DNA from: Mariprofundaceae bacterium
GTDB lineage: Bacteria > Pseudomonadota > Zetaproteobacteria > Mariprofundales > Mariprofundaceae
DNA length: 64,000 nt
Direction of reading: 5' to 3'
Assembly: GCA_021772895.1 (NCBI GenBank)
Contig: JAJFLC010000012.1
Span: 124,001-188,000 of the forward strand
This document shows positions 1-64,000 of this stretch, one piece after another. The position numbers and the translations under genes are program-made. Within the stretch, counting starts at the first letter, position 1, and every line of letters begins with the position of its first letter. The notes beneath the pieces are model-generated. The model saw only the letters and a list, made by a program, of their open reading frames with translations, did not search any database and was not told the origin of the DNA.

Positions 1-241
1 CCAGAATCAGACCAATATGCGTTTGCCCCATGCTGGCCAACTTATTGATCGACTCTTTCACATCATTACCATCATAAACCAGCGGTACAATCAGGCCCGG
101 AAACAATGGCCTGTTCGATAGTGGAAAAACAGGCAACTGTGTCGGCCAGACTGCACTGGTTTTAACCAACGATGCCGAGTCAGCCTCTCCCTCTGCAACA
201 TCTACATCAACAATTTCAGGTTCGTGTGTCGTATCATTCAT
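1..241 (-). CDS. lon: Lon protease, N-terminal part (cut by window edge)
   Basis: Reading the minus strand from an ATG at 241 gives about 80 residues that run off the left edge. After an acidic leader of roughly 30 residues comes LPVFPLSNRPLFPG, then LIVPLVYDG, which is the start of the Lon substrate-recognition (LAN) domain. Lon is the cytoplasmic ATP-dependent serine protease that degrades misfolded and regulatory proteins. The ATPase and Ser-Lys protease domains lie outside the window, so integrity cannot be judged. It diverges from htpX, another protein-quality-control gene, and a sigma-32-like promoter can be read upstream. Confidence 0.85.
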   Translation of the reverse strand, partial: MNDTTHEPEIVDVDVAEGEADSASLVKTSAVWPTQLPVFPLSNRPLFPGLIVPLVYDGNDVKESINKLASMGQTHIGLIL

Positions 242-251
242 AACTGTTTAT

Positions 252-280
252 ATATGGAAGCATAGCATCAGTTTCAACCC
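252..280 (-). promoter_or_regulatory. Sigma-32-like promoter for lon (candidate)
   Basis: On the minus strand a TTGAAA (277-272) is followed after 12 bases by TTCCATAT (259-252), near the heat-shock pattern CTTGAAA-N11-16-CCCCATNT. It sits 11 bases or more upstream of the lon ATG. The match is imperfect at both boxes, so this is a pattern-based candidate that fits lon's usual heat-shock control. Confidence 0.35.
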
Positions 281-318
281 GCTGAGTGATTATTTCATCA
301 TTTTTTAACCTGCATACC

Positions 319-347
319 CTTGAATTACACATTCAAAAACCTCATAT
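319..347 (+). promoter_or_regulatory. Sigma-32-like promoter for htpX (candidate)
   Basis: CTTGAA at 319-324 is separated by 15 bases from CCTCATAT at 340-347, matching seven of eight positions of the heat-shock -10 element CCCCATNT. It lies about 30 bases before the htpX start codon. HtpX is commonly a heat-shock or envelope-stress gene, so the site is consistent with its role. Alternative sigma-70 promoters cannot be excluded. Confidence 0.45.
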
Positions 348-375
348 TCCAGTCAAAGTGAGAAGGAGTCTCTAC

Positions 376-1266
376 ATGCGTTCATTTAAAGGTATTGGCC
401 TGCTGATTATTACAAACATCATGATCATGTTCACACTGATCATCAGCGGCACAATTATTATCAATTTTATATTGCCTCAGTTTGGTATTGATGTACGTGG
501 TTCCATTGCTACCAACGATTTTGTCTGGTCGCTGGTCTTAGGGTTTGGCGGGGCTTTCATCTCATTGTTTATGTCTAAATGGTTAGCCAAACGTGGTATG
601 CGTATGCAACAGGTGATTGAGCCATCGACGCCTAAGGAAAAACTGGTGTATGAAACGGTTCAGCAACTGGCCGAGCGCGAAGGCATTAAAATGCCGGAAG
701 TTTGGGTCTATTGGGATGATACCCCCAATGCTTTTGCCACCGGCCCTACCCGCAACAACGCCATGGTTGCTGTCTCATCAGGCTTGGCCACAAACATGAG
801 TGACCATGAGCTTAAAGCCGTACTGGCTCACGAAGTCGGGCATATTACCAATGGTGACATGCTCGCAACCACCCTGTTGCAAGGCCTGATGAACACCTTT
901 GTATATTTTGTAGCCCGCATGATTGCCCGCCCGGTCATGGAGCGAAACTACTGGATGGGTTTCGCTCTTTACATGGTGCTTCAGTTTGTTCTTTCTATTC
1001 TGGCAATGATTCCGATCTGCTGGTTCTCAAGGCGGCGCGAATTCCGTGCCGATGCTTATGCTGCCGATGCTCTGGGTGCACAGCACATGATCAGTGCACT
1101 GCAAAAACTGGAAACACTTTCACAGCAGAATGCCGTTGCCCATCAGGGTGAACACCATGAAGAAGATGCACTGGCAACCATGAAAATTTATGGTGGTTTC
1201 TCAGGCCTGTTTGCCACACATCCACCGATTGCAGAACGTGTTGCCGCACTAAGAAATCGTCAATAA
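376..1266 (+). CDS. htpX: HtpX membrane zinc metalloprotease
   Basis: HtpX (peptidase family M48) is an inner-membrane zinc endopeptidase that clears damaged membrane proteins together with FtsH. The 296-residue product has two N-terminal membrane segments (about 7-36 and 50-68). The zinc motif HEVGH is at 152-156, and two further hydrophobic segments follow around 170-215. A glutamate in REFRAD near 222 is suited to be the third ligand. I chose ATG 376 because AGAAGGAG lies at 361-368; an open frame extends to 286 but adds a non-family leader. It diverges from lon and is followed by a strong hairpin terminator. Length and motifs are normal for the family. Confidence 0.95.
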   Translation: MRSFKGIGLLIITNIMIMFTLIISGTIIINFILPQFGIDVRGSIATNDFVWSLVLGFGGAFISLFMSKWLAKRGMRMQQVIEPSTPKEKLVYETVQQLAEREGIKMPEVWVYWDDTPNAFATGPTRNNAMVAVSSGLATNMSDHELKAVLAHEVGHITNGDMLATTLLQGLMNTFVYFVARMIARPVMERNYWMGFALYMVLQFVLSILAMIPICWFSRRREFRADAYAADALGAQHMISALQKLETLSQQNAVAHQGEHHEEDALATMKIYGGFSGLFATHPPIAERVAALRNRQ

Positions 1267-1283
1267 TCATAGTCTGATGAATC

Positions 1284-1313
1284 AAAAGGCACGGCATCTC
1301 TGCCGTGCCTTTT
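1284..1313 (+). terminator. Rho-independent terminator after htpX
   Basis: A perfect 13-bp stem (arms 1284-1296 and 1301-1313, core GGCACGGCA) with a 4-base loop is followed by T-rich sequence. It lies just after the htpX stop and before the CinA-like gene, so it should end the htpX transcript. Confidence 0.8.
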
Positions 1314-1340
1314 ATATTTTGAGCTGACGATAACGCATTC

Positions 1341-2087
1341 ATGCGTTACGCTCTCTTCATGGGGACATACCATAAGAGCGCTGCCATCCTTGTTATCGGT
1401 AATGAAATTCTCTCCGGGCGAACCCGGGAAGCCAATGCATACCTTGCCGCACAAAAACTTTTTGATCGCGGCTGTAAGCTTGGGGAAATCGCAGTTGTTC
1501 CCGACGTTCAGGATGCCATTGTTTCAGCACTTAAACGTTTAAGAAAAAAGTCTGATGCTGTGATTACCAGTGGTGGCATCGGCCCTACGCACGATGATAT
1601 TACGATGGATGCGATCGCAAAAAGCTTTCATGTATCTGTACTCGAACATGCCGAAACCCTTGAGCTTATGGCCAAACATTATGGCGACAAAAAAATCAAT
1701 GAGGGCCGCAGGCGTATGGCTCGCCTTCCTAACGGCGCAGAGCCGATTCTTTGTGAACAATCCATTTGCCCCGGTGCACACATTAAAAATGTCTACGTAT
1801 TGGCAGGTGTTCCTTACATTTTTGAATCACAGCTAGAATCAATCCTTCCCGACTTTGGTGATGATAATCATCCCTTTATCCGTCATGAAATTGATGTGGA
1901 ACTACCCGAAAGTACATTTTCCAAAGAATTAGAAAGCATCCAAAATCGCTTTCAGGAGGTTGAAATCGGTTCTTACCCCAGAATGTGTGGCCATAAACCA
2001 TGCGGAAAAATATGTTTAAGCAGTCAGGATAGCGATGCACTCAAGCTTGCAGTTAGAGATGTGACGCTGATGCTGGAAAACCTCTAA
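1341..2087 (+). CDS. CinA-like molybdopterin-binding domain protein
   Basis: The product of about 248 residues is a single MoaB/Mog-type (MoCF_biosynth) domain. ILVIGNEILSGRT lies near the N-terminus and VITSGGIGPTHDD around 73-86, both hallmarks of the CinA N-terminal domain. Classic CinA is about 400 residues because it adds a C-terminal NMN deamidase domain. That half is absent here, so this is the stand-alone short form. In CinA the N-terminal domain acts on ADP-ribose or related nucleotides; the substrate of the short form is not established. The start may be ATG 1341 or ATG 1359, and neither has a clear ribosome-binding site. Confidence 0.8.
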   Translation: MRYALFMGTYHKSAAILVIGNEILSGRTREANAYLAAQKLFDRGCKLGEIAVVPDVQDAIVSALKRLRKKSDAVITSGGIGPTHDDITMDAIAKSFHVSVLEHAETLELMAKHYGDKKINEGRRRMARLPNGAEPILCEQSICPGAHIKNVYVLAGVPYIFESQLESILPDFGDDNHPFIRHEIDVELPESTFSKELESIQNRFQEVEIGSYPRMCGHKPCGKICLSSQDSDALKLAVRDVTLMLENL

Positions 2088-2101
2088 AGCAAATCATCCA
2101 A

Positions 2102-2617
2102 TCAAGCATTCGAATTTATCTCAAGAATCGGGTTCGTTTCAATCGCAACAGCGGAAAGTCTTTTCTCCACCGCAATTTCATCACAATTGGAAAATTTCTC
2201 GCAGTGGATACACACCGTCCAGATTTTATGTGGAAGGCTCTCTTTTTGCACCACGCTGTAACCCAGCTGATCAAAAAATGTTGCCACGTAGGTCAGAGCA
2301 AACAGCCTCTCTAAACCAAGGCCCGACGCCACTTTTTCACACCCTTCCACAAGCAATTTGCCAATGCCCATGCCCTGATGCGATTCACTGACAACCAGTG
2401 ATCGAATCTCCGCCAGATTGGCCTGATAAACATGCAGTGCAGCCACTCCGACCAACTGCCCATCATACTCAGCAATCATAAACTCCTGTAAATGCTGGTA
2501 AAGATTGTCGTGTGTACGTGGCAAAACAATTTTTTTCTCCGAATAAGGCAGCAGCATGGCATGCATTGCATCTACATCATCCGTCTCTGCCATCCTGATT
2601 CGAATACGATGTGGCAT
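2102..2617 (-). CDS. GNAT N-acetyltransferase, short ArgA-like
   Basis: This 171-residue GNAT acetyltransferase has the acetyl-CoA loop signature SHQGMGIGKLLVEGC around 99-113. Its C-terminus carries CIHC...NCDEIA, a cysteine pattern typical of stand-alone N-acetylglutamate synthases, which make the first arginine-pathway intermediate from glutamate and acetyl-CoA. The N-terminal amino-acid-kinase domain of classical ArgA is lacking, as expected for the short class. The start codon overlaps the recN stop by one base (TGATG on the minus strand), so the two are probably translationally coupled. The arginine role is inferred from family resemblance. Confidence 0.75.
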   Translation of the reverse strand: MPHRIRIRMAETDDVDAMHAMLLPYSEKKIVLPRTHDNLYQHLQEFMIAEYDGQLVGVAALHVYQANLAEIRSLVVSESHQGMGIGKLLVEGCEKVASGLGLERLFALTYVATFFDQLGYSVVQKESLPHKIWTVCIHCEKFSNCDEIAVEKRLSAVAIETNPILEINSNA

Positions 2618-4302
2618 CAGTCAGTCACAAGCTCAGCACCACGTTTCAACATCTGCCCTGCATGTTGAAGGCTCTCTTCATTGGCTCCGCCTAACATCCG
2701 TGCAATTTCTTCCTGACGTTTATCGGACGCAACTGTTTCCAGGCGGGTCAATGTGCGTTCACCCTCCTGTCCTTTTCGAATGCAGACCTGATGATCTGCG
2801 CAGGCTGCCACCTGAGGCAAATGCGAAACCACCAGCAATTGCCGCTCCTGACTCATCGCGGCCAAAAGCTCTCCGACACACCATGCCGTTTCACCGCCAA
2901 TACCCACATCTACTTCATCAAACACGGCAATTTGAGGCGCATTCACCAAGGCTCCACAACCCTTCAAGGCCAAAACAAAGCGGGATAACTCACCACCGGA
3001 TGCAATGGATGCCAACGGTTTAAACGGTTCTCCCGGATTACTTGATGCAATCAATTGAATATTATCCCAGCCGAAACGACTCCATCCGCCACGGTTCAGG
3101 CCTGAATGATCGTGTTGGGGGCTCACTTCAACCTGAATTTGCATACCAGTAAGCCCCAGACGATCTAAAAAAGGCCTGAGTTCTCTGGCTAATTTTTTTC
3201 CTTCTTTGTTTCGTTCATGACTGATCGTTTCCGCGCAGTTTCTGAACGCAGCCTCTGCTGCATCACGCTGTTCCAGAAGCTGCGCTTCATCCCAGCCTGC
3301 TGTATCCAATTGTGATAATTGTTCTTCCCATGAATGGATCAGCTCAATCAGCCCTGCCTCATCGCTTGTATGTCGACGCATGGCTTCATGCAGGTTCATC
3401 AGCCGGTCTTCGGCCACTTGCAGCTCAGCCGGATCAAACGAGGCATCCATAGCATCACGAAGCAAGGGTTCAACTTCTCCCATCAACACATCCAGTTGAG
3501 CCATGAGTGATGATGCCTCACGAAGTGTCTCATGGTATGCTGCGACCGAATCAATCGCATGGGCAGCCTGTGCAATCGAATGACGGGCATTGGTATCACC
3601 CTCTTCCAGAGAAGTCAGTGCATCTGCTGCTGCCTGTTGAATCTGTGAAGCATGCCTGCCTGTTTCCACCTGCTCTGTGAGTTCCTGAACAATGCCCTCT
3701 TCAATTTCAAGAGTCTGTAAACGTTGCAACTCACTGCGCATCCATGCTTCCTGCTGCCGCGTATCACTCTCATCCTGCTTCAGATTATTCAGCGCCTGCT
3801 CTGCATGTTTAAGCGTGTCATAAGCACACATCACTTTTTCCGATAACCCTTTCGGAAGCCGTGCATCAATAATTTGCCTTTGAAAATCCGGGTGCAATAG
3901 TGCCTGATGTTCGTGTTGCCCATGCAGATCCAGACAAATTTCACCAATCTGCTGTAACAACCTGGCAGGACTCGGCATGCCATTCACATAGGCTTTCGAA
4001 CGCCCATCAGCCATGACAATACGCCTGAGAAACAACTGTTCTTCAACATCAATGTCCTGTTCCGCAAGCAAAGCTGTGAGCCGCACATCATCCGATTCAA
4101 TCACCGCAGAAATTTCTGCTTTTTCAGCCTCATGGCGAACCCAGTCACTGCTCGCCCTCGCGCCAAATACGGCGCCAAGTGCATCAACAAGAATGGATTT
4201 CCCTGCTCCTGTCTCACCGGTGAATACCGTCATCCCGGAAGAAAACTGAAGAGAGACCTCATCAATCAGTGCAAACTGGCGAACTTTGAGTTCTGTCAGC
4301 AT
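2617..4302 (-). CDS. recN: DNA repair protein RecN
   Basis: RecN is an SMC-like ATPase that gathers and tethers broken DNA ends during RecA-dependent double-strand break repair. The 561-residue product has Walker A GETGAGKS at 29-36, a long heptad-rich central region (about 160-380) for the coiled coil, ABC signature ASGGELSRF and Walker B VFDEVDVGIGG near the C-terminus. All key motifs are present and length is normal. It follows the NAD kinase gene by 14 bases on the same strand, a common nadK-recN arrangement, and is coupled to the downstream acetyltransferase. Confidence 0.96.
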   Translation of the reverse strand: MLTELKVRQFALIDEVSLQFSSGMTVFTGETGAGKSILVDALGAVFGARASSDWVRHEAEKAEISAVIESDDVRLTALLAEQDIDVEEQLFLRRIVMADGRSKAYVNGMPSPARLLQQIGEICLDLHGQHEHQALLHPDFQRQIIDARLPKGLSEKVMCAYDTLKHAEQALNNLKQDESDTRQQEAWMRSELQRLQTLEIEEGIVQELTEQVETGRHASQIQQAAADALTSLEEGDTNARHSIAQAAHAIDSVAAYHETLREASSLMAQLDVLMGEVEPLLRDAMDASFDPAELQVAEDRLMNLHEAMRRHTSDEAGLIELIHSWEEQLSQLDTAGWDEAQLLEQRDAAEAAFRNCAETISHERNKEGKKLARELRPFLDRLGLTGMQIQVEVSPQHDHSGLNRGGWSRFGWDNIQLIASSNPGEPFKPLASIASGGELSRFVLALKGCGALVNAPQIAVFDEVDVGIGGETAWCVGELLAAMSQERQLLVVSHLPQVAACADHQVCIRKGQEGERTLTRLETVASDKRQEEIARMLGGANEESLQHAGQMLKRGAELVTD

Positions 4303-4316
4303 CGTTTCAAAGCCCG

Positions 4317-5174
4317 TTAATTATCGTCATGTCCGGCCCAATGAAGCTTGGTACGCAAGGTATTATAATAATGCCGCTCAGGCAGATAAACCAAGGTAAT
4401 ATAACCGGATTTTTCGATGCAAATTCTGTCACCAACCTGTAACTCCATATGCTCCTGACCATCCAGATTCAACGCCGCTGATGATGCACTATCCAGCAAT
4501 TTCAGCTCAATCTGATCATTTGCAGGCACCACAATCGGACGATTGGAAAGCGTATGCGGACAGATGGGAGCCACACAAATGGCATCCACTTCCGGGTGTA
4601 CAATCGGCCCGCCCGCAGAAAGGGCATAGGCAGTTGAACCCGCCGGTGTTGCCAAAACAAGACCATCTGCCCTTAAACGAAACACAAACTGCTCACGCAC
4701 ACTCATCTCAAACTCGATCATTCTGGGATGTTCACTGCGTTGCAATACCACATCATTCATAGCGTGACCGGAATTTAGCTTTTCATGATTCCGCCAACTA
4801 TCAACCTTCAGCCCAAAATGACGCCGGGTTTTGGTATTCCCGGCCAGCACTTCTCCGACCACATCAAACATACTGCCAACCGGTGTATCCGTGAGAAAAC
4901 CCAATCGTCCGAGATTAATGCCCAAAATCGGTATCTCATGGCCAATAAACCTGCGACCTACAGTCAGCAACGTACCGTCACCACCAAGCACAATCATCAG
5001 ATCAACCTGTTCCGGCATCTGCTCCAGTGCTATCACATCCCCCGAGCAGCTATGGCCCACATGCTCATCCACAAAAACGCTACAGTTTTGTACTTTCAGC
5101 CAATCACAAAGTTCTACGGCCAACGCTTCCGCTCTTGCATCATCAGCTTTGGTGGTAATACCAATTTTATTCAT
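4317..5174 (-). CDS. nadK: NAD kinase
   Basis: NAD kinase phosphorylates NAD to NADP with ATP or polyphosphate in the cytosol. The 285-residue protein has the signature GGDGT at 64-68, NLGRLGFLTD, and the conserved PAGSTAYALSAGGPI segment in the C-terminal beta-sandwich domain. The start is ATG 5174. Starting further upstream would add 43 residues overlapping the cytochrome gene in another frame and unlike any NadK. It sits between the small cytochrome gene (15 bases upstream) and recN. Confidence 0.95.
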   Translation of the reverse strand: MNKIGITTKADDARAEALAVELCDWLKVQNCSVFVDEHVGHSCSGDVIALEQMPEQVDLMIVLGGDGTLLTVGRRFIGHEIPILGINLGRLGFLTDTPVGSMFDVVGEVLAGNTKTRRHFGLKVDSWRNHEKLNSGHAMNDVVLQRSEHPRMIEFEMSVREQFVFRLRADGLVLATPAGSTAYALSAGGPIVHPEVDAICVAPICPHTLSNRPIVVPANDQIELKLLDSASSAALNLDGQEHMELQVGDRICIEKSGYITLVYLPERHYYNTLRTKLHWAGHDDN

Positions 5175-5188
5175 ATTCAGGCACTCAC

Positions 5189-5491
5189 TTACCTGGCCCC
5201 GGCCCAGTGACCGGGTTGCACATGACACTGGAAGCACTGATCTGCCTTGGTATGCCGCTTCGGCTGTGGGTGCACGCCCTCTGCACTGTGGCACTCCATA
5301 CAAGCAGCACGTGATGAAGCTTGTTGATGGATTACATCATCAGGCGTGGGTTTAGTCGTCCGATCACCTGTTCCAAGCACCAGCAATACAACAACTGCAG
5401 CAACAAATGCCAGAAAAAACGCATCACGTTTTCCGGGTTTCCAACCCTTCTTCTCTGGATCATTCCCGGAAGCATTCTCAGAAGCAGACAT
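5189..5491 (-). CDS. Small membrane-anchored diheme c-type cytochrome
   Basis: This 100-residue protein has a hydrophilic N-terminus, one hydrophobic membrane segment at about 24-40, and a short periplasmic tail. The tail has two heme-binding CXXCH motifs, CMECH (64-68) and CFQCH (86-90). Nearby histidines (74, 80, 95) could serve as distal ligands. A GAGAGG ribosome-binding site precedes the ATG. The layout resembles small NapC/NirT- or NapB-like electron-transfer domains, but I cannot assign a named family. It is the first gene of the nadK-recN-acetyltransferase run. Two hemes on a membrane anchor suggest electron transfer at the inner membrane; the partner is unknown. Confidence 0.8.
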   Translation of the reverse strand: MSASENASGNDPEKKGWKPGKRDAFFLAFVAAVVVLLVLGTGDRTTKPTPDDVIHQQASSRAACMECHSAEGVHPQPKRHTKADQCFQCHVQPGHWAGAR

Positions 5492-5769
5492 CCAAACCTC
5501 TCAAAAATTGAATCATGGCAACCCTCACCGGATTTTCATGCAATCATAGCCATACAGCTCAAAAACATGTGCAACGGCAGAGGAGCTTTCTCACACATCG
5601 ATAAGTCAGACCTTATGAAGGAGACAAAGTGTCATTCTAAAAAACATTAAAAGCAACCGTTTCGCTCGACGATTTAAGCCCTGTGACAAGCCCATAACTT
5701 ATGTAGGTGGTTGCAATCGATAAAGATGTTATCATCAGGGTCAAATTTTATTTGGAGGAAGAGATTATC

Positions 5770-6342
5770 ATGAAAATCTTTACAGACCATCGCTGGACCA
5801 TCGGTGCCGGCGTTATCCTTGCCCTAGTTCTTGCAACCGTTGGCATTATCTCACAAGGCGAAAGTTACAAAGGCTTCGACGCTGACACACTGATTCGTTT
5901 CGGGCATATCCTTTCCGGTATCACATGGATCGGCCTGCTCTATTATTTCAACTTTGTTCAGGTTCCATCACTCGGTGGCGTCACCCCTGAAACCAAAGCA
6001 GACATCTTCAAAGAAGGCAGCATTGTCCGTCGCGCTTTGTGGTGGTTCCGCTGGGGCGCAATGTTCACCCTGATTTTTGGCATCCTGTTGTTCATGAATC
6101 TGGGTGCTGGTGCTGGTTGGGATATTCGTATCGGCGCCATATTTGGTATTATCATGTGGATCAACGTATGGATGATCATCTGGCCAAACCAGAAACGTGT
6201 CATCGGTATCACAGAAGCCACTGCGGATGAAAAAGCTGCTGCAGGTAAAAAAGCACTGATGGCTTCTCGTCTAAACACCTTACTATCGATTCCAATGCTT
6301 CTGTTCATGGTAGCCAGCGCTCACTTCCCATTTTTTAACTAA
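5770..6342 (+). CDS. PuuD/urate-hydroxylase N-domain-like membrane protein
   Basis: The 190-residue product has about four to five membrane segments, with RFGHILSGITWIGLLYYFNFVQ in the first half. That histidine- and tryptophan-rich pattern is typical of the membrane domain of PuuD (urate hydroxylase), in which heme is thought to be bound. The cytochrome c domain found in full-length PuuD is absent, so urate oxidation should not be assumed. ATG 5770 is supported by GGAGG at 5754-5758. The gene is monocistronic with a strong terminator. It may be a heme-binding redox membrane protein. Confidence 0.65.
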   Translation: MKIFTDHRWTIGAGVILALVLATVGIISQGESYKGFDADTLIRFGHILSGITWIGLLYYFNFVQVPSLGGVTPETKADIFKEGSIVRRALWWFRWGAMFTLIFGILLFMNLGAGAGWDIRIGAIFGIIMWINVWMIIWPNQKRVIGITEATADEKAAAGKKALMASRLNTLLSIPMLLFMVASAHFPFFN

Positions 6343-6374
6343 TCTATAATTAGTTAAAATTAGTTCGAACATCC

Positions 6375-6400
6375 AAAGAGCGGCCCCAGGGCCGCTCTTT
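6375..6400 (+). terminator. Rho-independent terminator after the PuuD-like gene
   Basis: AAAGAGCGGCC is mirrored by GGCCGCTCTTT around a 4-base loop, followed by further T residues. It lies 33 bases after the stop codon and is a textbook intrinsic terminator. Confidence 0.85.
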
Positions 6401-6515
6401 TTGTATCTTCACACCAACAACCATTCTGATGCTTCGCCAAACGGAGGTTGGCAAAGTTCAATGCGTCAAAGTGAATTTTGAATTACACTTAAAAGAATGC
6501 GAATGGAGTCAATGT

Positions 6516-7265
6516 ATGAAAAAAATAATGATATCTCTATTGCTGATATACCTAGGAGCAGGTTGTTTGCTATTCATAAAGCAACGTGATTTTCTTTATT
6601 ATCCCGTAGACTCAATTCAACATACATTGGATCAGGAAATATTTAAAAATGATGATGAATCAATTATCGCTACTGTTTTAAATAAAGGAAATATAAATGC
6701 TATCATTTATTTTGGTGGAAATGCTGAAGCTGTCGACTATAACGCTGAAAGTTTTTCAGCCATATTTCCAAAACATACGGTCTTCCTTGTCAAATATCGG
6801 GGCTATGGTGGTAGTACCGGTATCCCTGAAGAAGAAGGTATCTACTCCGATGCTTTATATATCTTTGATAAAGTAAAATTAAAATATAAATCAGTTTCGA
6901 TTATTGGGCGCAGTTTAGGAAGTAGTGTGGCTACTTTAGTCGCTTCGAAAAGGAGTATAAATAAACTAGTACTGATCACGCCTTTCGACAGCATTCAAGA
7001 TATGGCTCAAGAACAATTCCCAATTTATCCTATGTCGTTACTTTTAAAAGATAAATATGATTCACTTAGCAGAGTGAATTCAATAACGGCTGAGACCTTA
7101 GTCATTGCAGCAGAAAACGATCAAGTCATTGGAAAAAATCATACAGGTCGTTTGGTTAACGAATTTCCTTCTTCACAAATTACTTTGGAAATAATTAAAG
7201 GTAAAGGCCATAATGATATTTCAAACAGCAAAAAATATTATAGTCTATTAGGTCAGTTCATATAA
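6516..7265 (+). CDS. Alpha/beta hydrolase with N-terminal membrane anchor
   Basis: This 249-residue protein has an N-terminal hydrophobic segment (about 3-20) and then an alpha/beta-hydrolase fold. The nucleophile elbow is GRSLGSS, and HND near the C-terminus is suited to carry the catalytic His. The pattern resembles BEM46/ABHD13-type serine hydrolases; the substrate is unknown. ATG 6516 has GGAG 7 bases upstream. Base composition is clearly more AT-rich than both neighbours, with runs of AAA, ATA and TTA codons, which suggests recent acquisition. The segment LGAGC is not a good lipobox, so a transmembrane anchor is more likely than a lipoprotein. Confidence 0.75.
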   Translation: MKKIMISLLLIYLGAGCLLFIKQRDFLYYPVDSIQHTLDQEIFKNDDESIIATVLNKGNINAIIYFGGNAEAVDYNAESFSAIFPKHTVFLVKYRGYGGSTGIPEEEGIYSDALYIFDKVKLKYKSVSIIGRSLGSSVATLVASKRSINKLVLITPFDSIQDMAQEQFPIYPMSLLLKDKYDSLSRVNSITAETLVIAAENDQVIGKNHTGRLVNEFPSSQITLEIIKGKGHNDISNSKKYYSLLGQFI

Positions 7266-7462
7266 AAGTTAATACGGTCTTCAAATACGTTCATAAGCTT
7301 AGAAAAAGAATAATTTCACAAAGTGATTTTGTTAAACATCTAACACCCCACCTATACCAAAAGGCAACAATCAAATCGATTTTCGTTATGTTATAACTTC
7401 CCGCTATGTTGAGCGTTAACCCTCTTCTTTCTTTTATATCTTCCTGAACGTACCTTTTCGGC

Positions 7463-8050
7463 ATGAGTTTACCCAAAGCCGTATTGCTGGATCGTGATGG
7501 TGTGATCAATTTTGATTCGCCCGACTACATTCTGACGCCTGAACAATGGCATCCCATTCCCGGAAGCCTTGAAGCGATTGCAAAACTTCACAAAGCAGGG
7601 ATTTCCATAGCCATCTGTAGCAACCAATCCGGCCTTGGCCGTGGCATGATGAATGAAGAACTGTTCCACGCCATTCATGCTAAAATGTTGTTAGCGATTG
7701 AAGAGGCTGGCGGCATGCTGACTCACGCGGCTTATTGCCCCCATAATCCGGACGATCAATGCAGCTGCCGCAAGCCGCTTCCCGGTTTGGTCTTTGAGGC
7801 ACTGAAGGCGCTAAACATAAAGGCAGAGCACGCCATCATGATTGGTGATTCAACCCGCGACATCGAGGCTGCCCATGCTGCGGGTGTAGATTCCGTGCTG
7901 GTTCAATCGGGATATGGTAATGCTCAGGCAATCCTTCAGCGTTCGCTTGTGATCAACCCTGAAATCAACGTTTATCCCGATCTTGCGGTTGCAGTCGATT
8001 CAATTTTGAGCCATAACCTTAGCACAACAGGAGAAAACAGATGCTCTTGA
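7463..8050 (+). CDS. gmhB: D-glycero-D-manno-heptose-1,7-bisphosphate 7-phosphatase
   Basis: GmhB dephosphorylates heptose bisphosphate in the ADP-heptose pathway for the lipopolysaccharide core. The 195-residue HAD-superfamily protein has catalytic aspartates in DRDGVI (D10, D12) and SNQSGLGRG. The GmhB-specific zinc loop C92-x-H94-x5-C100-x-C102 is present, followed by RKP and the MIGDS motif. All residues expected for activity are there. The stop overlaps the start of plsC by 10 bases, so the two are co-translated. Its presence implies a Gram-negative cell with heptose-containing LPS. Confidence 0.92.
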   Translation: MSLPKAVLLDRDGVINFDSPDYILTPEQWHPIPGSLEAIAKLHKAGISIAICSNQSGLGRGMMNEELFHAIHAKMLLAIEEAGGMLTHAAYCPHNPDDQCSCRKPLPGLVFEALKALNIKAEHAIMIGDSTRDIEAAHAAGVDSVLVQSGYGNAQAILQRSLVINPEINVYPDLAVAVDSILSHNLSTTGENRCS

Positions 8051-8757
8051 TTCGTTCTGCACTGTTCAACCTCTGTTTTTTTGTATTAACGCCACTCTTC
8101 TCTACCCTGATCTTACTTTTTCGGCCCTTCGGATTCCGGGCATCATGGTTTTGGGCCAAAAGCTGGTCCCACACCATACTCTGGCTGGCACGTATCATTT
8201 GCGGCATTCGTATTAAGATTGAAGGGCAGGAACACTTTCCCGATGAACCTTGTGTGGTCATGGCAAAACATCAATCAGCACTGGAAACCCTTGCCATGCC
8301 AGCACTGATTCCATCCTATGTCTGGATTTTAAAACGTGAACTGTTTTACATCCCCGTGTTTGGCTGGGCTCTGGCTGCCATCGGTGCCATTGCCATCCGG
8401 CGTGGCAATCCGAGAGAGGCCATTAAGCAAGTGATTGAACAAGGTAAACAACGGCTTGCGGAAAAACGTTGGGTGGTGATTTTCCCGGAAGGCACACGTT
8501 CAGCAGTAGGCACAACGGGCAACTACCAGCCCGGCGGTGTGGCGGTTGCACAAAAAGCTGGCGCAGCCATTTTGCCCATGGCTCATAATGCCGGGGTACA
8601 CTGGCCCAAACGTGGATTTATCAAACGGCCCGGCACGGTGATATTCCATTTTCTACCATTGATTCCCGCAGAAACCGTCGCCAATACAAAACGCAACAAA
8701 TTGCTGGAAACGTTGAAACAGGATATTGAGTCGGCTTCTCGCAAACTGGGCGGCTAG
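8041..8757 (+). CDS. plsC: 1-acyl-sn-glycerol-3-phosphate acyltransferase
   Basis: PlsC converts lysophosphatidic acid to phosphatidic acid at the inner membrane. The 238-residue protein has an N-terminal membrane segment, the acyltransferase motif KHQSALET (H77 and E82, the HX4E variant of HX4D) and FPEGTRS at 148-154, the glycerol-phosphate binding motif. It overlaps gmhB by 10 bases, an arrangement seen in other proteobacteria. Length and motifs are normal. Confidence 0.93.
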   Translation: MLLIRSALFNLCFFVLTPLFSTLILLFRPFGFRASWFWAKSWSHTILWLARIICGIRIKIEGQEHFPDEPCVVMAKHQSALETLAMPALIPSYVWILKRELFYIPVFGWALAAIGAIAIRRGNPREAIKQVIEQGKQRLAEKRWVVIFPEGTRSAVGTTGNYQPGGVAVAQKAGAAILPMAHNAGVHWPKRGFIKRPGTVIFHFLPLIPAETVANTKRNKLLETLKQDIESASRKLGG

Positions 8758-8760
8758 TTT

Positions 8761-8790
8761 CTTCTAGAACCTTCCAGAGTCTTCTAGAGA
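8761..8790. repeat. Three imperfect tandem 10-mers
   Basis: Directly after plsC there are three head-to-tail ten-base units: CTTCTAGAAC, CTTCCAGAGT and CTTCTAGAGA. The last unit runs into the 3' end of the ArsC-like gene on the other strand. The units contain palindromic TTCTAGAA-type cores, so the region could also fold. No T-tract follows, so it is not a clear terminator. Confidence 0.5.
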
Positions 8791-9128
8791 ATATCTAAAA
8801 CACTTTCGGGAGGGCGACCCACAGCGGCTTTATCGCCATGCACCACAATAGGACGTTCGATTACTTTTGGATATTGAACCATCAAACTGATTGTTTCAGT
8901 TCGTGATAACCCTTTGCCTTTAAAATACTGCTTAAATTCATCTTCTCCCTGTCGCATTAACGCTTCAGGCTCTTCGCCAAGAAGCTTAAGGATATGATCA
9001 AGCTCGGCTTCTGATGGGGGTGATTTAAGATATTCAATAATATCCGGCTCAATGCCTTTTTCCTGAATCAGTTCCAATGTCTGTCGGGATTTTGAACAGC
9101 GTGGATTATGATAAATGGTAACAGGCAT
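8784..9128 (-). CDS. arsC: ArsC-family arsenate reductase (glutaredoxin-type)
   Basis: This 114-residue thioredoxin-fold protein has the ArsC signature NPRCSKSR at 7-14, where the single cysteine attacks arsenate. ERPIVV and GRPPE in the C-terminal third are also family hallmarks. ArsC reduces arsenate to arsenite using glutathione and glutaredoxin. Start ATG 9128 has an excellent AGGAGGG site; an upstream in-frame start is unsupported. There are no arsR, arsB or acr3 neighbours, so it is not part of an ars operon here. YffB/SpxA-like relatives with unknown function share the fold. Confidence 0.8.
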   Translation of the reverse strand: MPVTIYHNPRCSKSRQTLELIQEKGIEPDIIEYLKSPPSEAELDHILKLLGEEPEALMRQGEDEFKQYFKGKGLSRTETISLMVQYPKVIERPIVVHGDKAAVGRPPESVLDIL

Positions 9129-9195
9129 AACAGCCCTCCTATTTTTTACAATCAACATGAATCTTTCAAATAATACAGTGATCAGTAAACCGCTC

Positions 9196-11336
9196 TTAAA
9201 TCACTTCCAGAGCTGCATACTTAAGCATCAGCCGCTTCATCCCGGCAGATGCAAACTGAACAGATATACGTGTGGCATCACCGCCACCTTCCAACTCCAG
9301 CACAACACCCTCACCAAAGCTTGGGTGCCGAACGTTGGCACCTATGTAAACACCACTTTCTTCAACAGGTCGAATGGGTGTAGCCATGGGTTGCTCTCGC
9401 TTTAAAACATCCGGGCCAATGTTTTTAATAAACCTGCTTGGTGTGGGATAGTGCATATCACCAAACACCCGCCTCTGTCGGGCAGATGTTAATAACAGGC
9501 AATTCTCAGCCCGGGTGATTCCGACATAAAGAAGCCTTCTTTCTTCTGCAATGCCTGACTCTCCTTCGTCCAAAGAACGCTGGTGGGGTAAGAGACCATC
9601 TTCAATGCCAGCCAACACCACAGAATCAAATTCCAAACCCTTGGCCCGATGCAAACTCATCAGACTGATCACATGATCCTGATTGTTTTGCGTATTATCT
9701 GCCTGCTCTCCCATCTGTTCACCTGACTGCAACAGCGCAGCCCGATCCATGAACTCAATGGGTGTCACGCCCTCGGTTAACGTCAGCTCGATATAACCTT
9801 GCAAGGTGCGAATGTTTTCAATACGCGATTCTGCTTCGAGCTGCCCATGCGCTTGCAAACTTTCGAGGTATCCAGACTGCTCCAACAAAGCAATCAAACC
9901 TCGATCAGGGTATGTCTCAATGTCTGCCCGTATCTTGCAAACCAAATTTGCCAACGGTTGCAGCTTGCTTGCAATCGCCTCTCCACCACCCTTTGCCACA
10001 ATATCCAGCCATTCTGCCGCTCTTAAACCTGAAGATGCCAATGCAGCCAGAATGGTCTCCTGCCCTTTGGCACCAATACCACGTTTGGGTTTATTCACAA
10101 TCCGTAACAGATGCATGCTATCAGCGCAGTGGTTGAGCAGCGCCCAGAAACTTATGGCGTCTTTGATCTCCATCCGTTCAAAAAAACCGACTCCGCCAAT
10201 AATTCGGTAAGGCATCGCCTCCTCACGCAGCACTTGCTCTAAGGCCAGAGACTGGCGATTGGAACGGTACAACACCGCCATATCTTTCCAGCTTATTCCC
10301 TGATCGTGCCGCGACTGAAAAAAGCGGCTGATTTTACGCGCTTCATCATATTCATCATTGCAAACCAACCACTCAGGCATCGGGCCATCTTCACGGGTTG
10401 GCCGAAGTGCCTTCTCATGACGGTTCGAATTGACATGAATAACCGCATTGGCAAAATTCAAAATAGATGGCGTAGAGCGATAATTTTCTTCAAGCCGGTG
10501 AATACCCACTTTGGCAACTGCATCATTGAACTTTTCATCTGTTTTCCATAGATGCTCAAAATCAAGAATGTGGCGCACATCAGCACCTCGCCAGCCATAA
10601 ATTGACTGATCATCATCACCAACCACAGTCAGGTTATGATGTTCTGAACAAAGCAGTGTTAACCACTCATGCTGCACCGGATTGGTATCCTGATACTCAT
10701 CCACCAGCACATGATCAAAACGGGCCCGCAAAGCTGCTGCCACATCGGGAAAATCGCGTAAAATTCGTACACAGTTCACAAGCAGATCCGAAAAGTCCAT
10801 CCGTTCCAATTGCATCAGCTCCGCTTGATAAACGCCGTAAAGCTCACGCAAATCGATGTTGCTCCACATCTGTTCAGGTGCGTCATCAGGCAAAATGCCC
10901 GCATGTTTACAATGCTCAATCCAACCCAACAGATAAGAAGGATGCAACGTATCTGATGCGATATTCCGCGATTTTAACAATCGTTTCACCAAAGTACGCT
11001 GATCATCTGCATCAATCACCTGAAAGTTTTTTGGATACCCCAGCCATCCACATAACGACGCAAAAAACGCAGCGAAATAGAATGAAATGTGCCAGACACA
11101 ACACCGCCGCCATCATCACCAATAAGATATGAAAGCCGCTCTTTCAACTCTCCAGCCGCTTTGTTGGTAAAGGTTACCGTCAGGATTCGATGTGGTGCAT
11201 AACCGCGTGCGGCAATCAAATGACCAATGCGATGAACAATCGTCCGGGTTTTACCCGAACCGGCTCCGGCAAGAACCAGCTGTGGACCATCGCCGGCTTC
11301 AACTGCTCCTTTCTGCGCCTCATTCAAATTAAACAA
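9196..11336 (-). CDS. UvrD/PcrA-type DNA helicase, interrupted by a frameshift
   Basis: Two overlapping frames together encode a roughly 715-residue superfamily 1A helicase. Frame one (11336-11016) starts at TTG with a GGGGA site and has Walker A GAGSGKT. It ends shortly after VDGWGIQK. Frame two (from about 11026 to 9196) continues with FQVIDADDQRTLVKRLL, GDDDQSIYGWRGA, the LHRAKGLEFDSVV motif, EERRLLYVGITRA and a Tudor-like PcrA C-terminus. The break is at a run of six A on the coding strand (about 11022-11027). One more A would restore the expected GIQKNFQVIDADD. Either a real mutation, a sequencing slip or rare ribosomal slippage fits. UvrD/PcrA act in nucleotide excision and mismatch repair and at stalled replication forks. 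Confidence 0.85.
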
Positions 11337-11381
11337 TGTGTTTTCCCCATCCGCAAAAGCCCAACATCACCTCTAAAAAAA

Positions 11382-13217
11382 CTACACATGGGTATGCTCA
11401 GAAGCCTCGCCATGTTTCACAATCATTTTATGATAAGTCGAAAATACGGCATTTCGGGCAAGTATCCCAAGCACCTTGCGCGGTTCCCCTGCTTCAACCA
11501 CTGGCAATTGTTCAAAAGATTCACTGTCAAAAATTCGAATAACATCCAGCAGGTTATCTGATTCAGAAATGCTTCTTACATTTTTATTGGCAACTTCAGC
11601 AGCCACGACCACCTGATCCAATGCAGAATCAAGCAACCACTCTTTCAGATCTTCAAATGTTACGATGCCAACCATCAAACCTTCATGATCAACAACCTGT
11701 ACACAGCCTTTGCCAGATGAAACATACACTTTTTTTAACTCTTCCAGCCTTGCATCCTCAGAAACAGATGGAATCGCACGCCAGGGTATTCTTCTGACGG
11801 GTACCGCGCGCAACCATGATCGTTCCAATCCCCAGCCTGTCTCGATGCCCTTTTCTTCCAGTGATTCTGTAATCACAGATTCAGGGCCAAAAGCCCTTTT
11901 CACCAGAGCAGCTACAACACATGCGGTCATCAACGGTATCATCACCTGATAATTTCCTGAGAGTTCAAAAATCATCAAAATCATACTCATGGGTGCTTGC
12001 ACTGTTGCCGCCAACAATGCGCCTGAACCGACCAGCGCATAAGCACCAAACGTTTCTGAATATTCCGGAAAAACATCATGTGCAATATAACCAAACAGTG
12101 CGCCTGTTGTGGCGCCAATAAACAATGACGGACCAATCATACCACCACCAAAACCACCTGCGGAACACATCACACTGGTCGCTACCTTGGCAACAATCAA
12201 CACCGCCAAAAACAGTGTAAGCGGCAGCGTCCAACCCAAAGAATCCACCAAAACCTGTTCCAGTAAAAGTGACTCCACCGTGCCATAACCAATCGACATG
12301 ATTTCTGGCAAATACAACGCAACACAACCCAATATAAATCCTGCAACCGCAGGTCGAAACAACGCGTTTTTAATCCGTGTCTCGAAAATTCCTCGAGCAA
12401 TCGGCAAGGCTTTAACGATAAATACAGCAATAAATCCACACACCACACCAAGCGCAAGATAAGCGGGAATCTCCCAGCCGGAGACCAGTTCAAATTCAGG
12501 GATAATAAACACCGGATAATTGCCAAGTTCAGCACGGGTTATCACTGTGGCAATGACAGAGGCCAGTACAATCGGTGTAAACGTTGCCACAGCATAATCT
12601 GCTAAAATCACTTCCAGTGCGAACAACACACCCGCAATCGGTGCATTAAATGAAGCCGCTATACCGGCTGCCACACCACAGCCAAGCAATGTCCGAAGCT
12701 GCTTCTCAGTTAACCTTAAACGCTGGCCTACCAATGATGCAAGTGCAGCACCCAACGCAACCGTCGGTGCTTCACGACCCATACTTGCACCACTACCAAT
12801 GGCAATAATACTGCTTGAGACTTCACCCAGAGTCTTTTTCAAACTGATTCGCCCACCGCGTTCTGATAGCGCCTCAAGCACACCTGGAATCACCCGTGCC
12901 TGACCAGGGTGTAATACTTTGGTATTAATCAGCCCAACCAGCAAACCGCCCACGACCGGCGCAACGATATAAAGATACCAGGGCACAGCATGCAACGCAT
13001 CAGACCATGTTCGTTGCCCTGTCCAAAGCAAACTAACCTCTTCAATACCAAGCCTGAGAAACAATGCCCCATAACCTGCCAACACACCCACAACCAGTGC
13101 TAGTAAACCTAAATAGAGAGCGTCCTGCATCTGTAACCAATGCAAGCCTCTTTTAAACTGGGTAGTCCATGATTTTTTTTCTATGCCGATGTTATCTTTT
13201 TCGTTCATCGCAGCCAA
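11382..13217 (-). CDS. ClC-type chloride channel/antiporter with C-terminal CBS pair
   Basis: This 611-residue membrane protein has the ClC architecture: about 10-12 hydrophobic segments up to residue ~460, then two CBS domains (about 470-600). The selectivity-filter stretch GSGASMGREAP contains the gating glutamate (E149), which marks H+/Cl- exchange in many bacterial ClCs. GGMIGPSLFIG is the later filter motif. CBS pairs in ClC proteins usually bind adenine nucleotides. A second possible start is ATG 13208. It is transcribed towards the helicase gene, with the AEC transporter gene diverging at its 5' side. Confidence 0.9.
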   Translation of the reverse strand: MAAMNEKDNIGIEKKSWTTQFKRGLHWLQMQDALYLGLLALVVGVLAGYGALFLRLGIEEVSLLWTGQRTWSDALHAVPWYLYIVAPVVGGLLVGLINTKVLHPGQARVIPGVLEALSERGGRISLKKTLGEVSSSIIAIGSGASMGREAPTVALGAALASLVGQRLRLTEKQLRTLLGCGVAAGIAASFNAPIAGVLFALEVILADYAVATFTPIVLASVIATVITRAELGNYPVFIIPEFELVSGWEIPAYLALGVVCGFIAVFIVKALPIARGIFETRIKNALFRPAVAGFILGCVALYLPEIMSIGYGTVESLLLEQVLVDSLGWTLPLTLFLAVLIVAKVATSVMCSAGGFGGGMIGPSLFIGATTGALFGYIAHDVFPEYSETFGAYALVGSGALLAATVQAPMSMILMIFELSGNYQVMIPLMTACVVAALVKRAFGPESVITESLEEKGIETGWGLERSWLRAVPVRRIPWRAIPSVSEDARLEELKKVYVSSGKGCVQVVDHEGLMVGIVTFEDLKEWLLDSALDQVVVAAEVANKNVRSISESDNLLDVIRIFDSESFEQLPVVEAGEPRKVLGILARNAVFSTYHKMIVKHGEASEHTHV

Positions 13218-13284
13218 TCATGCAACCATCCCCCCCCTCGTAGCAATACCTGATCGAAAGTCATACTTCCGCTATACTTCGCAC

Positions 13285-14232
13285 ATGTTTGCAATCTTAC
13301 TTGGTATGTCTGCCATTATCATCGCAGGGCTGCTCTGGCGCATCCTTCTCGGTGCTCAAAAAGCTGAAAATATTCGGACTTATCTGGTGCGTGCTGTTTA
13401 TGATATTTTCCTGCCTGCACTTGTTCTACATGTCATGTGGCAAACCGAAGTTAATCTCAACACCATCAGGTTACCGCTTGTCTCTGCTCTGGCGATCCTG
13501 CTCTCACTGCTTGTGGCTTCTTTGATCTACGCCAATGGCAAATGGTTACCCGGAAGCAGCCTTCAGAAACGCAAAGCCGCAGGCGCACTGCTGCTTGCTT
13601 CAAGTTTTGGTAATTTCACTTATCTTGGCCTGCCGGTTTTGACTCAAACTTTTGGCCCATGGGCACAGTCCGTTGCAATCCATTTTGATCTGTTTGCAAG
13701 TACACCCTTGCTATTTACCGTCGGTATTCTTATTGCCAGCCACTTTGGTTCATCCGCAACAGCGACATCCTCAAAAAAGATCCATATGGGTATAGAATTG
13801 ATTCGTGTTCCCGCACTTTGGGCTGCCATTGCAGGTCTGTTTGCCAGTAGCACGCAACTTTCCATGCCTTTATGGCTGGGTGAGGCACTCGGCGTGCTTG
13901 GTGCCGCTGTTGTGCCATTGATGCTGCTCTCCATTGGCATGGCTTTAAGCTGGCAGCAGGGTTGGATACAGCGCATCCCTTTCATCTTGCCCATGGTGGG
14001 TATTCAATTAATCTTAATGCCGTTGATTGTCTGGGGAGCATCGATCGGCGTAGGCATGCCAGCCAATTTTCTTGCGCCTGCGGTGATTGAAGGCGCCATG
14101 CCAACCATGGTCTTGGGCCTGGTTATTTGTGATCGTTTTAAACTTGATACCAGTCTCTATGCAGAAGCAGTCACCGTGACCACAGCCCTTTCTCTGCTGA
14201 CACTGCCGCTCTGGCTTAAGCTTGTTTCGTGA
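13285..14232 (+). CDS. AEC-family (auxin efflux carrier-like) transporter
   Basis: The 315-residue protein has about ten hydrophobic segments. ASSFGNFTYLGLPVL in the fourth-fifth segment region and VIEGAMPTMVLGLVI near the C-terminus are typical of the AEC/PF03547 family. Bacterial members export or exchange organic anions such as malate or malonate, but the substrate cannot be read from sequence. ATG 13285 is preferred; an in-frame extension to 13183 would overlap the ClC gene and is hydrophilic. It is followed by the inverted repeat at 14288-14361, which may act as its terminator. Confidence 0.82.
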   Translation: MFAILLGMSAIIIAGLLWRILLGAQKAENIRTYLVRAVYDIFLPALVLHVMWQTEVNLNTIRLPLVSALAILLSLLVASLIYANGKWLPGSSLQKRKAAGALLLASSFGNFTYLGLPVLTQTFGPWAQSVAIHFDLFASTPLLFTVGILIASHFGSSATATSSKKIHMGIELIRVPALWAAIAGLFASSTQLSMPLWLGEALGVLGAAVVPLMLLSIGMALSWQQGWIQRIPFILPMVGIQLILMPLIVWGASIGVGMPANFLAPAVIEGAMPTMVLGLVICDRFKLDTSLYAEAVTVTTALSLLTLPLWLKLVS

Positions 14233-14287
14233 AACACCCGGCTACGGGCTGCTATCTTTCACCCATTAGCAAGCCATTTACGATGAA

Positions 14288-14361
14288 ACCCACCGGGTGC
14301 GTGACTCTTTTGTTTACGCTGGCTTTCGCCGCCTTCTATAGGTCTCTCCGCCCCGGTGGGT
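14288..14361 (+). other. Perfect 10-bp inverted repeat with structured loop (terminator or small RNA candidate)
   Basis: ACCCACCGGG at 14288-14297 is exactly complementary to CCCGGTGGGT at 14352-14361. The 54-base interval contains its own short palindrome (GGCTTTCGCC). On the plus strand it is followed by CTATTTTTCTG. It could be a long-loop terminator for the AEC transporter or a small structured RNA with a U-rich 3' end. On the minus strand the interval lies immediately downstream of the small basic gene. Confidence 0.5.
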
Positions 14362-14380
14362 CTATTTTTCTGTTTGGCTT

Positions 14381-14560
14381 CTAGCCAAGCATGCTTAGCT
14401 GACTACCTGTCAGCTTAAACTTTCCATCTCTTCTGAAACGCTTGTTCATGGCTCTCTTCAGCCGTCTTTTTTCTGATTGATGCCACACACGTAACTTCTT
14501 CCATTCCTGTGTAACCAAGGTTCTCTCTTTACATGAAGTTTGCTGATGTCTTCCAAGCAT
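14381..14560 (-). CDS. Small very basic protein, 59 residues, unknown
   Basis: ATG 14560 is preceded by a strong AAGGAG site with a 6-base spacer on the minus strand, which is the main reason to call this short frame a gene. The product begins MLGRHQQTSCKERT and has a Lys/Arg-dense middle (about 21-50, including KRRLKRAMNKRFRR). That composition suggests nucleic-acid or ribosome binding. No family is recognised. The frame is open further upstream, but no better start exists there. It lies between the yqaA gene and an inverted repeat. Confidence 0.55.
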   Translation of the reverse strand: MLGRHQQTSCKERTLVTQEWKKLRVWHQSEKRRLKRAMNKRFRRDGKFKLTGSQLSMLG

Positions 14561-14667
14561 TTCAGTCTCCTTAAAGCAGTTTGAATCACCACTTTCCATA
14601 TATTGTTTTATACGCTTCTGTAATAAAAAAATCAAGACTTTTTTGCTGAAATGTCGTTCTTTGATTG

Positions 14668-15078
14668 TTATATAAACAACCAGGCAATGAATAGATAACG
14701 CATCGCTTTTCCTATCGTGACCAACACCAAAAAGAAGAGCATATTGCTGCGCAACAGGCCTGCAACCAGACAAAGTGGATCACCTACAATGGGCAGCCAA
14801 GCCAGCAACAGCGATGGTGTTCCGTACTTTCCAAACCATTGTTCGGCACGGGCTACCTTAGCTTCATCCATGCGCAACCACTTTTTATGAATTGCTTCAT
14901 TACCAAGTCTACCCATGCCATAGGTAATTAGACTACCGAGCACGTTGCCTATCGTTGCAATCAACACCAGAGCAGTCGCATCTGCTCCTTCCTTCAATTT
15001 ATAAAGCAACAATGCCTCTGAACCACCGGGAAACAGTGTGGAGGAAATCAAAGCTGAAAAAAACAAAGTCCAATCCAT
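14668..15078 (-). CDS. YqaA-type small DedA/VTT-family membrane protein
   Basis: This 136-residue protein has four hydrophobic segments. Conserved features include STLFPGGSEALLL near the N-terminus and the VTT/SNARE-associated stretch GRLGNEAI...EQWFGKYGTPSLLLAWLPIVGDPL, with the F/Y-G-x(2)-x(n)-R/WLPIVGD signature. DedA-superfamily members are linked to lipid flipping and membrane homeostasis; YqaA's own role is not defined. It diverges from the Ogt-like gene with only about 20 bases between the start codons. Confidence 0.82.
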   Translation of the reverse strand: MDWTLFFSALISSTLFPGGSEALLLYKLKEGADATALVLIATIGNVLGSLITYGMGRLGNEAIHKKWLRMDEAKVARAEQWFGKYGTPSLLLAWLPIVGDPLCLVAGLLRSNMLFFLVLVTIGKAMRYLFIAWLFI

Positions 15079-15096
15079 GTGCTACACTCTCTTTCA

Positions 15097-15552
15097 ATGG
15101 ACAGCAAAACGCATCTCTTTCGCTATGAATCACCCTTAGGGCCCATCGCTCTTGAATTGGCTGGTGATGTTTGCTATCGACTACAACTTGAAGATGTCGA
15201 TGCCCCTGAATGCCCACCCGATCATCCGGTCGCACTATGGCTTCGCGCTTATTTTTTAGGAAAAAACCTTGCCTTACCGGAAATTGCGCCAGCTAAAACA
15301 GAATTTCAGGCACGTCTGCGCAAAGAGTTATTAGCAATCCCCTTTGGAGAAGTTCATACCTATGGTGATTTGGCAAAGGCATTAGACAGCGCACCTCGCG
15401 CTGTTGGTCAGGCACTTGGAGCCAATCCGTTGCCCGTTCTGTTCCCTTGTCATCGCGTGGTTGCCTCCCATGGTTTGGGGGGCTTCAGTTGTGGCATCGA
15501 ATGGAAAAAACGCCTGCTTGAACTCGAAGGTGCTCTGGAAGGCACTAATTAG
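15097..15552 (+). CDS. Methylated-DNA--protein-cysteine methyltransferase (Ogt-like)
   Basis: This 151-residue protein transfers alkyl groups from O6-alkylguanine to its own cysteine. The active-site motif PCHRV is present, preceded by the helix-turn-helix region with PRAVGQALGANP and FGEVHTYGDLAK. GGFSCGIEWKKRLLELE follows as in Ogt. ATG 15097 starts the conserved N-terminal domain; ATG 15079 in the same frame is possible but lacks family support. The 3' end overlaps the convergent SIMPL gene by 8 bases. Confidence 0.92.
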   Translation: MDSKTHLFRYESPLGPIALELAGDVCYRLQLEDVDAPECPPDHPVALWLRAYFLGKNLALPEIAPAKTEFQARLRKELLAIPFGEVHTYGDLAKALDSAPRAVGQALGANPLPVLFPCHRVVASHGLGGFSCGIEWKKRLLELEGALEGTN

Positions 15553-16282
15553 CCGGGAAATCTTTTTCCGGCAACACAATCTGGCCAGACACCGTTACAC
15601 TAATCTTGCCCTCGCCTGCATTCAGGCTTGGCGCAGCATCTTCAGAAACCTTCATCAGCGCCATCTCAGGCACCCCACGCCGCATGGGGTAAACCGGCGG
15701 CTGACTGCCTGTCTGAAGATGTACAATACGGAATGATGTTGCATCAAGTGCCTGTGCCATCACCCTCGCTTTGACACGGAAATTCTGAATCGCTTTCAAA
15801 CGCAGACTCTTTTTGGCTGATTTCAATGATGTATCGGACATCTGAAAACTCAGGTTATCCAAATGTGCACCCGCTTTTTCAATCACATCAATCCAATCGG
15901 GTACCGCATCCAGTTTTTTGCTGGTGACCTGTTCGCGTTGCTCCAGTTTCCAGCCATCACGCACCCGTTTGCCGGAAATTTTATCATAACGCCAAAGCAT
16001 TTCCATTCTACGACTCAGCGTACTCTGTTTAATATCTTTTTCCTGCTTCAAACGCGTATGCACCGCCTGACTGATTTGGTTGACCTGTTTTCTCAATTTA
16101 CCTGCATTGGAACCCGTCGCTTCAATCCGATAGAGCACAACCGCCTCATCATTGGGCAGCTCAATACTCGAAGTAGCCGTAAGGCTCACTACGGTACCTT
16201 TTTCCGGCAGTGTTTCAGCAACAGCTTGAGCCGCATAGACGGGGGAAATAAACAACAGGGAAAGGATCATTAGATATTTCAT
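15545..16282 (-). CDS. Periplasmic SIMPL-domain (DUF541) protein
   Basis: The 245-residue product starts with a clear signal peptide (MKYLMILSLLFISPVYA, cleavage after AxA near residue 18). The rest is a SIMPL/DUF541 domain with VSLTATSSIELPNDEAVV near the start and KISVTVSGQIVL at the end. SIMPL proteins form oligomers in the periplasm or outer membrane, and their function is poorly defined. ATG 16282 is chosen because the signal peptide begins there; a 15-residue upstream extension would spoil it. Confidence 0.82.
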   Translation of the reverse strand: MKYLMILSLLFISPVYAAQAVAETLPEKGTVVSLTATSSIELPNDEAVVLYRIEATGSNAGKLRKQVNQISQAVHTRLKQEKDIKQSTLSRRMEMLWRYDKISGKRVRDGWKLEQREQVTSKKLDAVPDWIDVIEKAGAHLDNLSFQMSDTSLKSAKKSLRLKAIQNFRVKARVMAQALDATSFRIVHLQTGSQPPVYPMRRGVPEMALMKVSEDAAPSLNAGEGKISVTVSGQIVLPEKDFPAN

Positions 16283-16474
16283 AGGCTTAATATGAAAGAT
16301 AATCCATTTGTTAGCAAGCAAAGGCATCCTTCTTTCAATAACGCATTCACCTGCTCATCGCCTGCCCATCATTTAGAAAATATCTCAATAAATAAAAAGA
16401 TGTCACACATAACACCGTCCACGTGTCTAAATAACTGTTGAGTCATAAAACATAATAAAATAAGGATCGTAAAC

Positions 16475-16867
16475 ATGAAAATACACACCGCAGTAGCTCA
16501 TTACAAAGCAAGCCCTGAAGTGCTATTTAATCTACTTAGCAAAGAAGAAAATCTACCCAGATGGGCTACAAAATTTTGTAGCCGTATCGATAAAAAAGAC
16601 GAGGATTATATTGTCACAACCACGCAGGGGCAGGAACTTTATTTTAGCATTGAAGCGAATGCTCAGACGGGCACCATTGATATGGCAATCGGGCCAGAAA
16701 AAGAGCAAATGTGGGGAGCGCCGCATAGAGTCGCCAGTGACAATATGGGCGGCAGTTTATTCATCTTTGTATTTCTTCAGGCACCCGGTCAGCCGGAAGA
16801 AGAATTTGATGCTGGATGCCTTGGACTACTAGAAGAATTTGAAGTTATACGCGCATTGATAGATTAA
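16475..16867 (+). CDS. SRPBCC-fold protein, unknown ligand
   Basis: This 130-residue cytoplasmic protein has the START/SRPBCC-like pattern. KIHTAVAHYKASPEVLFNLLSKEENLPRW at the N-terminus is the typical first strand and helices, and LLEEFEVIRALID at the C-terminus is the long helix. Such proteins bind hydrophobic ligands or act as cyclases/dehydratases. A good AAGGA site precedes the ATG. The ECF sigma factor gene starts 71 bases downstream on the same strand, and the two may form a unit. Confidence 0.65.
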   Translation: MKIHTAVAHYKASPEVLFNLLSKEENLPRWATKFCSRIDKKDEDYIVTTTQGQELYFSIEANAQTGTIDMAIGPEKEQMWGAPHRVASDNMGGSLFIFVFLQAPGQPEEEFDAGCLGLLEEFEVIRALID

Positions 16868-16938
16868 GTCCCATTCAAGTACAGCACAAAGGCTCTGGTG
16901 ATCCTTTCGCCAGAGCCACCTTAAAACATGGAGTGAGC

Positions 16939-17751
16939 ATGAAACTTGAACAACTCGTTAAAAAAGCCAGCGATGGTGGCAAAGTCGCTTTAGAAGGTGT
17001 CATTACAACCATTCAGGATGACATCTATTATTTAGCATTACGCATGTTAGTGAATCCAGAAGATGCAAAAGATGCAACCCAAGAGATACTGATTAAAATC
17101 ATCACCAAGCTCTCCACTTTTCAATTCAAAAGTTCATTTAAAACATGGGTGTACAGCGTTGCTACAAATTATCTACTGACCAATAAAAAGATATTAGACA
17201 AAGAGCTCGGTTTAACATTTGAAATGTACCAGGCCGATTTAGAAAGTGATTTAGAGCCGCCTGCCGAACTTGAACAAAGCGCGGAGTATCCATTACTGGT
17301 CAATGAAGTACGAATCGCCTGTACCATGGCCATGTTATTGTGTCTGAATCAAAGTCATCGCCTAGCCTATATATTGGGTGATATATTTGAATTGGATCAT
17401 GAAGAAGCAAGCAAGACACTTTCGATGTCTAAAGAAAATTACCGTAAACAGCTATCAAGAGCGCGGGCCAAGGTCACCAAATTCACAGCCACAAGTTGTG
17501 GGCTGATCTCCGAAAATGCGAAATGCGCTTGTGAACAGAAATTAAAGGGTGCAATTCACCGGGGAAGAGTTCAGCCAAACCGAATCAATTTTGCTACTGA
17601 AAGTCCCTTTACATACATTGAGATTAAGCAAAAAGTAAGCGAAACGCAGGAGGATCTTAAGACCATAAACATGCAAAGCTTGATCCCCCGCTATAAGAGT
17701 CCAAAAAAGTTTGGTGAAATGATCGAAACCCTGATGGAAAATATTGAATAG
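16939..17751 (+). CDS. ECF-type RNA polymerase sigma factor with cysteine-bearing C-terminal extension
   Basis: The 270-residue protein has sigma region 2 (about 20-85), with MLVNPEDAKDATQEILIKIITKL and SSFKTWVYSVATNYLL. Region 4 lies at about 125-180, with EEASKTLSMSKENYRKQLSRAR. After region 4 comes C187...C196-x-C198, a possible metal-binding or redox cluster, then about 70 further residues. ATG 16939 has GGAG 5 bases upstream and is preferred over GTG 16933. No anti-sigma gene is adjacent, so the extension may provide regulation. The SRPBCC gene lies upstream. Confidence 0.82.
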   Translation: MKLEQLVKKASDGGKVALEGVITTIQDDIYYLALRMLVNPEDAKDATQEILIKIITKLSTFQFKSSFKTWVYSVATNYLLTNKKILDKELGLTFEMYQADLESDLEPPAELEQSAEYPLLVNEVRIACTMAMLLCLNQSHRLAYILGDIFELDHEEASKTLSMSKENYRKQLSRARAKVTKFTATSCGLISENAKCACEQKLKGAIHRGRVQPNRINFATESPFTYIEIKQKVSETQEDLKTINMQSLIPRYKSPKKFGEMIETLMENIE

Positions 17752-17863
17752 ATATCAATGAAAGTGAATACAAACGAATAAAATATTCAACCGAACCATT
17801 TTTCCTCACAGCATTTTTTTGCCTATCATCGGAGCCAGCCCTCCACTTCGACACAGCCGAATT

Positions 17864-17953
17864 AAAGGGATGATTTTTGATGATGAAATAGAGTAAATTG
17901 GCAGCTTTTTCTTCCAAAGTGAGATACCCACCAAGTCTTGACCGAACAGAGAT
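17864..17953 (-). pseudogene. Fic/RhuM-family remnant
   Basis: A minus-strand open frame contains LGGYLTLEEKAANLLYF followed by IIKNHPF, an excellent match to the segment of RhuM/DOC (Fic fold) proteins just before their HPFxDGNKR active site. The sequence after HPF is not family-like and the catalytic DGNKR is absent. Upstream residues are also degenerate. It is a fragment left by deletion or insertion. The flanking 17752-18304 interval holds no intact gene; it also contains one copy of the short repeat at 18001-18050. Confidence 0.6.
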
Positions 17954-18000
17954 TAATCGGGAAATACATACCACTTCTGAAACGTAGGCGGTATCAAACA

Positions 18001-18050
18001 CATTCAATACCAACAATGGAAAGAGATACTGTAACGCCCCTGTTATCCGT
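18001..18050. repeat. Short dispersed repeat, copy 1
   Basis: About 30 bases starting at TTCAATACCA (18003) and the block GTAACGCCCC-TGTTAT (18031-18046) recur at 20094-20156 with a few substitutions. In the second copy the two blocks are separated by about 19 extra bases. Both copies lie beside decayed Fic- or ParE-like fragments, suggesting duplicated debris of one mobile or toxin-antitoxin element. Confidence 0.6.
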
Positions 18051-18304
18051 TATTCATTGTTAATTTAGTATTGTTCCCCGGAACTTGCGATATTCTCGCG
18101 GCTCTAACCGGTGAACATGGTCTTGCCGAAAGACAGGTCGGGAAAATTAATATTCTTGATAACTGAGCTTATGTCGTCGTCAGCCGTGATGTTTGTTGTT
18201 AAACCTGCCCTTAAAAAATTAAGTAAAGCTAGACTCAAAGGCCGCACATTCTGGGTTAGACTAATGTTCGACTGGCCTTCCTGATCTCTATACAGGCAGA
18301 GTAG

Positions 18305-18940
18305 GCCGTTGATATAATCACCCTTTGCTTTAATAAACCCTTTCAGGTTCTGACCCAGTTCACGGATGCCCATTCGGATACAGACAATCGCCAGACACTG
18401 GCGGATTTCATTGATGTTCCTGGTGTTTATGCTGCCGGTCGCCTTGATCGTGATAGTGATAGTGAAGGGCTATTGCTGTTAACTTCGGACGGACAACTGC
18501 AAAATCGTATCTCTCATCCCGATCACAAACTGAAAAAAGTCTACTGGGTGCAGGTTGATGGTGAGATCACCGAAAATGCCATCGCCAAGCTCCGCCGTGG
18601 TGTTGAGCTCAAAGATGGCATGACTGCGCCTGCACACGCTAAGATCATCGCCGCACCGGCAAGCCTCTGGCCAAGAAATCCGCCCGTGCGTTTTCGCGCA
18701 GAGATTCCCACTTCATGGATTGAACTGGAAATCAGTGAAGGACGTAATCGTCAGGTCAGACGCATGACCGCTGCCGTTGGTTTTCCAACCCTCAGGTTAA
18801 TCCGCTACGCCATCGGCCCAATCACGCTCGATGGATTGAGTCCGGGTGAATTCGAGGCAATCAATGCCCAACAACTCTGGAATCTCTTTCCAAAACAGAG
18901 CGCCTCACATCAAACCAACAAAAAGCTGCCTCGTAGATAA
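18305..18940 (+). pseudogene. RluE-like 23S rRNA pseudouridine synthase, 5'-truncated
   Basis: The frame from about 18323 reads LCFNKPFQVLTQFTD, then GVYAAGRLDRDSDSEGLLLL and the C-terminal RluE signatures LWPRNPP, IPTSW and EGRNRQVRRMTAAVGFPTLRLIRYAIG. RluE makes a pseudouridine in 23S rRNA. An in-frame TAG at 18302-18304 precedes GCC GTT GAT ATA ATC with no ATG, GTG or TTG before residue ~56 (TTG 18473), which lies beyond the catalytic aspartate. The catalytic motif also carries a 6-bp tandem duplication (GATAGT twice, 18452-18463) that inserts Asp-Ser into the usual GRLDRDSEGLL. The gene looks broken at its 5' end; use of a non-canonical start cannot be excluded. Confidence 0.7.
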
Positions 18941-19234
18941 AGCCAAGTTGCTTAACTACCGTGGCAAGTTAAAGAACAGAGCATGCTTATCCCCAGAACT
19001 CCTAAATTCAAAACCCATCATGCTTCGCCTTCCGGTTTTTGCTTTTTTCTTCTTCAATCGCTTACGCATTCACCCCTATTCTTACCATTGAGAAATCAAT
19101 CGATATAGTAGCAAACGTGGATGGTTTTTATCTTTCATATCGTCTGATAATAAAACTTATGATCCTCCAATTGTAATGTTTAGATGCCATCCATATGTAA
19201 GAGCTCTGGCAAAACGTTGCTATGAATAGGGCAT

Positions 19235-19756
19235 TCATTGATAAACATAAATCGATGTTCTGTAGAGATCATCAAGCTGAATCGTTTTGATGGCTCGGCT
19301 GTCTGGCAAGGCAAATGTGCTACTAATTAACATAGAACCAGGGCATGGCTCACCAATCAATTTCCTTTGCAGATCAATCATACCTTTTGGAAACAGATAA
19401 CAAACAAGCAGGGATGCTTCTGGAAGTGGTGTATTCAAAAAATCCTGTCGATAAATTGTGACATTTTTAAAACAAAACATCGTTTTATAAATCATTGTAT
19501 AAACCCAAGGTAACCCGGACAGTTCATAACCAATGATCTGGCGATCAGGATATTTTCGTGCCAGTGCAAATACCAATGTTCCCCAGCCGGAACCAAGATC
19601 GATGATCGTGCCCGCAAGCGCCTCTTCGCTAACCTTTAATATCGCGCAACATGCTTTTGTCGAACTTGGCATGGGCGAAATACCGATCTTGAGTGTCCAC
19701 CACACGATAGAGAGGCAACCCAACCCGATCACCGCAATCAATATCACTTCAAACAT
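19235..19756 (-). CDS. Membrane-anchored class I SAM methyltransferase
   Basis: This 173-residue protein has an N-terminal hydrophobic anchor (about 2-22). A Rossmann-type SAM site follows: motif I IDLGSGWGTLVFALAR around 51-66, acidic IIGYELSG (motif II), then DFLNTPLPEASLLVCYLFP (motif IV region). The start has GGAAGGG about 9 bases upstream. The substrate is unknown. The 294 bases between the rluE-like gene and this stop (18941-19234) show no gene or clear site. Confidence 0.7.
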   Translation of the reverse strand: MFEVILIAVIGLGCLSIVWWTLKIGISPMPSSTKACCAILKVSEEALAGTIIDLGSGWGTLVFALARKYPDRQIIGYELSGLPWVYTMIYKTMFCFKNVTIYRQDFLNTPLPEASLLVCYLFPKGMIDLQRKLIGEPCPGSMLISSTFALPDSRAIKTIQLDDLYRTSIYVYQ

Positions 19757-19919
19757 CCATTATCACCCTTCCATATTCATATTTGTACGGTTAAAGATAA
19801 CTTCCGTCAACTAAGCACAAAGACCAAAACTTCCCCGACAGCGGCACGCAAGGCGTATGATCTGATTACAGTAAAGCAATAAAAAAGGGCTCTGAACTGC
19901 CTCCAGCTACCTTGATTGA

Positions 19920-20063
19920 TCACATATTTTTTGGAAGATTTTCCTTATATACAGTCAATATATCAATCTGATTACCAATAGTGCGATAAAGGAAGCTATA
20001 TTTCTGATAAACAGTACGCCGGACATCATCACCATATTCCGGCTTTGATGTGCCTGACTCAGG
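19920..20063 (-). pseudogene. ParE/RelE toxin C-terminal remnant
   Basis: Translating the minus strand from 20063 to the TGA at 19920 gives PESGTSKPEYGDDVRR, then TVYQKYSFLYRTIGNQIDILTVYK. This is the strand-rich C-terminal half of ParE/RelE-family toxins. Upstream the same frame continues (GIEKWLKNH) but is interrupted by TGA at 20073-20075 and then enters the short repeat. No start codon or antitoxin gene remains. The 19757-19919 stretch has no recognisable feature. Confidence 0.6.
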
Positions 20064-20091
20064 AAACAGGCCTCAATGATTCTTCAGCCAC

Positions 20092-20158
20092 TTTTCAATA
20101 CCAGCAATGGGAAGAGATACCATGCCGAACCTGTAAAGGGTAACGCCCCCTGTTATGA
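20092..20158. repeat. Short dispersed repeat, copy 2
   Basis: This is the longer copy of the element at 18001-18050. It has the TTCAATACCAGCAATGGGAA block, about 19 bases absent from copy 1, then GTAACGCCCCCTGTTAT. It overlaps the 3' end of the broken hsdM and the upstream part of the ParE-like remnant, and probably marks a recombination junction. Confidence 0.6.
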
Positions 20159-20804
20159 GTTAGCCTCAAGATTCAAGACCTGCCCCCCCAAGAGCCTCCG
20201 GGCAGCTTCCATAAGTATTGGCCGAATCGCTTCAACAGTCTCCTGCTTATCCAACCGAGGATTGACCATCTCCACCATAAACTGGGTAATCGCACGAGGG
20301 GTATAGAACTCTCCCGCATTACCAGCACTGCGTAGATCATTCAGTATCTTCTCATAGACATCACCCAAATTTGCACGAGTTTTGAAATCATTGAAATTGA
20401 TCGCGTCATCCAGCTTTTTGATGACACTCAGCATCAATGTTCCCGAATTCATGTAGTTAGTGGCATCTCCAAGCACTTCACGCACTACAAGCGCTTTGGG
20501 GTCGTCCCCCCACATCCATCTTTTTGATCTGGTCAAAAACGTTATCGTTTACATATTCAATCAACGCATCGACAGGAATTTTCGGTGTTTTCTCATCAAT
20601 AAAGCCCGCCCACTCACGCCAGCGGCTGCCGGGTGGTAAAGGGGATTTATATTTAGAATCCTTCTCCCACTCGCTTTCACGTTGATCAAAAATTTTGAGA
20701 AACAGCATCCAAGTAAGCTGGCCGATACGCTGGGCATCACCATCGACGCCATCATCTTTACGCATGATGTCCTGAATAGATTTGATTGTACTACTGAGAT
20801 TCAT
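20153..20804 (-). pseudogene. HsdM (type I R-M methyltransferase) remnant, frameshifted and truncated
   Basis: From ATG 20804 the frame reads an HsdM N-terminal domain (IMRKDDGVDGDAQRIGQLTW, LPPGSRWREWAGF) to VNDNVFDQIKKMDV. It then hits a shift at a G-run near 20505-20515. The other frame continues WGDDPKALVVREVLGD to the SAM-domain entry AGEFYTPRAITQFMVEMVNPRLDK. Just where DPACGTGGFL should follow, the sequence jumps to an unrelated 27-residue tail and stops. The SAM motif and the NPPF catalytic motif are missing, so it cannot methylate DNA. No hsdS or hsdR is present. It lies 33 bases downstream of the GIY-YIG gene. Confidence 0.8.
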
Positions 20805-20837
20805 TCAACTCTCTCGTGATTCATAATTATTTCACAC

Positions 20838-21698
20838 CTAATTCTGTACTGATGGTCCGCTAACCTGTCGCTGAACCTTATCCAAAGTTCTGCCATTTTC
20901 ATATTTCCAATCAATCCAACCATTTGCGGGACGGCCAAGCACCATAATGGCGGCACTACTAGGTGATGAGAATGCGAAGTCTTCGGTGAACCGTAAAACA
21001 TCGCCCTCTTCTACTAAAACGCCCTGTTCAAGCAATGTGTTTCGATTTGAGACTACCCAGCCTCTTGCTGACTTCACCAATTCACGGTTACACGTTGAGC
21101 CTTTGAGAACTACTAGGCCATCTTCGCTATATTCACCTGTAGCACTGGCCTTTTTGCCTTTGCAGTAAAGCAGATCTTTGCTTTCACTTTTTTTGATCGC
21201 ATCAAAAATGGGGTAACCTAATGTTGAAACAAGCAATTGCATGGTTTCAAAGAAGTCCAAAATATCAGCTTCATCGGTTTCTCGGACATGTGGTTTTGTT
21301 GATGATTGAGCGTTTTCTAGTAAGTAGCGATTGGCTTTTTTTGCTGCTGCGATGCTGATGGATTCAAGGAACTTCACATGTGTTTTGGTTAAAAGACCAT
21401 TTTGCGATACGGCAACAACAGCGTGTGTCCATTCTCTCTTCTGATGGTCTGGATTTTTGATGCGCTTGGCAAAGTTTTCAACTTCGCCAATATAAGCACT
21501 GGGTTTACCTTCATTCTCATTGCTACCAAACAGCATGTATAACCCAGGAAAGCTTAACGCTTCACGCTCTAAGGCCAGATCAAGGCTAACCCTTGGAATA
21601 AGCACAACCTGTACCGCACGGCTGGTAATACCTGCAATTTTGATACTGCGCGGATTACCATCAGGTAAAAATATCTGAATTGTTTTTGCGTTCTTCAA
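20838..21698 (-). CDS. GIY-YIG domain protein with C-terminal DUF4357
   Basis: The 286-residue product begins KTIQIFLPDGNPRSIKIAGIT. A GIY-YIG-like domain follows, with GLYMLFG...AYIGEVENFAKRI around 75-105. It ends with the DUF4357 signature RPANGWIDWKYENGRTLD. This architecture is common next to type I restriction-modification genes, and here the broken hsdM follows directly. I chose TTG 21698 because GAGGG lies 7 bases upstream and homology starts there; an in-frame ATG at 21782 would add 28 residues running into the direct repeat. Nuclease activity is not proven. Confidence 0.72.
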   Translation of the reverse strand: MKNAKTIQIFLPDGNPRSIKIAGITSRAVQVVLIPRVSLDLALEREALSFPGLYMLFGSNENEGKPSAYIGEVENFAKRIKNPDHQKREWTHAVVAVSQNGLLTKTHVKFLESISIAAAKKANRYLLENAQSSTKPHVRETDEADILDFFETMQLLVSTLGYPIFDAIKKSESKDLLYCKGKKASATGEYSEDGLVVLKGSTCNRELVKSARGWVVSNRNTLLEQGVLVEEGDVLRFTEDFAFSSPSSAAIMVLGRPANGWIDWKYENGRTLDKVQRQVSGPSVQN

Positions 21699-21767
21699 AT
21701 TGGAACCCTCTTCTCCCAAAGAATGACAAGCCGAGCATAACCGATGAACCCGGATGTTGAAACGCCT

Positions 21768-21790
21768 GTTGATACATCCCACTTCATTCC
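21768..21790. repeat. 23-bp direct repeat, left copy
   Basis: This copy begins GTTGATACAT and ends CTTCATTCC, and it covers the stop codon of the nucleotidyltransferase-fold gene. It is identical to 22921-22943 apart from one T/C difference. The pair brackets that gene, as expected for a target duplication or recombination site. Confidence 0.75.
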
Positions 21791-22800
21791 GGTGCCTTTC
21801 TACTGATTGCTTTCAATCCCTTCTCTGCAACTTCTTTGGGGAACATCTTCAGCTCATCAAGCTCAAACCTGAATTGCGGCAGACGATCAATGATCAAATC
21901 TGCAACTGCAATGGCTTGCTCCCGATCCCGCTTTGCCTTATCAGCTTTTCGATTCGGTTGCTCACTGACCCATAACTTATGAATCGCAAACGCCCGTGGG
22001 TCCGGCACCACCATTCTAAAAGGATAACCTTTTTTGTTGATGGCGACGGCTTCAACTTTGGCTGCATTCACAAGCCAGCGAAGACTACCGATGCCCGATG
22101 CCTTCAAATCATATTCATTGCCCATCTGTTCCTGCATAGCAACAAGCGGATTTCTTGGTTCAGGAATAATCAAATCAGCCATGTAGCCATCTTTGTTAAT
22201 TGCTCTGAACAGCTGTTTGCTGCGCTCAAAACTACGATCGGCCTTCTTTAGTACAGACAGAAATCCTTCAAGTTCATTTTCTGCTGCCAGATCGACCTTT
22301 TTTCGATTATCCCACAGGAAATCAGCATCGGCCGTAGCCATCAGCTCACGGCGCACCATCGCACCGGCAAGCGCTTCATAGGCATAGACCGCATGAGTAC
22401 CGACAATGACCACATGATTACCAAGAAGTTCACGCCTATCGAGTTCGCGGCATATCCTTGCAACAATCAATGGTACACGATTCAGGCCAACCGCCCGGTT
22501 CAGCGCTGCCTTCTCATCCAGCGCCTCTTGAATTGAAGCGAGCCGTTCACTGGCTTCAGCCTTACCCTTCTGAAATGCACTATACCTGGCTCCAGTTTCA
22601 TCACTACGAGGCCCAAGGCTTTTGCCCTGGCCATACGCATCAAACATACGATATAGATACTCTTTTCCCTTGATGGTTTTCCAGTGCATCGATCCAGAAT
22701 AGTGTTTCGCGCGATCAACCGCATTCTGCATTGCAATATGCAGTTGATAGGAGTCGGTAAACTCCATGCTTTGCCGTTCGCTTAGTTCAAAATAATTCAT
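21784..22800 (-). CDS. GSU2403-type nucleotidyltransferase-fold protein
   Basis: This 338-residue protein has an N-terminal helical region (about 1-115). Next comes HVVIVGTHAVYAYEALAGAMV and TADADFLWD around 129-165, the signature of the GSU2403/NTP_transf_8 nucleotidyltransferase fold. The C-terminal helical part carries PDPRAFAIHKLWVSEQ. The acidic D-x-D within TADADF could bind metal. The substrate is unknown; relatives occur in accessory regions and may act like toxin or immunity NTases. No ribosome-binding site is visible and the upstream sequence is very AT-rich, so the message may be leaderless. The gene is bounded by a 23-bp direct repeat. Confidence 0.72.
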   Translation of the reverse strand: MNYFELSERQSMEFTDSYQLHIAMQNAVDRAKHYSGSMHWKTIKGKEYLYRMFDAYGQGKSLGPRSDETGARYSAFQKGKAEASERLASIQEALDEKAALNRAVGLNRVPLIVARICRELDRRELLGNHVVIVGTHAVYAYEALAGAMVRRELMATADADFLWDNRKKVDLAAENELEGFLSVLKKADRSFERSKQLFRAINKDGYMADLIIPEPRNPLVAMQEQMGNEYDLKASGIGSLRWLVNAAKVEAVAINKKGYPFRMVVPDPRAFAIHKLWVSEQPNRKADKAKRDREQAIAVADLIIDRLPQFRFELDELKMFPKEVAEKGLKAISRKAPE

Positions 22801-22920
22801 AAAAAGAATTATCTATAATAAAATTTAATTGTAAATATTTATAGATAACTTTTTATTGGCGAGTTGTGCACAATTAACACACAGAGTGCATAGCCCATGA
22901 GCAACCACATTCAAACAGCG

Positions 22921-22943
22921 GTTGACACATCCCACTTCATTCC
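22921..22943. repeat. 23-bp direct repeat, right copy (contains groES -35)
   Basis: This is the right-hand copy, beginning GTTGACACAT. Its TTGACA (22922-22927) is a consensus -35 box, with a weak -10 (ACTATT, 22945-22950) 17 bases on, overlapping the CIRCE element. The groES promoter therefore starts inside the repeat, while the left copy carries TTGATA. Confidence 0.7.
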
Positions 22944-22948
22944 CACTA

Positions 22949-22975
22949 TTAGCACTCCTTTTTCGAGAGTGCTAA
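22949..22975 (+). promoter_or_regulatory. CIRCE element (HrcA operator) upstream of groES
   Basis: TTAGCACTC (22949-22957), nine bases, then GAGTGCTAA (22967-22975): a perfect match to the CIRCE consensus. HrcA repressor binds it and releases after heat shock. It overlaps the candidate -10 region and lies about 105 bases before the groES ATG. hrcA itself is not in this window. Confidence 0.95.
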
Positions 22976-23081
22976 AAACCTCTTTAAAAGGAAGTGACTG
23001 GAAGGGGTTGAATCGGCAGTGGCCGGTTCCTATATAACAGTTTCAACATTTGTATTTTATGTATTCGAAGGAGAAACAACG

Positions 23082-23375
23082 ATGGCAACAAAGGTACGTC
23101 CTTTACATGATCGTGTAATCGTCCGCCGTCTGGACGAAGAAGAGAAATCCAGTGGTGGTATCATCATTCCGGATTCGGCAAAAGAGAAGCCTGTACAAGG
23201 CAAAATCATCGCAGTTGGCAAAGGCAAAAGCCTTGAAAACGGCGAGGTACGCCCGCTGGACGTAAAAGATGGAGACACTGTGATCTTCTCTACTTACGCA
23301 GGCACTGAGATCAAACTGGATGGCGACACATTTTTGATGATGCGTGAAGACGACATCCTCGGCGTGATTGACTGA
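23082..23375 (+). CDS. groES: Co-chaperonin GroES
   Basis: This 97-residue GroES is the heptameric lid of the GroEL folding chamber. It begins [16 protein letters not shown], has the mobile-loop region [17 protein letters not shown] and ends GVID, all standard. AAGGAG at 23068-23073 sets the start. It is controlled by a CIRCE element and co-transcribed with groEL, which begins 106 bases later. Confidence 0.98.
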
Positions 23376-23451
23376 TACGTAAAAGTTCCTCCTGAACTTT
23401 TGCGTCCACGCTCGAAAATCGAGAACGAATTAACCGCGATATGCGGAATAG

Positions 23452-25125
<1,674 letters not shown>

Positions 25126-25138
25126 TTTAGTGTGGACC

Positions 25139-25237
25139 GCTATGCATACATCCGTGTATGCATAGCTCCACGGAAAGCCAAAATTGCGATTTTGACTTTC
25201 CTCACAAATCATAGATTTGCCAGCCTTCCATGGCTGG
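25139..25237 (+). repeat. Series of four hairpins downstream of groEL
   Basis: There are four back-to-back inverted repeats. The first is 25139-25166 (12-bp perfect stem, GCTATGCATACA). The second is 25172-25201 (13-bp stem with one mismatch). The third is 25205-25219 (CAAATC-ATA-GATTTG) and the fourth 25220-25237 (CCAGCC-N6-GGCTGG). None has a T-tract. They precede the terminator and could protect the groESL mRNA 3' end or be remnants of palindromic elements. Confidence 0.7.
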
Positions 25238-25249
25238 AACTACAGAATA

Positions 25250-25275
25250 AAAGGCGGCTCTTCGGAGTCGCCTTT
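25250..25275 (+). terminator. Rho-independent terminator of groESL
   Basis: AAAGGCGGCTC, TTCG tetraloop, GAGTCGCCTTT with one mismatch, followed by a run of T (25273-25280). The position 125 bases after the groEL stop fits the end of the groESL operon. Confidence 0.88.
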
Positions 25276-25280
25276 TTTTT

Positions 25281-25749
25281 GTTTTATTGATCCGGCCTAC
25301 GGCATCCCTACCTCGTCCTTTAACACAGTTCGAATTTTGCGAAACCCAAACTGCTCACTAAAGCCGCACATCCATGTGCAGATAGGCTGTCTTTGATCCC
25401 CGCTTCAAGGTGCACCCGCATACAAATTATTCTTTCGGCACCAGTAAGGCATACGTATTTTATGCATTACCCGAAAGAATGATGAAGGATGCAGATCAGT
25501 GCGACTTGGCGGGCGGCTTTCTTTGCTTCTTTCTTGGCCGCACAAGAAAGAAGAAGGGGTTCCTCAAAAGGCTTTTCTATTCTTCTTGGTATGCCCAAAG
25601 AAGAACCAAGAAAAGGCACCCTCGAACAGGCCACCCCCGTTGGGGATTCCCTCAGTCGCATACATCTGAAGGGCGCGTGATACTGTACTGATCCTTCATC
25701 TGCCTACGCCTTCGGCAGCCCTGCAAGAGGGGGAGAAGAAGGGATAGGT
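25281..25749. other. Non-coding palindrome-rich interval
   Basis: No credible gene is present. A long hairpin at 25429-25480 has perfect 10-bp outer arms (ATTCTTTCGG/CCGAAAGAAT) and an imperfect inner stem. GATGAAGGAT...CAGT at 25481-25500 is mirrored by ACTGATCCTTCATC at 25687-25700, enclosing about 190 bases that contain further inverted repeats, such as CTTTCTTGGCC...CAAGAAAG near 25530-25555. The layout is like a structured, possibly MITE-type, element. Frames of about 90 codons here simply read through the palindromes. Confidence 0.5.
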
Positions 25750-25953
25750 GAAAACCAGACCCGAATCATTGCCCCCAACACCGGAATTATCATTGGCCTC
25801 ACCAATTTACCACTGGTGCACGAAGGAGATGCACTGGTTCATCTGGCTCGTTTTCGTGATGCCAACACGGCTTCCGAAACGGTGGCTATGTTCCAGTCCG
25901 AACTTGATCCTATGGAGACAAATAGTATGACAGGGGTCACGCCCATCATTTGA
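25750..25953 (+). pseudogene. AstE/aspartoacylase-family C-terminal remnant
   Basis: The frame ending at TGA 25951-25953 reads ENQTRIIAPNTGIIIGLTN, then LPLVHEGDALVHLARF. This is the conserved C-terminal beta-domain of succinylglutamate desuccinylase/aspartoacylase-family zinc hydrolases (M14-like). The frame has no start and no zinc-binding domain upstream, because the preceding sequence is the palindromic interval. It appears to be the stump of a gene deleted or displaced at that junction. Confidence 0.65.
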
Positions 25954-25964
25954 TAAACTGGCCA

Positions 25965-26180
25965 TCAGAACCTGAATATCTCTTTTAACATGCCAGAGAG
26001 TGAAACATAGACATACCACAATACAAGTGAGCCAATCACCATACTCATTGGACGAATTAAATCTTTACCAATCCTTTTGTAACTGTGCCCCTTCATCAAA
26101 CCTTGAATCACCACCCACAAAAGCAGCAGGCCTACAATGGCATAAACCACATAAAAAATGATGAACAACGGTTGATCCAT
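25965..26180 (-). CDS. Small two-span membrane protein, unknown
   Basis: The 71-residue frame has two clear hydrophobic segments (about 5-27 and 45-64) joined by a basic loop ([14 protein letters not shown]). That gives the positive-inside pattern of a real small inner-membrane protein. The ribosome-binding site is weak and no family is recognised. It is convergent with the AstE-like remnant and divergent from lipA. Confidence 0.5.
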
Positions 26181-26350
26181 ATGACTACTCTAGACGTTTT
26201 AATTCGACCATGCAGAGCTGCTCTGAATTTGTCTTCTCACATAAAAAACGGCGTCTTTCATCAACGAACTATCATCGCCAACATAAACCATACAAATTCT
26301 GTCTATATTGCCTCGTGCGTTCAAACCGCATTGCCATTAAACTTCGCCTC

Positions 26351-27283
26351 ATGAGCAGAAAAGTAATTCCTATTCAGGTCGCCCCATCCACCACAGGCGA
26401 GGCCCAACCCATGGCAGGCAAACCCGCATGGCTGAAAGTGCGCGCGCCGATGTCAAAAGAATATAACAACATCGTCAAAATGATGCGTGAACTGAATCTG
26501 AACACCGTATGTGAAGAAGCCTCCTGCCCGAATATTGGGGGCTGCTGGAAGCAAGGCTCTGCCACATTCATGATTCTTGGGCGCGTTTGTACACGCACTT
26601 GCGCTTTTTGTGATGTTGAAACCGGAAAACCTGATGCCGTTGATCCCGAGGAAGCACGCAATTTGGCCAAGGCTGTAGCTCAAATTGGCCTGAAACATGT
26701 GGTCATTACTTCAGTGGATCGTGATGATCTCAAAGATGGCGGAGCAGGCCACTACGCCGAGGTGATCAGCGAACTGAAAAAGCGCCAGCCTGATGTCACC
26801 ATTGAAATTCTAACCCCCGACTTCCAACGTAAACCGGATAGCTGCCTGAATACCATTCTCGAAGCCAAACCGGATATTTTCAATCATAATCTGGAGACCG
26901 TGCCGCGCCTCTACCGCTCAGTACGCCCCGGCGCCCGCTATTTTACATCGTTGCGTCTACTGCAACGCGCCAAGGAACTCGATCCGAACGTGGTCACCAA
27001 ATCCGGCATTATGTTAGGCCTTGGTGAAGAGCGTGATGAAGTATTGCAGGTGCTCGATGATATGCGTGAAGCGGATATCGATATCCTGACCATCGGCCAG
27101 TATTTGCGTCCCAGCGAAAAACACCATCCGGTGATGAAATACTGGACGCCCGAAGAATTTGAAGATCTTAAATACATCGCCGAGAAAAAGGGCTTCGGCA
27201 TGGTGGCTTCCGGTCCACTGGTACGCTCATCTTTTCATGCTGATGAAGTATTTAAAGCCTTAAAACTGCGTAAAGAGGGTTAA
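26351..27283 (+). CDS. lipA: Lipoyl synthase
   Basis: LipA is a radical-SAM enzyme that inserts two sulfurs into the protein-bound octanoyl chain to make lipoate. The 310-residue product has the auxiliary-cluster cysteines C54, C59 and C65 ([12 protein letters not shown]) and the radical-SAM motif C80-x3-C84-x2-C87 (CTRTCAFC). It also has LTPDFQ and [14 protein letters not shown] 26351 begins the conserved protein; a longer frame to 26210 is not family-like. No lipB is adjacent. The following 344 bases (27284-27627) hold no gene; only a TATAAT at 27566-27571 stands out. Confidence 0.96.
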
Positions 27284-27627
27284 TAAACACCGCTCAAAGC
27301 TTTCTCCTATGCTGCAAACGAACCGTCACTGTGCTTTCAACTATTTTTCCACTCTAAGGAAGTCATTGACAGGAGTACCACCCCTTGTTGGTGCGATCAC
27401 TTGTTTAACCTCAAAAACCGATTCACGTGAATAAATATAATACTGCGTTTTTTAGTCACATAAAACGATTTAAACTGCGTCACCAAAAAATCATATCGTT
27501 TATTGCATGAGATGAGAAATATGCTCAACATGCGCGCGATTATCGCATAGGGATCATCGTGGTCATATAATAACCCACTCATGATCGACATCACGATCCG
27601 GACAGATTTAAAACAAGAGGCTTCACA

Positions 27628-28536
27628 ATGAACACCGACAAACAGCAATGGGAAAAGCAGGTGGTAAGCTGGGAATATTCAGCCGCAGCAACGCCTGATT
27701 TAAATGAAGTTCCCGTTCAACCTTTTGCGGCATCATTGCATGAGCAAGGCACAACCCGCGTGATATCGCTTGATTTATCTTCAATATTAGCAACACCCTT
27801 CCTAGCAACCACACCCAACTTGCTTGCCAATTATGTGCGTATTTGTCCTAACGAGCAGATTACCACAGCAGTATCTGCAACCTCAGAGGTCTTTTTTATC
27901 ATGCGTGGTGCAGGACGAACCGAAACCGAAACAGGAACCATTACATGGCAACAGGGTGATGCATTCACCCTGCCCCATAATCAAGGTGCTACACACTTTG
28001 TAGATGAAGATAGTGCTCTGTATTGGGTGCATGATGCGCCTTTATTAACCTATCTCGGCGTTACACCAAACACACCACGTTTCCAGCCTGCTTTTTACAG
28101 CAAAACTTATATGCATGATGAAATTGCTCATATTCGTGAAATTGCGATTCATGAAAATCGCAATCGTGTAGGCATAATTCTGGGCAATAGGGACAGCGCC
28201 AAAACAAAAACCATCACCCACACCCTCTGGGCCTTGTTTAATCTATTACCTAAAGGCGCCGTACAAAAACCACACAGGCATAACTCTGTCGCGCTTGATC
28301 TGGCAGTATTTTCAGGGCCAGATACATATACCCTGCTGGGAAAATCCATAGATGAACAAGGCAATATTATCAATCCGGTGAAGGCGACATGGGAGAGCAA
28401 CAGCGTGTTTGTCACACCGCCAGGCTGGTGGCATTCACATCATAATGAATCAGATCAGGATGCGTATGTTTTCCCCGTACAAGATGCCGGATTACACACG
28501 TATATGCGCACGCTGGACATTCAATTTACTCGCTAA
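27628..28536 (+). CDS. Bicupin protein, gentisate 1,2-dioxygenase-like
   Basis: This 302-residue protein has two cupin domains: one around 95-150 (VFFIMRGAGRTETE...QGDAFTLPHNQGATH) and one around 205-290 (KPHRHNSVALDLAVFSG...FVTPPGWWHSHHNE). The second keeps the PHRHN...H histidine set used for metal binding in gentisate/salicylate dioxygenases. No ring-cleavage pathway genes are nearby, so the aromatic substrate is uncertain. It is single-gene and convergent with purT. Confidence 0.7.
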   Translation: MNTDKQQWEKQVVSWEYSAAATPDLNEVPVQPFAASLHEQGTTRVISLDLSSILATPFLATTPNLLANYVRICPNEQITTAVSATSEVFFIMRGAGRTETETGTITWQQGDAFTLPHNQGATHFVDEDSALYWVHDAPLLTYLGVTPNTPRFQPAFYSKTYMHDEIAHIREIAIHENRNRVGIILGNRDSAKTKTITHTLWALFNLLPKGAVQKPHRHNSVALDLAVFSGPDTYTLLGKSIDEQGNIINPVKATWESNSVFVTPPGWWHSHHNESDQDAYVFPVQDAGLHTYMRTLDIQFTR

Positions 28537-28583
28537 GGAGCGCTGAAAAAGTCAAAACGCTCGTACTAGTCATGCAAGGGTTG

Positions 28584-29771
28584 TTAGAATGATATCCTGG
28601 TGTTTTTGGCTGCTGTGACTGCTTTTTTCCGTGCCTGTTCAACATTATTGCCGCGTGCAAGTGTCACCGCCATACGGCGTTTACCGTGTACTTCCGGTTT
28701 ACCAAACAAACGTAACTGGGTGTCAGGCTCACTCAAGGCGCGTTCCAGACCACCAAAACTGATCTGGGTTGAATCACCCTCGACCACAATCGGGCACGAT
28801 GCTGCTGCACCATGTTGCACGATATTGGCAATCGGGAGTCCCAGAATCGCACGCACATGCAAAGCAAATTCAGATAGATCCTGCGAAATCAGTGTCACCA
28901 ACCCTGTGTCATGCGGGCGCGGGGAGACTTCACTGAAGATTGCCTCATCACCCTTGATGAAAAGTTCCACACCAAACAATCCTTGTCCACCCAATGCATC
29001 CGTCACTTTGGTGGCAATATATTGTGCTGATTGCAATGCCGTATCAGACATTGCTTGCGGCTGCCATGATTCACGATAATCACCATCAACCTGAAGATGG
29101 CCAATGGGTGCACAAAACGATGTACCATCACGGTGCCGAATGGTGAGCAACGTAATTTCATAATCAAAATCGATGAACCCTTCAACAATCACCTTGCCCT
29201 TACCCGCACGGCCACCTTCCTGCGCATAATCCCAGGCTGACCGGATATCAGCAGCTTCACGGATCACCGATTGCCCTTTACCTGATGAACTCATGATGGG
29301 CTTCACCACACAGGGCATGCCAATGCTTTCAATCGCTGTTTCAAAATCATCAAATGTGCCTGCAAATTGATAAGGCGATGTCGCCAAGCCCAGTGTTTCG
29401 GCTGCCAATCGGCGAATCCCTTCACGATTCATGGTTAGCTGTGTGGCACGCGCGGTCGGGATGACGTTGAAACCTTCACATTCCAGTTCAGCAAGGGTAT
29501 CTGTAGCAATCGCTTCGACTTCCGGCACAATCAGGTGTGGTTTTTCAGTTTCGATCAGACTGCGTAAAGCTTCTCCATCCAGCATATTGATGATATGTGA
29601 ACGATGTGCCACCTGCATGGCCGGAGCATTGGCATAACTATCCACAGCAATCACTTCAACACCAAGCCGTTGTAATTCAATCGCCACCTCTTTCCCCAAC
29701 TCACCGGAGCCGAGCAACATCACGCGTGTTGCCGATGGGGATAGTGGTGTACCAATTTGAATCTGTGCCAT
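28584..29771 (-). CDS. purT: Formate-dependent GAR transformylase (PurT)
   Basis: PurT uses formate and ATP to formylate glycinamide ribonucleotide in purine synthesis. The 395-residue ATP-grasp enzyme has [21 protein letters not shown] at the N-terminus. The ATP-grasp core carries [15 protein letters not shown] and [24 protein letters not shown], and [14 protein letters not shown] lies near the end. GGAGGT precedes the ATG. Length and motifs are standard. Confidence 0.95.
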
Positions 29772-30007
29772 GCTGTTGACCTCCAGGGCTTGATCAGAAT
29801 CGGTGACTGTATCGTTTTTCCTACAGGAATCTACATGCTAACTATCAGGGTTATTAAGATAATTCAAAACATGATCACTGACTAAAATGAACGTCGCGTG
29901 AGTAAACAGCGTACACATGTTAAAACATCTTTTATTGGCCGGGAATATGGCCTGCTGGCAGGATTACTGCATCCCATTCACTAAAAACAATACGCAGGAA
30001 AAATATA

Positions 30008-31114
30008 ATGATTCAATGGTTCAGCCGTTCAAATGATGACCCAACCCGCAAAGAGCTGACCCGTCGCGGTTTTGAACTTGGCTGGATTTCAGAGCAAACC
30101 CGCCCCGACATGCCTGATGCCAAAACAATCAAGGCAAAATGGTCAGGTGACGAAGCCATCATGTTGCCGGGCATTCTCACGACTGCAATTGCTCAGTATG
30201 CCGCTGAGATTACCCATGCCCATCAATTGATGGAGAAAACATTGAATGGTGATGAAATCGCAGCCCAACTTGAGGCCGAGCCTTATGCATCCCGTCTTGC
30301 GCCAAAGTTTCCGCTTATCTCTTCTGTGTTTGAGGAGCATGACGAGCAATGCATTGAGAAGCTTTTTTTTGATGCTGAAAAAAACCATGAAGTCATTGCT
30401 GAAGACTTATGGTGTAAAGCTTCATGGCTCTCTTTTCATGATGATGATGCATCCATGCGCTTTCGTTTCTCTTTTGGTATGGAGGGTTATGAAGATGTGG
30501 CGGCTGATCCAGCACGGCAAAACCTGGCATCCGAGCTTACCGATGCCATTTTCCCCGAATCAGCAGCCATAACTGAACATCCATCGCTGAATCAACTTTT
30601 GGAGAATATGATTGGCTCAAAACCTGCCTACACCGAGCGTATCATCTATTTTAACGCCCCCAATGGCGGCGCACAGATGCACCATGACGTGGAACGTGGG
30701 CATCTCGGTGTGGTATTTGCTCAAATGCATGGCTCAACAGGCTGGTTAGCATTGGCGAAACCGAAACTTATGGATGAAATTCAGGCTTTTCTTGCACTGC
30801 AAGAATCAGAAGCCGCATTAATCAAAGTGCTTCCCGATATTGATGCGCAGCATGCCCTGCGTGAACTGGCAAAAGATCGCAACAAACTTTCAAAGCACAT
30901 TGATGCTTTTGATCACGAGCTTTCCGAAGCCTTGATGGATCGTTGCCCGGAATTTATCCAGCATCTGTTTGCGCAGGGTTATGGCCATATTTTGAAACCC
31001 GGTGATGTATTGCTCATGCCTCAGCGAGACATTAAAAACTGTGTATGGCATACCGTGTTCTGTCTTGATGATGAACCTGGAGAAGCTCTCTCTTTTGCCC
31101 TAAGAACACGCTAA
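30008..31114 (+). CDS. JmjC/cupin-like putative 2-oxoglutarate-Fe(II) protein, unknown
   Basis: I do not recognise a named family for this 368-residue protein, but its C-terminal half looks like a JmjC/cupin-8 fold. MHHDVERGHLGVVFAQMHGS contains H225-x-D227. GDVLLMPQRDIKNCVWHTVFCLDD supplies H348, which would complete the 2-His-1-Asp iron site; PGDxLxxP...WHxV is typical of these enzymes. The N-terminal 200 residues are unassigned, with a rather acidic composition. The gene stands alone and is convergent with the RhlB-like helicase, with a small hairpin (31115-31132) between them. Bacterial relatives include ribosomal-protein and small-molecule hydroxylases; the substrate here is unknown. Confidence 0.5.
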   Translation: MIQWFSRSNDDPTRKELTRRGFELGWISEQTRPDMPDAKTIKAKWSGDEAIMLPGILTTAIAQYAAEITHAHQLMEKTLNGDEIAAQLEAEPYASRLAPKFPLISSVFEEHDEQCIEKLFFDAEKNHEVIAEDLWCKASWLSFHDDDASMRFRFSFGMEGYEDVAADPARQNLASELTDAIFPESAAITEHPSLNQLLENMIGSKPAYTERIIYFNAPNGGAQMHHDVERGHLGVVFAQMHGSTGWLALAKPKLMDEIQAFLALQESEAALIKVLPDIDAQHALRELAKDRNKLSKHIDAFDHELSEALMDRCPEFIQHLFAQGYGHILKPGDVLLMPQRDIKNCVWHTVFCLDDEPGEALSFALRTR

Positions 31115-31143
31115 AAGTCGATAAAACGACTTAGCCGGGATAG

Positions 31144-32430
31144 CTATCTTGCTCTGGATGGACGCCTGCGATTATTGCCACCCGAACGTTGTGGCTTCCC
31201 TTTGCCGCCATTCGGGCGTGCCTGTTCACGATCTTCTTTGCCAAGCCCTTCCGCCGTTGCTTCAGGTGAAGTTGCATCACCAATCTCAAGCCATTCACAC
31301 TCAACACTTTTTAACGGTATCGGTCGTCCGATATAACTCTCAATATCAGGCAGCCCAAAACAAAAACGTTCGCAGGCAAAAGAAACGGCCATTCCCTTGG
31401 CGCCAGCACGTGCGGTACGGCCAATGCGGTGCACATAGTTTTCAGCATCGTCTGGAAGATCATAATTAAACACATGGGTCACACCATCAATATGTAAACC
31501 ACGGCTGGCTACATCGGTCGCTACCAGCAAATGCAATTTTCCTGCACTGAAATCTTCCAAAATCCGCATTCTCTTTTTTTGCCGAACATCACCGGATAAA
31601 ATGCCTACCGCAAAACCGTAACGTGCCAAACTTCGAGCGACTTTTTCACCATTTCGTTTTTCATTGATAAAGATCATGCCTCGTTCAACATCCTGCGCAC
31701 GCAACAGGTGCACCAATAACGGGAATTTCTCTTCCATCGCAGTATGATAAAGCGATTCTTCGATCCCATCCGCTGTTAACCCGCCTTCTTCGGCACGAAG
31801 TTTCTCAGGATCGTTCATATGTTCATAAGCAAGCTCCAACACCCGGTGCGAAAGTGTCGCAGAGAACATCAATGACTGCCGTTCGTTATATTTTGGCAAT
31901 CGACGCAACATAAAACGGAGATCTTTGATAAAACCCAGATCAAACATACGATCTGCCTCATCAATGACCAGCATTTCACACAGGCTAAGGGAGTAACACT
32001 GCTTTTTCAGATAATCAATCAGACGCCCCGGAGTTCCGATCAGAATATCGACACCTTCATCAAAGCCTATGCGTTGTTTTTCATAATCAACACCACCAAA
32101 AACCGTATGTAATTTCAGATCCGTGTGTTTACTTAGATTTTTTGCATCATTGGAAATTTGCACAACCAATTCACGTGTCGGCGCGATAATAAGTGCCCTC
32201 GGGTGGTGCTTGTTTCGCCCTTTTTTTGGTGTTTCGGTGAGGAGACGATTCAGTGTTGTAATCAGGAATGTTGCCGTTTTTCCTGTGCCGGTTCGCCCCT
32301 GGCCCGCAACATCGCGACCGGCGAGTGTAAGTGGCAAAGCTGTTTGCTGGACAGCCGTTAGTTCCGTATAACCCAAATCATCAATGGCTTTTTGAAGTGG
32401 CTCGGCAAGATTTAATGCTTTAAATTTCAT
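31144..32430 (-). CDS. DEAD-box RNA helicase, RhlB-like
   Basis: This 428-residue ATP-dependent RNA helicase has the Q motif (LTAVQQTALPLTLAG), motif I GRTGTGKT, DEADRMFDLGFIKDLRFMLRR and SATLS. Motifs V and VI are ATDVASRGLHIDGVTHVFNYDLPDD and HRIGRTARAG. The middle and end align better with RhlB than with RhlE or SrmB, for example LPLTLAGRDVAGQ and the ESYIGRPIP ending. A basic Gly/Arg tail follows for RNA contact. RhlB works in mRNA decay with RNase E. Confidence 0.9.
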   Translation of the reverse strand: MKFKALNLAEPLQKAIDDLGYTELTAVQQTALPLTLAGRDVAGQGRTGTGKTATFLITTLNRLLTETPKKGRNKHHPRALIIAPTRELVVQISNDAKNLSKHTDLKLHTVFGGVDYEKQRIGFDEGVDILIGTPGRLIDYLKKQCYSLSLCEMLVIDEADRMFDLGFIKDLRFMLRRLPKYNERQSLMFSATLSHRVLELAYEHMNDPEKLRAEEGGLTADGIEESLYHTAMEEKFPLLVHLLRAQDVERGMIFINEKRNGEKVARSLARYGFAVGILSGDVRQKKRMRILEDFSAGKLHLLVATDVASRGLHIDGVTHVFNYDLPDDAENYVHRIGRTARAGAKGMAVSFACERFCFGLPDIESYIGRPIPLKSVECEWLEIGDATSPEATAEGLGKEDREQARPNGGKGKPQRSGGNNRRRPSRAR

Positions 32431-32522
32431 AGACTTAATTCACCACTTCTTATTAGATTCCCGCCACCCTATGTTAGATAGGTTTGCCTCGCAAAAGGTA
32501 TCGCAGTATTGTGCGCAACCTC

Positions 32523-32599
32523 GGGCTCATGGCGCAATTGGTTAGCGCTACCGGCTCATAACCGGTTGGTTCCAGGTTCGAGTCCTGGTGAGCCCACCA
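32523..32599 (+). tRNA. tRNA with CAT anticodon (Met or Ile2)
   Basis: A full 77-base cloverleaf: acceptor GGGCTCA/TGAGCCC, D arm with GCGC...GCGC, anticodon stem ACCGG/CCGGT with loop CTCATAA (anticodon CAT), T arm with GGTTCGAGTCC, and an encoded CCA. It is not the initiator, because the 1-72 pair is G-C. Elongator Met and lysidine-modified Ile2 share the CAT anticodon. The C4-G69 pair leans to Ile2 but position 5-68 (U-A) does not, so I leave it open. Confidence 0.95.
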
Positions 32600-32636
32600 T
32601 TTTTTGGCGATACATTCGCAATACGGAAAGTATACT

Positions 32637-32870
32637 ATGGCAAATGACATCAATCCCGATCATCTCCGTGAGCTTGTGCTTGCGCACATTCCAGATGCGA
32701 AAGTGGAAGTGAAACTCTTTTCCGGTGATGATCATTTTGAGATGGAAGTTGTTTCCCCAAGCTTTGCGGGTAAACCCCGGATCGCTCAACATCAAATGGT
32801 TTACGCGGCCATGGGTGAAAATATGCGTGAAGCGATTCATGCACTTGCCCTGAAAACACGCGCAGAATAA
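32637..32870 (+). CDS. BolA/IbaG-family protein
   Basis: This 77-residue BolA-fold protein carries the central HFEMEVVSPSFAGKPRIAQHQMVYAAMGE and the C-terminal IHALALKT. The invariant histidine in the RIxQHQ motif binds iron-sulfur clusters with monothiol glutaredoxins. ATG 32637 has GGAAAG upstream. The CGFS glutaredoxin gene grxD follows 69 bases later, matching the known functional pair in Fe-S cluster trafficking. IbaG is the closest E. coli counterpart by length. Confidence 0.9.
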   Translation: MANDINPDHLRELVLAHIPDAKVEVKLFSGDDHFEMEVVSPSFAGKPRIAQHQMVYAAMGENMREAIHALALKTRAE

Positions 32871-32939
32871 GGGTATGAATTTTATAATTTATCCGCAACG
32901 CATGAGTAGATTTTTAACAAAAGCATACAAGGGGTTAAC

Positions 32940-33269
32940 ATGACCGACACAGTTCAGCAGCAGATTGAAAAACTCGTCAATGATCAGGATATTGTTCTGT
33001 TCATGAAAGGCACACCGCAATTCCCGCAATGTGGTTTTTCACAGCGTGTTGCCGCGATTCTTGATAGCCATCATGTTTCCTATGCATCCGTAAACATTCT
33101 TCTTGATCCGGCTGTTCGTGAAGGCATCAAAGTTTATTCGGACTGGCCAACGATTCCGCAGCTTTATATAAAATCTGAATTTGTAGGTGGCTGCGATATT
33201 ATAGTTGAAATGGATGAGTCCAATGAACTGGCTGAATTACTTGCCCCTTTTAAAAACAGCGATAGCTGA
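32940..33269 (+). CDS. grxD: Monothiol glutaredoxin (CGFS)
   Basis: Grx4-type monothiol glutaredoxins carry and deliver [2Fe-2S] clusters as homodimers or with BolA. The 109-residue product has VLFMKGTPQFPQCGFSQRV, with the CGFS site, then WPTIPQLYIKSEFVGGCDI for glutathione binding. The start follows a GGGGTTAAC leader. It forms a pair with the bolA-like gene just upstream. Confidence 0.95.
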   Translation: MTDTVQQQIEKLVNDQDIVLFMKGTPQFPQCGFSQRVAAILDSHHVSYASVNILLDPAVREGIKVYSDWPTIPQLYIKSEFVGGCDIIVEMDESNELAELLAPFKNSDS

Positions 33270-33381
33270 CTTGTGAACGAATTAAATCTGGTATATAAAT
33301 ACAATACGGATGTTTAAATCTGTCTCTGATATCAGCATCATGAAGCTGTACAATTTTTTACCCGGTAGTGTGATGCACTAA

Positions 33382-34797
33382 ATGGCCGGAGCAAACGTAC
33401 AAACCAGACTTTCTCAAAAGCTCGGCCAGCGTCTTGCGCTTACACCGCAGCTGACACAGAGCCTGAAAGTTCTCGCAATGAACTCCCTCGAACTGGAAAC
33501 GTACCTGGAAGAGTGTCTGGAATCCAACCCTCTGCTTGAACAAGAGCAGGAGGTTGAGATACCAAGCCTTGAGCAGGCTGATAAAAATTCAGATGACAAT
33601 AGCCATGAACAGGATTGGGCTGAACAGGGTGATGATCGTTGGGAAACGATGTACAACGCCGCAAACCGGGATTCTCTGCCTGATCAAGATCAGCAATGGC
33701 AATCGGAACAAAGCCTGAGCGAATCTCTGCATGAGCAAATTGATCAACAGCCTATGAGTAAAGTGGATCATGCCATTGCCCATGTCATTATCGACTCGCT
33801 TGAAGAAGATGGGTATTTCCGTGCCGATCCAAATGAAATCGCAACCATGATGGACACAACACCTGAACATGTCGTCATTGTTCTGGAGTCCATTGTGCAG
33901 GAGCTCGAACCTGCAGGTATTGGTGCCCATGACCTTACGGAATGCCTGTTGCTCCAGCTCAACGACAATGATGACGATTCCCGGCTGGTACGTCGCATGC
34001 TGCTCCACTTTTCAGATTCACTATTCGAACCTGACGATGTGCTGGTGAAAATGCTGGGATGTACATTTGAAGCCCTGGCACTGGCCCGTGCACGTATGCG
34101 CAGGCTGGATCCTTTCCCAGGACATGGTTTGTATGGCGAAACCAATATTTATGTGCGGCCAGAGATTATTTTTCGCCGGTCCAACAGTGAAATTGAAGTC
34201 GAAATTCCCAGCTCTACCCGGCGCACCATTCGTATTAGCAATCAATGGGACGGCCATGAATGGAAAGGGTCAGACAGCGAATTCATGGAAAATGCCATGC
34301 AGGAAGCCAAATGGCTTCTTTATGCGCTGGATCAGCGCAGTGAAACGCTGATGAAGGTAGGCATGTGTCTGGCTAAAAGACAGCGCGCTTTTCTTGATCA
34401 CGGTATTTTGGGCCTCAAACCACTGACACTTCAGGATATCGCGGAAGAAGTGAGTCTGCACGAATCAACCATTTCCCGTGTCACCAATGGCAAATATGCT
34501 GAAACACCGTTGGGACTCATTGAAATGCGCAGATTCTTTTCAGCCGGATTGCCAACCCGGGGTGGCGGCACGATTTCTGTTTACCGTGTGCAGCAGCGTG
34601 TGAAGGCATTGATTGAATCGGAACCACTGGGTAAACCGATTTCTGATCAGGCGATTGCAGATCGTTTGCAGGCAGAAGGCATTGAGATTGCACGTAGGAC
34701 TGTGGCTAAATATCGGGAACAGGTTGGCATGCCGCCAAGCAGTCAACGCAGGCGGGATGGAAAAGCCAAGCTCATTCAGAAAAACCAGACGGTTTAA
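33382..34797 (+). CDS. rpoN: RNA polymerase sigma-54 factor
   Basis: RpoN directs RNA polymerase to -24/-12 promoters and needs AAA+ activators. The 471-residue protein has the glutamine/leucine-rich region I (QKLGQRLALTPQLTQSLKVLAM...LEECLESNPLLE), an acidic region II, a core-binding domain and the RpoN box ARRTVAKYREQ near the C-terminus. It leads the hpf-ptsN-hprK-rapZ-PTS cluster. A consensus sigma-54 promoter lies before gdhA in this window (50134-50149). A short hydrophilic C-terminal tail is unremarkable. Confidence 0.97.
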   Translation: MAGANVQTRLSQKLGQRLALTPQLTQSLKVLAMNSLELETYLEECLESNPLLEQEQEVEIPSLEQADKNSDDNSHEQDWAEQGDDRWETMYNAANRDSLPDQDQQWQSEQSLSESLHEQIDQQPMSKVDHAIAHVIIDSLEEDGYFRADPNEIATMMDTTPEHVVIVLESIVQELEPAGIGAHDLTECLLLQLNDNDDDSRLVRRMLLHFSDSLFEPDDVLVKMLGCTFEALALARARMRRLDPFPGHGLYGETNIYVRPEIIFRRSNSEIEVEIPSSTRRTIRISNQWDGHEWKGSDSEFMENAMQEAKWLLYALDQRSETLMKVGMCLAKRQRAFLDHGILGLKPLTLQDIAEEVSLHESTISRVTNGKYAETPLGLIEMRRFFSAGLPTRGGGTISVYRVQQRVKALIESEPLGKPISDQAIADRLQAEGIEIARRTVAKYREQVGMPPSSQRRRDGKAKLIQKNQTV

Positions 34798-34899
34798 AGG
34801 TGGGTTAGCAAACAAGCATGTAAGGGCTTGATTTGAAAGTTTTGAATATGGCATGATGAATAAGTTAAAGAATCGACGTGTCATGCTGTTATCGTAGTT

Positions 34900-34939
34900 C
34901 CGGGATCATGCCCGGTTAATATCGCAAAAAAGCGATATT
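34900..34939 (+). other. Two hairpins between rpoN and hpf
   Basis: CCGGG-N6-CCCGG (34900-34915) is followed by the perfect AATATCGC-A6-GCGATATT (34918-34939), 30 bases before the hpf start. There is no T-tract, so they may be leader structures or mRNA-processing sites rather than a terminator. Confidence 0.5.
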
Positions 34940-34968
34940 CGTATGTTGTAAAAAGAGCGGAGGTATAT

Positions 34969-35544
34969 ATGCAAGTATCCATTACAGGGCGTCATGTGGA
35001 GCTCACCGACCCACTAAAAAACTATGTTCATGATAAACTTCAACACCTGAAACACTCTTTTGATCATGTGCTTGATGTGCATGTGGTATTATCGATCGAG
35101 AAGTTCCGCCAGCGTTGCGAAGTTAATATGCAGGCCAATGGCATCAATATTCACGGCAGCCATGAAACAGAAGATATGTATGCTTCCATTGATGGCGTTG
35201 TGGACAAGCTCAACCGCCAGCTCAAACGCTACCGCTCCAAACTTCAAAAACATCAGGGCCAGAATAGCCAGCGTAAAGGCCGTGAGATTAAAGTATCTCA
35301 CCGGGTGCTTGATCTTGCGCAGGAAAAAGATGAATTATCTGAAGATCATGCGCCAAACATTGTTAACCATGAACACATTAACGCCCTGTCTATGAGCGTG
35401 GATGAAGCTGTCATGCAACTGGAGCTGAATGAAAGTCAGAATGTTTTATTCTTCACCAATGAAGAAACCGATACACTCAACGCCCTGTATCGCCGTGCTG
35501 ATGGAACATTAAGCTGGATTGAAGAGCCGGACGCTCAGCAATAA
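34969..35544 (+). CDS. hpf: Ribosome hibernation promoting factor, long form
   Basis: HPF binds the 30S decoding region and inactivates ribosomes in stationary phase. The 191-residue product starts MQVSITGRHVELTDPLKNYV, the RaiA/HPF domain (1-95). A linker and a C-terminal dimerisation domain follow (about 130-185, SMSVDEAVMQLELNESQNVLFF...LYRRADGTLSWIE). That makes it the long type that can pair 70S ribosomes directly. A GGAGG site precedes the ATG. It lies between rpoN and ptsN, the usual order. Confidence 0.95.
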   Translation: MQVSITGRHVELTDPLKNYVHDKLQHLKHSFDHVLDVHVVLSIEKFRQRCEVNMQANGINIHGSHETEDMYASIDGVVDKLNRQLKRYRSKLQKHQGQNSQRKGREIKVSHRVLDLAQEKDELSEDHAPNIVNHEHINALSMSVDEAVMQLELNESQNVLFFTNEETDTLNALYRRADGTLSWIEEPDAQQ

Positions 35545-35559
35545 GCATCGGAGAAAAAG

Positions 35560-36006
35560 ATGGAACCTTCTACCCTGATCCCACCTGAGCGCGTATTGCC
35601 GGACTCAAGTGCAAGCAGCAAACGTGCGCTGCTCACCGAATTGGCAAATTCTTTATCAACCATGGATCCGGATCAGGTGCTCGAAGTGGTCATGAAACGG
35701 GAGCATTTGGGCAGTACTGGCATCGGCCATGGTGTAGCGATACCCCATGGTCGAATACCGGATCTTAATCATCCAGTGATTGGGTTGGTCAGGCATCCGG
35801 CAGGCATCGAATTTGAGTCCATTGACAGCAAACCTGTGCATATTGTGATTATTTTGCTGGTGCCAGACAATGAAGATCGAACGCATCTGGAACTTTTAGC
35901 CAAGCTGGCACGGGCACTGCAACAAGAGGCTTTCCGAAATGCAATCATGCATGCCGCAACGCCCGAAGCTATATCCGAACTCTTTATGGAAACAAATTTA
36001 CAGTAA
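35560..36006 (+). CDS. ptsN: Nitrogen-PTS EIIA protein
   Basis: PtsN is the terminal phosphate acceptor of the nitrogen PTS and regulates potassium, nitrogen and stress processes by protein contact. The 148-residue EIIA domain has the active histidine H63 in GHGVAIPHGRI. It is spaced 15 bases after hpf and followed by hprK one base after its stop, indicating one operon. Confidence 0.94.
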   Translation: MEPSTLIPPERVLPDSSASSKRALLTELANSLSTMDPDQVLEVVMKREHLGSTGIGHGVAIPHGRIPDLNHPVIGLVRHPAGIEFESIDSKPVHIVIILLVPDNEDRTHLELLAKLARALQQEAFRNAIMHAATPEAISELFMETNLQ

Positions 36007-36007
36007 T

Positions 36008-36958
36008 ATGAGCCCTCAACCCCGCATCACCCTTGGTGAACTGCTCAAAGAGCGGGGTGAAGTGATGAGAATGCGGCTCATTACCGGTCAAAAAGGCCTA
36101 CATCGCTATATTGATCATCCGCGAATGCAAAAACCTTCTTTGGCTTTTGCCGGTTTTTTGGAAAAATTAAGTGATTATCGATTGCAGGTCATTGGCCAGA
36201 CAGAACTACATTATCTCGCAACTAAACCTGAAGAAGAACAAAGACGTGTCGTCAATGATGTTTTTGATCTGCGTCTTGCAGGCGTGGTGATCACCGGTAA
36301 TGAAACTCCGCCTGATATTATCGCTGAGGCTGCAGCACGCACAGATACGCCCTTGATCGTAACAGATCTGAAATCATCCATATTTATGACCGATATGATG
36401 CTCTTCCTGTCAAAACGGTTGGCCCCAAGTGTTTTTCAACACGGTGTATATATGGATATTTTTGGTATGGGTGTGCTTTTGATCGGTGCCAGTGGCATTG
36501 GTAAAAGTGAGATTGGCCTCGAATTAATAGAACGTGGCCATCGGCTCATTTCAGATGATATGGTTGAATTGATTCGGCAAGGCCCGGAAGTTCTGGTTGG
36601 TCATAGTCCGGAATCATTAAAATATCACATGGAAATCCGTGGTTTAGGCATTCTTAATATTCGTGATCTATATGGTGCGGCTGCAATTACAGATACCAAA
36701 CGGCTACGCCTGGTCATTGAAGTGATTCCGTGGGAGAAGATCAAGGAGGAGGATCGGGTTCTTGGCGAAAACAATTCCATCGAGTTAAATGGCGTTACGC
36801 TATCAAAAATTCGTATTCCGATTCGTCCCGGTCGCTCCCTTGCTGTTCTGATTGAGGTGGCAACACGCAATCAATTATTGAAGCAACGCGGGTTTGATAG
36901 CAATAAAGCTTTTACTGAGGCGTTGGAAGAACGCATCCGAAAGGGTAGCGCCCAATGA
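36008..36958 (+). CDS. hprK: HPr kinase/phosphorylase
   Basis: HprK phosphorylates and dephosphorylates HPr on a serine. The 316-residue protein has an N-terminal MurF-like domain, the catalytic histidine in FQHGVYMD (H145), Walker A GASGIGKS at 160-167 and the signature HMEIRGLGILNI. ATG 36008 starts one base after the ptsN stop. In proteobacteria HprK is usually linked to rapZ and PTS genes, as here. The HPr encoded at 38395 keeps the target serine. Confidence 0.96.
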   Translation: MSPQPRITLGELLKERGEVMRMRLITGQKGLHRYIDHPRMQKPSLAFAGFLEKLSDYRLQVIGQTELHYLATKPEEEQRRVVNDVFDLRLAGVVITGNETPPDIIAEAAARTDTPLIVTDLKSSIFMTDMMLFLSKRLAPSVFQHGVYMDIFGMGVLLIGASGIGKSEIGLELIERGHRLISDDMVELIRQGPEVLVGHSPESLKYHMEIRGLGILNIRDLYGAAAITDTKRLRLVIEVIPWEKIKEEDRVLGENNSIELNGVTLSKIRIPIRPGRSLAVLIEVATRNQLLKQRGFDSNKAFTEALEERIRKGSAQ

Positions 36959-36974
36959 TCAAGGTAAACATTTT

Positions 36975-37847
36975 ATGCTTTTAATGATCTCAGGACTTTC
37001 AGGTGCGGGAAAAAGTACCGCATTGCATGCGTTGGAAGACCTGGGTTTTTTTTGCACAGATAATCTCCCGGCAGCGATGCTTTCCGATTGGGCCGGGCAG
37101 GCGCTGAAGCAGCACCAGCACGCGGCAGTTTGTGTAGATATTCGTAGCAGTGAAAGCCCAAAAACACTCTATCACGCCCTTGAAAAAGCCAGAGCGGAAA
37201 ATGAATGGCAACTGTTGTTCATTGATGCCAATGATGAAGTATTACTACGCCGCTTCTCCACCTTACGCCGCAAACACCCGTTTAGTTCTGATGAAGAACT
37301 TTCCAAAACCATTGATGCCGAACGCAAAGCACTTGGCCAACTTCGCGAACAATCAAATCTGGTTTTAAACAGTTCAAATTTAAACCCTTATGAATTGGCA
37401 GATCTGGTTGAGTCTTTCTGGAAAAATTTCTGTGAATTAGAAAATTCTCCACATGATATGGTCTGTTCTATTATCTCATTCAGCTATCAGCGTGGCCTTC
37501 CTCCTGCTGCTGATATGGTGATGGACATGCGTTTTTTACCCAACCCTCATTACATCCCTGAACTTGCCCCCTTAACCGGGCAAGATAAACCCATTCAGGA
37601 CTTTTTTACCTCACTTCCAGATGTGCGTGAAACAGAAAAAAGGCTACAGGAGTGGATCAGTTTTATCTGGCCTCACTTGCAGCGTGAACGCAAACGTTAT
37701 TTCACACTGGCTATTGGCTGTAGTGGTGGCAGACATCGTTCTGTTTATATGGCTGAGCAGTTAGCCCAATGGATTCGCAATCAGGGCATCGCAGCGCCTG
37801 TGCTAAAACACAGAGAGTTAACACGAATTGTCGGCGATTCAATATGA
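36975..37847 (+). CDS. rapZ: RapZ, nucleotide-binding RNase adapter protein
   Basis: RapZ (YvcJ family) is an RNA-binding P-loop protein that in E. coli targets the GlmZ small RNA for RNase E and senses glucosamine-6-phosphate. The 290-residue protein has Walker A GLSGAGKS at 7-14, FSYQRGLPPAADMVMDMRFLPNPHY and CSGGRHRSVYMAE in the C-terminal domain. ATG 36975 gives the family N-terminus, and the gene begins 16 bases after hprK. I see no glmY/glmZ-like RNA in the window. Confidence 0.95.
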   Translation: MLLMISGLSGAGKSTALHALEDLGFFCTDNLPAAMLSDWAGQALKQHQHAAVCVDIRSSESPKTLYHALEKARAENEWQLLFIDANDEVLLRRFSTLRRKHPFSSDEELSKTIDAERKALGQLREQSNLVLNSSNLNPYELADLVESFWKNFCELENSPHDMVCSIISFSYQRGLPPAADMVMDMRFLPNPHYIPELAPLTGQDKPIQDFFTSLPDVRETEKRLQEWISFIWPHLQRERKRYFTLAIGCSGGRHRSVYMAEQLAQWIRNQGIAAPVLKHRELTRIVGDSI

Positions 37848-37964
37848 GTACATCTACATGAATACAACATCCGCTTTGCCAAAAGGTAAAAAGACAAAAA
37901 TGATTTTAGTTTTTTCAAGCCGTTTCCATGCCCATTTAAGACACACAATCTACAGAGGTCGCAG

Positions 37965-38414
37965 ATGATCGGAATCATTCTCATTGCACATGCCAACATT
38001 GCCGGTGAAATGCTCACTGCCGCTGAACATGTGCTCGGAAAACAGTCGCTTGTTGCAACACTCAATGTTGAAAACTCAGATCAACCGGGTTTGCTCCATG
38101 ACCAATTGACACAATTGATCTGCCAATCGAATACAGGCGATGGGGTATTTATTCTTGCAGATATGTTCGGAGGCACGCCGTGCAATGTTGCTTTGAGTTG
38201 TGCTGAACAGGCCCATGTTGAAATTCTATCCGGTTTTAACCTTCCGGCTTTAATCAAGGCACTCCTGTTCAGGCAACAAACACATGATTTGAAAGAACTT
38301 GCACACGAAATCATGTCCTCTGGAAAACAATATATATGTCTGGCATCCGATTACATGACTGAACATGGAAAACCCGGGTGTTCTTCCGGCAAGGATGACC
38401 TTTCCCGTGCCTGA
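37965..38414 (+). CDS. PTS EIIA, mannose family
   Basis: This 149-residue protein is an EIIA-Man/AgaF domain. MIGIILIAHANIAGEML contains the phosphorylated histidine H9, and GVFILADMFGGTPCNVAL is the second hallmark. It lacks fused EIIB, and no EIIC/EIID permease is encoded nearby, so it likely works in phosphate signalling rather than sugar import. Its 3' end overlaps the HPr gene by 20 bases. Confidence 0.9.
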   Translation: MIGIILIAHANIAGEMLTAAEHVLGKQSLVATLNVENSDQPGLLHDQLTQLICQSNTGDGVFILADMFGGTPCNVALSCAEQAHVEILSGFNLPALIKALLFRQQTHDLKELAHEIMSSGKQYICLASDYMTEHGKPGCSSGKDDLSRA

Positions 38415-38676
38415 GAAATTTATTCATATTAATAACAAGCTCGGCCTGCATGCGCGTGCTTCAGCAAAGCTTGTTGCAACAGCAAGTCGATTCAGCAGTG
38501 AAATTACGTTAATCAAGGATCATGTTGAGGTTAACGGGAAAAGTATCATGGGTATTATGATGCTTGCTGCATGTAAAGGGACCGAGCTCACTTTACGCGC
38601 CGAGGGCAAAGATGCCGAAGAAGCTCTGGAGACCATTGAATCGCTTGTGAACAACCGCTTTGGGGAAGATGAGTGA
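38395..38676 (+). CDS. Phosphocarrier protein HPr
   Basis: HPr passes phosphate from EI to EIIA proteins. The 93-residue product has the EI-phosphorylated histidine H19 in KLGLHARASAKL. NGKSIMGIMML contains S50, which corresponds to the regulatory Ser46 target of HprK. ATG 38395 matches family length; a start at 38365 would add ten residues and deepen the overlap with the EIIA gene. It overlaps EI by one base. Confidence 0.93.
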   Translation: MTFPVPEKFIHINNKLGLHARASAKLVATASRFSSEITLIKDHVEVNGKSIMGIMMLAACKGTELTLRAEGKDAEEALETIESLVNNRFGEDE

Positions 38677-40343
38677 TGACTGGGCAACAACTGGAAACGT
38701 TTCAGGGTAACGCCATCGCTTCAAGTAATGGCATTGTGATTGGCCGCTTGCAAAAACTCACATCAGGTCGTTATCCCGTTCCTGAACGAAAGCTAAAACA
38801 TGCCGATATCGCTTTTGAATTACAGCGCCTGGATCAGGCCCTTGAAGAAGCATTCAAAGAGCTTGATGAAGAACAGGCACACCTATCAAACATCAAGAGT
38901 CAGGAGCCATTGATGCTCTTAAACGCACATTCTCTGATGCTTCGAGACCCTGAGTTAATTGATAAATCCCGACAGCTTATTGAAGAGCAACAGATCAACG
39001 CCGAGTGGGCGCTTCGTCAACAGCTTGATGTCATAGAATCAGTTTTTGATGAAATTGAAGACCCTTATCTCCGGGAAAAAAAGGCAGATGTTGAACAGGC
39101 TGGTGTCCGCATTTTGCGTCATCTTATGGGACAAACGCTCGAATTTGAAATTCCTGAAACCAATGAGCCTCAAATTTTAATTGGCACAGAGTTCAGCCCA
39201 CAAGACATTGTAATGCTCTGGCGTCTTGGCATCGCAGGTGTGATTGCAGAGCAGGGTGGTATGAATGCTCACTCAATTATTGTTGCCCGTGGTATCGGCA
39301 TGCCCGCTTTAATTGGCTCAGAAGATATTTTAAACAAATCCAATGATGGCGACACCATTATTCTGGATGCCGAACTTGGTAAATGGATCATCAATCCATC
39401 CGATGTTGATTACGATCATTATCATCACTTTATCGCAGCCCTTGAGATTATCCATGATGACCTGGCTATCTATGCAGATAAACCCTCTCTGAGTAGCGAT
39501 CATCATATTTTACCCATCATGGCAAATCTTGAATTTGAAGAAGAATTGATTCAAGCCCATCAGGTAGGCGCAGAAGGTATTGGCCTTTTCCGAACAGAAT
39601 TTTCTTTTCTTCAAAGCAAATATACACCCAGTGAAGCTGAATTATATCAGCATTATTCCCATATCATTCGTGGCATGAAAAACAGGCCTGTCACGTTTCG
39701 TTTACTCGATATTGGCGGTGATAAAGCCTCTCTGTTTCAACGCCTTTCCGGCTATAAATATGGTGGTGAAAACCCTGCCATGGGTCTGCGCGGCGTCCGG
39801 CTTCTGTTACAGATTCCAGCGTTATTAAAACTTCAACTCACTGCTCTTATCAAAGCTGCCGATGAAAGCCCAATTAATATTCTGGTACCTATGGTCTCCA
39901 TGGTTGAAGAAATCCAACAGGTGCGCGATATGGTTCACACCTGCAAACAGGAGCTCGGCGTCGCCACAGACATCACGGTAGGTGTAATGATTGAAATTCC
40001 TGCTGCTGCCATGATTGCGCAGGAACTCGCTGAAGTTTCTGATTTTTTCTCCATCGGCACCAATGATCTGATTCAATACACACTGGCTGTAGACCGAGGG
40101 GATGAAGACGTTGGAAAAATTTATAAACCAACGCACCCCGCCATTTATCAATTTATCCGCTTATCGGTTGAAGCCGCTAAAAGGAAAGGTATCCCTGTGT
40201 CTGTTTGTGGTGAACTTGCTGCTGACCCGGAATGGACACAGGACTTTCTAAATATGGGTATAGATTCCCTTTCCATGGGTCTAAACAGCATTTTAATGAT
40301 TCGTAAACATCTCAGTTTTTTAGAGTATCGGCCTACACATTAG
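38676..40343 (+). CDS. PTS enzyme I
   Basis: EI takes phosphate from phosphoenolpyruvate and transfers it to HPr. The 555-residue enzyme has the phosphohistidine motif GGMNAHSIIVARG (H199), where the usual TSH is NAH. The PEP-binding barrel carries EGIGLFRTEFSF, GDKA, GTNDLIQYTLAVDRGD and CGELAADP. The start is ATG 38676, overlapping the HPr stop (TGATG); GTG 38673 is the alternative. There is no GAF domain, so it is the plain EI type rather than PtsP. Confidence 0.94.
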   Translation: MTGQQLETFQGNAIASSNGIVIGRLQKLTSGRYPVPERKLKHADIAFELQRLDQALEEAFKELDEEQAHLSNIKSQEPLMLLNAHSLMLRDPELIDKSRQLIEEQQINAEWALRQQLDVIESVFDEIEDPYLREKKADVEQAGVRILRHLMGQTLEFEIPETNEPQILIGTEFSPQDIVMLWRLGIAGVIAEQGGMNAHSIIVARGIGMPALIGSEDILNKSNDGDTIILDAELGKWIINPSDVDYDHYHHFIAALEIIHDDLAIYADKPSLSSDHHILPIMANLEFEEELIQAHQVGAEGIGLFRTEFSFLQSKYTPSEAELYQHYSHIIRGMKNRPVTFRLLDIGGDKASLFQRLSGYKYGGENPAMGLRGVRLLLQIPALLKLQLTALIKAADESPINILVPMVSMVEEIQQVRDMVHTCKQELGVATDITVGVMIEIPAAAMIAQELAEVSDFFSIGTNDLIQYTLAVDRGDEDVGKIYKPTHPAIYQFIRLSVEAAKRKGIPVSVCGELAADPEWTQDFLNMGIDSLSMGLNSILMIRKHLSFLEYRPTH

Positions 40344-40426
40344 ATTCTATTTTGCTCGATCAGACACATCCGTTTACCCTGTGCCCAAAATAAGTTAACA
40401 AGCTGCCAAAAAGAGAGGAATAAGCC

Positions 40427-41404
40427 ATGCGCTATGATTGGAATGTTGATGAAATTTCAGAGTTGTTTGAGCTGCCATTTAATGATTTGATGTTTCGTGC
40501 TCAGCAAGCACATCGGGCACACTTTGATGCCAATGAAATTCAACTTTCCACGCTCCTTTCAATCAAAACCGGTGGTTGTCCTGAAGATTGTAAATATTGT
40601 CCACAGAGTTCCCGTTATGACACTGGCCTTGAAAAAGAGCTTCTGATGGCCAAGGAAGAGGTTCTCGCCAATGCCCGCGCTGCCAAAGAAAAGGGTGCTA
40701 CACGTTTCTGTATGGGTGCGGCATGGCGTGAGCCCAAAGGCCGTGCCTTTGAAATCGTCTGCGATATGGTTAGCGAAGTACGCGATATGGGCATGGAAAC
40801 CTGTGCTACACTTGGCATGCTCAACGAAGAGCAGGCAGCAAAACTAAAAGAAGCCGGACTTGATTATTATAACCACAACCTCGATACCGACCCTGAATAC
40901 TACAAAGAGATCATCTCCACACGTTCCTATGAAGAACGGCTGGATACGCTGAAACATGTTCGTGCCAAAGGCATGAGTATCTGTTGTGGCGGTATTGTTG
41001 GTATGGGCGAAACCCGTCGTCATCGTGCAGGCCTTGTCGCGCAACTTGCCCGTATGAATCCACACCCTGAATCCGTGCCAATCAACATGCTGATCAAAAT
41101 TGAAGGCACGCCCATGGAAAACCTGGATGATCTTGATACATTCGAATTCATCCGTTCTATTGCTGTTGCGCGTATCACAATGCCAGCTTCACATGTCCGT
41201 CTTTCAGCAGGTCGTGAAGCCATGTCTGATGAAATGCAGGCGCTCTGTTTTATGGCTGGAGCGAATTCAATTTTTTATGGTGAAAAACTGCTTACTGCTG
41301 AAAATCAGGATGCGGATAGTGATCAGGCACTCTTTGAAAGGCTTGGCCTGCGTGCAGAAGAGAAAGTGGATGTAGCGTCATCACGCCGCATGGTAAATGC
41401 CTAA
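40427..41404 (+). CDS. bioB: Biotin synthase
   Basis: BioB is the radical-SAM enzyme converting dethiobiotin to biotin. The 325-residue protein has the cluster motif C51-x3-C55-x2-C58 (CPEDCKYC). [12 protein letters not shown] and the [26 protein letters not shown] region are standard for the second-cluster site. A GAGAGGAA site precedes the ATG. No other bio genes are adjacent. The 211 bases after it contain no visible gene. Confidence 0.97.
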
Positions 41405-41615
41405 ATTTCAATCTTAAGTCTCATCCAACACCTTCCGTGATGTTTGTATTTACTCCAAATTGAACGCCTGATTTTGTCTACTTCGTCTAATATCCCATCA
41501 GGCATCCCTAGATAAGGGGGAAATCAACAAATGGTTATCCCATGGAGCCTTTGATTCAATATTCACTGTGCAACAGGCCTACCATTGCTATTCAGCGTTA
41601 AATCGCCAATAACGA

Positions 41616-42131
41616 TTATAGTACACGTACAGACTTATAATAGGCACGCTGCCAATAAGGAGACAACTTCGAAAGCATGACGCCTTTAGATTTAGAGGCA
41701 TGGATAAATTGATTGTTTCCAACGTAGATGCCGGTGTGCAAACCGGTTCGTGATGTTTTGAATAAAACAATGTCACCAGCTGTTAACCTGCGATATGAAA
41801 CCCGTCTGCCAGTTCTTGCTAACAGTTGAGTTGAGCGTGGCACTTCAATACCAAGCACATCCCGAAAAGCAATATGTACAAAACCTGAGCAGTCCACACC
41901 ATATTTGCTATTACCACCAAAACGGTAGGGTGCGCCTTCCCATTTCTGGAAGTGACGTAGCAATTGCTGGCGCATGGTTTTTCCCGATGTATGTGCAATG
42001 CGATATTCAGAAGGTGTTGTATAGCCTGCGGCTATCGCTTGCTGTGAACCAACAGGGCATAATAAAATAACAGCCATTGCCCACCCGTAGACAGGAATTG
42101 TATGGCGAAGATAATATAAGGTGGCTTGCAT
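41616..42131 (-). CDS. NlpC/P60 cell-wall endopeptidase
   Basis: This 171-residue secreted protein has an N-terminal hydrophobic signal or anchor (about 11-35). An NlpC/P60 domain follows with the catalytic triad C81 (VDCSGFV), H132 (GLHTGIY) and H144 (FIHASKS). It resembles MepS/NlpC, which cut the D-Ala-mDAP cross-links or stems of peptidoglycan. A cysteine at 25 is not in a good lipobox context. All catalytic residues are present. Confidence 0.9.
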   Translation of the reverse strand: MQATLYYLRHTIPVYGWAMAVILLCPVGSQQAIAAGYTTPSEYRIAHTSGKTMRQQLLRHFQKWEGAPYRFGGNSKYGVDCSGFVHIAFRDVLGIEVPRSTQLLARTGRRVSYRRLTAGDIVLFKTSRTGLHTGIYVGNNQFIHASKSKGVMLSKLSPYWQRAYYKSVRVL

Positions 42132-42316
42132 GGCCCCATTCTACGGCACATAAGGATTCAATGTGTGAGCCGGATCACCGGAACGGGTTGTAAATAATAC
42201 AAGTAAGGGTGGAATTTATGCGAACATTGGAAGCGATCATATCGAAACCCTGATTATATATTGATGCTCAGCCAGTTATGCCAACCCATCCAATCACGAA
42301 AATAACAGTGAGAAGA

Positions 42317-43186
42317 CTAGGCAAACTCGGGAAGCAGACTGGCTTCAAATACCGGGCCATCGACACAAACACGCCGGTATTTCTCTTCTCCTTCTTCAAC
42401 AGTTTTCACCACACATCCGGCACAGCCACCAATGGCACAGGCCATATGTTCTTCCAGACTTAAATAGGTTGGCAGCCCCAGTTCTCGCCCAACTCTTGCC
42501 ACAGCATGCAGCATGGGATGTGGGCCACATGAAAGTAACACACAGCGAGAACGTTCTTCTTCATTTAGTGCCAGAAGATAGTCACGGGCAAGATCGGGCA
42601 CATGGCCTTCATAACAGCCATAAAACCCTGCGTTGGAGGCAAGACGCGAGGTAATGCCGCGTTCTTCCAAAGAGGTAATGCCCAGAATGGTATTTCCTCC
42701 TACACCGGGAAGCAGAGCAGTGGATGGTTTTAAGGCAAAAGGAAATTCAACTTCGGAGCCTGCAAATACCACTGTGGATGCTTTGTCTATCAAGTGCATC
42801 GCACAGAAAATCATAGGTGGGATGCCCACGCCGCCGCCAATCAAAACGTAACGCTTTGAATGATCCGACAAATCAAATGGACGCCCGATAGGACCAAGTA
42901 TGGGCATGGTTTCGCCCACTTTTCGTTCACGCAGTAACCGGGTACCTTCACCAATCGCTTTAACCAGCAGATCAACCGTACCTTTTTCAGGATCGGTCAA
43001 CATAATGGAGATAGGACGGCGCATCGGACGTTCATCTGACACCTGTAAGTGTACAAACTGGCCCGGCTCGGCGGTCGCTGCTGTTTTTGGTGCTTTGACA
43101 CGCATCACAAACTGATCGCCGGGATGATGAACATTGGCGAGAATTTCGGCGGACTCTTCAAAAATCGTATTTCTTTGAGGAGTCAT
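42317..43186 (-). CDS. pyrK: Dihydroorotate dehydrogenase electron-transfer subunit
   Basis: PyrK carries FAD and a [2Fe-2S] cluster and passes electrons from the PyrD-type subunit to NAD. The 289-residue protein has the FNR-type FAD site (PMRRPISIML) and the NAD-binding GGGVGIPPMIF. The C-terminal cluster motif is C-x4-C-x2-C...C in CAIGGCAGCVVKT...RRVC. It is the last gene of the minus-strand pyrimidine block, separated from pyrC by the restriction-modification pair. The partner pyrD is not in the window. Confidence 0.92.
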   Translation of the reverse strand: MTPQRNTIFEESAEILANVHHPGDQFVMRVKAPKTAATAEPGQFVHLQVSDERPMRRPISIMLTDPEKGTVDLLVKAIGEGTRLLRERKVGETMPILGPIGRPFDLSDHSKRYVLIGGGVGIPPMIFCAMHLIDKASTVVFAGSEVEFPFALKPSTALLPGVGGNTILGITSLEERGITSRLASNAGFYGCYEGHVPDLARDYLLALNEEERSRCVLLSCGPHPMLHAVARVGRELGLPTYLSLEEHMACAIGGCAGCVVKTVEEGEEKYRRVCVDGPVFEASLLPEFA

Positions 43187-43201
43187 AAATAATCTAATCG
43201 T

Positions 43202-43879
43202 TCAGGGAGTGTTATCAGTTTCATAAGGGGTGGCCGATTCAAGCATTGTAGGCTGGGCCGCTTGTGAGTGATTGGAATATGTTGGCCAATTTGGTTGATA
43301 ATCTTCAGCCTGGTTTCCCCAAGTTACCCAGTGTTCTCTGCTTCCTCGACCAAACAGTTCCAAATATGGTCCCGGACTGCACTCTTCAATAATCGAGTAT
43401 TGTTCATCAGGTTTTCTGGAGTGTTCACGTTTGCGAGAACGAATAATATTCACCTGTCTTCGTCCAGGCTGAAGCGTACGCATGCTGCCTCGGATGCCAA
43501 ATAAAATTATTTCGGTTACGTTGCGAAAATAAAAACCAACACCGCGTCCGTCTGGTCCGCCATCTTTACGAACTTTTTCCCAGATAACGTTGGTTTTATA
43601 TGTGAAGCCCCACGCCTCCATAACTGCCAAGCCTTCTGCCAATAATGCATTGGGGACCCATAAATAGAGATGTGCATTGTCTTCAGCAGCCTGGTGTACG
43701 GGAATATCTTTAATTTTTTGTAAATTTAAAGTTGGATAACGTGAAAGCCTTTTATGCTCAGGAGCCATCTTTCCTGTACGATTTTGGAATTGCCATGGGG
43801 GGTCGGCAAGAATGGTTTTAAATCGATGATTGCCAATAAACTGTTGAAAATCTTTACTGGCATCTATTTCTTGAGTCAT
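43202..43879 (-). CDS. MT-A70-family adenine-N6 DNA methyltransferase (R-M partner)
   Basis: This 225-residue protein has the catalytic motif DPPW at 26-29, followed by HLYLWVPNALLAEGLAVMEAWGFTYKTNVIW and the C-terminal LELFGRGSREHWVTWGNQ, typical of MT-A70 m6A methyltransferases. Next to a restriction endonuclease gene it most likely protects the host recognition site by adenine methylation. Its ATG lies one base after the endonuclease stop (TAA-A-ATG), so translation is coupled. The last 30 residues are a low-complexity tail. pyrK starts 15 bases downstream. Confidence 0.85.
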   Translation of the reverse strand: MTQEIDASKDFQQFIGNHRFKTILADPPWQFQNRTGKMAPEHKRLSRYPTLNLQKIKDIPVHQAAEDNAHLYLWVPNALLAEGLAVMEAWGFTYKTNVIWEKVRKDGGPDGRGVGFYFRNVTEIILFGIRGSMRTLQPGRRQVNIIRSRKREHSRKPDEQYSIIEECSPGPYLELFGRGSREHWVTWGNQAEDYQPNWPTYSNHSQAAQPTMLESATPYETDNTP

Positions 43880-43880
43880 T

Positions 43881-44471
43881 TTAACAATCCTCTATATAAA
43901 GTGTATCTTTAATGCCAAATACAAGGATTGGACAACCACCACCGCTGCCCCCCTCGACACGAGGCAACAATTTCCCCATATGTGTTGTAGACGCCCCGTA
44001 AGAGGCCCCCCGGCCAAGTGACTTAAAGATATTTTGCAACTCATCACAACGGGTAATAATGATACCAACACTAACTGCTCGAAGATCAAACAGTAAGCGA
44101 AAATTGTTTAGGTCACGGTCAAAAAACGGGTCTTTATTATTCCATTCAATTTCAAGCGCAACTCTGTTTTTAAAGCAGTCAATTTTATGCGTCGGGGTAT
44201 TCATTTCATTTTCATCGACAACGACTTTTGTTGAAAAGTCCTTTTCAACCCAGCCGAGGTCATAAAGAAAGCTATCGATCCAACCCGATACTTTTGACTT
44301 TCTTCCTCCACCAACAGTGATCCAACTTTTCATCAACCGAAAATCGGTAAGCATTGCTAATAAATCTTCCCACTCGTCAGGAAAGTCATTTTTTAAAATT
44401 GCGCAAGCGTGCTTCCATTCATGAACTTCATAATGTTCCGTGATGTAGTACGGTAATAATTCCTTTCCCAT
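43881..44471 (-). CDS. BglII/BstYI-family type II restriction endonuclease
   Basis: This 196-residue protein carries HKIDCFKNRVALEIEWNNKDPFFDRDL. The acidic set D98...E107-x-E109 has the spacing of the BglII/BstYI active site, and IEWNNKDPFFDRDLNNFR is the family signature. BstYI cuts RGATCY and BglII AGATCT, so a GATC-core target is a reasonable expectation; it is inferred from family only. It is coupled to the MT-A70 methyltransferase, forming a compact type II restriction-modification unit. It starts 34 bases after the pyrC stop on the same strand. The putative active-site residues are all present. Confidence 0.85.
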   Translation of the reverse strand: MGKELLPYYITEHYEVHEWKHACAILKNDFPDEWEDLLAMLTDFRLMKSWITVGGGRKSKVSGWIDSFLYDLGWVEKDFSTKVVVDENEMNTPTHKIDCFKNRVALEIEWNNKDPFFDRDLNNFRLLFDLRAVSVGIIITRCDELQNIFKSLGRGASYGASTTHMGKLLPRVEGGSGGGCPILVFGIKDTLYIEDC

Positions 44472-44504
44472 GCAGTGAACCTATCTAACTTTTCAGAAAC
44501 ATCA

Positions 44505-45788
44505 TTAGCAAATCTGACCATTCTGATAAACAATACGTCCCGCCTTGATGGTATGATTGACCTGACCGGTCATTTTTTTGCCATGCCATGGTGTGTTTTT
44601 ACCTTTGGATACAAGCTTTTCACGATCCAAAGTCCACGTGGCACCGGCATCAAAAATGGTAATGTCTGCCTCTGCACCTACACTCAACGTGCCTGAATCA
44701 AGATTTAACAGCTTTGCAGGATTGCAGGTCATCTTGGCAATCATGTCAGACATCGAAAGTACATGATCGCGTACAAGTCCAAGAGAAACTGGCAGCATCG
44801 TCTCCAGACCCACAATGCCAAATGCTGCACAAGAGAGGCCACAGCGTTTGTCATCTTCATGATGGGGAGCATGATCCGTTGCAATCACTTCAATCGTACC
44901 ATCTCGCAAACCTTCGATCACAGCCAGACGATCTTCTTCGGTACGCAGTGGCGGACTCATTTTTGCATCCACGTTAAAACCAAGCACTTCTTCTTCGGTG
45001 AGCGCAAAGTGATGGGGTGCAGCTTCTGTCGTGACATGAAGTCCTTCCGCCTTTGCATCGCGCACCATCTTTACCCCTCCTTTGGAGGAGATATGTGCGA
45101 CATGATATCGGGCATCCGCACGACGTGTTAACATGATATCGCGGGAGATCATGGAGTCTTCACCTTCAACCGGCATGCCAGTAACCCCGAGCTGAGTGGA
45201 GATCCAGCCTTCGTTAATACAACCGTCTTTGGTCAACGCCAGCTCTTCGGCATGCTGAATAATCATATAGCCAAAACTGGCAGAATATTCGAGTGCCTTG
45301 CGCATCACGCCAGCATGCCAGATAGGCGCACCATCATCAGAAAAAGCCACGCAGCCTGCGCGTGTAAGTTCACGCATCTCGGTAAGCTCTTTGCCATTCA
45401 GGTTTTTGGTGACTGCCCCAATGGGATGAACATTGCACAGGCCAACCTGATCGGAGCGTTCGATGATCTGACGGGCAATGCCTGCATGATCAATGTGCGG
45501 ACCAGTATTGGGCATACAGCACATACTGGTAATGCCTCCCGCAACCGCAGCACGGGAGCCGGATTCAATGTCTTCTTTCCATTCCTGACCCGGTTCACGC
45601 AAATGCACATGCATATCAATCAGACCGGGGCAGACGATTTTGCCAGCTGCATCAATGATCTGATCTGCTGTGCCGCTATGCTTTCCTATTGCCGTGACCT
45701 TTCCATCCTCGACCCAAAGATCCGTTTTTTTATCTATGCCATTGGCAGGATCAATCACATGACCATTTTCAATTTTAAGTTTAGGCAT
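44505..45788 (-). CDS. pyrC: Dihydroorotase (class I)
   Basis: Dihydroorotase cyclises carbamoyl-aspartate in pyrimidine synthesis. The 427-residue amidohydrolase has the zinc-binding DMHVHLREPGQEWKEDI, VAHISSKGG and ATDHAPHHEDDK motifs, with the TAEAAPHH-type segment TTEAAPHHFALT. Length and motifs mark the active class I enzyme rather than the inactive PyrC-like partner of ATCase. The start overlaps the upstream thioesterase gene by 8 bases. Confidence 0.95.
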   Translation of the reverse strand: MPKLKIENGHVIDPANGIDKKTDLWVEDGKVTAIGKHSGTADQIIDAAGKIVCPGLIDMHVHLREPGQEWKEDIESGSRAAVAGGITSMCCMPNTGPHIDHAGIARQIIERSDQVGLCNVHPIGAVTKNLNGKELTEMRELTRAGCVAFSDDGAPIWHAGVMRKALEYSASFGYMIIQHAEELALTKDGCINEGWISTQLGVTGMPVEGEDSMISRDIMLTRRADARYHVAHISSKGGVKMVRDAKAEGLHVTTEAAPHHFALTEEEVLGFNVDAKMSPPLRTEEDRLAVIEGLRDGTIEVIATDHAPHHEDDKRCGLSCAAFGIVGLETMLPVSLGLVRDHVLSMSDMIAKMTCNPAKLLNLDSGTLSVGAEADITIFDAGATWTLDREKLVSKGKNTPWHGKKMTGQVNHTIKAGRIVYQNGQIC

Positions 45789-46272
45789 AAGGCACCCCTT
45801 TCGACATCCCGGAGGTCGTCGGGCTGGTTAATACTGCAACAAAGTCACCTTTGTTTTTAGCCATCACCTGTTCATGACAGGTGATATCTGTGTTTAATGT
45901 CATGCGGGCTTTACCTTTACGTTTTAACATGTTGATAAATCGCGCACATACATCTGGAGATTCAAATTGACACTTTGCTTCAAAGTCATCATCCACAGGC
46001 TTCAGAAAGTCCATTTCACTGTGTTGAATAACAAGCCTGACCGACAGGCCTTGATCTGTTAACCATCTGTGTAACAAAGCCCAGCCAGCCATAATACCAA
46101 TGGATGAAAGGCTGCCACCAAATGCGGTGTTTCTATGGTTAAGGTTAGCTGCAAGCGGCGCAGAAAGTTTTATCCATGTATCCGTTGCATCCACCACCTG
46201 AATACCCAAATGCTGCGTGATGGGAATATGATCATAAAGATAATTCTGAACGTCCTGAATCGTTGCACTCAT
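45781..46272 (-). CDS. YiiD C-terminal-type hotdog thioesterase
   Basis: This 163-residue hotdog-fold protein carries LNHRNTAFGGSLSSIGIMAGWALL, the signature of the putative bacterial thioesterase domain found at the C-terminus of YiiD. It probably hydrolyses acyl-CoA or acyl-ACP; the substrate is unknown. It sits between pyrB and pyrC with short spacing or overlap on both sides, so it is co-transcribed with pyrimidine genes without an obvious pathway link. Confidence 0.8.
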   Translation of the reverse strand: MSATIQDVQNYLYDHIPITQHLGIQVVDATDTWIKLSAPLAANLNHRNTAFGGSLSSIGIMAGWALLHRWLTDQGLSVRLVIQHSEMDFLKPVDDDFEAKCQFESPDVCARFINMLKRKGKARMTLNTDITCHEQVMAKNKGDFVAVLTSPTTSGMSKGVPYA

Positions 46273-46275
46273 GAT

Positions 46276-47220
46276 TCATTCTTTCCCATCGTCACCACCA
46301 TCACCGCCACAAAGTGCTGCAAGTACCGCCATGCGGATGGCCACCCCATGCTCCACCTGAGCCAGAATATGACTTTTCACCGAATCAGCGACATCCGTCG
46401 CAATTTCAACACCACGGTTCATCGGACCGGGATGTAATACAAGGCAATCATCACCGGCCTTTTTCAGGCGTTGTGAATTCAATCCATAAGCCTCGTGATA
46501 TTCACGAATAGATGGGAAGGCACAGGAATCAGTGAGTCGTTCGCTCTGCACTCTTAACATATAAACTGCATCAGAACCGGGAAGTGCTTCATCAAAATCA
46601 TGATACACTTCACAGCCATAACGCTCGACTTCAGCGGGCAATAGCGTCCTGGGTGCCACGATACGCATCTTATAACCAAGTTTTTTGGCTGCCAAAAGGT
46701 GTGAGCGGGCTACACGGGAATGGGCAATATCGCCAACCATGGTGATCGTTTTTCCTTCCGGTGTTCCCCAGGCCTGTTTGAGTGTTAACAGATCAGTCAG
46801 GATCTGGGTTGGATGTTCATGGGCACCATCACCCGCGTTAACAATGGCTGTATTCTCCAAATGTTCAGCGAGAAACTCGCAGGTGCCCGAGATAGAATGT
46901 CGAATTACCAGCACATGCGGTTGCATCGCAGCCAATGTCTGACCTGTATCCAGCAATGATTCACCTTTTTTGGTGGCGCTGGTAGAGGCTGAAATATTGA
47001 TAACATCGGCAGACAGACGTTTACCTGCAATTTCAAAACTGGTGCGTGTACGGGTTGAATTTTCAAAAAAAAGATTAATCACAGTCTTGCCACGGAGTGT
47101 GGGTGCCTTTTTCAATGAGCGGCGATTAATATCGATAAATGAATCGCCAAGATTCACCAGATATTCGATCTGCTCCCGATCCAGATCGGCGATGCCAAAC
47201 AGATGTTTCAAAGACTTCAT
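46276..47220 (-). CDS. pyrB: Aspartate carbamoyltransferase catalytic subunit
   Basis: PyrB condenses carbamoyl phosphate with aspartate, the first committed step of pyrimidine synthesis. The 314-residue protein has the carbamoyl-phosphate site STRTRTSFE, the HPTQILTDLLT loop and the aspartate-binding HPGPMNRGVEI. There is no pyrI, as in the pyrR-pyrB-pyrC arrangement. Its start overlaps the pyrR stop by 4 bases (ATGA). Confidence 0.96.
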   Translation of the reverse strand: MKSLKHLFGIADLDREQIEYLVNLGDSFIDINRRSLKKAPTLRGKTVINLFFENSTRTRTSFEIAGKRLSADVINISASTSATKKGESLLDTGQTLAAMQPHVLVIRHSISGTCEFLAEHLENTAIVNAGDGAHEHPTQILTDLLTLKQAWGTPEGKTITMVGDIAHSRVARSHLLAAKKLGYKMRIVAPRTLLPAEVERYGCEVYHDFDEALPGSDAVYMLRVQSERLTDSCAFPSIREYHEAYGLNSQRLKKAGDDCLVLHPGPMNRGVEIATDVADSVKSHILAQVEHGVAIRMAVLAALCGGDGGDDGKE

Positions 47221-47729
47221 GATTTCACCTGCCTTTGTTCCACAAACCAGCCCTCCGGGTCTGTTATCAGTTTCACCGATTGCTCAGGCTTTGCCTGATG
47301 GGCAAGGCCAACAAGATCAGCCGCAATTGGTAACTCACGACCACCCCGATCCAACAGAACAGCCAGCTTTATAGAGGCTGGGCGTCCATAATCGAAGATT
47401 TCGCCAAGTGCTGCGCGGATGGTTCGCCCGGTATAAAGAACATCATCTATCAGCCAAATGTTCTTATCTGAGAGATCAAAGGGGAGCTTACTTGGCCGGA
47501 CTTCCGGATTAGGGGCAATCGTATCCAGATCATCACGGTAGAAACTGATATCCAGATTACCGCGCTGAACTGAAACCTTTTGTTTTTGCAATCGATGTTG
47601 AAGTGCATCGGCCACCCTGGCACCACCGCGCTGGATGCCAATCATATAGATTTCGGATGATGAAATACTATTTGCCATGCTATCAAGTGCCTGATTAACG
47701 GTCAGGTTATCAAATATAACTTTAGACAC
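47217..47729 (-). CDS. pyrR: PyrR bifunctional regulator/uracil phosphoribosyltransferase-like protein
   Basis: The 170-residue type I phosphoribosyltransferase has the PRPP loop IWLIDDVLYTGRTIRAAL and IQRGGARVA, matching PyrR. In Firmicutes PyrR attenuates pyr mRNA; in Gram-negative bacteria it may act mainly as an enzyme. I see no convincing attenuator hairpin upstream of the cluster. It overlaps pyrB by 4 bases and follows ruvX by 6 bases. Confidence 0.92.
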   Translation of the reverse strand: MSKVIFDNLTVNQALDSMANSISSSEIYMIGIQRGGARVADALQHRLQKQKVSVQRGNLDISFYRDDLDTIAPNPEVRPSKLPFDLSDKNIWLIDDVLYTGRTIRAALGEIFDYGRPASIKLAVLLDRGGRELPIAADLVGLAHQAKPEQSVKLITDPEGWFVEQRQVKS

Positions 47730-47735
47730 GATGAA

Positions 47736-48248
47736 TCACCTCACTAATGCCTGATGTGCGGCAACAAAATCTTCAAGAATGACCGCTGCTGCGGTCTGAT
47801 CCAGTTTTGCCTTTACTTTTTTTTCGGAAAGTCCTTGCGCAAACAGACGCTCTTTTGCTGTCCATGTTGATAGGCGTTCATCCTGAAACAGAATGGGTAG
47901 TTCGGTGACTTCTTGCAACTCACCCGCACCTTTACGACAGTCATTCGCCTGATCGCCTTCGCTGCCATCCATGTTTTTAGCAAGCCCCACCACAATACCA
48001 TGACAGCCGTACTCTTTAATGAGTTTCAAAGCCTGTTTCGGCCAACCTGAATCATTCCTGTGCAGGCATGTGATGCCCCGGAATGAAAAGCCAAGACTGT
48101 CAGAAACGGCAACACCAATGCGTTTCTTTCCTATATCCAGAGCCAATAAAGGCAATGATAAATTTTCAGGGATTTTTTGAGAAATAGTAGAAGTTACCGT
48201 GGATTGTGATGCCACGAAATCAGAAGTTGAGCAAGATGCGACTGTCAT
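47736..48248 (-). CDS. ruvX: RuvX/YqgF, putative pre-16S rRNA nuclease
   Basis: YqgF-family RNase H-fold protein of about 160-170 residues, with LLALDIGKKRIGVAVSD near the N-terminus. GIVVGLAKNMDGSEGDQAN and FQDERLSTWTAKERL complete the family set of acidic residues. It is implicated in 16S rRNA 5' maturation. The start is uncertain: ATG 48248 overlaps the upstream reductase gene by 29 bases, while GTG 48215 would begin just past that gene's stop. It leads into pyrR by 6 bases, a common ruvX-pyrR linkage. Confidence 0.9.
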   Translation of the reverse strand: MTVASCSTSDFVASQSTVTSTISQKIPENLSLPLLALDIGKKRIGVAVSDSLGFSFRGITCLHRNDSGWPKQALKLIKEYGCHGIVVGLAKNMDGSEGDQANDCRKGAGELQEVTELPILFQDERLSTWTAKERLFAQGLSEKKVKAKLDQTAAAVILEDFVAAHQALVR

Positions 48249-48915
48249 CAAATCCAAGATTCTGCAACGTTTCGGTGCATGCGTCCACCATTGCACTCAT
48301 TCCAGCCAAACAAACTACGCTATTTTCAGGGTCTGGATGATCTGCCAGTAACGCATCCTGCACATAGCCAATCGGCCCATTCCAATCATCATCTGTTCTA
48401 TCAAGAGAGATTTTCACCTCAATATGCTGCTCAGAAAGAGCTTCCAGTTCATCGGTTAACAGACGATGCAAAGGGGTAAGAAAACCTGCATAAATCGTCA
48501 CTTTTCCGTAAGACTCACGCTCTTCAATAATCGATCTCCAAACACTGCGTAAAGGTGAAATTCCCGTGCCAACACCCATCAAAATCACGTTGCATTTTTT
48601 GAATGGTAACAGATCAAAACCTTTGCCCATGGGACCTTCAACTTCAATTTCCGCTCCCGGAGCAAGTTCGGAAAGATAATCGGCCATGCCTGATCCCCGT
48701 TTAACAACAAATTCATAATAACGTGCTTCATAAGGGGATGAAGCAACAGCAAAATAAGCAGGGGCCGGATTTTTCACACCCGGAATTCCCATGACAACAA
48801 ACTGCCCGGCGGTAAACGGCAAAACATTTTTTCGGTCTATGTTTTCAAGGCGTAACTTTACAACCACATCCTCACATGCCGTATCAGTGATACGAATATT
48901 TTCTATCAAACGCAT
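48220..48915 (-). CDS. FAD/NAD(P)-binding oxidoreductase (ferredoxin reductase-like)
   Basis: The 231-residue protein has an FNR-type FAD domain (FTAGQFVVMGIPG...RYYEFVVKRGSGMADYLSEL) and an NAD(P) domain (VILMGVGTGISPLRSVWRS...VCLAGMSAMVDA). It lacks an iron-sulfur motif, so it resembles flavin reductase or hydrogenase/sulfhydrogenase gamma-type electron carriers. Its electron partner is unknown. ATG 48915 is preferred; TTG 48939 with GAGG upstream is possible. It is the first gene of the pyrimidine block, and 48940-49206 is a divergent promoter region with nothing else recognisable. Confidence 0.8.
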   Translation of the reverse strand: MRLIENIRITDTACEDVVVKLRLENIDRKNVLPFTAGQFVVMGIPGVKNPAPAYFAVASSPYEARYYEFVVKRGSGMADYLSELAPGAEIEVEGPMGKGFDLLPFKKCNVILMGVGTGISPLRSVWRSIIEERESYGKVTIYAGFLTPLHRLLTDELEALSEQHIEVKISLDRTDDDWNGPIGYVQDALLADHPDPENSVVCLAGMSAMVDACTETLQNLGFDDSRILLNF

Positions 48916-49206
48916 ACGACATATGGGGGATTGATGCAATATTAGCCTCGTATTTAAATCAACTCACTGCCAAGTTTAGTCAGAAAATTTTGCAACATAC
49001 TAGGACAAAATTTCGCGTTTGTCCTAACTCACAAGCCAAACACTTTTGTATTGTTTCTCTTTTTGACTTTCTGGACTCATCTTATGGCGGCTTTTAATTC
49101 CTAATCTGTCTATGATGCCGGGTTATAGCAGGCCAAACATCGGCTGCAAAACGTGAATGTTCACAAAGTAAAAATGACTGCGCCTTGCAGCCAGGGATAA
49201 ACAACG

Positions 49207-50055
49207 ATGCAAGAAACAACATGTCTGGAATTAAAAATTAGTGCTGAAGCCATGAATGAGGCATCTTTTTCATGGCTCGCAGAGTCCCAACATGCGCTGG
49301 GAACCGCACTCGAGACAGACGTTGATACAGATACTCAAATACATACGGCCTGGTTTGCCATCACCGAAGATGAACAGCTACAGCGCGCGCAGGTTTCTGC
49401 TGCGGCTCTACTCAGCGGAGCCACCGGCAGCCAGATACAACTTAAACGTTTGGGTGATGATTGGGCAACGGCATGGCAAGCGCATTGGCATGCGATGCAA
49501 ATCGGAATGCATCTCTGTGTACGGCCATCATTTTGCCAGCCACTGGAAGGAGATTACATTGATATCGTACTTGATCCCGGCATGGCTTTTGGTACCGGGC
49601 AACACGCAACAACATGCCTCTGCCTTGAAGCGATTGAACGAATTTGTGCTGAAAAAACGCCTGATAATGTGTTAGACATGGGAGCAGGCTCGGGGCTACT
49701 GGCAATTGCCAGCGGAAAACTGGGCGCAAAAAGCATTGTTGCCATTGATAATGATCCAATTTCAGTTGAGGCAAGCAAAGTTAACGCTAAAATCAATGGC
49801 GTGGCGCTGGAATCTATTCTTGATGACACACCGCCTGATCAAAAATTTGATCTTGTTGTTGCCAACATTCTTGCCGGGCCATTGATTGAAATGGCGCCAA
49901 AGCTAGCAGCATGTACAGGCACCCGGCTTGTACTCTCCGGCTTATTACGTGAACAGGTCGAACCGGTGAGCCAGGCTTATACAAATGAAGGAATGAAAGT
50001 GATCCGCACCGATACACAGGAAGAATGGGCATCTGTGGAATTGCAAAAACGTTGA
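49207..50055 (+). CDS. prmA: Ribosomal protein L11 methyltransferase
   Basis: PrmA trimethylates ribosomal protein L11 using SAM. The 282-residue protein has the N-terminal substrate-recognition domain and then LDPGMAFGTGQHATTCLCLEAI, a PrmA hallmark. SAM motif I is VLDMGAGSGLLAIASGKLGA, followed by the catalytic NILAGPLIEMAP. It is followed by the gdhA promoter region. Confidence 0.93.
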   Translation: MQETTCLELKISAEAMNEASFSWLAESQHALGTALETDVDTDTQIHTAWFAITEDEQLQRAQVSAAALLSGATGSQIQLKRLGDDWATAWQAHWHAMQIGMHLCVRPSFCQPLEGDYIDIVLDPGMAFGTGQHATTCLCLEAIERICAEKTPDNVLDMGAGSGLLAIASGKLGAKSIVAIDNDPISVEASKVNAKINGVALESILDDTPPDQKFDLVVANILAGPLIEMAPKLAACTGTRLVLSGLLREQVEPVSQAYTNEGMKVIRTDTQEEWASVELQKR

Positions 50056-50133
50056 ATTCAAATCATCTAAAAACATAAAATATTTACCATAGCCATTCGC
50101 CCTTAAGCTCTTCAACACATCCCTTTTTAAATA

Positions 50134-50149
50134 TGGCACGCCTTTTGCT
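50134..50149 (+). promoter_or_regulatory. Sigma-54 (-24/-12) promoter for gdhA
   Basis: TGGCACG (50134-50140), CCTT, then TTGCT (50145-50149) is a full match to the sigma-54 consensus TGGCACG-N4-TTGCW, with GG-N10-GC spacing. Transcription would start near 50160, giving a leader of about 77 bases before gdhA. Clear NtrC-type enhancer sites were not seen upstream. rpoN is encoded in this window at 33382-34797. Confidence 0.8.
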
Positions 50150-50183
50150 CTGTTTATTTTAATAATATTTAAAAGAACAACCT

Positions 50184-50205
50184 GGCCTCTGATCCGCCAG
50201 AGGCC
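50184..50205 (+). terminator. Terminator-like hairpin in the gdhA leader
   Basis: GGCCTCTG, six bases, CAGAGGCC, then TGTTTTTAA form a convincing intrinsic terminator, located between the sigma-54 promoter and the gdhA start codon (31 bases downstream). It may stop read-through from prmA, or act as an attenuator in the gdhA leader. An anti-terminator pairing is not obvious. Confidence 0.7.
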
Positions 50206-50236
50206 TGTTTTTAATGGGTATGGAGCACAAATAGCT

Positions 50237-51661
50237 ATGACTGAGCAAACAATCACAGGTTTATCCTTCCGGGATAGTGTCGATCACATGGCCGAAAAAG
50301 CGATGAAAGCGATAAAACTGGATCCAAAAATTGCAGCCGCGATCAAGGCCTGCAACACCGTCATTCAAGTCAGTTTTCCGGTCGATATCCGTGGCCGTGT
50401 CGAGATGTTTACCGGATGGCGGGCTGTACACAGCACACACCGGCTGCCTGTTAAAGGCGGCATCCGTTATGCATCGTATGTTGATCAGAACGAGGTCGAG
50501 GCACTGGCTGCACTGATGACCTACAAATGCGCGATTGTAGATGTGCCTTTTGGTGGCTCCAAAGGTGGCCTGCACATTGATCCAAGCCAATATTCGCGTG
50601 ATGAGATGGAGAAAATCACCCGCCGCTTTACACGTGAACTGGCAACACGGGGGTTCCTGAACCCGGCCACCAACGTACCCGCACCGGACATGGGTACAGG
50701 GCAACGCGAAATGGCATGGATGATGGATACCTACAAACATATGTTTCCTGAAGATATCAATTATGCAGCCTGTGTAACGGGTAAACCGGTTGCCTTTGGT
50801 GGCATTGCAGGGCGCACAGAAGCAACTGGCCGTGGTGTACAGTATGCGCTGCGTGAATTTTTCAGGCACCCGGATGACATTGCATTGGCCAAACTTGAGG
50901 GTGGCCTTGAAGGCAAGAAGATCATTGTTCAGGGGCTGGGTAATGTGGGCTATCACGCCGCTAAATTTTTATCCGAGCAGGATGGTGCCAAAATCACGGC
51001 AATTATTGAGCATGATGGTGCAATATCATCCGATGCGGGACTCGATGTTGAGGCCGTTTTTCAATATAAGTTGAAAAATGGCGGCATTAAAGGGTTCCCA
51101 GATGCAACTTATACTGAAGATGGGGCGAAACTACTGGAAGCAGAGTGTGATATTCTGATCCCTGCCGCGCTTGAAGGAGTGATTCATACAGGCAATGCCA
51201 AAGCGATCAAAGCCAATCTGATTGCCGAAGCTGCCAATGGCCCGGTTACCTTTGAGGCTGATCAGGTTTTGCATGAAAAAGGCGTCGTGATTCTGCCCGA
51301 TGCTTATGTCAACGCAGGTGGTGTGATTGTTTCCTATTTTGAATGGGTACGAAACCTTGCGCACATCCGTTTCGGACGCATGGAGCACCGGCTTGATGAG
51401 GCACGCGGCATACAGATAATTCATGCAATTGAAGAAGGCACAGGCAGGCCACTGCCTCAGCATATCAAAGATGAGTTGGTGCGCGGTTCCCCTGAGGTTG
51501 ATCTCGTCAATTCCGGTCTGGATGACAGTATGCGATTGGCTTACCAACAAATGCGGAAGACCTTGGCCGAAAATGACGATATTGATAGTTACCGAACCGC
51601 TGCTTTTGCAATAGCGATTGAAAAAATTTCGCGTACTTACCTTGATATTGGTGTCTATTAA
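50237..51661 (+). CDS. gdhA: Glutamate dehydrogenase (Glu/Leu/Phe/Val family)
   Basis: The enzyme interconverts glutamate and 2-oxoglutarate plus ammonium. The 474-residue protein has substrate lysines in PVKGGIR (K73), MTYK (K97) and VPFGGSKGG (K109), the catalytic Asp in PAPDMGTG, and a C-terminal Rossmann domain with IVQGLGNVGYHAA. The length is longer than the ~420-450 of common hexameric forms because of a ~45-residue C-terminal extension. A GGAG site precedes the ATG. Its sigma-54 promoter suggests nitrogen control. The 226 bases after it hold no confident gene. Confidence 0.93.
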   Translation: MTEQTITGLSFRDSVDHMAEKAMKAIKLDPKIAAAIKACNTVIQVSFPVDIRGRVEMFTGWRAVHSTHRLPVKGGIRYASYVDQNEVEALAALMTYKCAIVDVPFGGSKGGLHIDPSQYSRDEMEKITRRFTRELATRGFLNPATNVPAPDMGTGQREMAWMMDTYKHMFPEDINYAACVTGKPVAFGGIAGRTEATGRGVQYALREFFRHPDDIALAKLEGGLEGKKIIVQGLGNVGYHAAKFLSEQDGAKITAIIEHDGAISSDAGLDVEAVFQYKLKNGGIKGFPDATYTEDGAKLLEAECDILIPAALEGVIHTGNAKAIKANLIAEAANGPVTFEADQVLHEKGVVILPDAYVNAGGVIVSYFEWVRNLAHIRFGRMEHRLDEARGIQIIHAIEEGTGRPLPQHIKDELVRGSPEVDLVNSGLDDSMRLAYQQMRKTLAENDDIDSYRTAAFAIAIEKISRTYLDIGVY

Positions 51662-51887
51662 AGAAAGTCCTGAATAAAAATACCTAAGTAAGTTTTCCTC
51701 AATGCGTTTAGATGTAGATAAATGTAGTCAAACATCTGAAAAAATTGCCTCTGGTTTAGCAAAGGACTCCATGCACCATGCGATCAAGGTATCCAAACTC
51801 GAGGCAGACAAAAATTAATACGGTAAAACCACTCCCTCTACTGTCCACATCATTGCTCGAAAGCTGAAAGCCCCCTAAACTCGGCTG

Positions 51888-52514
51888 ATGAGTGATAAAC
51901 AGCGAATACGCACCAAAGTTTGCGGCATCACCCGACTCGAAGATGCCTTAACAGCCTCCCGGCAGGGTGTTGATGCGATTGGTTTTGTCTTTTATCCAAA
52001 AAGTCCGCGCTATATTACTCCCATCGAAGCCACCCGAATTATTAGAGAATTACCTCCGTTTATTTCAGCCGTTGGCCTGTTTGTGAATCCAGACCAATCT
52101 GATATTGATGCGGTACTAAAACAGTGTCCTTTGGATATCATTCAACTGCATGGCGATGAATCTCCTGAATTTTGCATGGCCCAACAACGCAGAGTCATCA
52201 AAGCGATTCCAGTGAACAACAACGATGATCTAAAACAGGCTCGATCGTACCCATGCCCTGTGCTGCTTGATGCCAAGGCACCGCAAGGTGTTTACGGAGG
52301 CGCAGGTAAATCATTTGACTGGTCATTATTAGAGGGTTTTGAGCATGACTATCCGCTAATTTTGGCTGGTGGCCTCAATGCTCAAAACATCGAAGCCGCA
52401 CTTTCCGTTCGCCAATGGTTTGCAGTGGATGTATCCTCTGGCGTTGAAAGCTCCCCTGGTATCAAGGATGAAACAAAGCTACGTGATTTTATTGACCGCG
52501 CGAACACTTTCTAA
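51888..52514 (+). CDS. trpF: Phosphoribosylanthranilate isomerase
   Basis: TrpF isomerises phosphoribosylanthranilate in tryptophan synthesis. The 208-residue TIM-barrel has RTKVCGITRLEDA (general-base cysteine in KVCGIT), FVFYPKSPRYI, LDAKAPQGVYGGAGKSFDW and LAGGLNAQNI. It leads the trpF-trpB-trpA operon, with 32 bases to the trpB start. Confidence 0.95.
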   Translation: MSDKQRIRTKVCGITRLEDALTASRQGVDAIGFVFYPKSPRYITPIEATRIIRELPPFISAVGLFVNPDQSDIDAVLKQCPLDIIQLHGDESPEFCMAQQRRVIKAIPVNNNDDLKQARSYPCPVLLDAKAPQGVYGGAGKSFDWSLLEGFEHDYPLILAGGLNAQNIEAALSVRQWFAVDVSSGVESSPGIKDETKLRDFIDRANTF

Positions 52515-52546
52515 ATATATATAAGTCATGAGGAATGCTTCACTGC

Positions 52547-53791
52547 ATGAATAACAAACAAAACGAATCCATATACAACTTGGATATTGCCCATGCGCCA
52601 GATGAGAACGGTCACTTTGGCCGTTTTGGAGGTCGTTTTGCGGCTGAAACGTTGATGCAGCCACTCAAGGAAATCGAAAATGCATTTTTCAAGGCTTGGG
52701 CAGACCCCGGTTTTCACGCCGAGCGATTTGATTTATTAAAACATTATGTCGGACGAGCCACACCGCTTTACCATGCAAAACATCTATCGGCTGAAGTTGG
52801 CGGCGCACAAATTTATTTGAAACGCGAAGATCTTAATCATACTGGCGCGCACAAAGTGAATAATACCATTGGTCAGGCATTGCTGGCACGGCGTATGGGT
52901 AAAAAGAAAGTTATTGCTGAGACCGGAGCAGGTCAACACGGGGTCGCTACAGCCACTGTGGCAGCAATGTTTAATATGCAGTGCGATATATATATGGGTC
53001 GTGAAGACATTCGTCGGCAAGCCCCCAATGTATTTCGTATGAAGCTGCTCGGTGCCAATGTTGTGCCTGTAGATTCAGGAACCGCCACACTCAAAGATGC
53101 GGTAAATGAAGCTTTGCGTATCTGGGTCGCAACGTGTGAAGATACTTATTATATCTTTGGTACAGCCGCTGGCCCGCATCCTTTCCCGTTAATGGTACGA
53201 CAGTTCCATACTGTGATTGGTCAGGAAGCCCGCGCACAATGCCTTGAACAGGCAGGCAAACTACCGGATGTTGCGGTCGCTTGTGTTGGCGGTGGTTCCA
53301 ACGCAATTGGTTTATTACACCCTTTACAGGATGATGACATTCGATTGGTTGCTGTAGAAGCTGCGGGTCATGGCTTGGAGTCCGGGGAACATGCTGCATC
53401 GCTTGCCAAAGGCCAACCTGGCATTATTCATGGCAGCTTGAGTTATCTGTTGGACGATGACGAAGGACAAATTCAGGGCACACACAGTATTTCTGCGGGA
53501 CTCGATTATCCGGGCGTAGGGCCTGAACTTGCAGCGATGATGGAAACGGGTCGTCTTGAGCTCGACAGCGCAACCGATGATGATGCCTTGGAAGCATTTC
53601 AAATCTTAACCAAAGCCGAAGGTATTATCCCTGCACTGGAATCCAGCCATGCGCTTGCAGCAGGCATACGCATCGCTAAAAACATGAAGCCTGACCAAAT
53701 GATATTGATTAATTTATCCGGTCGTGGTGATAAAGATTTAGAAACTGTCATGAAGATGCTGGATATGTCTGAAACGGGAGACAAGGCATGA
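52547..53791 (+). CDS. trpB: Tryptophan synthase beta chain
   Basis: TrpB makes tryptophan from indole and serine with pyridoxal phosphate. The 414-residue chain has the PLP lysine K103 in [35 protein letters not shown] for phosphate binding and NLSGRGDKD at the end. ATG 52547 is chosen; ATG 52535 in the same frame sits right on the GAGGA site and is less likely. It overlaps trpA by 4 bases, matching the stoichiometric alpha2-beta2 complex. Confidence 0.97.
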
Positions 53792-54600
53792 GTGATCGTC
53801 TGAGTCAGATCTTTAGGCGCTGTAAACAGGAAAAACGCTCTGCACTGGTTGGCTATCTCACCGCTGGTGACCCGGATGTACCCACCGCGGAAAAGTTGAT
53901 ATTAGCTTTGGCAGAGCAGGTGGATATCCTGGAGATTGGCATGCCATTTTCCGATCCCATGGCAGATGGCCCTGTGATTCAGGCTGCCAGTGAGCGTGCG
54001 CTTGCAGCTGGCACTTCGATCAACGATGTTTTTACGATTGCTAAAAACATTCGTGAAACATACCCTGATCTTGGTATTGTATTAATGGGTTATGCAAATG
54101 TTCCTTATACCATTGGTTTTGATTCATTTTCCAAACAGGCCTCCGAATCAGGCGTGGATGGTGTGCTGATGGTCGATATTCCGGCTGAAGAAAACAGTAT
54201 TTGTGAAGAATCATTGAAAAAATATAATCTTCACCGCATCCTTCTACTTTCACCGACTTCAACGGATGAGCGTATTAAGCTTGCAGCCGAAGTTGCAAGT
54301 GGTTTTATTTATTATGTGTCTCTGACGGGAATTACCGGGGCTGATATGGGAGAAGCAACAGCAGTGAAAACTCAAGTTGAAAATATTCGTGCTTTTTCAG
54401 ATCTACCGATTTGTGTCGGCTTTGGCATTAAAACGCCTGAACAAGCTGCGCAAGTAGCTTCATTTGCTGATGGTGTTGTTGTTGGCAGTCATTTTGTTTC
54501 ACAAGTTCCACAACATCTTGACCATTCGGATGTAATGCTCTCTTCCCTGAACAAAGCAGCCTCAGAGATGTCTGCTGCAATGACAAAGATTCCTGCTTGA
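53788..54600 (+). CDS. trpA: Tryptophan synthase alpha chain
   Basis: TrpA cleaves indole-glycerol phosphate and channels indole to TrpB. The 270-residue barrel has [12 protein letters not shown], the catalytic Glu in [29 protein letters not shown] and [10 protein letters not shown]. It overlaps trpB by 4 bases, and its stop overlaps the TTG start of the following phosphodiesterase-like gene. Confidence 0.97.
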
Positions 54601-55382
54601 AAATCAAAATTCTCGGCTGCTATGGAGGCCAACTACTTGGCTTTCACCTGACATCATTTCTGGTGAATGACACCATTCTCTTGGATGCCGGTTCTCCAAC
54701 TGAAGCATTAACATTGGAAGAGCAGGAGAAGGTCAATCATATCTTCCTCTCACATACCCATCTGGATCATATCAAGGATATTGCATTTCTGGCAGATAAT
54801 CGCTCACTCAAAAGAATGGGTAATAAGAATACCAGCAACAGCATCACCATCCATTCGTTACAGGTAAACCTTGATACACTGAAAGAACATTTCCTGAATG
54901 ATCACATCTGGCCGGATTTCACAATGATCCCCAGCAAAGACAACCCAACACTTTCCCTGCATAGCATTGAACCCGAAAAAACGGTTGAAGCAGATGGCCT
55001 TAAAATTACAGCGATTGAAGTGAATCATCCGGTACCATGCACAGGCTTTCTTCTTGATCAGGGAGATGCCCAGTTCCTCTATTCGGCCGATACCGGCGCA
55101 ACAGACCGTATTTGGGAAATTGCCAATGCACAGCCCAACCTGCAAGGCATCATTATCGACTGCTCGTTCACCAATGCTTATCAGAGACTTGCGGACGTCA
55201 GTGGCCACCTGACACCAAAAAGCATGGCAAACGAACTCCGCAAACTGGATAAGTATGGGGAGATTCCAATCTATCTGTATCATATGAAGCCAGAAACATT
55301 AAATATCATTCAAGCTGAAGTTGTCGCAGAGGATATTCCTCATCTCCGCATGTTAACTCAGGTTGATGAACTACTTTTTTAA
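54597..55382 (+). CDS. Class II 3',5'-cyclic-nucleotide phosphodiesterase-like MBL-fold protein
   Basis: This 261-residue metallo-beta-lactamase-fold protein has LSHTHLDHIKDI (H53, H55, D57, H58), EVNHPVPCTGFLL and SADTGATDRIWE. These resemble class II cyclic-nucleotide phosphodiesterases (PDE1/CpdP-like). The TTG start at 54597 overlaps the trpA stop (TTGA), pointing to coupled translation. The gene is locked between trpA and accD. Hydrolysis of cAMP is a family expectation, not shown. Confidence 0.78.
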   Translation: MKIKILGCYGGQLLGFHLTSFLVNDTILLDAGSPTEALTLEEQEKVNHIFLSHTHLDHIKDIAFLADNRSLKRMGNKNTSNSITIHSLQVNLDTLKEHFLNDHIWPDFTMIPSKDNPTLSLHSIEPEKTVEADGLKITAIEVNHPVPCTGFLLDQGDAQFLYSADTGATDRIWEIANAQPNLQGIIIDCSFTNAYQRLADVSGHLTPKSMANELRKLDKYGEIPIYLYHMKPETLNIIQAEVVAEDIPHLRMLTQVDELLF

Positions 55383-55393
55383 GAGAGCATAAT

Positions 55394-56266
55394 ATGAGTT
55401 GGCTAACACGTTTAATAGAAAGTCCAAAAAGCATTCTTTCTTCATCCGATAGTTCCAGTGCGCCTGAGGGCATGTGGCTCAAATGTCCCGGTTGTTCTGA
55501 AACCCTTTATAACAAAGATCTAATTCGCTCTAAAATGGTGTGTTCCAAATGTAATGAACATCTGCGTATTGAAGCTGAAAAACGCGCCTCTTTTCTCTTT
55601 GATGTCGATACGTTTGAAGAACATGACACCACATTGAAATCTGTGGATTCGCTGAATTTCAAAGATAAAAAACGCTACAAAGACAGGATTAAAGATGCCA
55701 ACAAAAAAGCTGGCAACAGTGACGCCATACGCAATTATTTAGGTGACATTAAAGGTCAAATCACCTCTGCATCCATATTTGATTTTAACTATATGGGTGG
55801 AAGCATGGGTTCGGTTGTGGGTGAAAAAATTGTCCGTGGCATGGAACGCGCCATTGAATATCAGTGTCCATACCTGCTGATCACCGCCTCGGGTGGCGCA
55901 CGCATGCAGGAAGGCGTGCTTTCCCTCATGCAGATGGCCAAAACATCTTCTGTAGCAAATCGTCTGAATGAAGCCAAATTACCGTTTGTCTGCCTGTTAA
56001 CCGACCCAACCATGGGTGGTGTTTCAGCCTCTGTTGCATGGCTCGGTGATGTGATCCTGGCAGAGCCTAAGGCTCTGATTGGTTTTGCCGGACCTCGTGT
56101 GATTCAGGAAACGGTTGGAGAAAAACTACCTGAAGGCTTCCAACGATCTGAATTTCTGCTTGAGCATGGCCTCATTGATGCCATTGTCGATCGTCGTGAA
56201 CTTCCAGCACATCTGAAAATGCTTTTTGAACACCTGATGCACCGTGCTTATCGTCAGGCTGGCTGA
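55394..56266 (+). CDS. accD: Acetyl-CoA carboxylase carboxyltransferase subunit beta
   Basis: AccD with AccA transfers the carboxyl group from biotin to acetyl-CoA to start fatty-acid synthesis. The 290-residue protein has the N-terminal zinc ribbon (C31, C34, C50, C53). The crotonase-type carboxyltransferase core carries TASGGARMQEG, LTDPTMGGVSASVA and IGFAGPRVIQET. It lies 11 bases after the phosphodiesterase-like gene and 33 before folC; accD-folC linkage is common. Confidence 0.96.
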   Translation: MSWLTRLIESPKSILSSSDSSSAPEGMWLKCPGCSETLYNKDLIRSKMVCSKCNEHLRIEAEKRASFLFDVDTFEEHDTTLKSVDSLNFKDKKRYKDRIKDANKKAGNSDAIRNYLGDIKGQITSASIFDFNYMGGSMGSVVGEKIVRGMERAIEYQCPYLLITASGGARMQEGVLSLMQMAKTSSVANRLNEAKLPFVCLLTDPTMGGVSASVAWLGDVILAEPKALIGFAGPRVIQETVGEKLPEGFQRSEFLLEHGLIDAIVDRRELPAHLKMLFEHLMHRAYRQAG

Positions 56267-56299
56267 ACAAAGACTTAAACCGACTTCTCTCCAGCATAT

Positions 56300-57481
56300 A
56301 TGGAGTCTCAACTGGATACCAAACCTCACGACATAGCATTATGGCTGAAACAATTGGGCCAACCAGCCGCAGACCGCGATTATAAACCCGGCCATCAACG
56401 TATGTCTGAGCTATTAATCTCTTTTAAGCTACAAACTCCACGCATTCGTATTCGTATTGCAGGCACCAATGGCAAAGGTTCTACCGCCATCATGTTATCA
56501 AATGCATTGCAGGCCTGTGGTTTAAAGGTTGGGCTCTATACATCCCCACATATTCACAACTTTAACGAGCGAATTTGCATCAATGGCATGCCTGTTTCTG
56601 ATACCGCACTGTTTTCCCTAATGAAAAAAATGATGCCCATCGCACTGAAAGTAGGTGCTTCATACTTCGAAGTAGCTACCGCCCTTGCGCTTAAGCACTT
56701 TAGTGACTCAAAAGTAGATATTGAAATTCTTGAAGCGGGTGTTGGCGCAAAACTGGATGCTACAACCGCAGTGGGTGCCGATCTTGCTCTGATCACGCCT
56801 ATCGGCATGGATCACCAGGCATGGTTGGGCAATACATTGACTGATATTGCAAAAGAAAAAGCGCATATTACAAATGACTGTCAAATCTGTATCAGCGCAG
56901 AGCAAAACAAAGAAGTTTTAAACGTCCTCACCAAACATTATCCAGCCTTGAATATTGCGAACAATACTAAATTTCATTTACAAGCCATTGGTACCCATCA
57001 ACAGCAAAATGCATCTTTAGCATGGGCAGCAGTTCAACAACTCGCTGCAAATAAAATGATCCATGACGATATGCTGGATCACGCCAAAGATGCGATTCAA
57101 AACACCTTGGTTCCTGGCCGTCTTCAACAGGAGTCCTTTGGGAATGCTACGATTTGGCTCGATGCGGCACACAATGCTCATGCAATTCATGCCCTGTTGC
57201 CTGCACTATCCAATCTTGCAAATCCATTGGATGCTATTCTGGTTTTCACCCGCGAAGACAGGGATTTAAGCGATAGCATCGACCTGCTTAAACCATTTAC
57301 AAAAAGGATGATTGGTGACGATAAAAACTACTTTGACACAAACTATACAACGATAACAATGGCATTAGAAAATGAACTGAAACAGCAACCCGGCGGAACC
57401 TATTTAATCCTCGGATCATTCATCACCGTGGCCAAAACACAAAGTTGGCTTAAAACAAACTTCCCCCGATCAAACCACTAA
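56300..57481 (+). CDS. folC: Folylpolyglutamate synthase/dihydrofolate synthase
   Basis: FolC joins glutamate to dihydropteroate and extends the polyglutamate tail of folates. The 393-residue Mur-ligase-family protein has the P-loop IAGTNGKGSTA, TSPHIHNFNERI, ILEAGVGAKLDATTAV and the C-terminal WLDAAHNAHA. The C-terminus is somewhat shorter than E. coli FolC (422). It ends convergent with ilvN, overlapping by 4 bases. Confidence 0.93.
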   Translation: MESQLDTKPHDIALWLKQLGQPAADRDYKPGHQRMSELLISFKLQTPRIRIRIAGTNGKGSTAIMLSNALQACGLKVGLYTSPHIHNFNERICINGMPVSDTALFSLMKKMMPIALKVGASYFEVATALALKHFSDSKVDIEILEAGVGAKLDATTAVGADLALITPIGMDHQAWLGNTLTDIAKEKAHITNDCQICISAEQNKEVLNVLTKHYPALNIANNTKFHLQAIGTHQQQNASLAWAAVQQLAANKMIHDDMLDHAKDAIQNTLVPGRLQQESFGNATIWLDAAHNAHAIHALLPALSNLANPLDAILVFTREDRDLSDSIDLLKPFTKRMIGDDKNYFDTNYTTITMALENELKQQPGGTYLILGSFITVAKTQSWLKTNFPRSNH

Positions 57482-57972
57482 ACAACAAACCCTTTTACGC
57501 CACGACGAATGCCCACTGAACCTGTTCGGGTCAATTCAATAATGCCATAAGGTTCAAGCGTTTGAAGAAAATCATCCAATTTCTCTGCTGACCCGGTCAA
57601 TTCAAATGTCAGATAATTAATTTCAATGTTATCGACAATTTTAGCCCGAACCTCTTCTGCCATCTTCACCAGGCTTGTCCGGTTATCTGCATTGGTTGCA
57701 ACTTTCACCAGCAACATCTCACGCTCCATATGCACAAGATGAGAAATATCTTCTACCTTAATCACAGGGATCAACTTATTCAGCTGCTTTTTGATCTGCT
57801 CAACAGCGCGCTCATCAGCTCGAGTGACAAGCGTCATCCGACTCACCGTTTCATCCATGGTCGGTGCGACATTCAGGCTTTCAATATTGTACCCGCGTGC
57901 AGAAAACAAGCCTGCAATACGAGTCAAAACACCAAATTCATTTTCCACTAAAATCGTAATAGTGTGCCTCAT
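57478..57972 (-). CDS. ilvN: Acetolactate synthase small (regulatory) subunit
   Basis: The small subunit of acetohydroxyacid synthase mediates valine feedback. The 164-residue protein has an N-terminal ACT domain (MRHTITILVENEFGVLTRIAGLFSARGYNIESL) and the C-terminal ACT-like half (NRTSLVKMAEEVRAKIVDN...TGSAEKLDDFLQTL), the IlvH/IlvN long form. It follows ilvB after 139 bases on the same strand and probably shares its transcript. Confidence 0.95.
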   Translation of the reverse strand: MRHTITILVENEFGVLTRIAGLFSARGYNIESLNVAPTMDETVSRMTLVTRADERAVEQIKKQLNKLIPVIKVEDISHLVHMEREMLLVKVATNADNRTSLVKMAEEVRAKIVDNIEINYLTFELTGSAEKLDDFLQTLEPYGIIELTRTGSVGIRRGVKGFVV

Positions 57973-58111
57973 GACAGAACTCCAACATTTGAAAATGTGG
58001 GTTTTTGCTTGAGAGAAAGACGTAAATGCTGTGAGGCGCTGAGTGTACGATAATCATACACGAGCACTGGAGCAGCATCTGCAACGCAGCTATCGGGCAA
58101 AAAAACTATTT

Positions 58112-59812
58112 TCATGCCAACACCATCTCATTCAACGCAGCACCTGAAGGCACCATAGGAAAAACATTGTCTTCTCTGGAAATGGCTACATCAACAATCA
58201 CAAAACGGTCGTCAATATTTAAAGCCTGATCCAAAGCAGCATCAAGCTCATCCAATTTATCAACACGCATGCCAACACCACCATAGGCTTCTGCAAGCTT
58301 CACAAAATCAGGCAGTGAATCAAAATAGGAATGTGAATAACGGGATTCATAAAACATCTCCTGCCATTGGCGAACCATGCCCATATAACCATTATTCAAA
58401 ATAATCACAACAACAGGCAAATTATACTGAAATGCCATTGAAAATTCCTGACTGCACATCTGAATCGACGAATCACCGGTAAATACAACCACCTTCTCAC
58501 CTGGCATCGCAACTTGTGCGCCTATGCCAGCAGGCAAGCCATAACCCATGGTTCCCAAACCACCGGATGTTAGCCAGCGATTGGGTCGATCAAAGCCATA
58601 ATGCTGGGCTGCCCACATCTGATGCTGACCTACATCGGTCGCAACAATGGCGTTGCCGGAAGTCTTTTCATAAACTTTACGAATCACAGTCTGAGGCTTG
58701 ATTGGACCATCTTCAAGCTGTTCAAAGCCTAAAGAATCTTTTGCGCGCCATTCAGTAATCTGTTCCCACCAAAGCTTTAAGGCTTCCTCGTTCTGTGTGC
58801 CACGCTTACGTGAAATTTCTTCAAGCAGTTGTTTTAACACCACCCCTACATCGCCCACGACAGGTAAGTGAGCATGGATATTCTTGGAAATAGATGATGG
58901 ATCAACATCAATATGAATCACCTTTGCATCCGGTGCAAAGGCGTCCAGTCTGCCTGTAACCCGATCATCAAAACGTGAACCAACTGCAATCAGAAGATCA
59001 CAGTGCGAAACCGCCATATTCGCTTCATAAGTTCCATGCATACCGAGCATGCCAACAAAATGATCATCATCACATGGCATCCCACCGAGGCCCATCAGCG
59101 TATTCGTCACAGGGATATTCAAAGTATGGGACAGCTCTTTAAGCAGTGATGCGCTTCCCGCAGCATTGATGATACCACCACCGGTATAAAGCACAGGACG
59201 TTGTGCAGCAACCATTGCTCTAACAGCTTTTTTAATCTGCCCGGGATGTCCGTGTGTGACCGGTTGATAAGAACGCATATCAACCGTTTCCGGCCATACA
59301 AATTCGCACTCGGCACTGCTAATGTCTTTAGGAATATCAACCAGTACCGGGCCCGGCCTTCCCGTTGTTGCGATATGGAAAGCCTGACGGATAATCAGGG
59401 CTAAATCCTCAACCCGCTTTACAAGGAAGTTATGTTTGGTTGCAGAACGTGTGATACCAACAACATCAGCTTCCTGAAAAGCATCGTTACCAATCAACGT
59501 AGATGGGACCTGACCGGAGAAACAGACGGTCGGAATCGAATCAGAAAATGAATCAGCTAAGCCGGTGACAGCATTGGTCGCTCCCGGTCCGGAAGTCACC
59601 AGTGCAACACCGCATTTGCCAGAAACACGTGCATAACCATTGGCAGCATGCAGTGCGCCTTGTTCATGGCGAACCAGATAATGTTTAACCTGCTCCTGCT
59701 TGAAAAGCGCATCATAGATGTAAAGCACGGCACCACCGGGATAACCAAAAATAGTATCCACGCTTTCACGCTTCAGGCATTCGACAAAAATTTCAGCGCC
59801 GGTCATTTTCAT
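58112..59812 (-). CDS. ilvB: Acetolactate synthase large (catalytic) subunit
   Basis: This is the ThDP-dependent enzyme that makes acetolactate or acetohydroxybutyrate, the first step of valine, leucine and isoleucine synthesis. The 566-residue protein has the catalytic glutamate in [17 protein letters not shown] and [17 protein letters not shown]. The ThDP-Mg motif starts GDSSIQMC and ends [12 protein letters not shown]. It is of the biosynthetic FAD-containing class. No leader-peptide attenuator could be read in the 150 bases upstream. Confidence 0.96.
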
Positions 59813-59971
59813 GGTAATAACTGTCTCACATGCAGATTTAAAGACTCGAGACCATAAGTTCAGCCCTTATAACTGTCAAGAAAAGTGCACCAAAACCCTT
59901 TAAAATAAAGGCTTAATACATACTCATCCGTTTTTAATAAATTCGATGATTTACAGAGTTATTCTCAATGA

Positions 59972-60418
59972 CTACTTGGGCGGGTAATGCATTAATATGG
60001 CATTTTCGCGTGCATCACCTTCATGTTCGGGAACATAATAAGCCTTGCGAACACCTGAACGGACAAACCCCAGCTTAGCATAGAGTGCTTGAGCAGCATG
60101 GTTTGATGCACGCACTTCCAAAAGCACTCTCCTGTTTGGCTTAACATTCAAAAGATTCCGGCTTAACTGTTCAGCGATGCTTTTGCGACGATAGGGTAAT
60201 GCAACAACAACCTGCATAATATGCACTTCATCCAGCACATCATGACTAAGCAGATAACCAGCCAGCGTATTGTTATCCATACAGCGAAACAACTCATAAC
60301 CTTCTTCCAGTGCGCCTTGCAAACCTTCCAGGGACCAGCTTTCTGAGAAAGATTCGCTGTTCAGCTTATAAACTGCGGTTAAATCATCTGCATGGCCTTG
60401 CTTGAAGATAAGGCTCAA
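59972..60418 (-). CDS. rimI: RimI-type ribosomal-protein alanine N-acetyltransferase
   Basis: This 148-residue GNAT protein has the acetyl-CoA segment VVALPYRRKSIAEQLSRNLL, then RRVLLEVRASNHAAQALYAKLGFVRSGVRKAYY. The ending is the typical RimI stretch, in which LEVRxSNxxAxxLYxKxGF is diagnostic. RimI acetylates the N-terminus of ribosomal protein S18. It follows topA by 5 bases. Confidence 0.88.
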   Translation of the reverse strand: MSLIFKQGHADDLTAVYKLNSESFSESWSLEGLQGALEEGYELFRCMDNNTLAGYLLSHDVLDEVHIMQVVVALPYRRKSIAEQLSRNLLNVKPNRRVLLEVRASNHAAQALYAKLGFVRSGVRKAYYVPEHEGDARENAILMHYPPK

Positions 60419-60423
60419 AGTCT

Positions 60424-62697
60424 TTACGTCCCTTCAGGAGGCTCGACCTGATCTTTCCAATTACAGGCTTCACTGGCGCAGACATGTTCAGTACCACGGC
60501 GTTTAGTGACCTTCTCAGTCACAAATGGCGCGCCACAATCCGGGCATGGCTTCTCAATGGGTTTGTTCCATAGAGCTTTTTTACATTTTGGATACTGCGA
60601 ACAGGAGTAGAAAATCTTGCCTCGACGGGACTTTTTCTCCAAAAATGTACCTTTGCCACAGTCCGGACATGGAATTCCGGTATCTTTGGGTTTTTCCAAC
60701 GGTTGAATATTTTTACATGCCGGATATGCTGAACAACCAAGAAATTTTCCGAAACGCCCGTGTTTAATCGCCATCGGCTCGCCACATTTATCACACTTCT
60801 CATCACTCAATTCAGCCTCTGCCGGAGACTCAGCATCGCCATCTAAGGGCCGTGCACACTTGCACTCAGGATACCCTGTACAGGCAAGGAACTTACCATA
60901 CCGACCTAGCTTAATCGCCATTGGCTTACCACATTCAGGACAAATTTCATCTGTCTCTTCATGGGTTACATCGGAGCGTTTTACATTCTCCTGTGTTTCA
61001 TCCACACGCTCTTTAAAGGGCACCCAGAACTCACGCAACAGAGGTTTCCAATCACATTCGCCCCGCGCCACAGCATCAAGTTTATCTTCGATATCAGCAG
61101 TAAAACCCGGCTCAACGATATCAGCAAAATAGCGTGTCAGAAAATTGCTTACAACCTCTCCCACATCTGTCGGAACAAAGCGTTTTTTATCCATCTCCAC
61201 ATAATCCCGTTCACGCAACACATTAAGGATAGAGGCGTAAGTAGAAGGCCGACCAATACCGTGGCTCTCAAGCTCTTTAACCAGCGAAGCCTCGGTAAAG
61301 CGTGCTTTAGGCTCTGTGAAATGCTGCTTGGACTCAGCCTGGTCAACCTTGACAGCATCTCCCACCTCAAGCGGAGGAAGCAAACGATCTTTATCATCCT
61401 TTGCCGGTTCATCCGTACCTTCAATATAAAGCTTTCTGAAACCCGGAAAAGCAAGCACGGAACCTGTAGCTCGCAACGTATGGTTTTCTGAATCAATATC
61501 CGCACGGACCTGATCCAGAATCGCTGGAGTCATTTGAGATGCAAGCGCGCGTTTCCAAATCAGTGTATAGAGCTTCCACTGATCCGGTTCCAATGATGAC
61601 TTCATTGATTCAGGTGTACGTGAAATCGCAGTCGGACGGATTGCCTCATGCGCCTCTTGCGCATTTTTACTCTTGGTTTTAAAAACCCGTGGCTTAGCAG
61701 GCAGATACTCTGCACCCATATTTTTGCCAATATAGTCACGCATATCATCAAGGGCTTCCGCAGCCAGAGAGACAGAATCTGTACGCATATAAGTAATTAA
61801 GCCTACCGGCTCACCATCAACCTCAATACCTTCATAGAGGCGCTGCGCAACCTGCATCGCCTTACGTGCAGTAAAACCAAGTTTTCTTGATGCCTCCATC
61901 TGTAGTGAAGAGGTAATAAATGGTGCAGCAGGCTGTTGCTTGGCTTGTTTTTTCTGTACGTCGGTGACTTTAAATGCCCCCGTTTCTACCTGCTTGGCAA
62001 TTGCTTTGGCATTCACGCCATCGGTAATGGCAAACTTACCCAGCTTCTCTGAATCGATAGCATAAAGCTGAGCGTCTAACTTTCCTGCGGCGACCGAACA
62101 GGCTGTATCAATCGTCCAGTACTCTTTCGGTTCAAATGCGCGAATAAGCTGTTCCCGTTCACAGATCAAACGCAGCGCAACGGACTGAACACGCCCTGCC
62201 GACAAACCACTGCGTACCTTTCGCCATAACAAAGGTGATAATGTAAACCCCACCAGATAGTCAAGCGCACTTCTTGCCTGCTGCGCATCGACCAGTTGCA
62301 TATTGATTTCAAGCGGCTTCGCCATGGCTTCCAAAATCGCTTTTTTTGTAATTTCGTTAAAAACAATCCGGTTTACTTTTTTTCCTTCCAGCACCCCGCG
62401 TTTTTTCAGCTCATCGGCAACATGCCAGGCAATGGCTTCTCCTTCGCGATCCAGATCGCTGGCAAGAATAAGCTCATCAGCCTTTTTCATCGCCTTTTCA
62501 ATGGCGGCTATTCGTTTTTCTTTGTCTTCAATGACAATATATTTAAGTGCAAAATCATGCTCGGTATCAACCGAACCATCTTTTTTTGGAAAAGCCCGAA
62601 CATGTCCATAAGAGGCCAGGACTTTGTAACCTTTGCCCAAATATTTTTCGATGGTTTTTGACTTGGCGGGGGACTCCACCACTACAACTGCACTCAT
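60424..62697 (-). CDS. topA: DNA topoisomerase I
   Basis: TopA relaxes negative supercoils by single-strand passage. The 757-residue type IA enzyme has the Toprim start VVVESPAKSKTIEKYLG, acidic ASDLDREGEAIAWH, and the active tyrosine in GLITYMRTDSVS. Four C-terminal zinc-ribbon repeats follow (starting CPECGKP, CDKCGEP, CPDCGKG and CPDCGAP), the last a degenerate CxxC...CxxxxC. The start overlaps the dprA stop by one base. Confidence 0.96.
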   Translation of the reverse strand: MSAVVVVESPAKSKTIEKYLGKGYKVLASYGHVRAFPKKDGSVDTEHDFALKYIVIEDKEKRIAAIEKAMKKADELILASDLDREGEAIAWHVADELKKRGVLEGKKVNRIVFNEITKKAILEAMAKPLEINMQLVDAQQARSALDYLVGFTLSPLLWRKVRSGLSAGRVQSVALRLICEREQLIRAFEPKEYWTIDTACSVAAGKLDAQLYAIDSEKLGKFAITDGVNAKAIAKQVETGAFKVTDVQKKQAKQQPAAPFITSSLQMEASRKLGFTARKAMQVAQRLYEGIEVDGEPVGLITYMRTDSVSLAAEALDDMRDYIGKNMGAEYLPAKPRVFKTKSKNAQEAHEAIRPTAISRTPESMKSSLEPDQWKLYTLIWKRALASQMTPAILDQVRADIDSENHTLRATGSVLAFPGFRKLYIEGTDEPAKDDKDRLLPPLEVGDAVKVDQAESKQHFTEPKARFTEASLVKELESHGIGRPSTYASILNVLRERDYVEMDKKRFVPTDVGEVVSNFLTRYFADIVEPGFTADIEDKLDAVARGECDWKPLLREFWVPFKERVDETQENVKRSDVTHEETDEICPECGKPMAIKLGRYGKFLACTGYPECKCARPLDGDAESPAEAELSDEKCDKCGEPMAIKHGRFGKFLGCSAYPACKNIQPLEKPKDTGIPCPDCGKGTFLEKKSRRGKIFYSCSQYPKCKKALWNKPIEKPCPDCGAPFVTEKVTKRRGTEHVCASEACNWKDQVEPPEGT

Positions 62698-63791
62698 CAG
62701 TTTTTGCCTCCAAGAACATACCGGCTACCGGGCAAGCGTTCGATCACGCCCTGCATTTCAAGCGCGAGCAAGCTTGGCGAAAGTTCCGGCACGGTCAAGC
62801 GGCAAGCATCTGCAAGACTATCCAGATGCATAATTTCCTGCTTCAATGCATCAAGAATTTTATACTCTTCATCATTCATTGGAGTATATGAGTCATCGAT
62901 TTTTTTCTCTTGCTGTAACCAGCCTAAAAGCTGTAAAAGACCGTCCGCCGACTCCACAAGAGCAGCACCATCACGAATAAGTTGATGACACCCTGCGTGG
63001 GCTTCATTTAATACCGAACCGGGCACAGCAAACACTTCACGTCCATAAGAAAGAGCCTGGCTCGCTGTAATCATTGAGCCCGAACGAAGCCCAGCCTCAA
63101 TCACAATCGTTGCCTGTGCAAGGCCCGCAATAATTCTATTTCTTTGTGGAAAATGCTCCGGCCGTGCATTTATATCAGGAAGATATTCACTGATCACACA
63201 GCCTTGAGCCGCAATTGCATCAACCTGCTTCTCCTGTGTATCAGACAACACGTCCAGGCCACATCCAAGCACAGCGACTGTTAAACCCTCCCCATCCAGA
63301 GCCCCGCCATGCGCAGCAGCATCAACGCCATAAGCCATGCCACTGACAATCGTTACATCCCGCTTCGAGAAATAGCTACTCCATCGGCGTGCAATCAATT
63401 TACTTTCCCGGCTTGCTTTACGTGCCCCTACAACAGCAAGTATCCGTTGACTGCTAAGCGCCGCAACATCCCCTCGCACAAACAGCACCAACGGCGCATC
63501 TTCACATGTTTTTAACAGATCTGGATATGCCTGATCTTCCAAACAAAGAATATGAATCTTGGAATTTTGGCAGTGTAAGGCCATTTTTTTTGCTGCGTTT
63601 TCATCTGTTTGCTGAAGCGATGTCAACAGCTTTGGCCCAACACCATCAATTTGCTGTAATTCGCCAGTAGATTTAGACCAAATTGCCTGAATCGAACCAC
63701 AAGCAGTAACAAGCTGTTGCCCAATGCGCGGCCCGACACCTCGCGCCATCACAAGGCGCAAATAAGCTATTGCAGCATCAGAACATTGCAC
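62697..63791 (-). CDS. dprA: DNA-processing protein DprA
   Basis: DprA loads RecA on incoming single-stranded DNA during natural transformation. The 364-residue protein has an N-terminal HhH-like part, the Rossmann core VVGARKASRESKLIARRW, MAYGVDAAAHGGAL and FPQRNRIIAGLAQATIVIEAGLRSGSMITA. A C-terminal winged-helix domain (about 300-360) completes it. Full length suggests a functional gene. It overlaps topA by one base and follows a LysM-type gene. Confidence 0.95.
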   Translation of the reverse strand: MQCSDAAIAYLRLVMARGVGPRIGQQLVTACGSIQAIWSKSTGELQQIDGVGPKLLTSLQQTDENAAKKMALHCQNSKIHILCLEDQAYPDLLKTCEDAPLVLFVRGDVAALSSQRILAVVGARKASRESKLIARRWSSYFSKRDVTIVSGMAYGVDAAAHGGALDGEGLTVAVLGCGLDVLSDTQEKQVDAIAAQGCVISEYLPDINARPEHFPQRNRIIAGLAQATIVIEAGLRSGSMITASQALSYGREVFAVPGSVLNEAHAGCHQLIRDGAALVESADGLLQLLGWLQQEKKIDDSYTPMNDEEYKILDALKQEIMHLDSLADACRLTVPELSPSLLALEMQGVIERLPGSRYVLGGKN

Positions 63792-63808
63792 CTAATAGAA
63801 CAGGGGGA

Positions 63809-64000
63809 TTACCGGTTTGCTTTATTACGAACTGCATCGCCAATATTGATAGAAGAGGCCGACTCCACAACCAATGCGACAGAGGCATCTTTCTGTGCTA
63901 CCAATACTAAAACTTCACCGATTTTCTCTTCAGGAAGACGCACTTTTTTACCTGTGACACGATCTTTAATGATACGCCCTGCCCGATGAATAGAAAGCGC
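63809..64000 (-). CDS. C-terminal end of a LysM-type envelope protein (cut by window edge)
   Basis: A minus-strand frame entering from the right edge ends at TAA 63809-63811 and reads RAGRIIKDRVTGKKVRLPEE, then IGEVLVLVAQKDASVALVVE and INIGDAVRNK. The repeated strand pattern ending in a 'xxGDxVRN' phrase matches the C-terminal part of the LysM peptidoglycan-binding protein often found just upstream of dprA. The LysM motif itself is outside the window. It lies 17 bases from the dprA start, so it is probably in the same transcript. Confidence 0.55.
   Translation of the reverse strand, partial: ALSIHRAGRIIKDRVTGKKVRLPEEKIGEVLVLVAQKDASVALVVESASSINIGDAVRNKANR

Follow-up and report, generated by a model that had tools for sequence, protein, structure and literature searches.

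A two-gene Type II restriction-modification (R-M) pair lies between pyrC and pyrK in the genome of an iron-oxidising bacterium of the family Mariprofundaceae (Zetaproteobacteria; genome G000). The pair is very probably an intact mobile system of the Nph3I kind, which entered the pyrC/pyrK junction in a single insertion, has no evident promoter of its own and acts both as an operon passenger and in defence. We infer that its enzymes are active in the cell. All positions given without a genome or locus label refer to the window, i.e. the whole stretch of 64,000 nucleotides that was analyzed (G000:C4:124001-188000).

The gene order on the minus strand is ruvX, pyrR, pyrB, a thioesterase-domain gene, pyrC, the endonuclease gene (R), the methyltransferase gene (M) and a pyrK-like gene. 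Neighbors among the first four genes (45781-48296) lie a few bases apart or overlap to a similar extent. The upstream neighbor of the pair, pyrC (dihydroorotase; 44505-45788), was delimited by its ORF, Pfam and junction comparison, while the downstream neighbor (42317-43186) codes for a PyrK-like electron-transfer subunit of dihydroorotate dehydrogenase (PF10418, 1.5e-15). Both ORFs of the pair, R (43881-44471, 196 aa) and M (43202-43879, 225 aa), are intact; together they span 44471-43202 and are co-directional with pyrC and pyrK. The first-pass annotation, made from the sequence alone, had described a BglII/BstYI-type nuclease and an MT-A70 methyltransferase at this place, and the ORFs and Pfam matches bear this out. 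Of the three gaps that it gave (34, 1 and 15 nt), those between R and M and between M and pyrK are as stated; the gap between pyrC and R measures 33 nt. The genome has a single DHO_dh (PyrD) match, located elsewhere (L237, G000:C5:13675-14535) and unlinked to pyrK. It fits class-1 (PyrD subfamily 1) models, and a PyrD of this type would be consistent with the use of a PyrK-type partner.

The endonuclease matches PF09195 (Endonuc-BglII) with a Pfam E-value of 2e-47. The active-site residues D98, E107 and E109, already pointed out in the first-pass annotation, are invariant across 62 relatives and form the pattern D-(8 aa)-E-x-E. When the AlphaFold (AF2) model of R (mean pLDDT 91.3) was compared with the PDB, only BstYI entries matched at E<0.001 (TM 0.65-0.71, 17% identity); the predicted fold is that of BglII/BstYI, closest to BstYI. 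A sequence search of the PDB with R, profile included, matched no chain. Between G000 and its relative G008, dN/dS of R is 0.036, with dS near saturation, which argues that the gene is maintained.

The methyltransferase matches PF05063 (MT-A70, E=1.5e-29, Pfam) and MTase_II of PADLOC (1.4e-89), and it keeps the DPPW motif noticed earlier. No D12-type Dam methylase that would already protect GATC was found in the G000 genome. The pair had been described as having no regulator of its own, and indeed we found no controller (C) protein gene within or beside it; there is no room for one between the window genes. At the loci of other family members, the few small same-strand genes located upstream are, by inspection, unlike C proteins (HIT proteins are one example).

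The specificity of the pair can be approached through its phage relatives. In a tblastn search of phage records, NrS-2 and NrS-3, two phages of Nitratiruptor, proved to carry the same R-M pair, and another copy was present in Mesorhizobium phage Lo5R7ANS. The characterized enzymes, R.Nph3I and M.Nph3I, come from NrS-3, whereas identities were measured on the copies in its sister phage NrS-2: 69% over 194 aa for R and 73% over 203 aa for M. R.Nph3I produced in a cell-free system cuts all forms of RGATCY and is blocked by m6A (PMC10734518). M.Nph3I methylates the adenine of this site, giving RG(6mA)TCY, with a strong preference for GGATCC (PMC10734518). SMRT sequencing showed RGATCY to be 100% methylated both in the Nitratiruptor phage and in its host (PMC9723563). 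Because the characterized homolog is this similar, the m6A modification of a GATC-core site such as RGATCY, proposed in the first-pass annotation, is very likely correct. By analogy with Nph3I, it is very likely that R of the window cuts RGATCY, M produces RG(6mA)TCY and m6A blocks R. In the cell, R would thus cut unmethylated RGATCY, while M would shield the host by methylating the adenine of these sites. Relatives of the endonuclease are also present in seven viral contigs of IMG/VR (L238-L244, 57-74% identity), and phages are therefore plausible vehicles for the pair.

Site counts in G000, based on 464 kb of sampled sequence (the window and L115-L134), agree in part with this specificity. 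The observed/expected ratio of RGATCY is 0.68 in G000, whereas two relatives that lack the pair have ratios of 0.83 and 0.84; for GGATCC the corresponding values are 0.45 against 0.95 and 0.95. However, in two other genomes with the system the GGATCC ratio is 1.13 and 1.00, and avoidance is not uniform over the nine genomes. Because some of the other genomes of the family lack this pattern, the modest site avoidance is weak evidence for RGATCY. Several other sites are strongly under-represented in G000 relative to most of the relatives sampled, namely CTGCAG (0.31), GCCGGC (0.27) and GGCGCC (0.38); their avoidance suggests that other restriction systems are at work. Motif discovery by site avoidance alone was therefore given up: GGATCC and RGATCY are suggestive in G000 but confounded by the other avoided sites. 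The under-representation of RGATCY speaks against an inactive endonuclease accompanied by a methyltransferase working alone, as a relic or a source of orphan-like methylation. A full-length R ORF, the retention of every invariant residue and the low dN/dS against G008 all point the same way, and we consider such a state of the pair very unlikely.

RGATCY sites are denser in the pairs of this family (1.39 sites/kb) than in their flanks (0.63). Within R genes they cluster at the codons of the invariant K113-D114-P115 motif, where AAR-GAT-CCN always yields RGATCC. We considered whether selection keeps an RGATCY site inside R, and rejected this idea: the Asp codon of the motif is GAT in 69% of cases versus 64% for other Asp codons of R (p=0.4), and the site is a by-product of the invariant KDP. 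The window gene itself has GAC at this codon and contains no RGATCY, differing in this from the NrS-2 gene, which has GGATCC precisely at the KDP codons. The single GGATCC inside the R gene of NrS-3 was read as a self-protection device (PMC10734518). Because the site in NrS-2 R coincides with the invariant motif, the one in NrS-3 may, by extrapolation, be a mere by-product as well.

Comparison of the pyrC-pyrK junction among relatives indicates that the pair is an insertion. Out of 100 relatives, 84 match a pyrK query, and the endonuclease occurs only in G000, G008 and G058. The spacing check suggested in the first-pass annotation was run and yielded 17 aligned Mariprofundaceae relatives without the pair, in all of which pyrC and pyrK overlap or almost touch. 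In the nearest relatives the two genes form a coupled stop/start with an 8-nt overlap (ATGGCTGA or ATGACTAA). It is precisely this junction that the pair fills in G000 and G008, with an identical left edge, TGCTAATGATGTTTCTG. In G058, which has the third copy, the pair follows a radical-SAM/BATS gene that its sequence identifies as bioB; the pyr site of that genome is empty. Despite the different sites, about 43 nt preceding R (44472-44514 in the window) can be aligned among all three copies, two at the pyr site and one at bioB, a similarity equalled by a fraction of 0.0008 of random windows. The leader therefore travels with the pair. Its TGC TAA is where pyrC now terminates, and it also holds a weak ribosome-binding site for R; the PyrC C-terminus reads ...NGQIC in G000 compared with ...NGTIHG or ...NGTIHD in the nearest relatives. 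At the right-hand edge of the insert, the 15-nt gap between the M stop and the pyrK start (43187-43201), pyrK has no detectable ribosome-binding site: the duplex energy is +0.3 kcal/mol compared with -3.3 to -8.3 at native junctions. There is thus a hint that the insert may carry a polar cost to pyrK. A search for a target-site duplication around the insert in the window turned up nothing beyond short repeats at chance level.

Since G000 and G008 have the same junction and the same left edge, one insertion event is the simplest reading: the pair with its short leader would have entered the G000/G008 lineage once, at the overlapping pyrC stop and pyrK start. The tree of R agrees in placing G000 and G008 as sisters, with G058 next to them. 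A single clade (100/99) of the pyrC+pyrK tree unites G000, G008, G001 and G002. Within it, the two genomes whose sites are empty, G001 and G002, group with G008 rather than with G000, with moderate support (85/84). To account for this grouping, either G001/G002 must in addition have lost the pair or recombination must have transferred the junction.

The gaps between pyrC and R and between M and pyrK contain no terminator-like sites. The simplest reading of the gene arrangement is that expression of the pair, for which neither a promoter nor a controller gene is evident, most likely comes from the ruvX-pyrR-pyrB-pyrC transcript, although an internal promoter, e.g. one for M inside R, may exist. 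R-M systems elsewhere often possess their own promoters. The pair might likewise have an expression of its own, driven by promoters within R and the 3' end of pyrC; its location in the operon would then be purely positional. The order of the genes, with R before M, and the absence of a controller gene would fit such expression, as would promoter-like matches in pyrC (10/12; 45131-45102) and in R (9/12; 44209-44182). However, promoter-like matches in the region are no more numerous than in shuffled sequence (18 found, 21 expected), and the free space between the genes amounts to only 33 nt and 1 nt. We therefore regard independent expression as rather unlikely and favor expression from the upstream transcript.

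At least 573 database stretches contain relatives of the endonuclease. The nearest 80 of these, chosen by the endonuclease alone, come from many phyla, with identities of about 70-77% outside Zetaproteobacteria. In 75 of the 80, an MT-A70 gene follows directly downstream, matching over most of its length. The arrangement is thus not due to chance, and the coupling of such a nuclease with an MT-A70 enzyme, pointed out in the first-pass annotation, is the norm across the family and no oddity. With neighboring genes named after their Pfam domains or by visual inspection of the sequence, copies of the pair were seen in core operons between purL and purQ, gltB and gltD (L016), and metH and murB, and after dapD, hinT, nadE and nrdB. 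Operon interiors are nevertheless not enriched in the pair, a possibility that we considered and rejected. The pair is co-directional with and within 100 nt of both neighbors at 17 of the 62 loci (27%) where both neighbors were readable; since 32% of the other genes of the same loci are equally placed, there is no preference beyond normal operon density. One locus, L019, has a 170-nt direct repeat (90%) flanking the pair (5765-5934 and 7316-7485). The repeat is made of 3'-terminal sequence of the topoisomerase-like gene upstream, and the arrangement resembles an insertion with a long target duplication. Long target duplications have been described for R-M insertion.

This distribution bears on whether restriction dose is linked to pyrimidine gene expression, as had been proposed from the sequence. 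Under such a link, the dose of R and M would depend on PyrR or on pyrimidine supply, and selection would keep the coupling. The gene run does include pyrR and pyrB without visible isolating signals, and the position is retained in two genera. However, the G058 copy lies behind bioB, its pyr site being empty, and other family members reside in unrelated operons (glutamate, purine, lysine, NAD and nucleotide reductase). Moreover, three genomes of the same genus lack an R match and both readable sites among them are empty, and an Rfam search over 41500-50000 found no element, including a PyrR-type RNA leader, at E<=1. Because the same pair occupies unrelated operons elsewhere, a functional pyrimidine link is unsupported, and we find it highly improbable. 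A broader version would be that this widespread RGATCY family, with neither promoter nor controller gene and inserting at coupled stop/starts of essential biosynthetic operons, is regulated through the expression of the host operon. R and M doses would then track core metabolism, and loss of the segment would lead to post-segregational killing, locking the operon; this idea is unlikely. We prefer the reading in which the pair serves defence and is a self-maintaining passenger whose location would have been set by a chance insertion point.

The case is real but fairly ordinary, as both the enzymes and the habit of operon insertion are already known from relatives. Its value is in providing a clean before-and-after view of a two-gene R-M pair entering a coupled operon junction. 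This view rests on many empty sites, two sites apparently filled by one event and a third copy that reveals the travelling leader bases. In addition, a phage pair known from biochemistry gains a chromosomal family: the databases hold more than 570 relatives, and core operons harbor many of these. The locus offers a testable case of whether such passengers need their own promoter, but the general understanding of R-M biology stays as it was.

Among known systems, BstYI and BglII are partnered with N4-cytosine methyltransferases and have Gln at the position of E109 in the family of the window R. BstYI resembles R both in its site, RGATCY, as predicted for R, and as the closest fold in the PDB, whereas BglII cuts AGATCT only. 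BstYI and MflI are isoschizomers with opposite methylation sensitivity (PMC10734518). The likeness to the Nph3I pair of NrS-3/NrS-2 is closer: in both cases a PF09195 endonuclease is followed directly by an adenine methyltransferase, the KDP and catalytic residues are the same, and a C-protein gene linked to the pair was identified in neither. The Nph3I pair, however, is phage-borne, while that of the window is chromosomal, inside the pyr operon. R-M pairs of the PabI family are also found inserted in operons, including between the glutamate synthase subunits, and post-segregational killing has been suggested to maintain an operon with such an insert (PMC4615327). The window pair shares with them the same-strand placement in a biosynthetic operon, and its L016 relative likewise lies between gltB and gltD. 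It differs from them in belonging to another enzyme family and in that its insert opened a coupled stop/start overlap and gives the upstream gene its stop codon.
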